Positions 1 through 35,532 of a stretch of 35,532 nucleotides of DNA are shown one piece after another. Location of the stretch: the IMG/VR virus record IMGVR_UViG_3300047281_000050, positions 1 to 35,532 of that record, one strand, 5' to 3'. This DNA is from a virus. Under the pieces are notes generated by a model. It did no database searches. It was not told the DNA's origin and saw only the letters and a program-made list of their open reading frames with translations. Both the position numbers and the translations under genes were made by a program. Every line of letters starts with the position of its first letter. Within the stretch, counting starts at the first letter, position 1.

Positions 1-2260
1 AAAATTTATTAATTACAGTATATTTTGTATATGAAATACCTTGTGGCTCTTCAGTTACAACTTCCTCTGTAGGAGTTTCAATAACAGGATTTTCTTGTTT
101 AGTTAATTCTTTTTTTCTTTTAATTAATTCATCAATAGCTTCTTGCTTAGTCTCTCCTAATATATCCCCATATATACGCTCAAAAGATTCAGGTTTAAAC
201 TTACTTTTGTCAAAATTAACGTCTCTCCAAGCTTTTGAACTTCTGTCATAATAAATTCTACTTACTTCTTCTCCATTTAAGGTTACAACGTGTTCTGCAT
301 CATTCATAAAGTCTTCTGACTTTTTAACTTTAATCACTTCTTCAGGAGCAACTACTTCTTCCGGTTTCTCAGTAATGATAGTTTCAGAAGGAGTTACTTC
401 TTCTTGCTTACCTTGCTCGGTAATGTCTTCAGGTTTTGATTCGAGTTTTCCTTCCTCCATCGTTTCGCTAACTCCGGCTTCTGACTGAACAGGAATCTCT
501 GTTGTGATTTGCTCTTGAATGGCATTTTGTTTTGTTTTAAGGGTTTCTAAATCATTTATCTCAGTATCTATCTCAGCAATCCTTGGATTATTATCATCTT
601 TGATTGTTTCTAATTCAGCTTCAAGTTTAGCTATTTTTTCTTCAGGAAGTTCAAAAGAACCTTCAACTTCGCTAACAACTTCATCCGCTAATTGGTTTTC
701 TTGAATATCTTTGATTTGATTCCTCAATAAAGAAGATTTATCTTTACCTGTTTGGGTTTTGTTTCCTTCTAGGCTTTTAAGTTCTTTCTCTAACTCGGTA
801 ATAGCATTTAGACTAGGTTCGTTTAAATTTGGATTAGCCTGTCTTACTTGTTCTTTAACCGAATTAGTGACTACTTTGTCTTGTATTTTAAACATTCTTC
901 CTTCGTAGTCGTTTTTTATTACAATTTTTGTAGCAGATAGCTGTTCAGGAGTCATTGTTTTTGTTAATTCATCAATGTCTTCTGCGGTTACTTTTTCTCC
1001 GTTTACTTCGTATGAAGGTTTTGCAAGTCTAGCCTGAATAGTTGACCTAACTCCTCCCGGCAATTCTGCAATTCCTTCGAGTGCAATTTCAGAGACATCC
1101 ATTTCCTGACCTGTAGCTACCCTAGCGGCAGCTTCTCCAAAAGAACCCCCTACTGCTTCTATACCGGAACCTACCGCTGTAGATTTTACAACAGCAGCTT
1201 TAGTCGCAACACCTGCTGCTGATTTCGCTGCTGATTTCGTTAGTATTTTAGCACCTACTCCTGATGCTAATTTACCTGTAAGCGCATCTAAAGTACCTAT
1301 TACTATACCTCTAGCAATAGCTTTGTTTCTTATTGATTGTAATTTATCAGGGTTCTCAAGAATAGCTCTTACACTCTCTTTTGTCATCTCTTTACCTTTT
1401 AACTCTTCTGTTAAAAGTTCTCCAAATGTAGCTCCTGTTTCAACAACGGTACTTGCTAAACCAAATGCATACGGAATTGATGACGCAGCCCCTGCTATAG
1501 CGCCCGGTATAGCTCCTGCTCCTGCAACTACAGGAGTTGCAGCGGCCCCTGTTATTGCTCCATAAGTAGCCCCTGCTCCTACCGCAGCCCCTGCTGATGT
1601 TAGTGCATGAGTGTTTGTGGCCATTGAAATTAAAGAACTTGACATAACTTCAGGAATTATACTAGGATTATTTGCTAATCCTTTTACAACTCCCCAAAAT
1701 CCCTTTCCTTCTTCCTCGTAAATTTTTGTGTAATCCTGCATTTCAGCAGACGGTTTAATTTGTTGCGCCTCTTTATTGGCATCAATAAATTTTTGTAATT
1801 GTTCAGGAGTTGCTTTATGTCCTTTTAATAATAATTTATCGGCAGCTTCAGCAACAGTTCCTTGTCTATATCCTGAAGATACACTTCGAGCCATGTCATC
1901 AACAAAGTCTCCAATACCTAATGGAACTATATTATCAAATCCTCTTAATACATTTCCAAAACTTCCTGTAAAATAATCTTCTTCTCCGTCTTCGTCTTTA
2001 GTAGGTTGCGTAGCCGAAGAACCATCTTCCACAGGTAATCCCGTAGTACCTGTTTTTGGCGGCTGAAGTGTGGCTGATTCCAAAGAACCTTTTTTTTTTA
2101 CGTTAGAATCAAAATTAACCTGACTTGAGTATTCAGGATATTTTTCAACCATTTTTTTAGCTAAAGTAATATCGTCAATATTTTCATATTGAGGATATTT
2201 AGCTTTTACTTTTTTAGCAAATTCTTGCGGAGTAATTGGATTTTGAGTATCTTCTGTCAT
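1..2260 (-). CDS. Large internal virion / DNA-ejection protein, N-terminal 753 codons (runs off left edge)
   Basis: The reading frame starts at the ATG at 2260, 4 bases after the upstream gene's stop, and stays open to base 1, so the C-terminus is missing. Near the N-terminus two short similar segments (YPQYENIDD and KYPEYSSQ, residues 22-46) resemble the start of large internal proteins in many podoviruses of Bacteroidota. Residues about 201-282 and 316-385 are long Gly/Ala-rich hydrophobic stretches with GxxxG-type spacing, suited to membrane insertion. The part beyond residue 470 is charged and Glu/Lys-rich with coiled-coil character. As the last visible gene of the virion operon, after two other internal-type proteins, it fits a protein packaged in the head and injected to form a channel in the cell envelope. 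No lysozyme or protease motif is visible in the present part. The role is inferred from composition and position. Confidence 0.6.
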   Translation of the reverse strand, partial: MTEDTQNPITPQEFAKKVKAKYPQYENIDDITLAKKMVEKYPEYSSQVNFDSNVKKKGSLESATLQPPKTGTTGLPVEDGSSATQPTKDEDGEEDYFTGSFGNVLRGFDNIVPLGIGDFVDDMARSVSSGYRQGTVAEAADKLLLKGHKATPEQLQKFIDANKEAQQIKPSAEMQDYTKIYEEEGKGFWGVVKGLANNPSIIPEVMSSSLISMATNTHALTSAGAAVGAGATYGAITGAAATPVVAGAGAIPGAIAGAASSIPYAFGLASTVVETGATFGELLTEELKGKEMTKESVRAILENPDKLQSIRNKAIARGIVIGTLDALTGKLASGVGAKILTKSAAKSAAGVATKAAVVKSTAVGSGIEAVGGSFGEAAARVATGQEMDVSEIALEGIAELPGGVRSTIQARLAKPSYEVNGEKVTAEDIDELTKTMTPEQLSATKIVIKNDYEGRMFKIQDKVVTNSVKEQVRQANPNLNEPSLNAITELEKELKSLEGNKTQTGKDKSSLLRNQIKDIQENQLADEVVSEVEGSFELPEEKIAKLEAELETIKDDNNPRIAEIDTEINDLETLKTKQNAIQEQITTEIPVQSEAGVSETMEEGKLESKPEDITEQGKQEEVTPSETIITEKPEEVVAPEEVIKVKKSEDFMNDAEHVVTLNGEEVSRIYYDRSSKAWRDVNFDKSKFKPESFERIYGDILGETKQEAIDELIKRKKELTKQENPVIETPTEEVVTEEPQGISYTKYTVINKF

Positions 2261-2264
2261 AATA

Positions 2265-3884
2265 TTATAATCCCAATCCTAATGGGTCGTTAGTTGAATT
2301 TGTATTAGAGGTTCTCGATTGTCCTCCTGACATTCTTTTGAAGTAATCTGCCGCTTGTGCAGTATTTCTAAAATTTTCTCCCGGTCTTTCAGGATTAGGT
2401 ATTTTTGTAATAAATAAAGTTAAAAGACGTGAATTTTTTTTATCACTACTTACAAATTCTTTTTGATTAACAACATTTAAACTCTCTTTACCGGTTACGC
2501 CTTCCCCTGATACTGTTTTTCCTTTTTCTTCTTTTCCCGATGCTTGGTATCCCCTAATTTCAAGAGCTCCTGTTTTCTTATTGTATCCTATAGATGTAGC
2601 TACGTTTTGTACTCCTTTAGCTTCGTCTATAAATAAATTCTCAAGTCCTGAGCTTACTCCTTCAACCGCCACTTTTTTTCCTTTAATAACATCAAATCCT
2701 TTTGTTTTGAGAAGTTGTCCCATCACTACAGGGGGAGGTGTTTCTCCCGGTGTTGTAGTTCTGTATTTATACCCTGCTCTTTCTCTTTGTTCTGCAGTCT
2801 CACTTTCTTGAGCAGTTGTTTTAACGCTTCTCTCAGCATCCATCTTAGCTAAAATATCAGTTCTAACAAACTCAGCCGCTTCGTCATATTGCTTCTTATA
2901 ATTCTTGCCTGTTTCATCAATAGAGCTCATTCCTGTAGAAGGATTTACTTTAGCAAGTATTTTCTTTGGGTCAGCATCCGCTACATCTCTATTGAATGTA
3001 AATGAATTTTCATCATATTTCCCTAATTTATCTCCAAGAACGTCTATTAATTTAAACTCATCTGCAAAATAATTAGCTATTTGGTTGTTTATAGAATCAT
3101 TAATATTCTTAACTATAGCTATATCTGAAGGTCTTGTTAAATTTTGTAGAAATTGAACTCCTGTAAATTCTGTAATAGTACCTGCTCCTGTTGTTGTAGC
3201 TGCTTCGTACCAATAATCTTTCTTACTTCCTAATCCGTTTGTATAATCAACATTAGCTTTATTCATATCAAACGCAGGAGCGGTTTGAGCTATTTTACCT
3301 AAAATAATATTTGGAGTAGCTATGTTCTTAGAAAGTACGCTAACAGTTTTTCCATCAACTATTTTATCTTCATATATCCCAAGATTTACATTTCCGTCAG
3401 GAGAATTCACGTTGATACCCAATTTAGACAAATCTTGATAACCCTCAACCATACCTCTATTCCACACATTCCAAGATGTTTGCAGCGTTCCATCAGCTAT
3501 ACCATCTAATGTAGTTTGTCGTGTATCTTGAAGAGACTTCGTTATGTCAAACATCCTTTTAGTTCCATCCATTTGGTTTTGAACTTTTAAAGTATAGTCT
3601 CTTACGCTCATTTCTCCTCTTGTAAGTAAGTCGTAATCAATCTTTTTTTGCTCCATCATATCGTGAGCAAATTTATTCACAACTCCATTTAAGTCTTGAT
3701 TTTTTCCTTGAGGAGAATCCATTAAATTATTTAGGGATTCTCTTTGTGCTTGAGCTAAAGCACTTTTCTTTTCTTCGCGTACACGATTTACTTCTAAAAG
3801 CATATTGCTCGTTTGAGCACCAACTTCAGCCCAATTTATTTGGGAGTCAACATCTCTTTCTGCATATTTATAATATGTTGCCAT
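2265..3884 (-). CDS. Virion structural / internal protein, 539 aa
   Basis: The protein opens with MATYYKYAERDVDSQINWAE, an N-terminus I associate with virion proteins of crAss-like and other Bacteroidota podoviruses. Residues about 25-75 are helical and rich in Glu, Lys and Gln. The middle mixes alpha and beta segments, and the last 30 residues are Ser/Asn/Thr-rich and probably disordered. There is no signal peptide or membrane segment. It lies between a small hydrophobic internal protein upstream and the giant ejection-type protein downstream, a three-gene arrangement reminiscent of T7 gp14-gp15-gp16, where the middle protein is soluble and helps build the ejection channel. The family name is not certain and the function is inferred from neighbours. 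Confidence 0.55.
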   Translation of the reverse strand: MATYYKYAERDVDSQINWAEVGAQTSNMLLEVNRVREEKKSALAQAQRESLNNLMDSPQGKNQDLNGVVNKFAHDMMEQKKIDYDLLTRGEMSVRDYTLKVQNQMDGTKRMFDITKSLQDTRQTTLDGIADGTLQTSWNVWNRGMVEGYQDLSKLGINVNSPDGNVNLGIYEDKIVDGKTVSVLSKNIATPNIILGKIAQTAPAFDMNKANVDYTNGLGSKKDYWYEAATTTGAGTITEFTGVQFLQNLTRPSDIAIVKNINDSINNQIANYFADEFKLIDVLGDKLGKYDENSFTFNRDVADADPKKILAKVNPSTGMSSIDETGKNYKKQYDEAAEFVRTDILAKMDAERSVKTTAQESETAEQRERAGYKYRTTTPGETPPPVVMGQLLKTKGFDVIKGKKVAVEGVSSGLENLFIDEAKGVQNVATSIGYNKKTGALEIRGYQASGKEEKGKTVSGEGVTGKESLNVVNQKEFVSSDKKNSRLLTLFITKIPNPERPGENFRNTAQAADYFKRMSGGQSRTSNTNSTNDPLGLGL

Positions 3885-3904
3885 CTTTGTATAAAAAGTT
3901 TAAT

Positions 3905-4711
3905 TTATCTATTTTTATTTGGCATACTTGCCGGTAATTGCGAAGGGAATAATTGGCCGTATATATTATTTAATTGAGATTTTGGAAGTCCCGACATATA
4001 CGCAGAGAACGCATCTCCTTTAAGGTCTCCAACGCTTGATAAATTCCCATATCCTGATTGAGAGGATAATCCTTGAACTGTATTCTGAAAGTCTGCTTGA
4101 GATATACCTCCCTCTGCCATCTTCCCCTCAAGTTTACCAAATGCTTTAGCTGAACCTGTTTTTTGAAATAACGGAACCATTGACAATGCTTGTTGACCCG
4201 TACTTATTACTCCTTGAATACCTGCTTCAGTAGCGGCATTAGCAGCAGTTTCAGCTTCTCTTGCGGCTAATTGAGCACCTTCAGCTTCCCCTAAATCTAA
4301 TTGAACACCCAAATCCCTAAGCCTACTTTGTTCAGCTATTTGTTGTCTTTCAATTTCAGTCATTTCTTTGCCCATTTCTGTTCTTATACCTGCTTGAGCT
4401 TCATTCATAGCCATTTGCACTTTTCCTGCTGTTGCGGCAGCTCCTCTTTCGCTTTCAACACCTGCTTGTATAGCTTGAGCTCCCTGAGACAACATAGCTT
4501 CTCTTTGAAGCTCGTACGGTTCTTTTTTAATAGCCATTTCATCGGTATAATTTATACCTAGCTTTTTACGAGCTTCATTCATTGCTTTCTCTGCATCTGC
4601 TTCCGCTGCTCTTTGCTTGCTTTTTTGCTGCCCTGCTTGAACAAACGACATAGTTGTTGTTGCTGCTCCCATTACTAATCCACCGACCGCTATTGCTGTT
4701 GCTACTCCCAT
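3905..4711 (-). CDS. Small internal virion protein, T7 gp14-like in layout, 268 aa
   Basis: The first 28 residues form a hydrophobic Gly/Ala-rich segment (AIAVGGLVMGAA and onward). A long Ala/Glu/Gln/Arg-rich helical region, probably coiled coil, covers about residues 28-160. A second weakly hydrophobic stretch (GVISTGQQALSMVPLF) and a Ser/Gly/Gln-rich tail follow. This layout, one membrane-active N-terminal helix followed by a helical rod, is that of T7 gp14 and similar small ejection proteins, which insert in the outer membrane during DNA injection. It starts 1 base after the stop of the acetyltransferase gene and is followed by two larger internal proteins, supporting an ejection-apparatus module. 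Sequence identity to T7 gp14 is not claimed; the call rests on layout and gene order. Confidence 0.5.
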   Translation of the reverse strand: MGVATAIAVGGLVMGAATTTMSFVQAGQQKSKQRAAEADAEKAMNEARKKLGINYTDEMAIKKEPYELQREAMLSQGAQAIQAGVESERGAAATAGKVQMAMNEAQAGIRTEMGKEMTEIERQQIAEQSRLRDLGVQLDLGEAEGAQLAAREAETAANAATEAGIQGVISTGQQALSMVPLFQKTGSAKAFGKLEGKMAEGGISQADFQNTVQGLSSQSGYGNLSSVGDLKGDAFSAYMSGLPKSQLNNIYGQLFPSQLPASMPNKNR

Positions 4712-4712
4712 T

Positions 4713-5123
4713 TTATAATAATTTTATCATTTCACTTGTGTATGAACCGCCTTTTGTATAACCTAAATCTTCATACGTTTTAATTAAACTTTGATTTTTT
4801 ATCAATGCATAAGCGTATTTACTTCCTGTGTTTCTGCTTATATTAGTAAGAGATTCTATTAGCATTTTTATAGCTGCTCTTCTCTTGTCTTTTATCTTAT
4901 ATTCCTTATTAGATATAATCCAATCTACCCAAGCAACTTTTGAATTTGTGATATAAATAAATCCTGCGCAAATTGGTGTGATGCCATCGTAAACTATCAT
5001 ACCTCCTTTGCCATCTTCAGGTAAAAAATCTTTTACAGGTGCAACCCAATCCCATTGTTTCCACCAATCAACAAGTATTTCTTGATAATCATTTTCGTTA
5101 AGAGGCCTGATTTCTAATTCCAT
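4713..5123 (-). CDS. GNAT-type N-acetyltransferase, 136 aa
   Basis: The protein starts with the typical GNAT opening MELEIRPLNENDYQEILVDW and follows the fold's order. Strands and a CAGFIYI strand come first, then VAWVDWIISNKEYKIKDKRRAA. There the segment before the helix takes the place of the acetyl-CoA-binding Q/RxxGxG/A loop, followed by a helix and the late Y-x-x-LGY motif (YEDLGYTKGG). The glycine-rich pyrophosphate loop is degenerate (KIKDKRRAA), so catalytic activity is likely but not certain. Related short GNAT proteins are often found within phage structural operons and may modify a virion or host protein. A -7-like box lies immediately upstream at 5131-5138, so it may be separately transcribed from the adhesin genes. 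The substrate is unknown. Confidence 0.65.
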   Translation of the reverse strand: MELEIRPLNENDYQEILVDWWKQWDWVAPVKDFLPEDGKGGMIVYDGITPICAGFIYITNSKVAWVDWIISNKEYKIKDKRRAAIKMLIESLTNISRNTGSKYAYALIKNQSLIKTYEDLGYTKGGSYTSEMIKLL

Positions 5124-5130
5124 ATTGATA

Positions 5131-5138
5131 CAAAGATA
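5131..5138 (-). promoter_or_regulatory. Candidate Bacteroidota -7 box (TATCTTTG) before the GNAT gene
   Basis: Read on the minus strand the site is TATCTTTG, a match to TAnnTTTG, the -7 element of Bacteroidota housekeeping promoters. It sits in the 21-base gap between two genes, and the predicted start of transcription falls within a few bases of the ATG at 5123, which would give an almost leaderless transcript. No convincing -33 TTG is seen because upstream sequence is coding. An identical box occurs at 29811. Confidence 0.4.
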
Positions 5139-5144
5139 TTAAAT

Positions 5145-5960
5145 TTAAGGGAAACTTTTCATCACATTGGCCTCAACTGCAAATAATTCAATTTTACTGT
5201 TGAAACTATTTTGAAGTGTAAATGTACAATAATGACCAAGAACCCCGTGTGATTCAGCTACAGAGTTTTTGATATACAAGAAGTAAGCGTTCTGCGTAGT
5301 TATCGGAACTGTAGTAGCTCCTGCGACTACGGTGTTTATCGTAAGTTGGTTTAGATTATTTGGGTAGTCGATACTAATGGCCGTTACTTTTCCTGCAAGT
5401 AAAGGAGTGTTTAACGGAGGATTAAAGAAATAAACTAAATCCCCAACGCTAATTATATTCCCTATTGCTATCAATGGATTAATAGAGAACTTAATTACAG
5501 TACCTCCTGTAACTTGGAAACTTCTTCCAATACCATTTAAGCTTCTAAGAGATAATTCTCCTATAGAGTTATTTCTAACAAAAGCATAGTAAGACGCTTC
5601 TTTCTTCTCAAACCAAGATTGTTCAATATATCCTGAAACCTGTAAGTCAGTTTGTAGAGTAGCACTCCAAGGAGCATCTCCTTCTAGGCTGATGGTTTTA
5701 AACAACTTATTCTCAAGTGCAGAATTATTAAATACACTTGTAATTGATGTAGGCGTAAAAGCATTTATAGGTTGACCCAATTTTGTCCACCAAGGAACAT
5801 AAAATGTGTTTCTCAACTCATTTGTGTTGTGCCTATAAAGGTCTCCTCCTTTAAAAGTATAGAAATAATTGTTCATTCCAATCATCCAATCAGGATAATA
5901 AGAATAATAGGATACCCATCCTGCAACTCCTTCACTATATGATAATGTATAATTTGCCAT
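5145..5960 (-). CDS. Virion (tail-associated) protein with an aromatic N-terminus, 271 aa
   Basis: The N-terminal segment, residues 8-45, is dense in Tyr and Trp (GWVSYYSYYPDWMIGMNNYF, then YTFKGGDLYRHN). I recognise it as a conserved opening in structural proteins of Bacteroidota phages, including crAss-like ones. The rest is beta-strand-rich and has no membrane segment. Residues about 150-235 contain a small module (VGDLVYFF ... AGKVTAIS ... FLYIKNS) resembling segments of two other virion proteins here (13677-14642 and 31508-31990). It follows the adhesin gene by 11 bases and probably belongs to the tail tip or fibre assembly. The exact role is unknown. Confidence 0.6.
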   Translation of the reverse strand: MANYTLSYSEGVAGWVSYYSYYPDWMIGMNNYFYTFKGGDLYRHNTNELRNTFYVPWWTKLGQPINAFTPTSITSVFNNSALENKLFKTISLEGDAPWSATLQTDLQVSGYIEQSWFEKKEASYYAFVRNNSIGELSLRSLNGIGRSFQVTGGTVIKFSINPLIAIGNIISVGDLVYFFNPPLNTPLLAGKVTAISIDYPNNLNQLTINTVVAGATTVPITTQNAYFLYIKNSVAESHGVLGHYCTFTLQNSFNSKIELFAVEANVMKSFP

Positions 5961-5971
5961 AGTTTATTAAG

Positions 5972-7849
5972 TTATGATATGTCATCTTTTATTAATCGAA
6001 CTGATAAACCGGATAATTTAGGGACGTAGGTCCTGGTTGCTTGAACATTTCCAGTCCACATAGTTCGATCCCATGCGCTTGTATTCAAAAAAGATTCCGT
6101 AGAACTCCACCAAAAACCGTAGCTGCCAAATTGGTCGAAGTCGTAACCATCGTAGTGAGCGCGAGACCCTCCCGGGAGAGCTGTAAAGGCACTCTCATTG
6201 GTAGCACCTGTATTTGGTGTAAACCAATGACAAAATCCTGTTTCTTTCATCTTTCCACCTGCAACAGTTTCTCCTCCTAAAAATGTAATAAGAGTAGTCC
6301 ATTCTGCATCTGTTGGTACGTGATAACCAACAGGTGCTAATCCACCATTAGCAGTATTATTTACTGCATACCAATTATACAGTTTTCCGTATGTAGAATT
6401 GTTAGCAGGGTCATTATTATAATAACACCAAGCCCCTGTGGTTAAATTTCTCCAAGCGGCAGGGTCAGTTACTTGTGGTATTGGCGTGCCATCTCGATAT
6501 GTCGTTACATCTAAATTACATTGAGTCCATTGTTGAGTCCATTGTGGAGTTACATATTGGATTTCTGTCCCGGGTATGCAATCTAAACATACAACTGTCT
6601 GAGATGTTGAGAAACTTAATGGAGAACCATATCCTGTTCCAACCTCGTTAGTAGCATAAGACCTAACCCAATATGCACTATTAGGCGTAAGAGATGTGAG
6701 GTTGCTACTAAAATTACCTGTACCTGTTCCATTAGATGTACTACCTAATATGCTTGCAAAATTTTGCGTTGCACTCCACTCAATACCTTTGGCAGATATA
6801 ACACCGTTATTTGCATTTATTGACTCGCCTCCACTAGTTGCAGATGTGGTAGTAATATTTGTAACGGCTGTAGTAATTAATGTTGGAATAGTTACAACCG
6901 TAGGAGTAGTGCAATCAGTTATTCCTATTATTACTCCATTACCTACTTGTATTACTTTGTTTGGAGTTGCTACATTGCTTGTTAAATAATAACCATTAGG
7001 TAATGGGAACTGACCATTAACGTCCGTAAATACATAGTCATATAGTCCTACGTATGTATCTGCTGCCAAATGTACCTTTGCAAAATAAAAAGTATTTGGT
7101 ATAGGAGTAGAGCAAGGAACTGTTGCTCCTGCAAATACATCTGAAGCAGGGAAAGTTGGAAGTGCTGCCGGGCAATATGCCGAAAAATCCCATCCTGTAC
7201 TCGTACAAGGACCAATCATCTCAATAAGTAATGAGCTTGGTAGAGCAGTAGTTTTCGGTATTACCATCCAGCAATCTTCAACTCTTGTTCCGATAAAAAA
7301 ATCTCCTACCGATATGACGTCTGTTTGATTTACCCCTGTGGCTACAAATGATGATGTTGCGGGGTTATATAATTTTACAGGTAGTGTTAACGTTCCCCCT
7401 GATGGATACCAAGAAGAACAAGATGATGTACCTCCCGAAGTTCCTACAATAGTATAATGACCGGGATTAGAGCTTTGTCTAACTCCAACAATTGGAGAAG
7501 ATAATTTATTATACACTACTCCGTTGTAAGTAACCCTGATGCCATCGGGTACATTGTCAGGATTAAACATAATTCTAATAGCACCCGTACTTCCTGATAT
7601 ACTTCCTACATCTAAGTTTACTGTGTATATTCCCGAGCTACCGCCTCCTCCAATTGATGTACCACAAGGCGTTCCGCACGTAACGCAAGGTTCTGCAGCT
7701 AAAAGTATTCCTGAAGATTGTTGCCTTGTTATTGTTCCTTCTTTATAAAATCCATCAGGAGCTAAATTAGTTAAAGCTAAATCTAAATATGCCGCTGTTG
7801 CTAAGGTTAAGTCAGCGGCATTTAAGTAAAATATTGATTCTATTGCCAT
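5972..7849 (-). CDS. Tail adhesin with Fn3-like and FISUMP (C-type-lectin-like) domains, 625 aa
   Basis: This is a probable receptor-binding protein in three parts. Residues 5-55 form a small Cys-containing module (FYLNAADLT ... DGFYKEG ... CVTCG) also present near the C-terminus of the preceding giant protein. Residues about 325-420 look like a fibronectin type III domain (TTTSATSGGESINANNG ... LTSLTPNSAYWVRSYATNE). Residues about 439-625 form a complete FISUMP domain (Fibrobacter succinogenes major paralogous domain family): KLYNWYAV, GLAPVGYHVPTDAEW, AGGKMKETG, TNESAFTALPGGSR, FWWSSTES and SVRLIKDD. FISUMP domains adopt a C-type-lectin-like fold and are common in surface proteins of Bacteroidota. 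The gene directly follows the stabilization protein gene, which fits attachment to the tail. The receptor is unknown. Confidence 0.75.
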   Translation of the reverse strand: MAIESIFYLNAADLTLATAAYLDLALTNLAPDGFYKEGTITRQQSSGILLAAEPCVTCGTPCGTSIGGGGSSGIYTVNLDVGSISGSTGAIRIMFNPDNVPDGIRVTYNGVVYNKLSSPIVGVRQSSNPGHYTIVGTSGGTSSCSSWYPSGGTLTLPVKLYNPATSSFVATGVNQTDVISVGDFFIGTRVEDCWMVIPKTTALPSSLLIEMIGPCTSTGWDFSAYCPAALPTFPASDVFAGATVPCSTPIPNTFYFAKVHLAADTYVGLYDYVFTDVNGQFPLPNGYYLTSNVATPNKVIQVGNGVIIGITDCTTPTVVTIPTLITTAVTNITTTSATSGGESINANNGVISAKGIEWSATQNFASILGSTSNGTGTGNFSSNLTSLTPNSAYWVRSYATNEVGTGYGSPLSFSTSQTVVCLDCIPGTEIQYVTPQWTQQWTQCNLDVTTYRDGTPIPQVTDPAAWRNLTTGAWCYYNNDPANNSTYGKLYNWYAVNNTANGGLAPVGYHVPTDAEWTTLITFLGGETVAGGKMKETGFCHWFTPNTGATNESAFTALPGGSRAHYDGYDFDQFGSYGFWWSSTESFLNTSAWDRTMWTGNVQATRTYVPKLSGLSVRLIKDDIS

Positions 7850-7867
7850 ATTTATTTATTTATTAGA

Positions 7868-10800
7868 TTACGCATTACAATCACATTCTAAAAAAGTGAC
7901 TGTTATATTTGTGTCAGCAAAAGGCGCTCCGATAGAACAATACCCTACATTTATTGCTGATGCTAATAACGGTAAACTTGAAAGCACTCCATTTGCATCA
8001 TAAAAATAAACCGTTGTATTAAATGCCTCATTATTTGTTACTTGATAGCTATTATAAGATGTTGTACAAGTCTCGTTACAACTACAACATACATCAACTG
8101 TACTTATTCCAAAACACAAAGATACTGCAACTCCACAAGAATTACAAGATTGTTGAGGCAGTAATAATCCATTAACCAACTCCCTAACTATTCCTGCCAA
8201 TGAATAGAATCCATTAGCTGCAAAAATACTTAAATTAATATCAGTATATATTGAAGTTGCCTCTGAAAAAGATGCGTTCAAATAATAGTCGTCCGGAACG
8301 CAATTACAACAAGAGTCATTTACTGTTCCTCCAAAACATAATTCAGCAGGTATTGCATCTCTTAAATCCCAAACCAAGTATAGATAAACTCCAAGTGTAC
8401 TAACAGGAACTGTAAAATCCGAATAATATATTGGAGCCGAACCTGAGTTAGGGGTTATAGTAGAAGCTACAAGTAATTCGTTTATATCAATATCGTTATT
8501 ATCATATAATATATTACTTCTTAAATATCTAAGTTTATCTTGAGTAGGATTAAATACGAAATTATCAGGAGATATAGCATTTGTTGATATTCTCATAGTA
8601 CTTCCTTCAGGAGGAAATCCTCCTAGTCCAACAAATCCTGAAGTAGTATTATATCTTGAAACTAGTGGGCTTGATGTTCCACTTCCAAATAAAACTAAAT
8701 TTGACAATAAAGGACCTATAAACACACCGTTTGTATATCTATATTGAGTATGTATAGTCTTTCCTGACTCTGAATTATTTGTCAAAACAATCTCTACAAT
8801 TGTCATAGGCTCAGCATTACAACAATCGGCAAGTACTGACACTACCATATCAGTATCATATTCAAGAGTTATATCTGCGGTTTCTACAGATACATTGTTT
8901 TTATCAAAGAATAAACTTCCGTTTAATTTAGTGTATGCTGAAGTGGTTATAACTCCATTGTATTCTACCGATACCTTCAGTCCACTTCCTGTGGCTTCAA
9001 CTTCCGAGAACAACCAACTCACTTCACTTGTACCGACAAGAGGTCCTAAATCAACACAATATTTTTGCGTTTTAGACACTTCATTTCCTTTAGTTAAAGT
9101 AAATGTTTGATTGATGCCACACCCTAAACATTGAGGATTAATAGGTAATTTTATGTCATTCATAGATAAAACATACTCATTCATGTATGGGTCAAATCCT
9201 CCAAGTTTTTGATAATTAAACGAAGCATTAAATTTATCTCTAAACCAAGTTCTCATACTCTGTTCAGAAACAACAACTAATTGTTCATTTTGACTATCTC
9301 CACCCTTTAATTGGATAACCGCTCCACGTTTTGCATCGGTAAAATATCTATCAAATCCCCATTGCACATAACTCTCAGGATTAAAACTAATACCGTACTT
9401 TTCAGTACGCGCTATTTGCGTTCCTAAGACTTCAGGAGTGGCTGTAATTATACCACCGGCACTTGCATCTGATAATAAATTTTTCTCTGCTAAAACGTAA
9501 GATATTTTATCTTCTTGTAAAGTTAGAATATCTGTGTTTCTTCCATCTAATAACTGTATTTCTCCAAAAGAACCTTCACAATGCTTAAAGTTAGATAGTC
9601 CTGAATTAAATTCATTTAATTTATTTATGTTTGATTCTCCGTTATACACACCACTATAAGTAATGTCTGAAAATCTATCAGCAGCTTTATAGTCTTGAGC
9701 AGCAACAGTAGTTACCCTTTCTCCAAATGTAAAACTTCTTCCTAAAATAGAATCTCTTATTTTATAACTTTCTACGCCATTTCCAAAAGCATAACAATTA
9801 AAAAATTTAGTATCGATTATAGCAGCCGTTCCTAATGAAATATTTTGATTTTGGATATTGCCTGAATGATTACCGTTCGCATCAATAGCAAATGATAATT
9901 CGTTTTCAAAAAATACGTCAGGCAAAGAGTCAGAAGGTTCTGTTTCGAAAACTATTATGTTTTCAGCTCTATAGACTTCAATATTGGCAGTAACATAAAT
10001 TCTACGTGAGTATTTGTAATTACTACCTGTACAGCTATTTGTACTACTAAAACTAATAGTAAGTTGATTTGTTGTTGGGTTTCTGTAGAATTGCCAATAA
10101 TTTATATCTGAACTTGTAGCGGTTAGTTGAGAACTTGTTCCCGGAACAAACTCGTTAGTTTCGTCATCTCCTTTATCTATTCCCGAATTAATTGTTAATT
10201 CAATATTCTCTCCGACAAACCAATCATACATATTGTCATAGTCAGATGAAGACGTATAAACTTTCTCTAACGTATATCCTCTTGCTTCACATTTACCACT
10301 AACTCCTGCTCTATTCCAATCTACATACCATTGCACTCTACTTCCGGCAGGAACTGAGTAGTCTATGTACTGACCCGGAGCTGAAGGGTCTTCAATATTC
10401 ATTGGGTAATTCAATATAAAGTGGTCTCCACCTCCGCCATAACCTTGTCTTTGACCCGGAGCTATTACTGCGTTTTCAGTAGCCACCAAGCTAAAACTAT
10501 TAGGATTTAACTTTATGTATAATCCTGCAGGTACATTTATATTAATTGCAGGGTCTTGTTCACTTGGTATTTCAAGAAATCCTTTTGCTTGAGCCTCTTT
10601 GTCAAGAACCGTAGTAAAAACACAATTAGTAGTAGGGCCTTGAGTATCTGATTTAACAATTAATCTATCTCCATTCTCTACTTTTCTCATATTTTCCCCT
10701 TCAAGAAGAAGCCAAGCATCGTTTGTCTCGGGATTTATAAAAAATAAATTACTAAAAATAGTCTCATATTTATCCGCATCGGGTTTTATTACAAACTTAT

Positions 10801-12733
10801 ATCTTTTCGCCCACTTAGGCGCTCTTTGAGTAGGAGGTACAACCACTTGAATACTGTTCTTATTTAAAGAATATCCACAAGGAATATGTTCCGCATTGTT
10901 CGTGCTAACTAAAGCCGTAGTGGCTCTATTAAACTCATCCATATAAACCAATCCAATTTCATAACCTCTATTGCTATGTAGGCTTCTAGGATTTGCAATT
11001 TCTTGAAATATAGCATTTGCAAAAGAAACTTGATAGTACTCATAAACTTTCTTAGTTGGCGTTGTTATATTATCAACATACTCCATGGCAGGAAATTGAA
11101 GGCCAATTACCGTACTCGAAGGTGTTGTTATTATTTTTATAGGTTGTAATATAGCACTTATACCGCTCCCATATTTAAAAAAGGTATTAGGTGTTAATCC
11201 TAGATTATTAGGCAAGGCACAATTAAATGCATCTGTAAACGTAGTACCATTACAAGATGTATCCTGACCTATTACTGTAGTTGATACAGGTAGTATATTT
11301 GACACAGTTCCTATTGCACTTTTAAACTCATCACTTATAGCTAACGCATATACAGATGTGTACGAAGTAGTTAATAAAAAGCTAAAACTTAACTCAATAC
11401 CATCTGTTATTTCATCAGGATATGGGGTATATCCTGTCCATTGCTTGTGAGATATAGTAACATCTAAAGATATTGCAGAACCCTCAACCAATGATTGACC
11501 CGACAAATCAAACGTTACGGTACAATCTGCAATAGTTAATCCTGTAGATGCAGGGTCTATATTGTAAACACCACTACTCAATCCATCTGCTATGGACACA
11601 GACCCAATTGGTTCTGTAATTAAGTTTGTAGAATATTCAATTTTAGTTGATTGTCCATTTTTATCAATTAAATCATATCCTTCTATATAATTGCCATACA
11701 TTAATCTATTTCCCATTATTGTTTGTGCCTTAGCATAACGAGGAACATTGTCATAAAGTCTTAATATTTCAGCTTCATTTAATATTGTAAAAATTTTACT
11801 GTTATTAAACGAGTATTGATATACATTATTATCAGCAAGACCGGCATCAGCCTTGTTTATTTTTTGAATTACCTTAATTATATTGTTTTCTGATTGCTTA
11901 AATAGTAAATCAATCCCAACAACAAGAGGACCTCCTGAATTATAATTTATGATTGCAGTATTACAATAGTTAGTCATGCCTTCATTTAACATGCTATTTA
12001 TGCTAAATTCAAATTGATTAGGGACAAACGCAGGTGCAGACCATTGTGATGTTGCTGAATACTCTCCATCAATGTATCTGTATCTATATGCAAAACATAC
12101 AAATCTTGTTTCTAAGTAATTCTCTTGACCACTTGTGGTAATTGGCGTAACCGTAGGAGATTCAGTCGGAGGTTTTTTTATAACAAGAATTGATTCGGGA
12201 CTTAATACATCAACATTTAAAATTGGATTTGGATAGTTCCTATTTATATTTATGAATCTTGGTGCATTATAGTCATCTGTAAAAAATAACAAGTCGTTAA
12301 TTAAACTTATACCTGTTATAAGATAGCTTGGATTAAAATTAAGTAGTGTGTACACGCCACCTCCATCATCTATACTGATGACATGATATGTCAATATATT
12401 AGTTAATACGTTATAAGACAAGATTAAATCAAGTTTTCCTGTATCTCCAACGGTAAATTCAGGGTCGTGAACAAACCAATAAATAGTTTCATTAGCGCTA
12501 TCTTCAATAGCTCCAATACACCTTGCGTTAGTACTTAAAGGAGTTCCGTTTAAATAAGTTAAGGAAGTTAAAGGTGTATTTCCTTTAGTATTTTCAATTA
12601 CACCTACCTCTGCATTTTCAGTAGAACCCATTCTAATATTCATAGCATCGACATATTCGCCATCAGGAAGAAGGCGTTGGTCAACTATCTTGTTCATTCT
12701 ACCTGTTAAAAAATTTCTTGTGAAATTTGCCAT
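7868..12733 (-). CDS. Giant tail 'stabilization' protein (crAss-like), 1621 aa
   Basis: The N-terminus (FLTGRMNKIVDQRLLPDGEY, then VDAMNIRMGSTENAEVGVIE) is the hallmark opening of the 'stabilization protein' of crAss-like and other Bacteroidota podoviruses, a large beta-rich tail component placed after the ring proteins. The body is beta-strand-rich, with no membrane segment. The last 160 residues are Cys-rich: LCFG-x4-D-x-CC-x-C occurs twice (from residues 1465 and 1539), flanking a module at 1481-1533 that matches the N-terminus of the adjacent adhesin. Start and stop are separated from neighbours by only 1 and 18 bases. It probably forms the outer tail or muzzle and may carry the adhesin through the shared module. 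Family membership is strong; the structural details are inferred. Confidence 0.75.
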   Translation of the reverse strand: MANFTRNFLTGRMNKIVDQRLLPDGEYVDAMNIRMGSTENAEVGVIENTKGNTPLTSLTYLNGTPLSTNARCIGAIEDSANETIYWFVHDPEFTVGDTGKLDLILSYNVLTNILTYHVISIDDGGGVYTLLNFNPSYLITGISLINDLLFFTDDYNAPRFININRNYPNPILNVDVLSPESILVIKKPPTESPTVTPITTSGQENYLETRFVCFAYRYRYIDGEYSATSQWSAPAFVPNQFEFSINSMLNEGMTNYCNTAIINYNSGGPLVVGIDLLFKQSENNIIKVIQKINKADAGLADNNVYQYSFNNSKIFTILNEAEILRLYDNVPRYAKAQTIMGNRLMYGNYIEGYDLIDKNGQSTKIEYSTNLITEPIGSVSIADGLSSGVYNIDPASTGLTIADCTVTFDLSGQSLVEGSAISLDVTISHKQWTGYTPYPDEITDGIELSFSFLLTTSYTSVYALAISDEFKSAIGTVSNILPVSTTVIGQDTSCNGTTFTDAFNCALPNNLGLTPNTFFKYGSGISAILQPIKIITTPSSTVIGLQFPAMEYVDNITTPTKKVYEYYQVSFANAIFQEIANPRSLHSNRGYEIGLVYMDEFNRATTALVSTNNAEHIPCGYSLNKNSIQVVVPPTQRAPKWAKRYKFVIKPDADKYETIFSNLFFINPETNDAWLLLEGENMRKVENGDRLIVKSDTQGPTTNCVFTTVLDKEAQAKGFLEIPSEQDPAININVPAGLYIKLNPNSFSLVATENAVIAPGQRQGYGGGGDHFILNYPMNIEDPSAPGQYIDYSVPAGSRVQWYVDWNRAGVSGKCEARGYTLEKVYTSSSDYDNMYDWFVGENIELTINSGIDKGDDETNEFVPGTSSQLTATSSDINYWQFYRNPTTNQLTISFSSTNSCTGSNYKYSRRIYVTANIEVYRAENIIVFETEPSDSLPDVFFENELSFAIDANGNHSGNIQNQNISLGTAAIIDTKFFNCYAFGNGVESYKIRDSILGRSFTFGERVTTVAAQDYKAADRFSDITYSGVYNGESNINKLNEFNSGLSNFKHCEGSFGEIQLLDGRNTDILTLQEDKISYVLAEKNLLSDASAGGIITATPEVLGTQIARTEKYGISFNPESYVQWGFDRYFTDAKRGAVIQLKGGDSQNEQLVVVSEQSMRTWFRDKFNASFNYQKLGGFDPYMNEYVLSMNDIKLPINPQCLGCGINQTFTLTKGNEVSKTQKYCVDLGPLVGTSEVSWLFSEVEATGSGLKVSVEYNGVITTSAYTKLNGSLFFDKNNVSVETADITLEYDTDMVVSVLADCCNAEPMTIVEIVLTNNSESGKTIHTQYRYTNGVFIGPLLSNLVLFGSGTSSPLVSRYNTTSGFVGLGGFPPEGSTMRISTNAISPDNFVFNPTQDKLRYLRSNILYDNNDIDINELLVASTITPNSGSAPIYYSDFTVPVSTLGVYLYLVWDLRDAIPAELCFGGTVNDSCCNCVPDDYYLNASFSEATSIYTDINLSIFAANGFYSLAGIVRELVNGLLLPQQSCNSCGVAVSLCFGISTVDVCCSCNETCTTSYNSYQVTNNEAFNTTVYFYDANGVLSSLPLLASAINVGYCSIGAPFADTNITVTFLECDCNA

Positions 12734-12734
12734 A

Positions 12735-13658
12735 TTATTTAATTATCTTGTCCATGCCTCTTAAATTCATTAGAAGTCTTCCCGGATGAATGTTACTAAT
12801 TCTTATTCTTGCGTTTGACAACAAAGCCTTTCTTTTTTTACGACAGCGATTAATAACATACTCCTGAACATTGAATTTAGAACTTAGTATTTCATATTCG
12901 ATTGCTGCATAAATATATGATTCAAACATCTTGTTTACGGTTATTGAAGAATTGTCTCCATTCTCCATACCATCAGATACATATTCGAGAATACAAAGTT
13001 CTCCGGCCATGCTTGAGTCGAAATTTATGACTCCTGCTTTTTTATCAATTTTAAATGTAGGATTAAAATTTGCAGTTTCTGTATTTAATCCAAATGCTGT
13101 ACCGATATTATAATCAAAATACCACATGCCATCATAATTCCAACCGTATTGGTCATTGAATTGATTCCCTTGGTTTAAATAAATACTCTTTTTAGTTTTT
13201 CTAATTCTATCAAAATCTATATCGGAGTACTGCGGCTGCAAAATATTTCCATTTTGGTCAAATAAGATATTACCTTGTTGGTCCTGTAAGTATGCATTTG
13301 AAGAAAGTGTTTGAATATTCTCAGTCAATGGTCTTAACCAACCATCTTTATATAAAGAAATTCTAACCCAATTTACATAGTCTGACGGAAGAACGTATCT
13401 TAAAGAATCTGCTACACTTAATTCTAATACTTTAATTTCCTTAAACGCATCATAATTAAGCTCTTGTATCGCTCGTTTTGCGTGAAAGATTATTTTGTAT
13501 CGTTCTTCATTATTTACTAATGAATGATTTCCTGAATACATCAATAAAAAGTTATTGACTATATCATTAAGACTAACATATTGGTAAGAACCCCAATTTG
13601 CATCTTGAGGTTGATTCCCATTGTTATCATAATATTCGTATTGTGATATATATGCCAT
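12735..13658 (-). CDS. Tail tubular / ring protein, 307 aa
   Basis: Residues 28-85 read NDIVNNFLLMYSGNHS ... IIFHAKRAIQELNYDAFKEI ... LRYVLPSDYVNWVRISLYKD. This is the signature of the T7 gp11-like tail tubular A / crAss ring proteins, in which paired helices precede a strand and a LPxDyxxxxr turn. The middle is Gln/Asn-rich and the C-terminal 90 residues are helical and basic. It lies between the second ring/adaptor protein and the giant stabilization protein (1-base gap), as in crAss-like gene orders. It should form a twelvefold ring beneath the portal. Ring stoichiometry is family knowledge, not seen in the sequence. Confidence 0.65.
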   Translation of the reverse strand: MAYISQYEYYDNNGNQPQDANWGSYQYVSLNDIVNNFLLMYSGNHSLVNNEERYKIIFHAKRAIQELNYDAFKEIKVLELSVADSLRYVLPSDYVNWVRISLYKDGWLRPLTENIQTLSSNAYLQDQQGNILFDQNGNILQPQYSDIDFDRIRKTKKSIYLNQGNQFNDQYGWNYDGMWYFDYNIGTAFGLNTETANFNPTFKIDKKAGVINFDSSMAGELCILEYVSDGMENGDNSSITVNKMFESYIYAAIEYEILSSKFNVQEYVINRCRKKRKALLSNARIRISNIHPGRLLMNLRGMDKIIK

Positions 13659-13676
13659 TTCTTGTGATTTTTATTA

Positions 13677-14642
13677 TTATTGTTGAACGCTAAATGTAGG
13701 TTGTTCATGCGCTTGTTGAGTCATACCAAATTGAGTAACTTCCATTTCACGAATTGACATACCACAATATTCAAGAATTTTTGTCGTTAACTTATACGAA
13801 TCTTCACTTGGTAGTTCAAAGTCCTGATAATCAGTTTGCGATTGGTCAAATGACGGTTCTCCACTAACCAAAGAAATGTAAGTCCATTTTGGCGCTTTAG
13901 GAAATCTAAAATAAACAGAACTTACTTGATTTGGAAACTTTATTGTATTTGGATACAACTCAAGTTTATCTCCTTCGTAAGTATAGGATGGATATTGATT
14001 CGAAGGAGAGGTAAGAGAAGATGCGTTAAGCATAGTTATCTTGCCAAGACTTACTTTGTCAGCTTCAGTTAAGCTTGATGCTTTAAATATAGCAAATCCA
14101 TCATTTGTTGGAGGACTTGTCGGAAATATATTTGATGTCAATGCTATTTGAGTATTGCTAAACACAAAATCAACTGTACTTGATAATTTTGTAGTTGTAT
14201 TAACAACAATATCTCCGGGAACTATTCCATAAGAAAGAAAATTTCCCGTAATACATATAAGTTGATTTATTCCTTCTCCTCCGCTCTGCACTCCGCTTGT
14301 CAGTACTACAGGATAACAAAGAACTTTTAATAAATAATACGCCTCATCCCCCGTAGTGGTTAATGATGGGATATAATATTTATTGTTTAAAAAGTTAGTT
14401 AAGTTTTTTGAAATCAAAAAAGTTTCTAATGTTTCAGCTATAGGGCTTTCAATATCAGCGTAGTCAGTACCTGATGAACGTTGATTTTCAGCATTTATAG
14501 TTTTATTATAACTACTAAAGTATTCTTCCCATATCTCCATTTGCGCATTAGTAGCAAACAAATTGAAGTCTGATGGAGAAATATATCCGTAATTATTTTT
14601 ATTTAATACGGATAAGACTGTATTTCTAACTTCGTTTATCAT
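13677..14642 (-). CDS. Head-tail adaptor / ring protein, 321 aa
   Basis: The N-terminal 90 residues (NKNNYGYISPSDFNLFATNA, QMEIWEEYF, then YADIESPIAE) match the opening I know from connector or ring proteins of crAss-like and marine Bacteroidota podoviruses, a helical adaptor fold. Residues about 115-190 hold a beta module (GDIVVNTTTKLSSTVDFV ... FAIFKAS) shared with the small virion protein at 31508-31990. The C-terminal part has a YSSVYFRFP-type strand near residue 240 and helices. It is the first gene of the tail block, just downstream of a terminator and a -7 box. It probably joins the portal to the tail. Confidence 0.6.
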   Translation of the reverse strand: MINEVRNTVLSVLNKNNYGYISPSDFNLFATNAQMEIWEEYFSSYNKTINAENQRSSGTDYADIESPIAETLETFLISKNLTNFLNNKYYIPSLTTTGDEAYYLLKVLCYPVVLTSGVQSGGEGINQLICITGNFLSYGIVPGDIVVNTTTKLSSTVDFVFSNTQIALTSNIFPTSPPTNDGFAIFKASSLTEADKVSLGKITMLNASSLTSPSNQYPSYTYEGDKLELYPNTIKFPNQVSSVYFRFPKAPKWTYISLVSGEPSFDQSQTDYQDFELPSEDSYKLTTKILEYCGMSIREMEVTQFGMTQQAHEQPTFSVQQ

Positions 14643-14658
14643 TTTTTAAATCTTTTTA

Positions 14659-14666
14659 CAAATATA
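14659..14666 (-). promoter_or_regulatory. Candidate -7 box (TATATTTG) opening the tail operon
   Basis: On the minus strand the site reads TATATTTG, matching TAnnTTTG. It lies 16 bases before the ATG at 14642 and about 10 bases beyond the terminator hairpin of the previous operon, so a transcript would start near 14652 with a leader of roughly 10 bases. The terminator-promoter pairing supports an operon boundary between head and tail genes. No clear -33 TTG was found at the usual distance. Confidence 0.5.
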
Positions 14667-14669
14667 CAT

Positions 14670-14698
14670 AAAAAAAGCACAGAAATAAATCTGTGCTA
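14670..14698 (-). terminator. Intrinsic terminator after the 247-aa head gene
   Basis: Read leftward, AGCACAG and CTGTGCT form a 7-bp stem around an 8-base loop (ATTTATTT), directly followed by TTTTT. The hairpin lies 38 bases past the stop of the gene ending at 14736. It is the expected form of a Rho-independent terminator for the leftward transcript. Confidence 0.7.
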
Positions 14699-14735
14699 AT
14701 TTTCAATTATGAACATCTAAGCTCAATTATAACCT

Positions 14736-15479
14736 TTATTGAGCCGCATTTGCTTCCAACATTTTTAATGAATCAATGCCTTCATCGCTTGATAAATAAT
14801 GCCCTACTATATCAAAAGGACTTTCCCCGTATGGTACTGATAGCATTTTCTTTTTATTGGTCGAGGTATTAAACCAAACCTCTTTATCGTTGTTACGTAA
14901 AGCTAATAATTTCTCCTCAAAGAATAATCGAATTTTAGCCTGAAATTGTAATTCAGGGTCATTTAATACGGTTAAAAATCCTTTTGGGTCATTCTTAGCG
15001 AATACCAAAATATCTCTTTTTAATTCTGCTGTTGAAATTGTAGAAGGGTCTTTTCCAAACATAACTCTTGTTAGAATCTCAATCTGTTCGAGAGAAAGTT
15101 TTCTCGCTTCTATCAATGCATCAATCTCAAGGTCTAAATCTTCTACCTCAGAAGCAGCATCTTTTTCATCATCTACCTCAACAAAAATCATTCCGTTTAA
15201 AGGATGGTAGTGTAAGAAAGATTGCAATACAGGATTTGTTCTTGGAACGCTTAAAAAGCCATCTTCAAAAATGATAGGCTCAATGATTGCATTTCCATCT
15301 TGTTCATCTTCAAAAGGAGATTTTTGATTTATAGCGTACCTCAATGCACGATTCTGATTGTTTTTTTCATCGTACCACATTAAAGGAAAACGTGGATGAT
15401 TTCTTGAAGCTAACGTATAAGATAACGGGCTTCCTGTTTTTAATTTATAGACTTTATCTACAGAAACTATTGTTGCCAT
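14736..15479 (-). CDS. Conserved phage head-region protein, 247 aa
   Basis: The protein lies between the major capsid gene and the tail block. Its N-terminal half (VYKLKTGSPLSYTLASRNHP, then LMWYDEKNNQNRALRYA and VLQSFLHYHPLNG) is a conserved segment I associate with structural-region proteins of Bacteroidota phages, without an experimentally known role. Residues 105-130 are very acidic (DDEKDAASEVEDLDLEIDAL), followed by helices through residue 200. It has no membrane segment and no Cys cluster. A palindromic hairpin separates it from the capsid gene upstream, so it may be expressed below capsid level, and a terminator follows it. A head-completion or capsid-accessory role is plausible but only inferred from position. 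Confidence 0.5.
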   Translation of the reverse strand: MATIVSVDKVYKLKTGSPLSYTLASRNHPRFPLMWYDEKNNQNRALRYAINQKSPFEDEQDGNAIIEPIIFEDGFLSVPRTNPVLQSFLHYHPLNGMIFVEVDDEKDAASEVEDLDLEIDALIEARKLSLEQIEILTRVMFGKDPSTISTAELKRDILVFAKNDPKGFLTVLNDPELQFQAKIRLFFEEKLLALRNNDKEVWFNTSTNKKKMLSVPYGESPFDIVGHYLSSDEGIDSLKMLEANAAQ

Positions 15480-15519
15480 TTTTAATAATAATTTAATTTA
15501 ATTTAATTTTTTTAACTAA

Positions 15520-15553
15520 AAATATACAGAGGGACATCGATGTCCCTCTGTAG
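15520..15553 (-). terminator. Strong palindromic hairpin downstream of the capsid gene
   Basis: Bases 15525-15552 are a perfect palindrome with 14-base arms centred on TCGA (arm TACAGAGGGACATC). Read leftward, the hairpin is followed by ATATTTTTAG, a T-rich stretch. It starts 19 bases past the capsid stop codon. It probably terminates part of the transcripts and protects capsid mRNA ends, while readthrough feeds the next gene, which has no visible promoter of its own. Confidence 0.65.
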
Positions 15554-15570
15554 TATTTAAAAACTATATA

Positions 15571-17001
15571 TTAACCGTAACGGAATAATACGAAGTTATT
15601 AGCACCTAAAGTACAAACGCATCTCTCAGACAAGAAGTTAACTTCCATTGCATCCAAGTCGCTTGTGGCAGCACCACCTGCAGAACCTGTAATCCAAGTT
15701 TTGTATCTTCTATCCTCAGCCTCAGATGCACGGTATCTCACGTGTAAGAAAGGACGTTTTGCGTTTTTACCCATGATTTGGTCATACACAGATGTAGAAC
15801 CTGCAGGAACCATAAGACCTGTAATTGTACCTGTTGCAGTACCTGCAACGTTAGATAAACCACCTCTCATTGTTGGGTCATTTAGGTATTTCCAATCAGA
15901 TTTGTAGAAATCATAACCTCTACGGAATCCTGTAAATCCTAAGTTCAAAGCCATATCAACATCATTGTCGAATAAACCGAAAGATGCAGATTGAGCAACA
16001 CCACCTGAAGTGTACCCGTTTAATGTTGCCAACATATTGTCGATGTCGAAAGACAATCCACGGTTAACAAACACAACGTTTTCTTCGATAGCACCTTGCT
16101 TATCTAAACGAGAAACGATAGAATCCCACTCAGACAAAGAAGTTGGAGAACCACCTCCCCAAACGTTACCTCTACTGTTTACAACGTAGAAAATACCTTC
16201 AGAACCACCTTGCCCTGTACCACCAAGGTAAGTAGAAGCACCTGAACCTGTTTGAGCAGGAACTGCTTCAATCATAGAAGTCTCGATGTAGTCTTCAAAA
16301 CGTAAACGAGTTTCGTGCTCTGATTTCAAATACCACAAGTAACCTGTAGCACCATTTTCAGTAGTAACTTCAACCCATCCGATTTGAGCCATATCAGAAC
16401 CGTTAACAGCATATTTATCTTTCAAGATAATAGGCTTGTTAGAGAAGATTTCATCTTCTGCTTCTAAAGAACCAACCATTCCGTTAGTTCCTTTTTTAAA
16501 CTCAGAACCGTAAATGAATACAGTACATTGAGTGTTAATAGCGAATGCTTGTCCTGCTGCTTCGTAGTAAGCTACTGTGAAAGTAGTTGCTGAAGGAACA
16601 CCAGTAACAATTGCTTTGTTGAAAACACCTGTTGCGTTGTTCTGAATCATTACAGTTTGATTGATTCTAATTGCGATGTAAGTAACACCTGAATCAGCTA
16701 CTGTAAAAGTTGCTGTGTTAGCAGCAAGTGCTGCCGCAGAAGTACAGCTAGTGTACTTAATGTGAAGACGACCTTGTTCTGCCCATTTGATTTGGTCAGA
16801 GTTAGAAGGCATCTCTGCACCTACCATTCTCAAGAATGATGCGATGGTTCTATTACCATAACGCTCGAACTCTTTTTCGTAAGTATCAGGAAGATACTGA
16901 TTTAAAAAGTTAAAGTTGGTAATATAGTTAGTCTGTAACGCTACTTGCTCCGCTGACGGTTGTAATGCATAAGTAGGCGTTGGGTTTAATTGACCTGCCA
17001 T
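15571..17001 (-). CDS. Major capsid protein, 476 aa
   Basis: Length and position (portal, scaffold-like protein, then this gene) match the major capsid protein of crAss-like and related Bacteroidota podoviruses. An N-terminal segment (NFNFLNQYLPDTYEKEFERY, then GNRTIASFLRMVGAEMPSNSD) and the C-terminal motif NFLSERCVCTLGANNFVLF are typical of this HK97-fold family. Residues about 82-165 form an Ala/Thr/Val-rich beta insertion (SCTSAAALAANTATFTVADS and onward) that looks like an added surface domain. Codon choice is visibly less AT-biased at third positions than in neighbours, consistent with high expression. The leader is A-rich and lacks a Shine-Dalgarno sequence. The hairpin just downstream fits separate regulation of capsid mRNA. 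Confidence 0.8.
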   Translation of the reverse strand: MAGQLNPTPTYALQPSAEQVALQTNYITNFNFLNQYLPDTYEKEFERYGNRTIASFLRMVGAEMPSNSDQIKWAEQGRLHIKYTSCTSAAALAANTATFTVADSGVTYIAIRINQTVMIQNNATGVFNKAIVTGVPSATTFTVAYYEAAGQAFAINTQCTVFIYGSEFKKGTNGMVGSLEAEDEIFSNKPIILKDKYAVNGSDMAQIGWVEVTTENGATGYLWYLKSEHETRLRFEDYIETSMIEAVPAQTGSGASTYLGGTGQGGSEGIFYVVNSRGNVWGGGSPTSLSEWDSIVSRLDKQGAIEENVVFVNRGLSFDIDNMLATLNGYTSGGVAQSASFGLFDNDVDMALNLGFTGFRRGYDFYKSDWKYLNDPTMRGGLSNVAGTATGTITGLMVPAGSTSVYDQIMGKNAKRPFLHVRYRASEAEDRRYKTWITGSAGGAATSDLDAMEVNFLSERCVCTLGANNFVLFRYG

Positions 17002-17020
17002 TTTTTCTTTAATTTAAAAT

Positions 17021-18142
17021 TTATAATTTTTTTATGCTGCGGATTTTTAGACTTTTACCTGAATCAGGGTTTACCGCTTTTACCTGCATTCCGTCCGTTG
17101 ATTTAGTAACTTGAGGAACTCTGTTTTCAGACATTTGAATATTTTTAATGCCTTTCATTGTTACTTCAGTTGCATCAGCTTGACCTTGTTCATAAAAGAA
17201 CTTGGCAAACTTCTCGGGATTCATAGCAATTGCTAATGACCTATGATAACCTACTGCATCCTTAATCAAACCTTGCTCGTCCAAATGCTTATTGATAAAA
17301 TTAGCAGGTGTAGCTTGTGCCTTTTTAAGTTCGTTGGCGTCTCCGGGATTGAAAGTGATTTGTTTGTTATTAATATTGAACTCAAAACCTTTGAACTCTC
17401 CACTAAATACTTCATCAGACTTTTGGTTAAACCAATTTCTTTTTCTTTCATTCTCTTCTTCAATAGTCTTCGATTGCTTGGTATATTGCTTATAACTTTC
17501 ATAAGTTTCCTTTTCTTCATCAGAAACAAGCGGAACGCTTGACTCAAGCGGCACTTTATATTGTTCTTTTTGAAGGTTGAAAAACTTTTTTGCCTCAGCA
17601 ACAGCCTTTTTCTTTGTGATTTTAACTCTTTTGATATATGATTCGTCATCTGAATCTTCGTCATAACGATAATCTTCCATCAATTCGTCAATATCATCAC
17701 TATCAAGCCCCTCTTGAGTGGCCGATAGATAACTTTGAAGCAAACTGTCAGAGTCCATTGAGTCAAAATCTTTTTTAAGACTTATAAAATCCTCAAATCC
17801 TCTTCCTGTTTCCTTTTTGTATTTCATATAAGCAGCAACGTCTTCAGGTAAAGCCTCGGCTTCTTCCCTCTGAGATGTTAATTCATCTAATGAATTAATC
17901 TGCTTATTGTATCTTTTTCCAATATATGAAAGAACTTGCTCTTCATTTAATTCTTTTTCAGTATCAACTATAGGAGTATCAACTATAGGAGTATCTATTA
18001 TAGGGGTATCAACTATAAGAGCTTCTTGACCCGGGATTCTAACCTCTTGAAATTGCTGTTCGTGTTTTTCAAGTAATTCTTGTTCTACTTGAGCAGTTCC
18101 TTTTTCCTCCGTACCATCTAATAATCTAACTTTCATTTCCAT
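17021..18142 (-). CDS. Scaffold-like acidic protein, 373 aa
   Basis: The protein lies between portal and capsid genes, the usual place of a head scaffold or capsid-assembly protein. It is highly charged and helical: residues 1-60 are Glu/Gln-rich and end in four tandem copies of a VDTPI-type pentapeptide, residues 125-165 are Asp/Glu-rich (SDDIDELMEDYRYDEDSDDE), and residues 165-235 are Lys/Glu-rich coiled-coil-like. A more compact segment (FNINNKQITFNPGDANELKK) lies near residues 255-275, and the C-terminus is basic (SGKSLKIRSIKKL), as is usual for scaffolds that dock capsid subunits through a positive tail. A -7 box lies 22 bases before the start. No protease motif is seen. Confidence 0.6.
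   Translation of the reverse strand: MEMKVRLLDGTEEKGTAQVEQELLEKHEQQFQEVRIPGQEALIVDTPIIDTPIVDTPIVDTEKELNEEQVLSYIGKRYNKQINSLDELTSQREEAEALPEDVAAYMKYKKETGRGFEDFISLKKDFDSMDSDSLLQSYLSATQEGLDSDDIDELMEDYRYDEDSDDESYIKRVKITKKKAVAEAKKFFNLQKEQYKVPLESSVPLVSDEEKETYESYKQYTKQSKTIEEENERKRNWFNQKSDEVFSGEFKGFEFNINNKQITFNPGDANELKKAQATPANFINKHLDEQGLIKDAVGYHRSLAIAMNPEKFAKFFYEQGQADATEVTMKGIKNIQMSENRVPQVTKSTDGMQVKAVNPDSGKSLKIRSIKKL
17961..18020. repeat. Four 15-bp tandem repeats in the scaffold-like gene
   Basis: The unit GTATCAACTATAGGA occurs twice exactly (17961-17975, 17976-17990), followed by two diverged copies (17991-18005, 18006-18020). The repeats keep frame and encode four VDTP(I)-type pentapeptides near residues 42-61 of the acidic scaffold-like protein. 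The copy number probably changes by replication slippage. Confidence 0.85.
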
Positions 18143-18163
18143 TTGATTTGATTTAATTTTTTA

Positions 18164-18171
18164 CAAATTTA
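18164..18171 (-). promoter_or_regulatory. Candidate -7 box (TAAATTTG) before the scaffold-capsid genes
   Basis: On the minus strand the site reads TAAATTTG, matching TAnnTTTG, in the 48-base gap between the portal stop (18191) and the scaffold-like start (18142). A transcript would begin near 18157 and carry a short A-rich leader. It would allow the scaffold and capsid genes to be expressed above the portal. No good -33 TTG is visible at the usual distance. Confidence 0.4.
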
Positions 18172-18190
18172 TATAAAATTTTTGACATTA

Positions 18191-20626
18191 TTAACGCGGC
18201 TCAAATTCACTTAAATCAAACCCATCTAAACTGTCTTCGTTTGATTCAAAATTCAATGGAGGCAAGTTGTTTTTGCGTTGGTCTATCAACTTAGACTGTT
18301 CTGTATTTTGTTGGCTAATACGCTTAGCTTTAGCTACTTCTCTGTCTTGTTCTCTTTTATCTAAGTTCCCTATCTCCATTTCGTGAAGCTTTTGATTATA
18401 CATAAATTCTTCAGCCATTAGATGAGATTTTAACTCGGCTTGAACCTGCATAGACCTAATGTCATACTCAACTTCCATTTGTTTTAATTGCATTTTACTC
18501 TGCAATTCTGATTGAATCTTCTGCATTGCAATCTGACCTGCCATTTGTTGAGACTGCATTTGTTGCTCAGCAATGGCTTGTTGTTGTTGTATTTTAGTTT
18601 GCTCTTCTCTTTCTTGCTTCTTAACTCGCTTCATTTTTAATAATTGATTTGCAAGTTTGAGATTTTTAATCTCACGAATATCAATAGCATCTTCAAGATT
18701 AATATCTCCTTTAGATAATGCCATTTGAATATTGGCTTCAAGTTGAGCTTTTTGCTCTTCATCAGGGGCTACTTCTATAAATATACCGAAGTCATAAATA
18801 TATAAGTCAGCTATATCGTTTAAGATAGATACATTATATCTTCCTATCTGATTTATAAATTCATCTTTAAAATCAGCGTACTCTAAAATGTCTCCAATCC
18901 TATAAGTTAAAGCCTCCGCCATTGAACGGTAAATAAATAATCCACCTTCAAGAATATGACGAGTAGCCGTGTTTGAATTTAAAGCCGCTAGTTTTTGTAA
19001 ACCAACTAAAGAGTTAGGGTCAGGAGTAGAACCATCTCTTGCTTCATTTAAACCTGTTACGGTTCTAATCATATCCATATAGTGGTTATAATTGGTAATA
19101 AGCATTTGAGTCTTACCTGCGCCTGAATTTGAACTTAGTTGAGTAATAGGTACTTTTGCGTTATTAAAATCTCCATCTCCCGTAAAACTTCTACCTACAA
19201 CAGAACCTGTTTGAAAATAAAGTCTTAATGCATCTTCAGGATTATACGCAGCTCCATTACCTAAATCAACTTCGTTAAGTCCGTCTGCATCAATAAATAC
19301 ACCATCGGGTACAACGCGATTAATTACTTGTTGAAGTTTTAAGTGCGTAAGTTGTATAAGGTCTGCAAAGGGTATCATTCTACGAACCAATGATTCTATA
19401 GCCCCTTTATACATACGAGGCGCTGATGCTATGTAGTTAGGTAGCGCGTGTTGTGATGCGGATTTAGGCCTAACCATATTTTCAGACAATTTCCATTGTA
19501 AAAGAATGTTAGTACCCATTACCATAATACCTTCATACCAAACATCAATAGTCTTTTCTATTTTTTCAAAGTTATTCTCTTCCATCATTTCTGCAGGAGG
19601 ATTAAACGTGTCGTCTTTTTCAATAACTCTTGAACCACCATTCTCAAGAATTTTTTTCTTGTAAACAATTTTTTTAGTGGTCTTATAATTAAAATACATC
19701 AAAGTACAAGTGTCTCTTGAAAATACACTATTCTCATAGAATTGAGCCACATTGAAATAATCATACCAACCTTGACTATATTGAGTAATTTCTTGTAAAT
19801 CTTCTTTAGTTAAATTCTGGTCAATCTTCATTAACTCTGTAATAGCTAAAGTTTTAATCTCTCCCCAATAGAAGCAATCTCTAAAGTAAGGGTCTTCAGT
19901 ATAACTATACACTACATTTGCAGGGTCAACATAAGATATTTTAACTCCTGTTCCTTGAAGAAATTCATGTTTAGCTATAGATATTCCTAATACTGTTGCG
20001 TCATAATCGAGTCTTTTACGAATATCATCATAATGATTTTCATCAAATATAGTGTTTATAGCCTCCTCTTCAGCTATCTCAATAGCCGGTTTGTAGTTAA
20101 GTTGCATATATAATGAAAGTTCTTCATCAGTTTCCGGAAGTTTTTCAGGGTCCATTGTAAATGCATCAACACCTGTTTTTTCTTTTATGACTTGCAATAA
20201 GGGTTTTGCAATCATTTGACCTTCAATTGAATCTTGATACTTACTTCTCTTCGATTGAGACATAGCATCTTGAGCATATACTTTTACCTTAAATAATCTA
20301 TCAGACATTCCGTTAACAACGATGTCAACAAATTTAGGTATAATAGGAACGGGAGTCCAATCCAAATTCAAATATGATAAATCGCCATCAATAGCTAATT
20401 CATTTTTATATTTACCAACTGACTGTTCTCCTCTTGCGTAAAGCCTAAGTCTATGAAACTCTCTCCATTGACCATAATATCTACAATTATTTCCATCTTT
20501 TCTAAACCACTCATACTGAATAGCTTGACCAACTTGTAATCCAAATTGTTGAGATGCTTTTTCCGCATCAGTAGCTAACTGACTTGGAAAGGCTGACGAT
20601 GTAATATCTATTGTTACGTTTTTCAT
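18191..20626 (-). CDS. Portal protein, 811 aa
   Basis: The gene directly follows the large terminase through an ATGA overlap and precedes the scaffold and capsid genes. Residues 35-130 include a conserved opening (YEWFRKDGNNCRYYGQWREF) and LNLDWTPVPIIPKFVDIVVN, which I recognise from portals of crAss-like phages. The middle contains the expected clip/stem region (IPFADLIQLTHLKLQQVINR, then TGLNEARDGSTPDPNSLVG near residue 530). The last 160 residues are a long Gln/Glu/Met-rich coiled coil (KIQQQQAIAEQQMQSQQMAG and onward), corresponding to the barrel. It should form the dodecameric DNA channel. Length is typical for this group. Confidence 0.8.
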   Translation of the reverse strand: MKNVTIDITSSAFPSQLATDAEKASQQFGLQVGQAIQYEWFRKDGNNCRYYGQWREFHRLRLYARGEQSVGKYKNELAIDGDLSYLNLDWTPVPIIPKFVDIVVNGMSDRLFKVKVYAQDAMSQSKRSKYQDSIEGQMIAKPLLQVIKEKTGVDAFTMDPEKLPETDEELSLYMQLNYKPAIEIAEEEAINTIFDENHYDDIRKRLDYDATVLGISIAKHEFLQGTGVKISYVDPANVVYSYTEDPYFRDCFYWGEIKTLAITELMKIDQNLTKEDLQEITQYSQGWYDYFNVAQFYENSVFSRDTCTLMYFNYKTTKKIVYKKKILENGGSRVIEKDDTFNPPAEMMEENNFEKIEKTIDVWYEGIMVMGTNILLQWKLSENMVRPKSASQHALPNYIASAPRMYKGAIESLVRRMIPFADLIQLTHLKLQQVINRVVPDGVFIDADGLNEVDLGNGAAYNPEDALRLYFQTGSVVGRSFTGDGDFNNAKVPITQLSSNSGAGKTQMLITNYNHYMDMIRTVTGLNEARDGSTPDPNSLVGLQKLAALNSNTATRHILEGGLFIYRSMAEALTYRIGDILEYADFKDEFINQIGRYNVSILNDIADLYIYDFGIFIEVAPDEEQKAQLEANIQMALSKGDINLEDAIDIREIKNLKLANQLLKMKRVKKQEREEQTKIQQQQAIAEQQMQSQQMAGQIAMQKIQSELQSKMQLKQMEVEYDIRSMQVQAELKSHLMAEEFMYNQKLHEMEIGNLDKREQDREVAKAKRISQQNTEQSKLIDQRKNNLPPLNFESNEDSLDGFDLSEFEPR

Positions 20627-22869
20627 TTAATTAATTGACTTGTTGAACCATCATTAGAATACCTTGCGAAGTTAATACTTATTTTTGAATCTTTTTTCTC
20701 CGGCATATATAAATGCTTCTGATTAGCCATAATAGCCAATCCTGAACTAATAGAAGCGTCAAATTCAGTCCTGTTATTTATATCGAATTTTGCCCAATCC
20801 TCTAACGTTCGTGTAAAAGGCATACTTCCCATGTCTCCTCCATCTCTATAATCTCCTGTAAAATCTATCCCAACGTACTTTTCTATGTAAGACTCAATCG
20901 CAGATGCGTGAGATTGTTTCACATCTTCAGATGAGTTAGGTATTCCTCCAAGCTCACGTTCAGTTTTTGTTAATTTATTATATTGCTTATCAGGTCTATT
21001 TAAACAGTAATGTCTATATCCTCTATTTTTAAAATGATAAAGTAACCTAGGCTTATTGTTCTCGATTAGAATCGGCATACCGTAAAATACACATGCCATC
21101 AATATTTCTTCAAAAAATATCTCAGCAGTCTGAGGTCTTGCTACATATTCTAAGAAAAATTCATTTGAAGGAGCTTCGTCCATATTAAATTTTGTAAGCC
21201 CATGTAATGAACCATTAGACCCTCTTCCTCCAACTACCGCAGATATATCATAACTATCGCATCCGAACGAGCCGATATGTTCATTCCCGGGATATTTAGC
21301 TCCATTTCTAAGATGTATATTATTTTGAAGATACTTCGCAGGAGTCCAACTTACTAAAAACCTACCTCTTGAATCAGGAGTAAAAATAACTTGAGTATCT
21401 TTAGTTCCGTCTCTCCAATGAAATGTACCTCGTGTTGTAAAGTGTTCTTTTATCAAACTATCATTGTAGTCAATCTGTTGGTATATTTTTGTAAGGTTAA
21501 ATAAAGATTGTTTACTCTCATCTCTAAATGCGTGCGATTCTGTTCTTGGAAACTGACGGTAGAACTCATTTAATGCATCGGCATCATTTTTTAAAGAGTC
21601 AACTTCATTTTGCCAATAATCAATAGCCCCATTTTTAATCATTATATCATCTACTCCCAAGATAGGGTCTTCAGGATTTTTAAATACAGGCATGCCATAT
21701 TTATCTATAAACCCTTCCATGTTCCATTCCATAGGAATAAATAAAGCATACAATCCGCTTTTAGTTTGACCATTAGCATTTCTTGTAGTAGCTACTGAAT
21801 CCTCAAACATATCTTTATAATTCTGACCTCCTTTGGATAATGCATTTGATGTTGAACCCATCATACACTTACCGATTATTTTAGAGCCCAATCGAAGACA
21901 GGTTTTAGTTACGCGCCAATTTTCTTTTATATTTTGAGGTTTTGTCCATTTTGCACTTTCATCGTGAGCCAAGAATAATAATTTTTCCCCATCATAAGAG
22001 TTATCATCTGTGTTCTTCCAATCTATAGATGTATCCAATCCTTCAATAATATCAGACTCCACATCAAACATATTTTTTTTAGTAATCTTAGACGCAGGTA
22101 CACGGAAAGACAGTTCTGTCTTAGGTTTATCCATACCGTCCATAATAGGTTTAAAGAAGAAGGGAAGCCTACTATTTATAGGAACTACTTTATCTGTAAA
22201 CATTTTTTTAGCATCTCCTCCTGTTTTTGACAAGATACCAACCCTTGAATCTCTTGCTAAAGTACCTATGTTTATACACTCTGATGATGACATAAATGAA
22301 AATCCTGAACGCCTTATCTTTAAGTATATCATTCCAAAACTTCTTGAGTCAGCTTTACACGCTTCCCAAAAAATCCAAAATATTCTATTTGCTTCACGAA
22401 AGTCGGGATACCCAATATCGATACTTGCCCATTGTAAATACATATAATGAGAACCCGTGATATAGGTAGGAGTTCCGTTATTCATAAACCATACTCCATT
22501 TTCTCTACAATCAAATTCATTTTCGATATAATCAATCCATACGGTCTTAAAGTCAGAAGACATTTCATTCCATTGAAATATAGATTGTATTCTTGAAAGC
22601 TGTTTAGGAAGAGGTTCTCTTTCCCAATACTGCTCTTTCTTTGAAGAACTTCTTTCAATACATTTTTTAGGTGTTTTAGGAAGTGCAATAAAAAGACCTG
22701 ATATATTTACTATATCTCCTATCTCCCCTGTTTTGGATATTACGATTAAATCGTATTGGTCGCTATAGCCATATAACCAAGACTTATTACTATTCTTAGT
22801 AGTAATAACTGCCTTGGACACATAGTCGCTGACTACTGTACATAAATTATTTTGACCTTCTTTCTGCAA
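20623..22869 (-). CDS. terL: Terminase large subunit, 748 aa
   Basis: This is the ATP-driven DNA-packaging motor with endonuclease. The ATPase domain shows a modified Walker A (KIRRSGFS, residues 184-191), as in crAss-like terminases, and Walker B LLFLAHDE (297-304). A conserved linker motif FPRTESHAFR follows at 440-449. The nuclease domain has an acidic strand motif FGCDSYDISAV (Asp538, Asp541) and a second acidic site ILIENNKP (Glu603) in the RNase H-like order. The N-terminal 120 residues are an extension before the usual GSHYMYLQW motif (139-147). The gene overlaps the small upstream gene by 23 bases and the portal by 4, so the three are co-translated. The third metal ligand could not be fixed by eye. 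Confidence 0.85.
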   Translation of the reverse strand: MQKEGQNNLCTVVSDYVSKAVITTKNSNKSWLYGYSDQYDLIVISKTGEIGDIVNISGLFIALPKTPKKCIERSSSKKEQYWEREPLPKQLSRIQSIFQWNEMSSDFKTVWIDYIENEFDCRENGVWFMNNGTPTYITGSHYMYLQWASIDIGYPDFREANRIFWIFWEACKADSRSFGMIYLKIRRSGFSFMSSSECINIGTLARDSRVGILSKTGGDAKKMFTDKVVPINSRLPFFFKPIMDGMDKPKTELSFRVPASKITKKNMFDVESDIIEGLDTSIDWKNTDDNSYDGEKLLFLAHDESAKWTKPQNIKENWRVTKTCLRLGSKIIGKCMMGSTSNALSKGGQNYKDMFEDSVATTRNANGQTKSGLYALFIPMEWNMEGFIDKYGMPVFKNPEDPILGVDDIMIKNGAIDYWQNEVDSLKNDADALNEFYRQFPRTESHAFRDESKQSLFNLTKIYQQIDYNDSLIKEHFTTRGTFHWRDGTKDTQVIFTPDSRGRFLVSWTPAKYLQNNIHLRNGAKYPGNEHIGSFGCDSYDISAVVGGRGSNGSLHGLTKFNMDEAPSNEFFLEYVARPQTAEIFFEEILMACVFYGMPILIENNKPRLLYHFKNRGYRHYCLNRPDKQYNKLTKTERELGGIPNSSEDVKQSHASAIESYIEKYVGIDFTGDYRDGGDMGSMPFTRTLEDWAKFDINNRTEFDASISSGLAIMANQKHLYMPEKKDSKISINFARYSNDGSTSQLIK

Positions 22870-23131
22870 ACCCTTGTTTTGTATCCGTTTTATTTCCTCC
22901 CTTTTCAGTAATATCTAAACTTTCTTTCTCAGACTCTATTCTACTAAGAATCTCAAACGCATCAAATATAGCTAACTTTTTTGTAGCAGCAGCGTTCTTT
23001 AATTTATCAGCAGCTAAGTCATCTCCTTCCATGTCAGGATTTAAGATTGACTCTTCAGCAACTTTTATAAGCTCTAATACTGCTTTGTGTCCAGCTGCAA
23101 TAATTTTTAATTTAGTTTCTCTGTTTGTCAT
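22847..23131 (-). CDS. Small conserved protein in the terminase-small-subunit position, 94 aa
   Basis: The gene lies immediately before terL and overlaps it by 23 bases. The protein is almost all helix: AGHKAVLELIKVAEESILNP, then GDDLAADKLKNAAATKKLAI and FDAFEILSRIESEKE, with a charged Lys/Thr tail. The ADKLKNAAATKKLAIFDAFEIL segment is one I recognise as conserved in aquatic phages. Its position suggests a terminase small subunit. At 94 residues it is short and has no obvious helix-turn-helix, so it could instead be an accessory protein. The basic C-terminus (AERRSK) could bind DNA or TerL. Confidence 0.45.
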   Translation of the reverse strand: MTNRETKLKIIAAGHKAVLELIKVAEESILNPDMEGDDLAADKLKNAAATKKLAIFDAFEILSRIESEKESLDITEKGGNKTDTKQGFAERRSK

Positions 23132-23135
23132 AGCA

Positions 23136-23702
23136 TTATCTGTAAAACATTACATATACCATTCTTCCTTCTTTCCAACCTGTGTTTGGATATTTACTAT
23201 GAAAATAATTAGAAGGATACATAAGCGCGCGATTCGGCCTATATCCCACTACAGAATGTAAATCCCAATTATCTAAATTATTAGCTTCCTCTAAAAGAAA
23301 TCTATCAGCCTCTTCATTAGAAACGTCTAAAGGCATTTCATAACCTACATCTTTATGTCTCCAAAAAGCAGTTCCGTGAAGCCCATGTTTTGTAGATGGA
23401 GATATATATAGTACTAGTGCTCTTTCAGGTCTAATATCGCCTACTTTTGAGTCTGAGTGTATTCTCCAATCGGTATCAAACTCTTCAGTTGCTACTCTAA
23501 AGAATCCTAATAAGCATTCTCGTTGTATGCCATCTATAGCAGATAATTTTTCAACAATGTGAGCGTCAAAAAGTTTATTGCTATACTGTACCCAAAACTT
23601 TTTATCTCCTACTTCAACTTCTTCAAATTTATTATGAAGTAAACTATGTAAAACTTCTCTATAAACGTGTTCCTTTAAAAAATCATCTACAATGTTTATC
23701 AT
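23136..23702 (-). CDS. 2OG-Fe(II) oxygenase-like protein, 188 aa
   Basis: The sequence carries the iron-binding pattern of 2-oxoglutarate/Fe(II) dioxygenases: HSD at residues 82-84 (His82, Asp84), a distal His168 (SNYFHSKYP) and Arg180 (EGRMVYVMFYR), the expected 2OG-binding arginine 12 residues later. The GTAFWRHK motif at 110-117 resembles the DUF6445-type phage oxygenases. The fold's strand order is preserved, with no signal peptide. It overlaps the preceding gene by ATGA and precedes the terS-position gene, so it belongs to the packaging operon. The substrate is unknown; phage members could hydroxylate a protein or a nucleic acid base. Confidence 0.65.
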   Translation of the reverse strand: MINIVDDFLKEHVYREVLHSLLHNKFEEVEVGDKKFWVQYSNKLFDAHIVEKLSAIDGIQRECLLGFFRVATEEFDTDWRIHSDSKVGDIRPERALVLYISPSTKHGLHGTAFWRHKDVGYEMPLDVSNEEADRFLLEEANNLDNWDLHSVVGYRPNRALMYPSNYFHSKYPNTGWKEGRMVYVMFYR

Positions 23703-24262
23703 AGCTTCATTGTTATTTGATGGTCATACATTCGATACAGTTTCTCTCCATCTACATCAAACTCGTATTCGCTATCAGGAGAAAAACAAATATAATCGCC
23801 CCGATTAACACCTTTACTTAGAAGGTATTTATTTGGATATACCATCTGCCCCATCAAAGGTTCTTCTTTTATAAATTTTTTTATGTAGTAATCTGTAGCA
23901 GAAATTGGTCTAACAAAGCAATACTTATCATAAGCATTCCAAGTAGAACCTTTTTTATACATAAAGAATTGGTCTGTTTCTATAAAGAATAAATCATCTT
24001 TAAAAAAACTTTTTCCGCTTTTTTGACGACCCCTCATATCATTGTAATACTTAAAAGCGTTATGATGCACAAGAAGAATATCTCCCGGCTCAATACGCCC
24101 CTTGTAACCTAATGGGGTCTCTATAACCTCTGCATATCTGTTTGAGAATTTATGGTCTTCTTCTGAAGTACTTACTATAAGTTCAATACCTCCAATATCT
24201 TTTGTATTGTTGTATCGTTTTCCGCTTACAGGTTTAGCTATGAAATAAAATGGAGACTTCAT
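23699..24262 (-). CDS. Possible double GroES-fold protein, 187 aa
   Basis: I see two successive segments with the strand and turn order of the chaperonin-10 barrel. The first (residues 5-105) has FIAKPVSGKRYNN, a glycine-containing loop, AEVIETPLGYKGRIEPGDIL and LVHHNAFKYY, then DDLFFIETDQFFMYKK. The second (115-187) has CFVRPIS, an exposed loop, VYPNKYLLSKGVNRGDYICF and a closing FDVDGEKLYRMYDHQITMKL. The GD-x-[IL] turn after a small-residue strand and the 'gekly.i....I' closing strand are GroES-like. The assignment rests on pattern, not identity, and other small beta barrels remain possible. It lies in the packaging operon, coupled by 1- and 4-base overlaps to its neighbours. Confidence 0.4.
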   Translation of the reverse strand: MKSPFYFIAKPVSGKRYNNTKDIGGIELIVSTSEEDHKFSNRYAEVIETPLGYKGRIEPGDILLVHHNAFKYYNDMRGRQKSGKSFFKDDLFFIETDQFFMYKKGSTWNAYDKYCFVRPISATDYYIKKFIKEEPLMGQMVYPNKYLLSKGVNRGDYICFSPDSEYEFDVDGEKLYRMYDHQITMKL

Positions 24263-24486
24263 TAGTAGTTGATGTTATATTCAATTGATATTGGCATAGG
24301 ACAAGTAAATTTTTTCCAAAGAACAACTTCTTCTTTTAAATTTATAATGTATATCAATATAGAGTTAAACTCATCTTCTTTGATAAGATGGATTTCATTT
24401 GAATCCCCAAGAATTTTTTGACCAACTATGTAGTGCATAGCTCCACTTTTGTAGTCAGGACCTATTGATATTTTACGAATATCCAT
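24262..24486 (-). CDS. Conserved hypothetical phage protein, 74 aa
   Basis: The opening MDIRKISIGPDYKSGAMHYI, followed by VGQKILGDSNEIHLIKEDEF, and the ending PMPISIEYNINY recur in Bacteroidota phages as far as I can recognise. The middle alternates hydrophobic residues and looks like a small beta sheet with one Trp-containing strand (EEVVLWKKF). It has no membrane segment and no Cys. Its stop codon shares one base with the next start (TAATG), so it is translated together with the double-barrel protein. Function unknown. Confidence 0.55.
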   Translation of the reverse strand: MDIRKISIGPDYKSGAMHYIVGQKILGDSNEIHLIKEDEFNSILIYIINLKEEVVLWKKFTCPMPISIEYNINY

Positions 24487-24551
24487 TTAGATTTATTTAA
24501 TTTTGATTTAATTTATTTAACATTACATCTAATTCTTACCTACTCATGTTA

Positions 24552-24725
24552 TTATTGATAATTTAGATATGTTATGTTTTTAGTAATCTCTTCATTTGAT
24601 ATTTCAAACAGTTCGGGGTGTTCTAATATTGACGGATGATTTTCTAAATTTCCTTCGTATCCTTCGCTGACGATTATTACTAGGGACTCTGTGTCTATTG
24701 AATTAATTTGTCTTATATATTCCAT
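24552..24725 (-). CDS. Small acidic protein, 57 aa, coupled to the tail-fibre gene
   Basis: The ATG at 24725 shares one base with the TAA of the 837-aa fibre gene (TAATG), and the frame runs to a TAA at 24552. The protein begins MEYIRQINSIDTESLVIIVS and continues EGYEGNLENHPSILEHPELF, with an acidic helical end (EISNEEITKN). It is rich in Glu, Ile and Asn and has no Cys or membrane segment. The coupled start argues for a real gene. Its place directly after a fibre gene would suit a fibre-assembly helper, but there is no direct evidence. The 65 bases between it and 24486 show no hairpin or promoter box. Confidence 0.55.
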   Translation of the reverse strand: MEYIRQINSIDTESLVIIVSEGYEGNLENHPSILEHPELFEISNEEITKNITYLNYQ

Positions 24726-27238
24726 TAAGCTGTAAAATATTTAATTGATAAAGAAAATTTTTGGTATGTTCCACTTCCTGCCGAAATAACAAATTCATAA
24801 CCGCTTAAAGATGAATTTACGCGAATAAAAGAAGCTAAATTACTAGCATTTGCTGTAGTTATTATAAAACTTGCCGCTGCTCTAGCTACTCCGGTATAGC
24901 CTATTGAACTTGCCGATAAATATCCTGTTGGAAATAATGGCTCGGGTAATGAGGATGGAAAAGGGAATGAAACTAACGTCACAGTAGTGCCTGATGTTAA
25001 GTAATTTAGGTTGACAACAACGTCTACCATATTACCAACCTGCGTCCAATTGTATGTAGCCAACTGTGGATTTGAAGGAGCAGCCCCTGCCGTAAACGAA
25101 ATAGTTTCAGTCATTGGAATTATTCCACTTGCAAAATATTTTATTTCTTGAGCATCTGCTGCTACTGCTGTATTGTTGACTCTAATTGTATTAGCCGCCA
25201 TTAATTTTGTAGCTTTTAAATCAATTTGAGTCTGTATTGGGCTTATTACTCCTTTAGAATAACTTAATTCAGTTAATGAAGGGTAAGTTGCAGTATCTAA
25301 TGTTTGAATATTTTTACTTGCATCTGTAGCTAATAATTGCGATGCTGTTAATGAACTTAATATTGGAGCAGTTGAAAATGTTTTCGCTCCTGCCAATGTT
25401 TGAGTTCCTGTTGTTACCAATCCATCTTCAGTTGCCGAAGCATCGGGAATTAAATCAACTACTAAGCTATGTTCCCATAAGCTATCAGCGTCATTCCAAT
25501 ATAATACTTCATTGTTTAGAGCATCTACATTTTCAACATCTGCTAAATCTCTTAAGTATATATTTGGCAATACAGCTGTAGGTATAGCCGCGGTGCTTCT
25601 AACTGGGCTTATTCCTCCAAACTGAAATTTATATGTCGGATTCGACCCCGTAGGATTTGTTAATCTATCCGCGTAGTACTTTAATACAACTCTATCCGTG
25701 TCTAAAAATACACCATCATTCCACAATGCAACAGCAGAGAACTCAACATAACCGCCATTTGTAACTGGCAATGTTTTTGATGATTCCGTTATAAATGTTT
25801 CAACTCCTAATGACGTTCTTTTATAGACTCTAAAGAAGAACTCTGCTTGACCTGTTCCTGAAGTTCGTGATATATTACCTATCGTTGTTATGTTAAATAT
25901 TCCGGGATTTCCTGATATAATATTTGCATCTGAAATTAATGAGCCTACTAGTTGGGCTGTTGTTGTAATCGGGCCCGTTGATACGTCAACCGCTACGGTA
26001 TTAAATCTCGCATCCATTATATTCCTAACTAAAACAGTATAGCCTAAAATGTCAGACGCATACGTAGTTGCAAATAAATCCAATGTCGCAGGTAAATCTG
26101 CTGAAGTTAAATAGATATTATTGTCAACTGAACCATCTGCCTTTAAGAATTGACTACTTACTCCCCCATCTTTTATTAAATGAGCTGCTGTAATATCATT
26201 AGTAGTAACATTTCCTACATCTGTAACTTGTTGTAAATTTTGACTACCGCCTCCTGTAGTAACAGAACCATCGGCCATTAAATATTGTAATGATGTTCCT
26301 CCTGATTTCACAAAACTGTTTGCGAATACAACTGCGTTATGTGATACTGAAAATATAGTATTTGTAAATTCGTCTAAAAGAGCAAATGGAAGACCTGAAC
26401 CATATCCTGTATTTGTATTTATGATAACACCATTAGCTTCATCAGAAAAAATAATATTTAAAGCAGTAGCAGCGCTTATATTGTTTATTTCAATTGGATT
26501 GCTAGTGGTATTCCCTTCAGTAGTAACTTGTTGTAGAGTTGGAACGGAGCTATCTGCTATGGTAACAGAACCATCAGCCATTAAATATTGTAATGATGTT
26601 CCTCCTGTTTTAATAAATCTTGTAGCAGTAACATCCCCTATAAGGTTTATGTTATTGGTAGCGGTATTCCCCATAAACAAAACATCCGCTAATGCAGGAG
26701 GAGGAGTAGGCGTACTGCTTATCCATTTTATTCCTGTAGATGTTTTTGAAAGAAGTTGACCTGTTGTTCCAATACTCCCCGTTTGGTCTTGTATATCCCC
26801 CGGTATTACTTTAGTAGTGGAAATATTACCCACAAGGGTAATGTTTTGAGTAGCTGTGTTTCCTGAGTTTAATACGGATTGTAAATTATCTACAGGTAAG
26901 TCAACCCAATTTATACTTGAAGCTCCTTTACTAAGATATTGAAATGTTGCTCCTTGACTTCCGGCAGCGTCTTCAATATTTTCAGGCTTAATTAATGTTA
27001 CATCAATAGTACCTATTAAATTAATATTCTGAGTAGCAGTATTACCTGTATTAAGTACAGCTTGAAGTGATGCAGCAGGAAAGTTTGAAGAGAATAACTG
27101 CAACAACTCCCCTAACGAGAAATTCTTTGTCGCAAGCGGAGTCGGAGATGGTACAGGTCTAATAGCTTCTGTACCTATCAGTCTATCACTTAATAATAAG
27201 GGGTTATCCGCTGATGGGTAAGTAGATATTTTTGCCAT
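24725..27238 (-). CDS. Tail fibre protein with repeat shaft, 837 aa
   Basis: The N-terminus (MAKISTYPSADNPLLLSDRL, IGTEA, then TKNFSLGELLQLF) matches that of the preceding fibre (MAKISTYSKPTPPQLGDYVI ... TKNYLLSDIITL), so the two share a virion-anchoring domain. Residues 55-385 form a repetitive shaft: LQxVLNTGNTATQNI-type units occur several times, and TSLQYLMADGSVT occurs twice, with a diverged third copy (SSQFLKADGSV). The second half is beta-rich with a possible trimerising TQTLAGAKTFS segment (residues 605-620), and the C-terminus ends in a compact beta domain (TYQKFSLSIKYFTA). No S74 domain is present, unlike its neighbour. It probably binds a receptor as a trimer. Confidence 0.7.
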   Translation of the reverse strand: MAKISTYPSADNPLLLSDRLIGTEAIRPVPSPTPLATKNFSLGELLQLFSSNFPAASLQAVLNTGNTATQNINLIGTIDVTLIKPENIEDAAGSQGATFQYLSKGASSINWVDLPVDNLQSVLNSGNTATQNITLVGNISTTKVIPGDIQDQTGSIGTTGQLLSKTSTGIKWISSTPTPPPALADVLFMGNTATNNINLIGDVTATRFIKTGGTSLQYLMADGSVTIADSSVPTLQQVTTEGNTTSNPIEINNISAATALNIIFSDEANGVIINTNTGYGSGLPFALLDEFTNTIFSVSHNAVVFANSFVKSGGTSLQYLMADGSVTTGGGSQNLQQVTDVGNVTTNDITAAHLIKDGGVSSQFLKADGSVDNNIYLTSADLPATLDLFATTYASDILGYTVLVRNIMDARFNTVAVDVSTGPITTTAQLVGSLISDANIISGNPGIFNITTIGNISRTSGTGQAEFFFRVYKRTSLGVETFITESSKTLPVTNGGYVEFSAVALWNDGVFLDTDRVVLKYYADRLTNPTGSNPTYKFQFGGISPVRSTAAIPTAVLPNIYLRDLADVENVDALNNEVLYWNDADSLWEHSLVVDLIPDASATEDGLVTTGTQTLAGAKTFSTAPILSSLTASQLLATDASKNIQTLDTATYPSLTELSYSKGVISPIQTQIDLKATKLMAANTIRVNNTAVAADAQEIKYFASGIIPMTETISFTAGAAPSNPQLATYNWTQVGNMVDVVVNLNYLTSGTTVTLVSFPFPSSLPEPLFPTGYLSASSIGYTGVARAAASFIITTANASNLASFIRVNSSLSGYEFVISAGSGTYQKFSLSIKYFTA
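26259..26304. repeat. 46-bp direct repeat, copy 1 (copy 2 at 26562-26607)
   Basis: The two 46-base copies differ at one position (TCGGCC versus TCAGCC) and lie 303 bases apart in the same frame of the 837-aa fibre gene. They encode the GGTSLQYLMADGSVT shaft unit. Near identity at the DNA level suggests recent duplication or gene conversion and could allow loss of 101 codons by recombination. Confidence 0.85.
26562..26607. repeat. 46-bp direct repeat, copy 2
   Basis: This is the partner of the copy at 26259-26304, with a single mismatch, in the shaft-coding part of the fibre gene. Confidence 0.85.
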
Positions 27239-27250
27239 TTAATTTATTTA

Positions 27251-29188
27251 TTATTTAGCCTTTAGTATTTCTATTTCAGTTCTTAATTCTTTGATTGCGT
27301 TTATCAAAACAGGTATAAATTGGTCATACCTTAATCCTTTTATATCAGTTTCAGCATCGTGTATGAACCCTCCAAAATCTTTTCCGTCTAACAATGTTTC
27401 AACTTCTTGAGCAATTAAACCGTAGTGAGTTCTTTTACCTTCTATTGGTGTAACTACTATTTTTGTTTTTGGATTACCTTCTTCATCTAATCCATCAAGT
27501 TCACTTGTAACTTCGTTTTTACCTACTTTCCATTTAAAAGAAACGGGTCTTAATTTAGAAACAAAGTCTAATCCTAAATCAGAATCAACAATATCTTTCT
27601 TTTCTCTTTCGTCAGAAGTTTGTATTGTTCCATTTGCTGCCCAAACTGATGACCATCTAATACCACTTGCTCCTAAAGAATAAGTATTATCAGTACCCGG
27701 TTGTATTGCACCATTTTGAGTGATACGCATTTTTTCTATAGGAGACGCTCCGGTACTATCGGCAGCGGTCTTAAATATCAATACACCACCTCCGGGGTTA
27801 CCTGAGCCGGCAGAACCTGATACAATACCTTCAATAGTAGAGCTTGTATACCCAACAGTATCATCATCTTTACCTGTAAATTGTATTTTACCTAATAAGT
27901 CATTGGCTACTATGTTTGCGGAAAGATTTCTTAAATCTATAACTCCTCCTACGGCAGGAAAAGGCGAGGTTACTACTAAATTTGGATTGCTACCAAAAGT
28001 AGGTGCGCCTCCTTGAGTTGTTCCAATTAGTACTTTTCCTGTTGTTGTTAGACTTGGCGCTGTAATATTACCATTAGTATCAACTTTAGTAGTTATAACA
28101 CTATTTTTAAAGCATCGTAATAAATCTCCTGTAGAAGAAGCTGATGCGGCAAGTGTCATTAATATTCCATCTGAACCATTGACTCCATAAAAACCATAAC
28201 CTGAAAGATTATTAGTTACTACTACTCCTGTCCCGTTATTATTATTATTATTGACTCTAAGTCCTTCAGGGTCTGTAGCGGTATCATACAATGATATACT
28301 AATACTTGCTCCCGTATCATATCGATTACGCATATCAATTATAGCTTGTTCAGCATCAAAAACTAGACCGCCATTAAACGTTTTACTTGCTGTAATTGTT
28401 TGAACAGTATTAGTAGTAACTAGATTTGTTAAATCACTTGTTAAAGCAAATGTGCCTGACGCATTAGGTAATGTGTAAGACCTTGTGGTGGTTAAATTAT
28501 TAAGTATTACAGCGGTTCCACCGCCTGAGTTTGTTAATGCAAGAGCATTGCCTGAAACCTCAAGCAGTCTTGAATTTGAACTTGGATATGTTACATAAAA
28601 CAAGTAATCTTCAACGCCTATTTGGGAATACCCCTCATCTTGATTGTCATATAAAAATAAACTCTTTGCAGTTGTATCTCCATTATTTGCCACACTAAAT
28701 ATAGTAGTTGAAACACTTAATAGATTTTTTCTAAACTCTAAATAGTTTCCACTATGAGCATCTTTGCTTTCCGCTACAATACCTATTGAACTACCTGCAT
28801 TCCCATTTAAAGTTGCAGAATAACATATATTATCAAGAAGGCTTGCTTGAACAACAACACCTCCAATAAATCCGGGAATTGTTGAAGGAGTCTGTCCATT
28901 AATACTAATTAACAACGCATCAGGAGAATATGCAGGTTGAGTCTGAGCCGGTAAATTGATTATTACAGGAGCAGGAACACCTGTTGAAGTGCCGTAGTCA
29001 AATGTTTTTGAACCGGTTATTGTCTGTGCTCCAACAATTGTTACAAATTGATTAGTAGTAGTAGCAAGAGTAATTATATCTGATAAAAGATAATTCTTTG
29101 TCATTAACAAATCATCGATGTCTGTTCCAATAACATAATCTCCTAATTGTGGAGGTGTTGGTTTCGAATATGTACTAATCTTTGCCAT
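27251..29188 (-). CDS. Tail fibre with C-terminal S74 intramolecular chaperone, 645 aa
   Basis: The N-terminal 40 residues match the second fibre and should anchor to the virion. The shaft carries QTITGSKTFD- and QTITASKTFN-type segments near residues 55 and 260, and beta repeats. From Gly/Ser-rich sequence near 505 (NTYSLGASGIRWSSVWAANG) the chain enters a Peptidase_S74 (intramolecular chaperone auto-processing) domain, residues 524-645. It has SDEREKKDI with the cleavage Ser525 and the conserved Lys530, then LRPVSFKWK, HYGLIAQEVE, LRYDQFIPVLINAIKEL and a final coiled coil. Such domains trimerise fibres or spikes and then cleave themselves off before the serine. The mature fibre would thus be about 524 residues. 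Confidence 0.8.
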   Translation of the reverse strand: MAKISTYSKPTPPQLGDYVIGTDIDDLLMTKNYLLSDIITLATTTNQFVTIVGAQTITGSKTFDYGTSTGVPAPVIINLPAQTQPAYSPDALLISINGQTPSTIPGFIGGVVVQASLLDNICYSATLNGNAGSSIGIVAESKDAHSGNYLEFRKNLLSVSTTIFSVANNGDTTAKSLFLYDNQDEGYSQIGVEDYLFYVTYPSSNSRLLEVSGNALALTNSGGGTAVILNNLTTTRSYTLPNASGTFALTSDLTNLVTTNTVQTITASKTFNGGLVFDAEQAIIDMRNRYDTGASISISLYDTATDPEGLRVNNNNNNGTGVVVTNNLSGYGFYGVNGSDGILMTLAASASSTGDLLRCFKNSVITTKVDTNGNITAPSLTTTGKVLIGTTQGGAPTFGSNPNLVVTSPFPAVGGVIDLRNLSANIVANDLLGKIQFTGKDDDTVGYTSSTIEGIVSGSAGSGNPGGGVLIFKTAADSTGASPIEKMRITQNGAIQPGTDNTYSLGASGIRWSSVWAANGTIQTSDEREKKDIVDSDLGLDFVSKLRPVSFKWKVGKNEVTSELDGLDEEGNPKTKIVVTPIEGKRTHYGLIAQEVETLLDGKDFGGFIHDAETDIKGLRYDQFIPVLINAIKELRTEIEILKAK

Positions 29189-29196
29189 TTCTTATT

Positions 29197-29538
29197 TTAG
29201 TTTAAAGTTAACAAGTATAGAACCTTGTCAATTAATCCAATCATCTCATCCATAATGTTTTGCAGTTCGGATGGATAATTGTTTCTTTCTGAATCTATAG
29301 TTGAACGTAATTCTTTTAAATGAGAAGTAGCATCTGTGTTTTTTGACTCAGGGATAATTATTTCGACTCTTTTGTTTCTACCAAAGTAAGCCTCGGTAAA
29401 AGTGTCTGTTAAATCAAGGATTCCATCATAATAGGCATTCAATGCTTTGTGTTCTGCAAACGATGTCGTTTGAAGGTGTGCGATGTGCATTGCATCTCTT
29501 GATTGGAACAAGGTTCCGATAAATTTTCCCGGTATCAT
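29197..29538 (-). CDS. Dps/ferritin-like helical phage protein (DUF5856-like), 113 aa
   Basis: Residues 13-50 read SRDAMHIAHLQTTSFAEHKA, then LNAYYDGILDLTDTFTEAYF. The pattern H-L-Q-T, later H, Asp at +15 and Glu at +19 from that His resembles the Dps ferroxidase layout (HWN ... H ... D ... E), and the whole chain can form a small helical bundle. I associate this with the DUF5856-type family of phage proteins, function unknown. The spacing between the two histidines (9) is shorter than in Dps (12), so metal binding is only a possibility. It lies in the fibre operon, 2 bases after the coiled-coil gene and 8 before the S74 fibre. Confidence 0.5.
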   Translation of the reverse strand: MIPGKFIGTLFQSRDAMHIAHLQTTSFAEHKALNAYYDGILDLTDTFTEAYFGRNKRVEIIIPESKNTDATSHLKELRSTIDSERNNYPSELQNIMDEMIGLIDKVLYLLTLN

Positions 29539-29540
29539 AA

Positions 29541-29777
29541 TTACTCTGTTTTATGTGTTACTTCTCCTGTTTGAATGTTAATGACTGCGTCTGCGCCATA
29601 CTTTTCAATTAATTCTTTTTCGTGTGCTGAAAATTGAATTTTCAATCCTTCGATGTGGTTTAGGATTTGTAGTTTTTGTAACTCTACATCTCCAATAGCC
29701 ATTTTTGCTTTATTAAACTCTGAGTTTAATTCTTGAATTTTCGTTAATTCTTCTTGCGTTACTTGCGTGTTTTCCAT
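29541..29777 (-). CDS. Short coiled-coil protein, 78 aa
   Basis: The protein is nearly all amphipathic helix (TQEELTKIQELNSEFNKAKM ... LQILNHIEGLKIQFSAHEKE) followed by a short strand ending KYGADAVINIQTGEV. Similar small helix-then-'YGxGxxnixtGxx' proteins accompany fibre genes in Bacteroidota and marine phages, but their role is not known to me. It is the first gene after the -7 box at 29811. A chaperone or oligomerisation role is a guess. Confidence 0.55.
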   Translation of the reverse strand: MENTQVTQEELTKIQELNSEFNKAKMAIGDVELQKLQILNHIEGLKIQFSAHEKELIEKYGADAVINIQTGEVTHKTE

Positions 29778-29810
29778 TTTAATTTAATTTTTATTTGATT
29801 ATTAATTATA

Positions 29811-29818
29811 CAAAGATA
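29811..29818 (-). promoter_or_regulatory. Candidate -7 box (TATCTTTG) of the fibre operon
   Basis: On the minus strand the site reads TATCTTTG, identical to the box before the GNAT gene. It lies in the gap between the spanin stop (29825) and the start at 29777, giving a predicted leader of about 27 bases that contains the A-rich AAATTAAA motif. It would start a transcript for the coiled-coil, Dps-like and fibre genes. No obvious -33 TTG. Confidence 0.5.
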
Positions 29819-29824
29819 TGAATT

Positions 29825-30283
29825 TTAAAATAATGTTTTATTTATTCTTTTGTAAGTGTAAAGTCCTAATGCAATAAGTAAGAGAATTAAAATCCACCAC
29901 CAATTATTAGATTTTTTATCAACATCTTTTTTAAATGTTTTTGTTGAGGTTGTTTTTTTAGCATTTACTTTAATTAAGACCTTTTCAGACACTTTTATTT
30001 TAGTAGTATCTACTAAGACCTTTTTTGTTTTTTTATATCTTAGCTTTACGTTCTTATACTTCTTACCGTCAACTTCAATGTATTTTGCAGTATCAATTGG
30101 AACTATCTCTAATTCGCTAGTATCTGTTGTAATGCTGATGTGATTATCTTTAGTCGCTATAACTTCTTGTTTAGTTACAGAGGTGCTATCTGTTTTCACA
30201 ATAATATCAGCTTTATCTACATTTACTTTTCTTGCAGCACAAGAAGTAAGTATTAAAAAACAAAGTATTAGTATTTTTTTCAT
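29825..30283 (-). CDS. Unimolecular spanin (u-spanin) candidate, 152 aa
   Basis: I chose the ATG at 30283, which forms a TAATG junction with the preceding stop; an in-frame ATG at 30295 would add MELL. The chain starts with a lipoprotein signal (MKKILILCFLILTSC, lipobox LTSC), has a periplasmic region of about 110 residues rich in Thr, Lys, Val and Asp, and ends in a membrane segment (NWWWILILLLIALGLYTYKR) with a short basic tail. A lipid anchor for the outer membrane plus a C-terminal inner-membrane helix is the defining layout of u-spanins such as T1 gp11, which fuse the two membranes in the final lysis step. It is the last gene of the lysis cassette, which supports the call. Confidence 0.75.
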   Translation of the reverse strand: MKKILILCFLILTSCAARKVNVDKADIIVKTDSTSVTKQEVIATKDNHISITTDTSELEIVPIDTAKYIEVDGKKYKNVKLRYKKTKKVLVDTTKIKVSEKVLIKVNAKKTTSTKTFKKDVDKKSNNWWWILILLLIALGLYTYKRINKTLF

Positions 30284-30558
30284 TAACAGTTCCATTTTTT
30301 TAAGGCTAATGCTTTTCTTGTTGGTTCTCCATTTGGTTTTTTCATAGGACCTTCTACTCCTCCCATACGAGCACAGAAAGACTTTCTTCTATTAGCATCC
30401 CTACTTCCTGCCTTTAGTTTGGAAGGTTTTGTAGTTACAGCCATTTTTAATTTACTTCCCGGATTGGCGGCTCTATAGCTTGCTACACCTTTAGCGTTTA
30501 AACCCCCTGATTCTGATTTACCTTCTTTTCTTGTCCAAGCTGCTGTTTTATTTGCCAT
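30283..30558 (-). CDS. DUF6321-like small basic protein, 91 aa
   Basis: The chain is very basic and highly characteristic: AAWTRKEGKSESGGLNAKGV, then ASYRAANPGSKLKMAVTTKP, SKSFCARMGGVEGPMKKP-type sequence (here RRKSFCARMGGVEGPMKKP) and a terminal LALKKWNC. I associate it with the DUF6321 family, widespread in marine phages and of unknown function. Two Cys residues (one in FCARMGG, one at the very end) could bind metal. It is embedded in the lysis cassette with 1-base overlaps on both sides, so it is co-translated with endolysin and spanin. DNA binding or virion packaging is possible given the charge. Confidence 0.65.
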   Translation of the reverse strand: MANKTAAWTRKEGKSESGGLNAKGVASYRAANPGSKLKMAVTTKPSKLKAGSRDANRRKSFCARMGGVEGPMKKPNGEPTRKALALKKWNC

Positions 30559-30941
30559 TACTCAATCGTTAAAGTTAACTCTTCAGCTAACTGCATTTTT
30601 TTAAATAGTTTTCCAAAAGCCAATCGAGAATTACCAATATAATCAAGTGACCTAGTTTTCCCAACTAAAATACATCCCTCCGTATCGTGATTTGAGTTTC
30701 CACTATGAATACGAACTCCTTCAAAGTTTGGAACATTTAATAATAAAGGAAGAAGTCTTTTAAATCTATTTGACTGATTTATTATGACTTTATATTCCCC
30801 TTTTGAAATAGCGGTTTCTGACTTTATTTTTATTTTCCTTTCAACGTCTTCTAATGTGTAACATTCAAACTTACCATCAATAAACAACTCTCCTATGGTT
30901 GATTTATCTGTTCTGTGTAATCTCTTAACTGTTATTTTCAT
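30558..30941 (-). CDS. DUF5675-family protein, candidate endolysin, 127 aa
   Basis: The order of motifs fits DUF5675: an N-terminal strand pair with GELFIDGKFECYTLED, then SKGEYKVIINQSNRFKRLLP and the signature GVRIHSGNSNHDTEGCILVG. The His-Ser-Gly ... Glu-Gly-Cys arrangement recalls the HxG...S/TxGC active site of L,D-transpeptidase-like domains. It lies directly after the holin (TAATG overlap) and before the spanin, the position of an endolysin. No other muralytic domain is present in the cassette. Peptidoglycan activity is therefore inferred from position and motif and is not established for the family. Confidence 0.65.
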   Translation of the reverse strand: MKITVKRLHRTDKSTIGELFIDGKFECYTLEDVERKIKIKSETAISKGEYKVIINQSNRFKRLLPLLLNVPNFEGVRIHSGNSNHDTEGCILVGKTRSLDYIGNSRLAFGKLFKKMQLAEELTLTIE

Positions 30942-31372
30942 TATGCTATTTCATTTATGTTTTGCTTTACTTCTTTTGCTCTTAAAAATGCTTTTTTAAG
31001 TAGTTTCCAAATATCTATCTTAAAAGTTTCCTCGATGTTTTCTTTAATTGAAACTAATTCAATAAAGATTAAAAGTATGGCGCATATTTTAGTAAACATA
31101 AATGTGAATCCAAACCAATGAAATATAAACTCATTAAGTAAAAATTTATCGATTACAAATAAAAATAAAATGCAAATTTCATATAATGCCATCTTTGAAA
31201 TTATATTTGACAAAATCCTACTTCTTATACTGCTCCAACCTTTAAGTTTTACACTTTTAAAAATACCTGTAAAGGTATCAAGAATTATTGCTGCTCCAAC
31301 GGCTATTAACAGTCCGTAAATTGGTACGAATAAAAGTATCAAAGATGACACTATATAGTTTATATATTTCAT
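30941..31372 (-). CDS. Phage holin, 143 aa
   Basis: Several membrane segments are visible: residues 4-32 (YIVSSLILLFVPIYGLLIAV), about 62-80 (ALYEICILFLFVIDKFL) and 85-108 (FHWFGFTFMFTKICAILLIF). Between them lies the LDTFTGIFKSVKLKGWSSIR loop with its basic residues, typical of the Holin_4_1 (toxin secretion/phage lysis holin) family, together with a late IELVSIKENIEETF motif. The C-terminus is a basic cytoplasmic helix. It is coupled to the next gene by TAATG, the next gene being the endolysin candidate. It should set lysis timing by forming inner-membrane holes. Confidence 0.75.
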   Translation of the reverse strand: MKYINYIVSSLILLFVPIYGLLIAVGAAIILDTFTGIFKSVKLKGWSSIRSRILSNIISKMALYEICILFLFVIDKFLLNEFIFHWFGFTFMFTKICAILLIFIELVSIKENIEETFKIDIWKLLKKAFLRAKEVKQNINEIA

Positions 31373-31506
31373 TATCTTCCTTGCGACTTATACGCTTTAA
31401 CGTAATTTTTACTTGATTTTAAAGTACTCGTTTTTGTCTTTGAAGCCACGCCTTTTGACTTTGACTTTTTTACAAAAGTTCCTTCTTGTTGTTTAACTTT
31501 TGCCAT
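31372..31506 (-). CDS. Lysine-rich 44-aa protein
   Basis: The frame runs from the ATG at 31506 to a TAA at 31372 that shares one base with the holin start (TAATG). The protein (MAKVKQQEGTFVKKSKSKGV, then ASKTKTSTLKSSKNYVKAYK) is about one quarter Lys and ends SQGR, with almost no acidic residues. The sequence pattern is one I recall from uncultured aquatic phages. It is probably disordered and may bind nucleic acid or be packaged in the virion. The coupled start and the lack of any other gene in this stretch support expression. Confidence 0.6.
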   Translation of the reverse strand: MAKVKQQEGTFVKKSKSKGVASKTKTSTLKSSKNYVKAYKSQGR

Positions 31507-31507
31507 C

Positions 31508-31990
31508 TTACCAAAGAGCTATTACGTTAGTAGCTGTTGATGCTACTTCTAATTTAAGAACCTGAACAGGAAGAACGGTTCCGGCTGCAACTCCTGCAAA
31601 AGTTACAGAATCTCCACCTATCGTAGTTACCACTAAAGTTCCTGCTCCTCCAACATACAAGTAGCACCCTTGATTGCCTAATCCTGTTTGAGCAGATGCT
31701 TGGTAAATTGTAAACTGTTTTCCTGTAGCTAAGAAAATATCAGCATTTAGCGTTACTGCATTTTGACTTTGCACAGAAACTACAGTAGCAGCAGTTCCGT
31801 CTGTTGTGTTATAAACAATATCGCCTGTTTTAACGTTGTCAGTTACAAAGGTGGCAGTTGATGAAAATAATCTAAGAGCAATAGCGCTTGTATTTGTACC
31901 TGAATCAACTAAATTTATATATGGAATATTTGCATTATCTGATTTTATTACTTGTAATGCTCTTGAAAATTCTGATTTGAATACTGACAT
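31508..31990 (-). CDS. Probable virion decoration protein, 160 aa
   Basis: The protein is beta-rich, with MSVFKSEFSRALQVIKSDNA and NIPYINLVDSGTNTSA at the N-terminus. It carries a module (FVTDNVKTGDIVYNTTDGTA, TVVSVQSQ, LNADIF, FTIYQAS) that is similar to part of the ring protein at 13677-14642. The C-terminal part repeats short beta segments (CYLYVGGAGTLVVTTIGGDS, VTFAGVAAGTVLPVQVLKLE) and ends TNVIALW. I recognise it as a common small structural protein of uncultured Bacteroidota and marine phages. There is no signal or membrane segment. A capsid-surface decoration or head-fibre role is likely but unproven. Confidence 0.6.
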   Translation of the reverse strand: MSVFKSEFSRALQVIKSDNANIPYINLVDSGTNTSAIALRLFSSTATFVTDNVKTGDIVYNTTDGTAATVVSVQSQNAVTLNADIFLATGKQFTIYQASAQTGLGNQGCYLYVGGAGTLVVTTIGGDSVTFAGVAAGTVLPVQVLKLEVASTATNVIALW

Positions 31991-31995
31991 AATTT

Positions 31996-32178
31996 CTAAT
32001 TTGGATTTATTTTATAAAATGTTTTATTAATCAAAAGTTTTGGATTGTTCATGGCGGTTTTTCTTCCTTCACATCCACAATCTTCTCCTGTTACTTTAGA
32101 AATAACTTCTACCACGTACTTGATTCCTGTAGCGGCAGTAATTTTTTCAATTGTATCCCCTAATCCTTGTGATTTCAT
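31996..32178 (-). CDS. Small CGC-motif protein, 60 aa
   Basis: The N-terminal part GLGDTIEKITAATGIKYVVE and then DCGCEGRKTAMNN form a pattern I recognise from many short phage proteins of Bacteroidota: an amphipathic helix followed by a Cys-Gly-Cys turn and a basic helix. The two Cys are too few for a classical zinc finger in a monomer, but a dimer could bind metal. It lies 5 bases before the decoration-protein gene and probably shares its transcript. The upstream TATCTTTA is a one-mismatch -7 box. Function unknown. Confidence 0.55.
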   Translation of the reverse strand: MKSQGLGDTIEKITAATGIKYVVEVISKVTGEDCGCEGRKTAMNNPKLLINKTFYKINPN

Positions 32179-32190
32179 TTTGTAAAGATA

Positions 32191-32421
32191 TTATTTTTTT
32201 TTGGTTTTTTGAACAGGCAATTTACTGACATTTCCTTTAAGAAACTTCATTTTACCATCCAATGATTTTTTAGACTCGTATTGCTTTGCTTTTTCAATGA
32301 TTTTTTCTTGAGCAAGCATTTTTGGAGTTGGTTTTTTTCCTGAACCTTTTGCGGCTCTAATATTATCATAAAGACCTCTCTGAGATACAGAACCATCTTT
32401 TCTTTTTATCATTTCTTTCAT
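32191..32421 (-). CDS. Basic helical protein, 76 aa
   Basis: The chain is Lys-rich throughout (KEMIKRKDGSVSQRGLYDNI, then RAAKGSGKKPTPKMLAQEKI) and ends PVQKTKKK. The central LYDNIRAAKGSGKKPTPKML segment is well ordered and resembles short phage proteins of unknown role. It has no Cys or membrane segment. It could bind DNA or a capsid. The 65-base gap upstream of its start holds a G/C-rich patch without a convincing hairpin. Confidence 0.55.
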   Translation of the reverse strand: MKEMIKRKDGSVSQRGLYDNIRAAKGSGKKPTPKMLAQEKIIEKAKQYESKKSLDGKMKFLKGNVSKLPVQKTKKK

Positions 32422-32486
32422 CAGTACTTTTTTATTAAAAATCCCGTCCCTTCCGGTATATTAGAAAGAACAGGATGTTTGAATTA

Positions 32487-32648
32487 CTATGCAGAAAAAT
32501 CTCTACTATGATGACCCGGAGCTTCCTTTTCAGGAACAGCTTCGTTCAATAATGGTGGTGTAACTTCTTCTGTTGCTACTACTGTATCTACTGCCGTATC
32601 TACTACTGTCTCATCGATATAGGCTTCTATTGCTTTTGCTTTTGCCAT
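32487..32648 (-). CDS. Small acidic-then-basic protein, 53 aa
   Basis: The frame runs from the ATG at 32648 to a TAG at 32487. The sequence starts MAKAKAIEAYIDETVVDTAV, has an ETVVDTAVDTVVATEE imperfect repeat, and ends EAPGHHSRDFSA. The leader has the AAATTAAG-type A-rich motif seen at other genes here. The HHSRDF ending is an uncommon short motif. It lies in the run of very small genes upstream of the lysis cassette. I do not recognise a family. Confidence 0.45.
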   Translation of the reverse strand: MAKAKAIEAYIDETVVDTAVDTVVATEEVTPPLLNEAVPEKEAPGHHSRDFSA

Positions 32649-32666
32649 TTTTACTTAATTTAATAA

Positions 32667-32840
32667 TTAACAATATGGATTTTTACCACCCATTCCTTTT
32701 CCTGAAGCAGCTTTTGTAACTCTACTAGTTACGCCATTACTGTCAGCTTTAATTTTAATTCCTGAGCTCTCAACTGATGTGCTTGGCATCTGCATACGAG
32801 ATGAACCCGGTAAATTCGGAGTATCTTTTTGATTAGCCAT
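32667..32840 (-). CDS. Microprotein with TPNLPxSSRxQ tag, 57 aa
   Basis: The ATG at 32840 shares a base with the preceding stop (TAATG). The protein is MANQKDTPNLPGSSRMQMPS followed by a Ser/Lys/Gly-rich tail that ends GMGGKNPYC. Residues 7-17 (TPNLPGSSRMQ) match the start of the neighbouring 53-aa protein (TPNLPASSRLQ), while the rest differs. The C-terminal Cys could cross-link or bind metal. It is likely unstructured on its own. Role unknown. Confidence 0.55.
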   Translation of the reverse strand: MANQKDTPNLPGSSRMQMPSTSVESSGIKIKADSNGVTSRVTKAASGKGMGGKNPYC

Positions 32841-33001
32841 TATTTCTTTTTGATTGCAGTTTTTACAATTCCTTTTAAGGCTCCTTTTACTACTCCTTTA
32901 GCAGCTCCTTTAATTGCTCCTTTGATAGCAGGTTTTGCCATTGAAGCTCCTTGCAATCTTGAAGATGCAGGTAAATTTGGTGTTGATTTTGACTTTGCCA
33001 T
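32840..33001 (-). CDS. Microprotein with cationic KGAx tetrapeptide repeats, 53 aa
   Basis: After MAKSKSTPNLPASSRLQGAS, residues 24-51 follow a strict four-residue period (AIKG, AIKG, AAKG, VVKG, ALKG, IVKT, AIKK). This puts Lys and Gly in fixed register, so one helix face is cationic and another hydrophobic/Gly. There are no acidic residues at all. Such a helix resembles membrane-active or nucleic-acid-compacting peptides. The N-terminal TPNLPxSSRxQ segment is shared with the next gene, to which it is joined by TAATG. An A-rich leader precedes the ATG. Confidence 0.55.
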   Translation of the reverse strand: MAKSKSTPNLPASSRLQGASMAKPAIKGAIKGAAKGVVKGALKGIVKTAIKKK

Positions 33002-33029
33002 TTTAATTTAGTATTTATGTTAATAATTA

Positions 33030-33296
33030 TTATTTTAATTTTATTCTGTCTGAAAATGATGCTAATCCATGTATTCTACTATCCCCTGTATTACTACCTG
33101 TTTTTTTATTAGCATTAGCCGCTCTTTGTGCAGCAGCTTTTTTACGAACCTCTGATGCCTTGCTTTGTCTTTCACTAGACCTTTTCTCTATATCAGATAG
33201 AGCAGATTTTATATCTGTAATAGGAGTTATTGTGTTAGGAGTTTTAGACAATGGAGTGTCTCTTCCTTCTTGTTTTGTTTTTTCTATAATAGCCAT
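33030..33296 (-). CDS. Charged helical small protein, 88 aa
   Basis: Residues 1-30 are polar (EGRDTPLSKTPNTITPITDI). Residues 30-65 form a Ser/Glu/Lys/Arg-rich helix (SALSDIEKRSSERQSKASEV), followed by an Ala/Lys-rich stretch and the ending IHGLASFSDRIKLK. It starts 5 bases after the stop of the first gene of the operon. The family is not recognised. Its charge and setting resemble the other microproteins of this cluster. Confidence 0.5.
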   Translation of the reverse strand: MAIIEKTKQEGRDTPLSKTPNTITPITDIKSALSDIEKRSSERQSKASEVRKKAAAQRAANANKKTGSNTGDSRIHGLASFSDRIKLK

Positions 33297-33301
33297 GATT
33301 T

Positions 33302-33529
33302 TTATCTATTAGGATTTTGACTTTCAGCAGACAAAGGAGCGCTTGTTGGTGCAGCAGCAGGAGCGGAAAAAGGTGTTGCTATTTGCTGTATAGCAGTATC
33401 TGCCGTTCTTTGAAATTTTGTAATTGGCTGAGTAAAAGATTGAGCCATTGGTTGCAATCCCGAACTAACAGGTTGCGGTTCAGATGTAGCCGCTAATGGA
33501 GTATCAGGTCTTTGATTATTTAATGCCAT
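33302..33529 (-). CDS. Ala/Pro/Ser/Thr-rich low-complexity protein, 75 aa
   Basis: This is the first gene of the leftward microprotein-lysis transcript. It lies about 30 bases after the minus-strand -7 box at 33559. The sequence is rich in Pro, Ala, Ser, Thr and Gln (QPVSSGLQPMAQSFTQPITK; PFSAPAAAPTSAPLSAES) and is probably disordered. The opening RPDTPLAATSE resembles RDTPLSKTPN of the next protein. No Cys or membrane segment is present. Function unknown. Confidence 0.5.
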   Translation of the reverse strand: MALNNQRPDTPLAATSEPQPVSSGLQPMAQSFTQPITKFQRTADTAIQQIATPFSAPAAAPTSAPLSAESQNPNR

Positions 33530-33548
33530 AATTATCGTTTTAAATTAA

Positions 33549-33556
33549 TAACTTTG
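33549..33556 (+). promoter_or_regulatory. Candidate rightward -7 box (TAACTTTG) before the winged-helix gene
   Basis: TAACTTTG matches TAnnTTTG and lies 25 bases before the ATG at 33582, so transcription would start near 33563. It interlocks with the leftward box at 33559-33566 through the palindrome TTTGTACAAA (33553-33562). No clear -33 TTG is seen. Confidence 0.5.
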
Positions 33557-33558
33557 TA

Positions 33559-33566
33559 CAAATGTA
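33559..33566 (-). promoter_or_regulatory. Candidate leftward -7 box (TACATTTG) of the microprotein operon
   Basis: On the minus strand the site reads TACATTTG, with a TTTG 22 bases upstream (plus-strand CAAA at 33589-33592) that could act as the -33 element. Transcription would start near 33552, about 22 bases before the ATG at 33529. The two boxes overlap face to back, so polymerase should not use both at once. Confidence 0.55.
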
Positions 33567-33581
33567 TAAAAAAAAAATTAA

Positions 33582-34022
33582 ATGAAATCAAATACAGATG
33601 ATTACCTAAAATATTGGAGGGTAGTAAGACAGTTCATAAAAGTTAAATATGATTTAACTCAAGGAGACTTAGAGATGTTGTTATTTTTATACTCTGAAAA
33701 ATATTTCGGAAGAGATAAATTCGATGAGTTTGACGACCTACTTGGTTGGGATGTATATCGTTTTTTTAGACTCCAACAAGATGGTTGGATTGTAAAGTTT
33801 AGAAATCAAGTTGGTAAAAGAAAGGCTCTATACCAATTAACGATTAAATCTACTAGAATGATTCAATCAATCTATCGGAAACTAAGCGGAGAAGAAATCC
33901 CCGTTAGTAGTTCCAATAGTAAAATGTTCTTTAAGAACGTATCTTATACTGACAAAAGATACAAAGAGATGATTACTGAAATGAATAAAGCTATAAAACA
34001 ACAACAACATCCCTCTCCGTAA
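33582..34022 (+). CDS. Winged-helix-like protein, 146 aa; only rightward gene
   Basis: The N-terminal 90 residues resemble a MarR-type winged helix as found in many Bacteroidota phages: YWRVVRQFIKVKYDLTQGDL, then EMLLFLYSEKYFGRDKF, the recognition-helix-like LGWDVYRFFRLQQDGWIVKF and a wing-like GKRKALYQLTIKSTRM. The C-terminal part is basic and Ser-rich, and the last residues overlap the 3' end of groES on the other strand by 32 bases. It is preceded by an A-rich leader. It may act as a regulator of the divergent promoter or in replication. Convergent overlap with groES and the interlocked promoter make it the pivot of two opposite transcripts. The DNA target is unknown. Confidence 0.6.
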   Translation: MKSNTDDYLKYWRVVRQFIKVKYDLTQGDLEMLLFLYSEKYFGRDKFDEFDDLLGWDVYRFFRLQQDGWIVKFRNQVGKRKALYQLTIKSTRMIQSIYRKLSGEEIPVSSSNSKMFFKNVSYTDKRYKEMITEMNKAIKQQQHPSP

Positions 34023-34254
34023 TGATGGTGTATTGTTTATCATCAATTAACATTGTAAACCCATGCGCTTTATCGTAGTAGATGTCGTCATTTTTCTTGA
34101 TGTTATCAACATCTGTTCCTGATGCGATAACGATACCACGTTTATAGCGCATTTGGTTCACATCTTCTCCTGATAGAATCAATCCTGATTCTGTTTTCAA
34201 CTCTTCATCAATAGTCTTGATGATAATATATTTTCCTATAGGCTTTAATGACAT
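33991..34254 (-). CDS. groES: Co-chaperonin GroES, 87 aa
   Basis: The opening MSLKPIGKYIIIKTIDEELK corresponds to the first strands of GroES. It is followed by a mobile loop TESGLILSGEDVNQMRYKRG (residues 21-40) that carries the hydrophobic tripeptide LIL, the counterpart of the GroEL-binding IVL of E. coli GroES. Then come GIVIASGTDVDNIKKNDDIY and the closing strands QYTIITERDVVVVL. At 87 residues it is about 10 shorter than bacterial GroES because the roof-loop region (near residues 45-55) is reduced. It should cap the phage GroEL or the host one, as gp31 does for T4 capsid folding. It lies 8 bases after the Acb2-like gene in the groEL operon. Confidence 0.8.
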   Translation of the reverse strand: MSLKPIGKYIIIKTIDEELKTESGLILSGEDVNQMRYKRGIVIASGTDVDNIKKNDDIYYDKAHGFTMLIDDKQYTIITERDVVVVL

Positions 34255-34262
34255 AGTTTTTT

Positions 34263-34658
34263 TTATTTTCTAAAGGTTAGCAATTTTACCACATTCATCT
34301 GAGTGTTCAGAATCTCTCCGATAGTATGTTGAAACAAAGACTCTTTCAATTGGTCCCTGTAACCCGGTGCAATACCTTTCTCCAAATCTCCTTCGTAGTA
34401 TGGGTTCTCGTAATCTTGATTTACCAAATCTGCTAACTCTGCACAAAGCTCTTTTGCTTTTTGTACTTTTTCATTTCCTGATGGATTGAATGTTAATCCA
34501 ACAAGTTGTTCCCCGAATGTCAATGTTTCTTTTTTCATTTTTTCTTTTATTTTTACAATTATTTCTCTAACTCTTGCGGCTCTCTCGTAATCCTTTGCTA
34601 TTACATACCTTGTCTTTATTTTTTCTAAAGATTCCAATATCTCTATAAGGCTACTCAT
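34263..34658 (-). CDS. UVR-motif helix plus Acb2/Tad1-type hairpin-like domain, 131 aa
   Basis: Residues 1-40 (KIKTRYVIAKDYERAARVRE and onward) look like the helical UvrB/UvrC-type motif (dyE.AA.lRd). From residue 47, GEQLVGLTFNPSGNEKVQKA, AELADLVNQDYENP and the ending EILNTQMNVVKLLTFRK match, by my recollection, small phage proteins annotated as Acb2/Tad1 hairpin domains. In those the opening is F-x-P-S-G-x-x-x-V and the close is A-x-M-W-A-V-K-A-x-T. Acb2 and Tad1 sequester cyclic nucleotide or cyclic ADP-ribose signals of CBASS and Thoeris immunity. The start at 34658 forms ATGA with the preceding gene, favouring the long form; Met41 could give a shorter product. The assignment is from memory of motifs. 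Confidence 0.45.
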   Translation of the reverse strand: MSSLIEILESLEKIKTRYVIAKDYERAARVREIIVKIKEKMKKETLTFGEQLVGLTFNPSGNEKVQKAKELCAELADLVNQDYENPYYEGDLEKGIAPGYRDQLKESLFQHTIGEILNTQMNVVKLLTFRK

Positions 34659-34888
34659 AGCCCAAACCTTTTTATGTTTTCTATGAACTTTCTCTTGTCT
34701 CCATCTTTAGGATACAACGCCACGTCTATATATCCTGTGCCTCTTCTGTGATTTACAGCCTCAACCCTGAAGTCGATAAACATTGGATTCTCATCCAACA
34801 ATCCTTGGCACTCTTCCAAGTCTGCCATGCCGGATTGGTTTAACCCATATACCTCAATTGTTACAAAGTCAATTCCTCTTATTTTCAT
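34655..34888 (-). CDS. Conserved small phage protein, 77 aa
   Basis: The protein has strands KIRGIDFVTIEVYG and FIDFRVEAVNHRRGTGYIDV, with an acidic helix between them (MADLEECQGLLDENP) and a basic helical end (DKRKFIENIKRFGL), a beta-alpha-beta layout. No motif of a known enzyme is seen. It overlaps the membrane-protein gene by 20 bases and the next gene by ATGA, so it is co-translated with the chaperonin operon. The charged, strand-rich shape would suit binding of a protein or nucleic acid. Role unknown. Confidence 0.5.
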   Translation of the reverse strand: MKIRGIDFVTIEVYGLNQSGMADLEECQGLLDENPMFIDFRVEAVNHRRGTGYIDVALYPKDGDKRKFIENIKRFGL

Positions 34889-35081
34889 CTTTCCAATTTA
34901 GCCAAAATCCAACGCCTACAACTATATTCATTCCCATCGATGCCACTATCTCCATAAAGTCCTGATAGATATTTACCGTTAGGTGTACGTGTCCTACCAT
35001 CCAAAAAGGTATTGATAGGTTGCACGCCACCCATATAACAGTAAATCTTATAAACTCTTTAGTTCTCTTGAGCCTGCTCAT
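34869..35081 (-). CDS. Small membrane protein, 70 aa
   Basis: Two hydrophobic segments are visible (FIRFTVIWVACNLSIPFWMV, residues 11-30, and FMEIVASMGMNIVVGVGFWL, about 42-62), each able to cross a membrane. The connecting loop contains His and Thr, and both ends are basic (SRLKRTKEF; NWKDENKRN). It overlaps groEL by 23 bases and the next gene by 20. Such a short two-segment protein might be a holin-like, superinfection or host-takeover protein; nothing in the sequence decides. No signal peptide cleavage site is obvious. Confidence 0.5.
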   Translation of the reverse strand: MSRLKRTKEFIRFTVIWVACNLSIPFWMVGHVHLTVNIYQDFMEIVASMGMNIVVGVGFWLNWKDENKRN

Positions 35082-35532
35082 AACTACGAGCCATTGTTAT
35101 TGTAGTGTCAGTACTTAAAATAGTCACAGCTACACTCACGGCATTTTGTAATGCACTCCTCGTTACTTTCAATGGGTCAATTACTCCCATCTTAATCAAG
35201 TCTCCAAACTCTCCGGTTTTAAGGTTATACCCTTCTCCCACTACAAATGGTCCACTATACACATCCTCAACTTTCAATCCGGCATTTGCCAAAATTTGAA
35301 TTAAAGGTGCTTGAAGTGCTTGAACTACAATCTCAAGAGCAACCTCACGCTCTTTATTTTCGCTTAGAAATTCAGGAGAAATCTCAATATTCAACGCTTC
35401 TTCAAATAATGCTCTACCTGCACCGGGTAAAATACCTTCTTCAAGTGCAGAACGTACTGCACAAACAGCGTCATCTACCCTATCGTACAGCTCTTTTTGC
35501 TCCAAATCTGTCTGTCCACCTACGAAAATAAC
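35059..35532 (-). CDS. groEL: Phage chaperonin GroEL, C-terminal part (runs off right edge)
   Basis: The frame is open through the right edge (VIFVGGQTDLEQKELYDRVD and onward) and covers the last 157 residues. It shows the GroEL equatorial domain: DRVDDAVCAVRSALEEGILP with the catalytic-aspartate counterpart of E. coli Asp398, GYNLKTGEFGDLIKMGVIDP with the nucleotide-binding Asp495 counterpart, and KVTRSALQNAVSVA. The GGG loop is GAG here. The inter-ring contact region has Ile, Lys, Glu and Asp where E. coli has Arg452, Glu461, Ser463 and Val464. The C-terminus is short (ARSYEQAQEN) and has no GGM tail. It should fold phage proteins, probably the capsid, with the GroES encoded three genes downstream. 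Confidence 0.8.
   Translation of the reverse strand, partial: VIFVGGQTDLEQKELYDRVDDAVCAVRSALEEGILPGAGRALFEEALNIEISPEFLSENKEREVALEIVVQALQAPLIQILANAGLKVEDVYSGPFVVGEGYNLKTGEFGDLIKMGVIDPLKVTRSALQNAVSVAVTILSTDTTITMARSYEQAQEN

Follow-up and report, generated by a model that had tools for sequence, protein, structure and literature searches.

A 131-aa open reading frame (ORF) lies between the groEL and groES genes of a viral contig, and it raises the question of what a protein of two small helical parts does in a chaperonin operon: whether it sequesters nucleotide signals of the host immune system, assists the chaperonin, or has another task in the phage. The stretch of DNA analysed, here called the window, is the IMG/VR record IMGVR_UViG_3300047281_000050 over its 35,532 nucleotides, and L-numbers (L001, L011, L112 and others) denote the related viral loci or contigs compared with it. 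The sequence-only reading of this DNA had described the ORF as a candidate anti-CBASS/anti-Thoeris sponge fused to a UVR-type helix.

The fusion ORF and its operon

The features of the locus are the following:

34263..34658, minus strand: UVR + hairpin fusion ORF of 131 aa, a UVR helical hairpin in frame with a divergent Acb2/Tad1-type hairpin
34539..34658, minus strand: UVR (UvrB/UvrC-type) helical hairpin, residues 1–40, found as a free-standing gene of 42–44 aa in L112, L096 and L097
34263..34538, minus strand: Acb2/Tad1-hairpin-like domain, residues 41–131, with M41 encoded by the ATG at 34538
33991..34254, minus strand: groES (Cpn10), 8 bp 3' of the fusion ORF, PF00166 at 52.5 bits, phrog_3188
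34655..34888, minus strand: 77-aa ORF of the MIRGIDY type, without family, with a 4-base overlap with the start of the fusion ORF
34869..35081, minus strand: hydrophobic ORF of 70 aa, probably encoding a small membrane protein, found repeatedly in the groEL–groES gap
35059..35532, minus strand: 3' part of groEL, running off the window, Cpn60 PF00118 at 89.6 bits, phrog_5725

The ORF starts with ATG, and the residues quoted in the sequence-only reading are found where it had placed them. The operon is tightly packed and runs from the 3' part of groEL through the 70-aa ORF, the 77-aa ORF and the fusion ORF to groES; the overlap of the fusion ORF with the upstream gene is an ATGA, and 8 bases separate its stop codon from groES. 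The hairpin is under purifying selection, with a dN/dS of 0.10 between the window and L013 and of 0.05–0.33 in other pairs, a conservation that supports coding; the 131-aa fusion ORF is real. The 77-aa and 70-aa ORFs match no family; many related phages have them as well in the groEL–groES gap.

The window's likely major capsid protein shares 71% identity with a structural protein of the podovirus-like phage MW202828 and about 46–50% with the corresponding proteins of the Flavobacterium "elemo" phages and of Maribacter phage Panino; because of these matches, the window is assigned to a phage of Bacteroidota-type hosts, here taken as aquatic bacteria.

On the UVR profile (PF02151) the window copy scores 15.3 bits, under the cut-off of 21.5, which is passed by the free-standing copy in L112 (26.5 bits) and by the fused copy in L011 (24.1 bits); the window copy is 67–83% identical to the other copies. 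The UVR part of the AlphaFold model superposes on the C-terminal domain of UvrB (2d7d_B) with an rmsd of 0.5 over 38 residues (Z 7.1) and on residues 413–457 of ClpC with an rmsd of 1.0. By profile and model, residues 1–40 are thus a UVR motif, in agreement with the sequence-only reading. A scan for the module found only four contigs, L011 with a fused copy and three with free-standing ones. The UVR hairpin is a protein-interaction module in UvrB, UvrC and ClpC, with which the window ORF has the helical hairpin in common; it differs from them in carrying just this 40-aa module and none of their further domains. By analogy with these proteins, the UVR hairpin would add a dimerising or docking surface, and this is probably its role in the window protein.

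Homology and predicted fold of the hairpin half

The window protein gave no match over cut-off in direct Pfam, PHROG, NCBIfam and PDB-sequence searches, and on PF24729 (Acb2_Tad1_hairpin) it scores 12.4 bits by itself; because this is under the cut-off of 27, the identity of the hairpin was confirmed via intermediates. The first link in the chain of relatives is L001 (44% identity to the window), from which tblastn leads to proteins of the phages Aaphi23 and EcP1 (E 2e-9 and 8e-6, respectively). In an hhalign comparison, the profile of 50 family members matched the profile of seven phage hairpin proteins with E 8e-31 and 40% identity over 78 columns; six of the seven exceed the PF24729 cut-off, and the seventh, from Aaphi23, is under it with 17.0 bits. 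The cut-off is passed by EcP1 gp26 (37.5 bits), FCL-2 gp60 (51.4), L089 (41.0), L090 (40.7) and T4 Vs.4 (71.4), and also by the DSL-LC05 and elemo hairpin proteins. A PF24729 match at E ≤ 0.01 was found in 9 of the 50 hairpin family members, and 418 encoded relatives were confirmed in viral contigs, far beyond what chance would give. Compared directly, the profiles of the window family and of the Vs.4 group show weak similarity (P 0.004, probability 8%).

Among the closest known proteins is the MWAVK type of phage proteins (EcP1 gp26, FCL-2 gp60, L089, L090 and A0A411AWH0 of Providencia phage PS3), homologous over the whole hairpin at about 40% identity, which have in common with the window a GEKxVGxTFNPS start and a QMxxVKxxT end, whereas they lack the UVR part and carry MWAVK where the window family has MNVVK. 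We know of no functional test of these proteins. Residues ~46–131 are, on these comparisons, very probably homologous to the Acb2/Tad1 hairpin superfamily; the family named by the sequence-only reading is borne out through the relatives, while a profile match of the window protein taken alone, which it had proposed as a check, was not obtained.

In the AlphaFold monomer model (mean pLDDT 90) the UVR hairpin is followed by a short helix and then by a pair of long antiparallel helices; the helices of the hairpin part span residues 48–53, 63–84 and 103–128, with a weaker loop at 81–100, and the short helix plus the two long ones have a pLDDT of 88–90 across models. This layout, which is that of the Acb2 protomer (PMC12043709), is the likeness that the model bears to Acb2 and to T4 Vs.4, an anti-CBASS sponge (PF24729). 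The top two BFVD matches are named "Acb2/Tad1 hairpin domain-containing protein" (Foldseek probability 1.00). Neither the full model nor the hairpin by itself retrieved the solved Acb2/Vs.4 chains 7uq2, 8ixz and 8h2j among the PDB fold matches listed by Foldseek and VIA. A Tad1-type antiparallel beta-sheet before the hairpin was looked for, and the AlphaFold model has no strand, its N-terminus being an all-helical UVR hairpin; the window ORF differs from Tad1 in that the UVR hairpin replaces the N-terminal beta-sheet. The sequence-only reading had named as refuting a lack of profile match together with a fold devoid of the helical hairpin; this did not occur, as the model is a helical hairpin and relatives supply the profile match.

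Generic helical hairpins such as DgkA, EsxA and small terminase were considered as fold identities and discarded as unspecific, with Z < 8 throughout. HK97 small terminase is among these weak matches, and some relatives, L007 and L010 among them, adjoin large terminase or lysis genes, as would be expected of a small helical DNA-packaging protein (terminase small subunit-like) or another late-region protein unrelated to immunity. Such an identity is highly improbable, since fold matches of this strength between helical hairpins are unspecific, the large terminase gene of the window lies 11 kb from the fusion ORF, and phage Aaphi23 has a hairpin gene together with an annotated TerS.

Invariant positions in a 53-sequence alignment of the family are G54, V65, Q120, M121, V124, K125 and T128; nearly invariant are F57, N58, P59, S60, K69 and A119, the window having T at 119. 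Vs.4 holds cGAMP by stacking of Y8 and F82 and by polar contacts of Y8, H11, K23 and R79 (PMC10097602). The mapping of these positions was based on a profile alignment; a MAFFT mapping had wrongly aligned the N-terminus of T4 Vs.4 within the UVR part and was abandoned. The profile alignment with the Vs.4 group, weak (P 0.004) though coherent in its sites, places F57-N-P-S on Y8-K-P-H, K69 on K23, M121 on M75 and K125 on R79, so that Vs.4 Y8 is matched by an aromatic residue, K23 by a lysine, M75 by a methionine and R79 by a basic one. W76 corresponds to N122 and, when the alignment is extended by hand, F82 to T128, with F129 adjacent. The differences comprise FNPSG in the window versus YKPHT in Vs.4, a spacing to the lysine that is shorter by 3 residues, MNVVK versus MWACR, the threonine at F82, and the UVR hairpin added in front. 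As to the ligand-pocket residues, to which the sequence-only reading had tied its proposal, the weak alignment points to a pocket kept in part: the aromatic or basic character is retained at Y8, K23 and R79, and is lost at H11 (S60) and F82 (T128).

Presence and absence of the hairpin gene between groEL and groES

On either side of the site the loci L011 and L096 share 98% identity, across 626 bp upstream and across 258 bp downstream, and L011 has 250 bp more, which correspond to the hairpin gene, beginning at the ATG of that gene and reaching the groES start; at the matching site of L096 the hairpin gene is absent and a free-standing UVR gene ends at groES. In L112 the free-standing UVR gene overlaps groES by ATGA, and its comparison with the window gives a similar pattern at ~83% identity, with ~265 bp extra in the window. 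In MW202828 groEL and groES overlap with no gene between them. Among 80 groES-centred loci of the window's lineage, a sample chosen regardless of the hairpin, only 5 carry the hairpin gene, and a free-standing UVR-like gene of 42–52 aa occupies the groEL–groES gap in 7. Because it is present or absent between near-identical phages and only 5/80 groES loci carry it, the hairpin gene is, by these sequence comparisons, an accessory cassette at the groEL–groES site, as the sequence-only reading had anticipated.

The hairpin tree places the window together with L013 (support 99/93), and L011 together with L022 (99/92), and therefore different hairpin lineages occupy one slot. This pattern suggests repeated gain or swapping of the hairpin gene in the slot; for L096 a loss is also possible. 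The presumed direction of change is gain rather than loss in each case, and the fusion looks like an insertion: the hairpin gene sits between groES and a UVR mini-gene that is free-standing in other phages, with the UVR stop codon gone and one frame formed.

Stand-alone hairpin genes (METRELTFGEKLVG in L014 and L046) have their start codon at the position of M41, and a separate 91-aa product from this codon is possible. Together with the extra DNA of L011, which starts at the M41-equivalent ATG, this coincidence could mean that the fusion arose as a by-product and that the 91-aa hairpin is the functional protein, with the UVR part an insertion leftover, an explanation compatible with a sponge and touching the UVR part only. 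It is rather unlikely, because the ATGA overlap of the upstream ATG with the preceding gene makes translation of the long frame very probable, the UVR codons of the two fused copies (window versus L011) carry fewer amino-acid than silent changes (pN 0.145, pS 0.399), and two different hairpin lineages are both in frame behind UVR.

Gene neighbours and candidate functions

The recurrence of groES next to the hairpin gene was followed in several samples, whose counts are indications and not rates, the samples being biased to window relatives and the contigs fragmentary: a groES-like gene lies in the flank (up to 4 kb) of 27 of 47 hairpin clusters (90% identity) and within 100 bp in 17; the hairpin gene is present in all 26 best-ranked A3-type groES loci and in 46/80 overall; and in the MWAVK branch Cpn10 exceeds the cut-off in 5 of 50 records, in four of which it lies ~250–530 bp downstream of the hairpin gene. 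The hairpin (hp) and chaperonin genes occur in the orders EL-hp-ES, hp-EL-ES, EL-ES-hp, ES-hp and hp-ES. Profile comparison identifies the stand-alone A3 type as GroES-like (E 9e-9) and relates the A4 type to A3 (E 3e-25); Pfam Cpn10 did not detect the A3-type GroES-like protein of L001. These divergent stand-alone GroES-like proteins (L001 1324–1704 and relatives, A3/A4) are frequent on large phage contigs.

Both this recurrent neighbourhood, variable in order, and the strong purifying selection on the hairpin family (dN/dS about 0.05–0.3) would also fit a chaperonin-linked task, in which the MNVVK hairpin branch was recruited as a partner of phage GroES or GroES-like proteins, for example in capsid-protein folding, instead of being a signal sponge. 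The hairpin-centred loci had even suggested an obligate chaperonin partner, a notion rejected because only 5/80 groES-centred loci of the window's lineage carry the hairpin gene. The same scarcity speaks against recruitment in general, as do the phage that is 98% identical across the site and lacks the hairpin gene, the lack of any Cpn10 match in 12/16 hairpin records without nearby groES, the several loci in which the hairpin gene adjoins Tad2 instead, and the fact that the superfamily members of experimentally known function (Acb2, Vs.4 and Tad1) are sponges; the chaperonin partner is therefore judged improbable. Equally doubtful is that signal sponges and phage chaperonins are functionally linked, as the pairing of hairpin and groES-like genes in several orders and with several GroES types might indicate: the two could be co-produced as capsid protein folding triggers immune sensing, or the hairpin could dock on the chaperonin, with the UVR fusion as one docking solution. 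A literature search on a link between groEL–groES and counter-defence returned nothing on point.

Between groEL and groES, related phages carry small hypothetical genes, a RyR gene, HNH and GIY-YIG-like genes identified by eye, and Tad2-like genes. The latter (PF11195, 84 bits) are located in the gap of L115/L017 and L168, with a close homologue in L113, and their nearest solved proteins are the Tad2 structures 8v3e and 9eib (E 7e-31). In L115/L017 the hairpin gene and Tad2 share one gap. In L037 (2581–2787) and L048 (4072–4278) Tad2 is the gene immediately after the hairpin gene, at sites other than the gap; it lies in the flank of 9/80 MWAVK-type hairpin loci, mostly as the next gene. Tad2 is a separate protein family, absent from the window ORF, and its likeness to the case of the window is one of place, as it occupies the cassette spot in relatives and sometimes adjoins the hairpin gene. 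The gene contents suggest that such neighbours are two-sponge pairs, and because of the Tad2 association, the main support beyond homology, a counter-defence role is favoured. Tad2-like genes were also noted with the hairpin gene or in the gap at L273, L270 and L293.

Endonuclease genes of the HNH and GIY-YIG-like kinds, named by eye, are in the gap of L094, L095, L105, L108, L114, L116, L142 and L163, and possibly drive its turnover; a homing endonuclease amplifies anti-defence loci in phage T6 (PMC13096335), a case that may be relevant here by analogy. RyR-domain genes adjoin hairpin or chaperonin genes in L028, L030, L033, L042 and L064, and in L028 (143–874) a single open frame with a putative start spans the RyR domain and the hairpin. 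Next to groES, two distinct lineages (L001, L068, L071, L128, L142, L149 and others) repeatedly carry a conserved protein of ~170 aa (VEAGV.RG.NYTFL motif) that is perhaps phosphoribosyltransferase-like and matches no Pfam family.

The reading that is preferred, with reasonable though not strong confidence, is that of an accessory counter-defence cassette with an immune-signal sponge in the variable groEL–groES spot. On homology and analogy a signal-sponge function of the hairpin is itself fairly probable: the C-terminal ~86 residues form a divergent Acb2/Tad1-type helical hairpin, and we infer that it most likely assembles into an oligomer that would sequester a nucleotide immune signal (CBASS, Thoeris or similar) of a flavobacterial-type host.

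The new elements are the insertion-like fusion, the differing hairpin lineages in the slot, the Tad2-like genes in the gap and the proximity of hairpin and groES genes. For the family of immune-signal sponges, this adds a large MNVVK-type branch that is mostly missed by the Pfam model, and offers a case of a sponge-family gene that one phage has and another, otherwise 98% identical, lacks at the same site, and that is joined there to another module. The groEL–groES gap of phages may thus be a place to look for counter-defence genes, among its Tad2-like, endonuclease, RyR-domain and other small genes.

Follow-up and report, generated by a model that had tools for sequence, protein, structure and literature searches.

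Engineered mutants and mitochondrial Hsp60 have long fed the debate over whether GroEL/GroES must have two rings, and the groEL gene that runs off the end of this phage contig raises the question of whether its product still stacks into the familiar double ring. The window, by which we mean the whole stretch analysed, is a linear virus record of 35,532 bases, and its last 474 bases (35059..35532, minus strand) hold the 3' part of a phage groEL encoding the C-terminal 157 residues; the reading frame is open up to the contig end, and the 5' part lies beyond it. The fragment was identified by Pfam Cpn60_TCP1 (PF00118, E = 2.4e-25, over the cut-off), by phrog_5725 (chaperonin groEL, E = 1.1e-36) and by 81% identity to the IMG/VR relative L002. 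An attempt to recover the missing 5' part with an exact 33-mer from the window gene gave no match among viral contigs.

Residues were numbered by alignment to E. coli MG1655 groL (Met = 1), which is gapless over residues 434–464, the next loop being two residues shorter than in E. coli. This alignment bears out the claim of an earlier note on this DNA that the protein is altered at all four positions of SR1, the mutant whose four mutations separate the E. coli rings (PMC2741606). Specifically, Ile stands at Arg452 (35299..35301), Lys at Glu461 (35272..35274), Glu at Ser463 (35266-35268) and Asp at Val464 (35263-35265), all on the minus strand and with their codons confirmed in the nucleotide sequence. 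Another ring-contact position, Glu434, is also Lys (35353..35355, minus). As the note had further stated, the counterparts of Asp398 (ATP hydrolysis; 35470..35472, minus) and Asp495 (nucleotide site; 35176..35178, minus) are kept, and the tail, SYEQAQEN, is without GGM. The missing GGM is weak evidence, as 7 of 30 GroELs of Bacteroidota do not pass a crude test for it either.

To place these residues in context, we compared the window with a family of 80 IMG/VR relatives (at least 80 exist; 191 stretches in all), 68–81% identical over the fragment and 37–40% identical overall to E. coli GroEL. Neither Arg452 (0/80) nor Glu461 (0/80) is kept in any of them. Position 452 is instead Gln in 37, Leu in 27, Ile in 8 and Val in 5, while position 461 is Lys in 73 (91%) and position 464 is Asp in 72 (90%), with Leu460 and Tyr466 conserved in about 100% of the family. 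Ser463 is kept in over half (Ser in 45, Glu in 17). Among relatives covering the respective sites, 50 of 72 have Glu and 3 have Lys at position 105, and 58 of 73 have an acidic residue (Glu or Asp) and just one has Ala at position 109; position 434 is variable. Judging from these alignments, three SR1 sites (452, 461 and 464) are changed family-wide, as a family signature and not as a quirk of this contig. Because the Arg452–Glu461 pair is lost and the A109–A109 site carries mostly like charges, the canonical contacts, as read from the sequences, would be unable to form as they do in E. coli, and the staggered interface of the canonical kind has very probably been lost.

Cellular GroELs present a different picture. 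Among 30 host-type Bacteroidota GroELs, Arg452 and Glu461 are each found in 29 and Lys105 in all 30, so the note's statement that Bacteroidota keep Arg, Glu, Ser and Val is sound for the first two residues but looser for Ser463 (21/30, with Ala in 9) and Val464 (19/30, with Ile in 11). Likewise, a gammaproteobacterial-type set (20 relatives of an Aliivibrio-labelled bin) has Arg452, Glu461 and Lys105 in 20/20. In the tree, the window and its family form one clade (SH-aLRT 100), and the nearest outgroups (L098–L103 and MW202828) are mixed. Since Arg452 is still present, together with Asp461, in two of these sister phages (L101 and L102), the loss of Arg452 and Glu461 in the family would most simply be derived.

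The same tree, in which branches are long and the placements of the longest are unsure, groups Vibrio phage GroELs with gammaproteobacteria and DAC22 with Bacteroidota, affinities that point to the uptake of GroEL by phages on more than one occasion. The DAC22-type viral GroELs (L177–L256, some contigs of which may be host DNA) keep most canonical contacts (Lys105 in 80/80, Arg452 in 73/80 and Val464 in 77/80), and we therefore rejected the notion that all phage GroELs lose the interface; phages in general need no single ring. Residue 461 in this type is Ser in 23 of the 80 and residue 463 is Glu in 23, the acid lying as if shifted by two positions. Elemovirus-type GroELs (L264–L277) have Lys or Arg461 in 10 of 13, with Arg or Lys452 kept and Lys105 mostly kept, which is possibly an independent E461K-like state. 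Nor are phage-encoded GroELs rare, as the earlier note had it: 207 phage records match GroEL, two IMG/VR scans returned 191 and 510 related stretches, and such genes were already reported by Nishimura et al. in 36 environmental genomes of a Bacteroidota podovirus group (PMC5332604).

The chaperonin is accompanied by its own co-chaperonin. A groES (87 aa; 33991..34254, minus; PF00166, E = 5e-14; phrog_3188) lies about 0.8 kb downstream of groEL on the same strand, beyond three short minus-strand ORFs (34263-34658, 34655-34888 and 34869-35081, together spanning 34263..35081) for which no Pfam family was found over the cut-off. Its mobile-loop tripeptide, by loop alignment, is Leu-Ile-Leu in place of Ile25-Val26-Leu27. 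GroES is encoded by all 36 related records tested, and the mobile loop is hydrophobic in 86 loci, with Leu at position 25 in 77 of 87. A convergent ORF (33582-34022, plus) overlaps the end of groES, and its positional counterpart in MW202828 carries a repressor annotation. Separately, a 187-aa protein (23699-24262, minus), encoded beside the genes for the terminase and the minor coat protein, aligns end to end with phrog_13932 (co-chaperonin GroES; E = 7e-23), although no Pfam family matched it; it is present, besides the true GroES, in 18 of 19 related records, the remaining one being also without the terminase, and might be a GroES-like protein with two barrels, encoded near the head genes.

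Terminase, portal and virion genes come after groES in the window. The terminase is 78% identical to that of the Manatee Spring podovirus MW202828 (a 60,850-bp circular genome) and about 45% to those of Flavobacterium elemoviruses, Cellulophaga phages gave additional matches, and the longest related records measure 60–65 kb; the window belongs to a podovirus-like phage of about 63 kb. A Bacteroidota host is likely, as inferred from the terminase kinship and from the labels of genome bins in which chaperonin relatives were found (Cytophagales, Bacteroidetes and Flavobacteriaceae, but also Aliivibrio and TMED88). The Aliivibrio-labelled bin contains several different phage-type GroELs (L099, L100 and L104), with 9 matches in one genome, and these are most likely phage contigs binned by mistake.

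Several lines of evidence indicate that the gene encodes a working chaperonin. Most of the 80 relatives are full length with intact reading frames, and the window fragment is under purifying selection (dN 0.13–0.19 versus dS 1.2–2.5; dN/dS 0.05–0.16). Asp52, Asp87 and Asp398 are invariant in all relatives that cover them, Asp398 also in the window. The full-length L002 matches PF00118 over the cut-off, and its AlphaFold model (pLDDT 76) has a three-domain chaperonin fold whose best matches are group I GroEL chains (E = 1e-40). Given the Cpn60 domain, the catalytic residues and the GroES partner, the window protein is a group I chaperonin. The staggered inter-ring contacts by which group I is also recognized (Arg452–Glu461, Lys105/Ala109 and Ser463/Val464) are replaced, at 452, 461, 463 and 464 in the window and also at 105 and 109 in the family, which counts against a standard double ring and not against group I kinship. 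Assignment to group II, with its built-in apical lid and no GroES, was rejected, as GroES is present and the best fold and sequence matches are to group I; a group II origin of the segment NAGLKPSDVY was likewise rejected, the likeness being merely local.

Loss of contact residues must be judged against the overall divergence of the family, in which 118 of 258 sites conserved in bacteria have changed; on that background, the loss of the four contact sites with strict conservation (105, 109, 452 and 461) is only mildly enriched (P = 0.04). Charge reversal is similarly weak as proof of design, because other conserved sites reverse as well (K226E, E238K and E304K). Variability provides the stronger test. 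With the ring-contact list taken from PMC2741606 and PMC5941174, the seven contact sites average 1.63 bits within the family, compared to 0.64 for equatorial sites (P = 0.005), an excess that is absent in bacteria themselves (P = 0.49), and their variability is also above that of equatorial sites matched for conservation in bacteria (P = 0.002; P = 0.003 for polar sites only); these P values are guides and optimistic ones, as the sequences share ancestry and exposure was not controlled structurally. Sites 105, 109, 434, 452 and 463 fall in the 84th–96th percentile of equatorial variability, while 461 and 464 are of no more than average conservation (64th percentile). The trend towards variable contact sites is shared by other phage GroELs.

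The raised variability of most contact sites favours, as far as sequences can tell, rings that are single or come apart easily. We consider it close to an even call, falling just short of one, that the protein acts either as a stable single ring or as two rings that separate easily, each seven-membered ring being competent alone. Contact residues lost with relaxed constraint at those sites are what a natural single ring would display, and finding both here is supportive, not sufficient. The earlier note's formula, a single ring or a rearranged interface, holds as a disjunction, since the contacts are replaced family-wide, including at 105 and 109, but neither of its alternatives is thereby singled out.

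How might such a ring work? In the ancestor of the clade the staggered interface would have been dismantled, with Arg452 turning neutral, Glu461 turning to Lys and Lys105 and Ala109 turning mostly acidic. Unfolded phage proteins would then be bound by the ring, which would be capped by the phage's GroES, hydrolyse ATP and let go with no need for a signal from a partner ring. The apical groove lies outside the window fragment, and changes to it were seen in the relatives (L002–L081), where Leu234 is replaced by Glu in 67 of 70, Val263 and Val264 by Ala and Tyr203 by Met or Leu, while Tyr199, Phe204 and Leu237 are kept; in the same groove Glu257 becomes Asn and Glu238 becomes Lys. In all covered members of the family Asp83 is Thr or Ser, with Lys327 mostly kept, two residues that form an inter-domain salt bridge in E. 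coli GroEL. Release of GroES is a problem for single rings that engineered systems solve by weaker GroES binding, which lets single-ring GroEL work in vivo (PMC5575113), and the altered groove (Leu234, Val263, Val264 and Tyr203) may likewise loosen GroES enough for a single-ring cycle. At somewhat less than even confidence, a widespread phage clade may have evolved a group I chaperonin that depends on GroES and works as a single ring or splits into single rings, its contacts lost and its client and GroES groove retuned; put otherwise, and just as tentatively, it could be a natural counterpart of SR1 combined with affinity-lowering suppressors. Oligomeric state, cycle, clients and the effect on GroES affinity are all features that we infer from sequence.

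The conserved Lys461, Asp464, Leu460 and Tyr466 speak against single rings, as they fit a contact that was retained and rebuilt. A double ring with new contacts, perhaps in register (one to one) with Lys461 facing the acidic 105 and 109 of the other ring, would resemble group II chaperonins, phage EL and, according to published work, the E. coli E461K mutant, and we regard it as a possible but doubtful solution. In its favour, Lys461 and Asp464 show good conservation alongside the mostly acidic 105 and 109, two acidic 109 residues, one from each ring, would clash if brought together as in the canonical A109–A109 contact (PMC2741606), the NAGLKPSDVY motif resembles the group II segment NAGLDPIDIL, and the phage EL interface is one-to-one (PMC7185714). 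However, a new fixed interface would not predict that 105, 109, 434, 452 and 463 rank so high in variability among equatorial sites, nor that 461 and 464 are of average conservation. Moreover, the lysine of E. coli E461K touches Glu434 (PMC2741606), a position occupied by Lys in the window and by various residues across the family, and the few sequences without Lys461 exhibit no clear compensation at 105 or 109.

It is less probable still, indeed unlikely, that two rings pair in the ordinary staggered way through other contacts, the SR1 sites having drifted as the family diverged. Chloroplast Cpn60s are generally regarded as double-ring chaperonins. Some of their subunits are without one side of the Arg452–Glu461 pair (Cpn60 beta has Asn461 and most Cpn60 alpha are neutral at 452; PMC4828840), and loss of this salt bridge is thus no proof of single rings. 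The low identity to E. coli GroEL, the many other conserved sites that changed and the ordinary GroEL chains topping the fold search all suit such drift, but both salt-bridge systems and the A109 contact have been replaced together, often by like charges, and the contact sites vary more than equally conserved background sites. Finally, that the window copy is a non-functional relic or an assembly artefact, a concern the earlier note had raised over the N-terminal part that the contig end cuts off, is highly improbable and was rejected for the family, given 80 relatives with the same residues, most of them full length and intact, the purifying selection and a GroES always alongside.

Among the closest known systems are Bacteroidota podoviruses (Cellulophaga phi38:1, Flavobacterium elemoviruses and MW202828), which are the same phage type by terminase and carry a GroEL with an adjacent or nearby GroES. 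The window clade combines Lys461 and Asp464 with a neutral 452, whereas Lys461 occurs in 9 of 13 elemoviruses, with 452 still Arg or Lys and 105 mostly Lys, and phi38:1 has Glu at both 452 and 461. We found no description of the inter-ring residues of the window family in the open-access literature. The jumbo-phage chaperonins EL, OBP and AR9 are likewise phage-encoded GroEL relatives and exist as single rings or split into them, independently of a co-chaperonin (PMC7185714, PMC5934643, PMC9598537). The earlier note's comparison with EL is apt in that EL splits into single rings with ATP, but EL is only 22% identical to GroEL and GroES-independent (PMC7185714); membership in this very distant type was rejected, as EL lies far away in the tree and the window family carries its own GroES. 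Since those single-ring phage chaperonins work without GroES, one partnered with GroES would be a distinct case.

Human mitochondrial Hsp60 offers another parallel, being a group I chaperonin that works with its co-chaperonin Hsp10 as a single ring, without both inter-ring salt bridges (PMC8292379); it is, however, cellular, has other substitutions and arose independently, and its single-ring state was measured while that of the phage family is predicted from sequence. With E. coli GroEL/GroES the family shares group I sequence and fold, Asp52, Asp87 and Asp398 and a GroES of its own. SR1 (R452E/E461A/S463A/V464A) is altered at the same four positions as the window GroEL but is engineered, whereas the window GroEL is natural, has Ile, Lys, Glu and Asp at these sites and ends without the GGM tail; its family is further changed at 105, 109 and 434 and is 37–40% identical to E. 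coli GroEL. As a common, naturally occurring phage family in which GroES and the ATPase residues are retained but both sets of ring contacts are replaced, it would add many ready-made test proteins to those engineered and mitochondrial examples.
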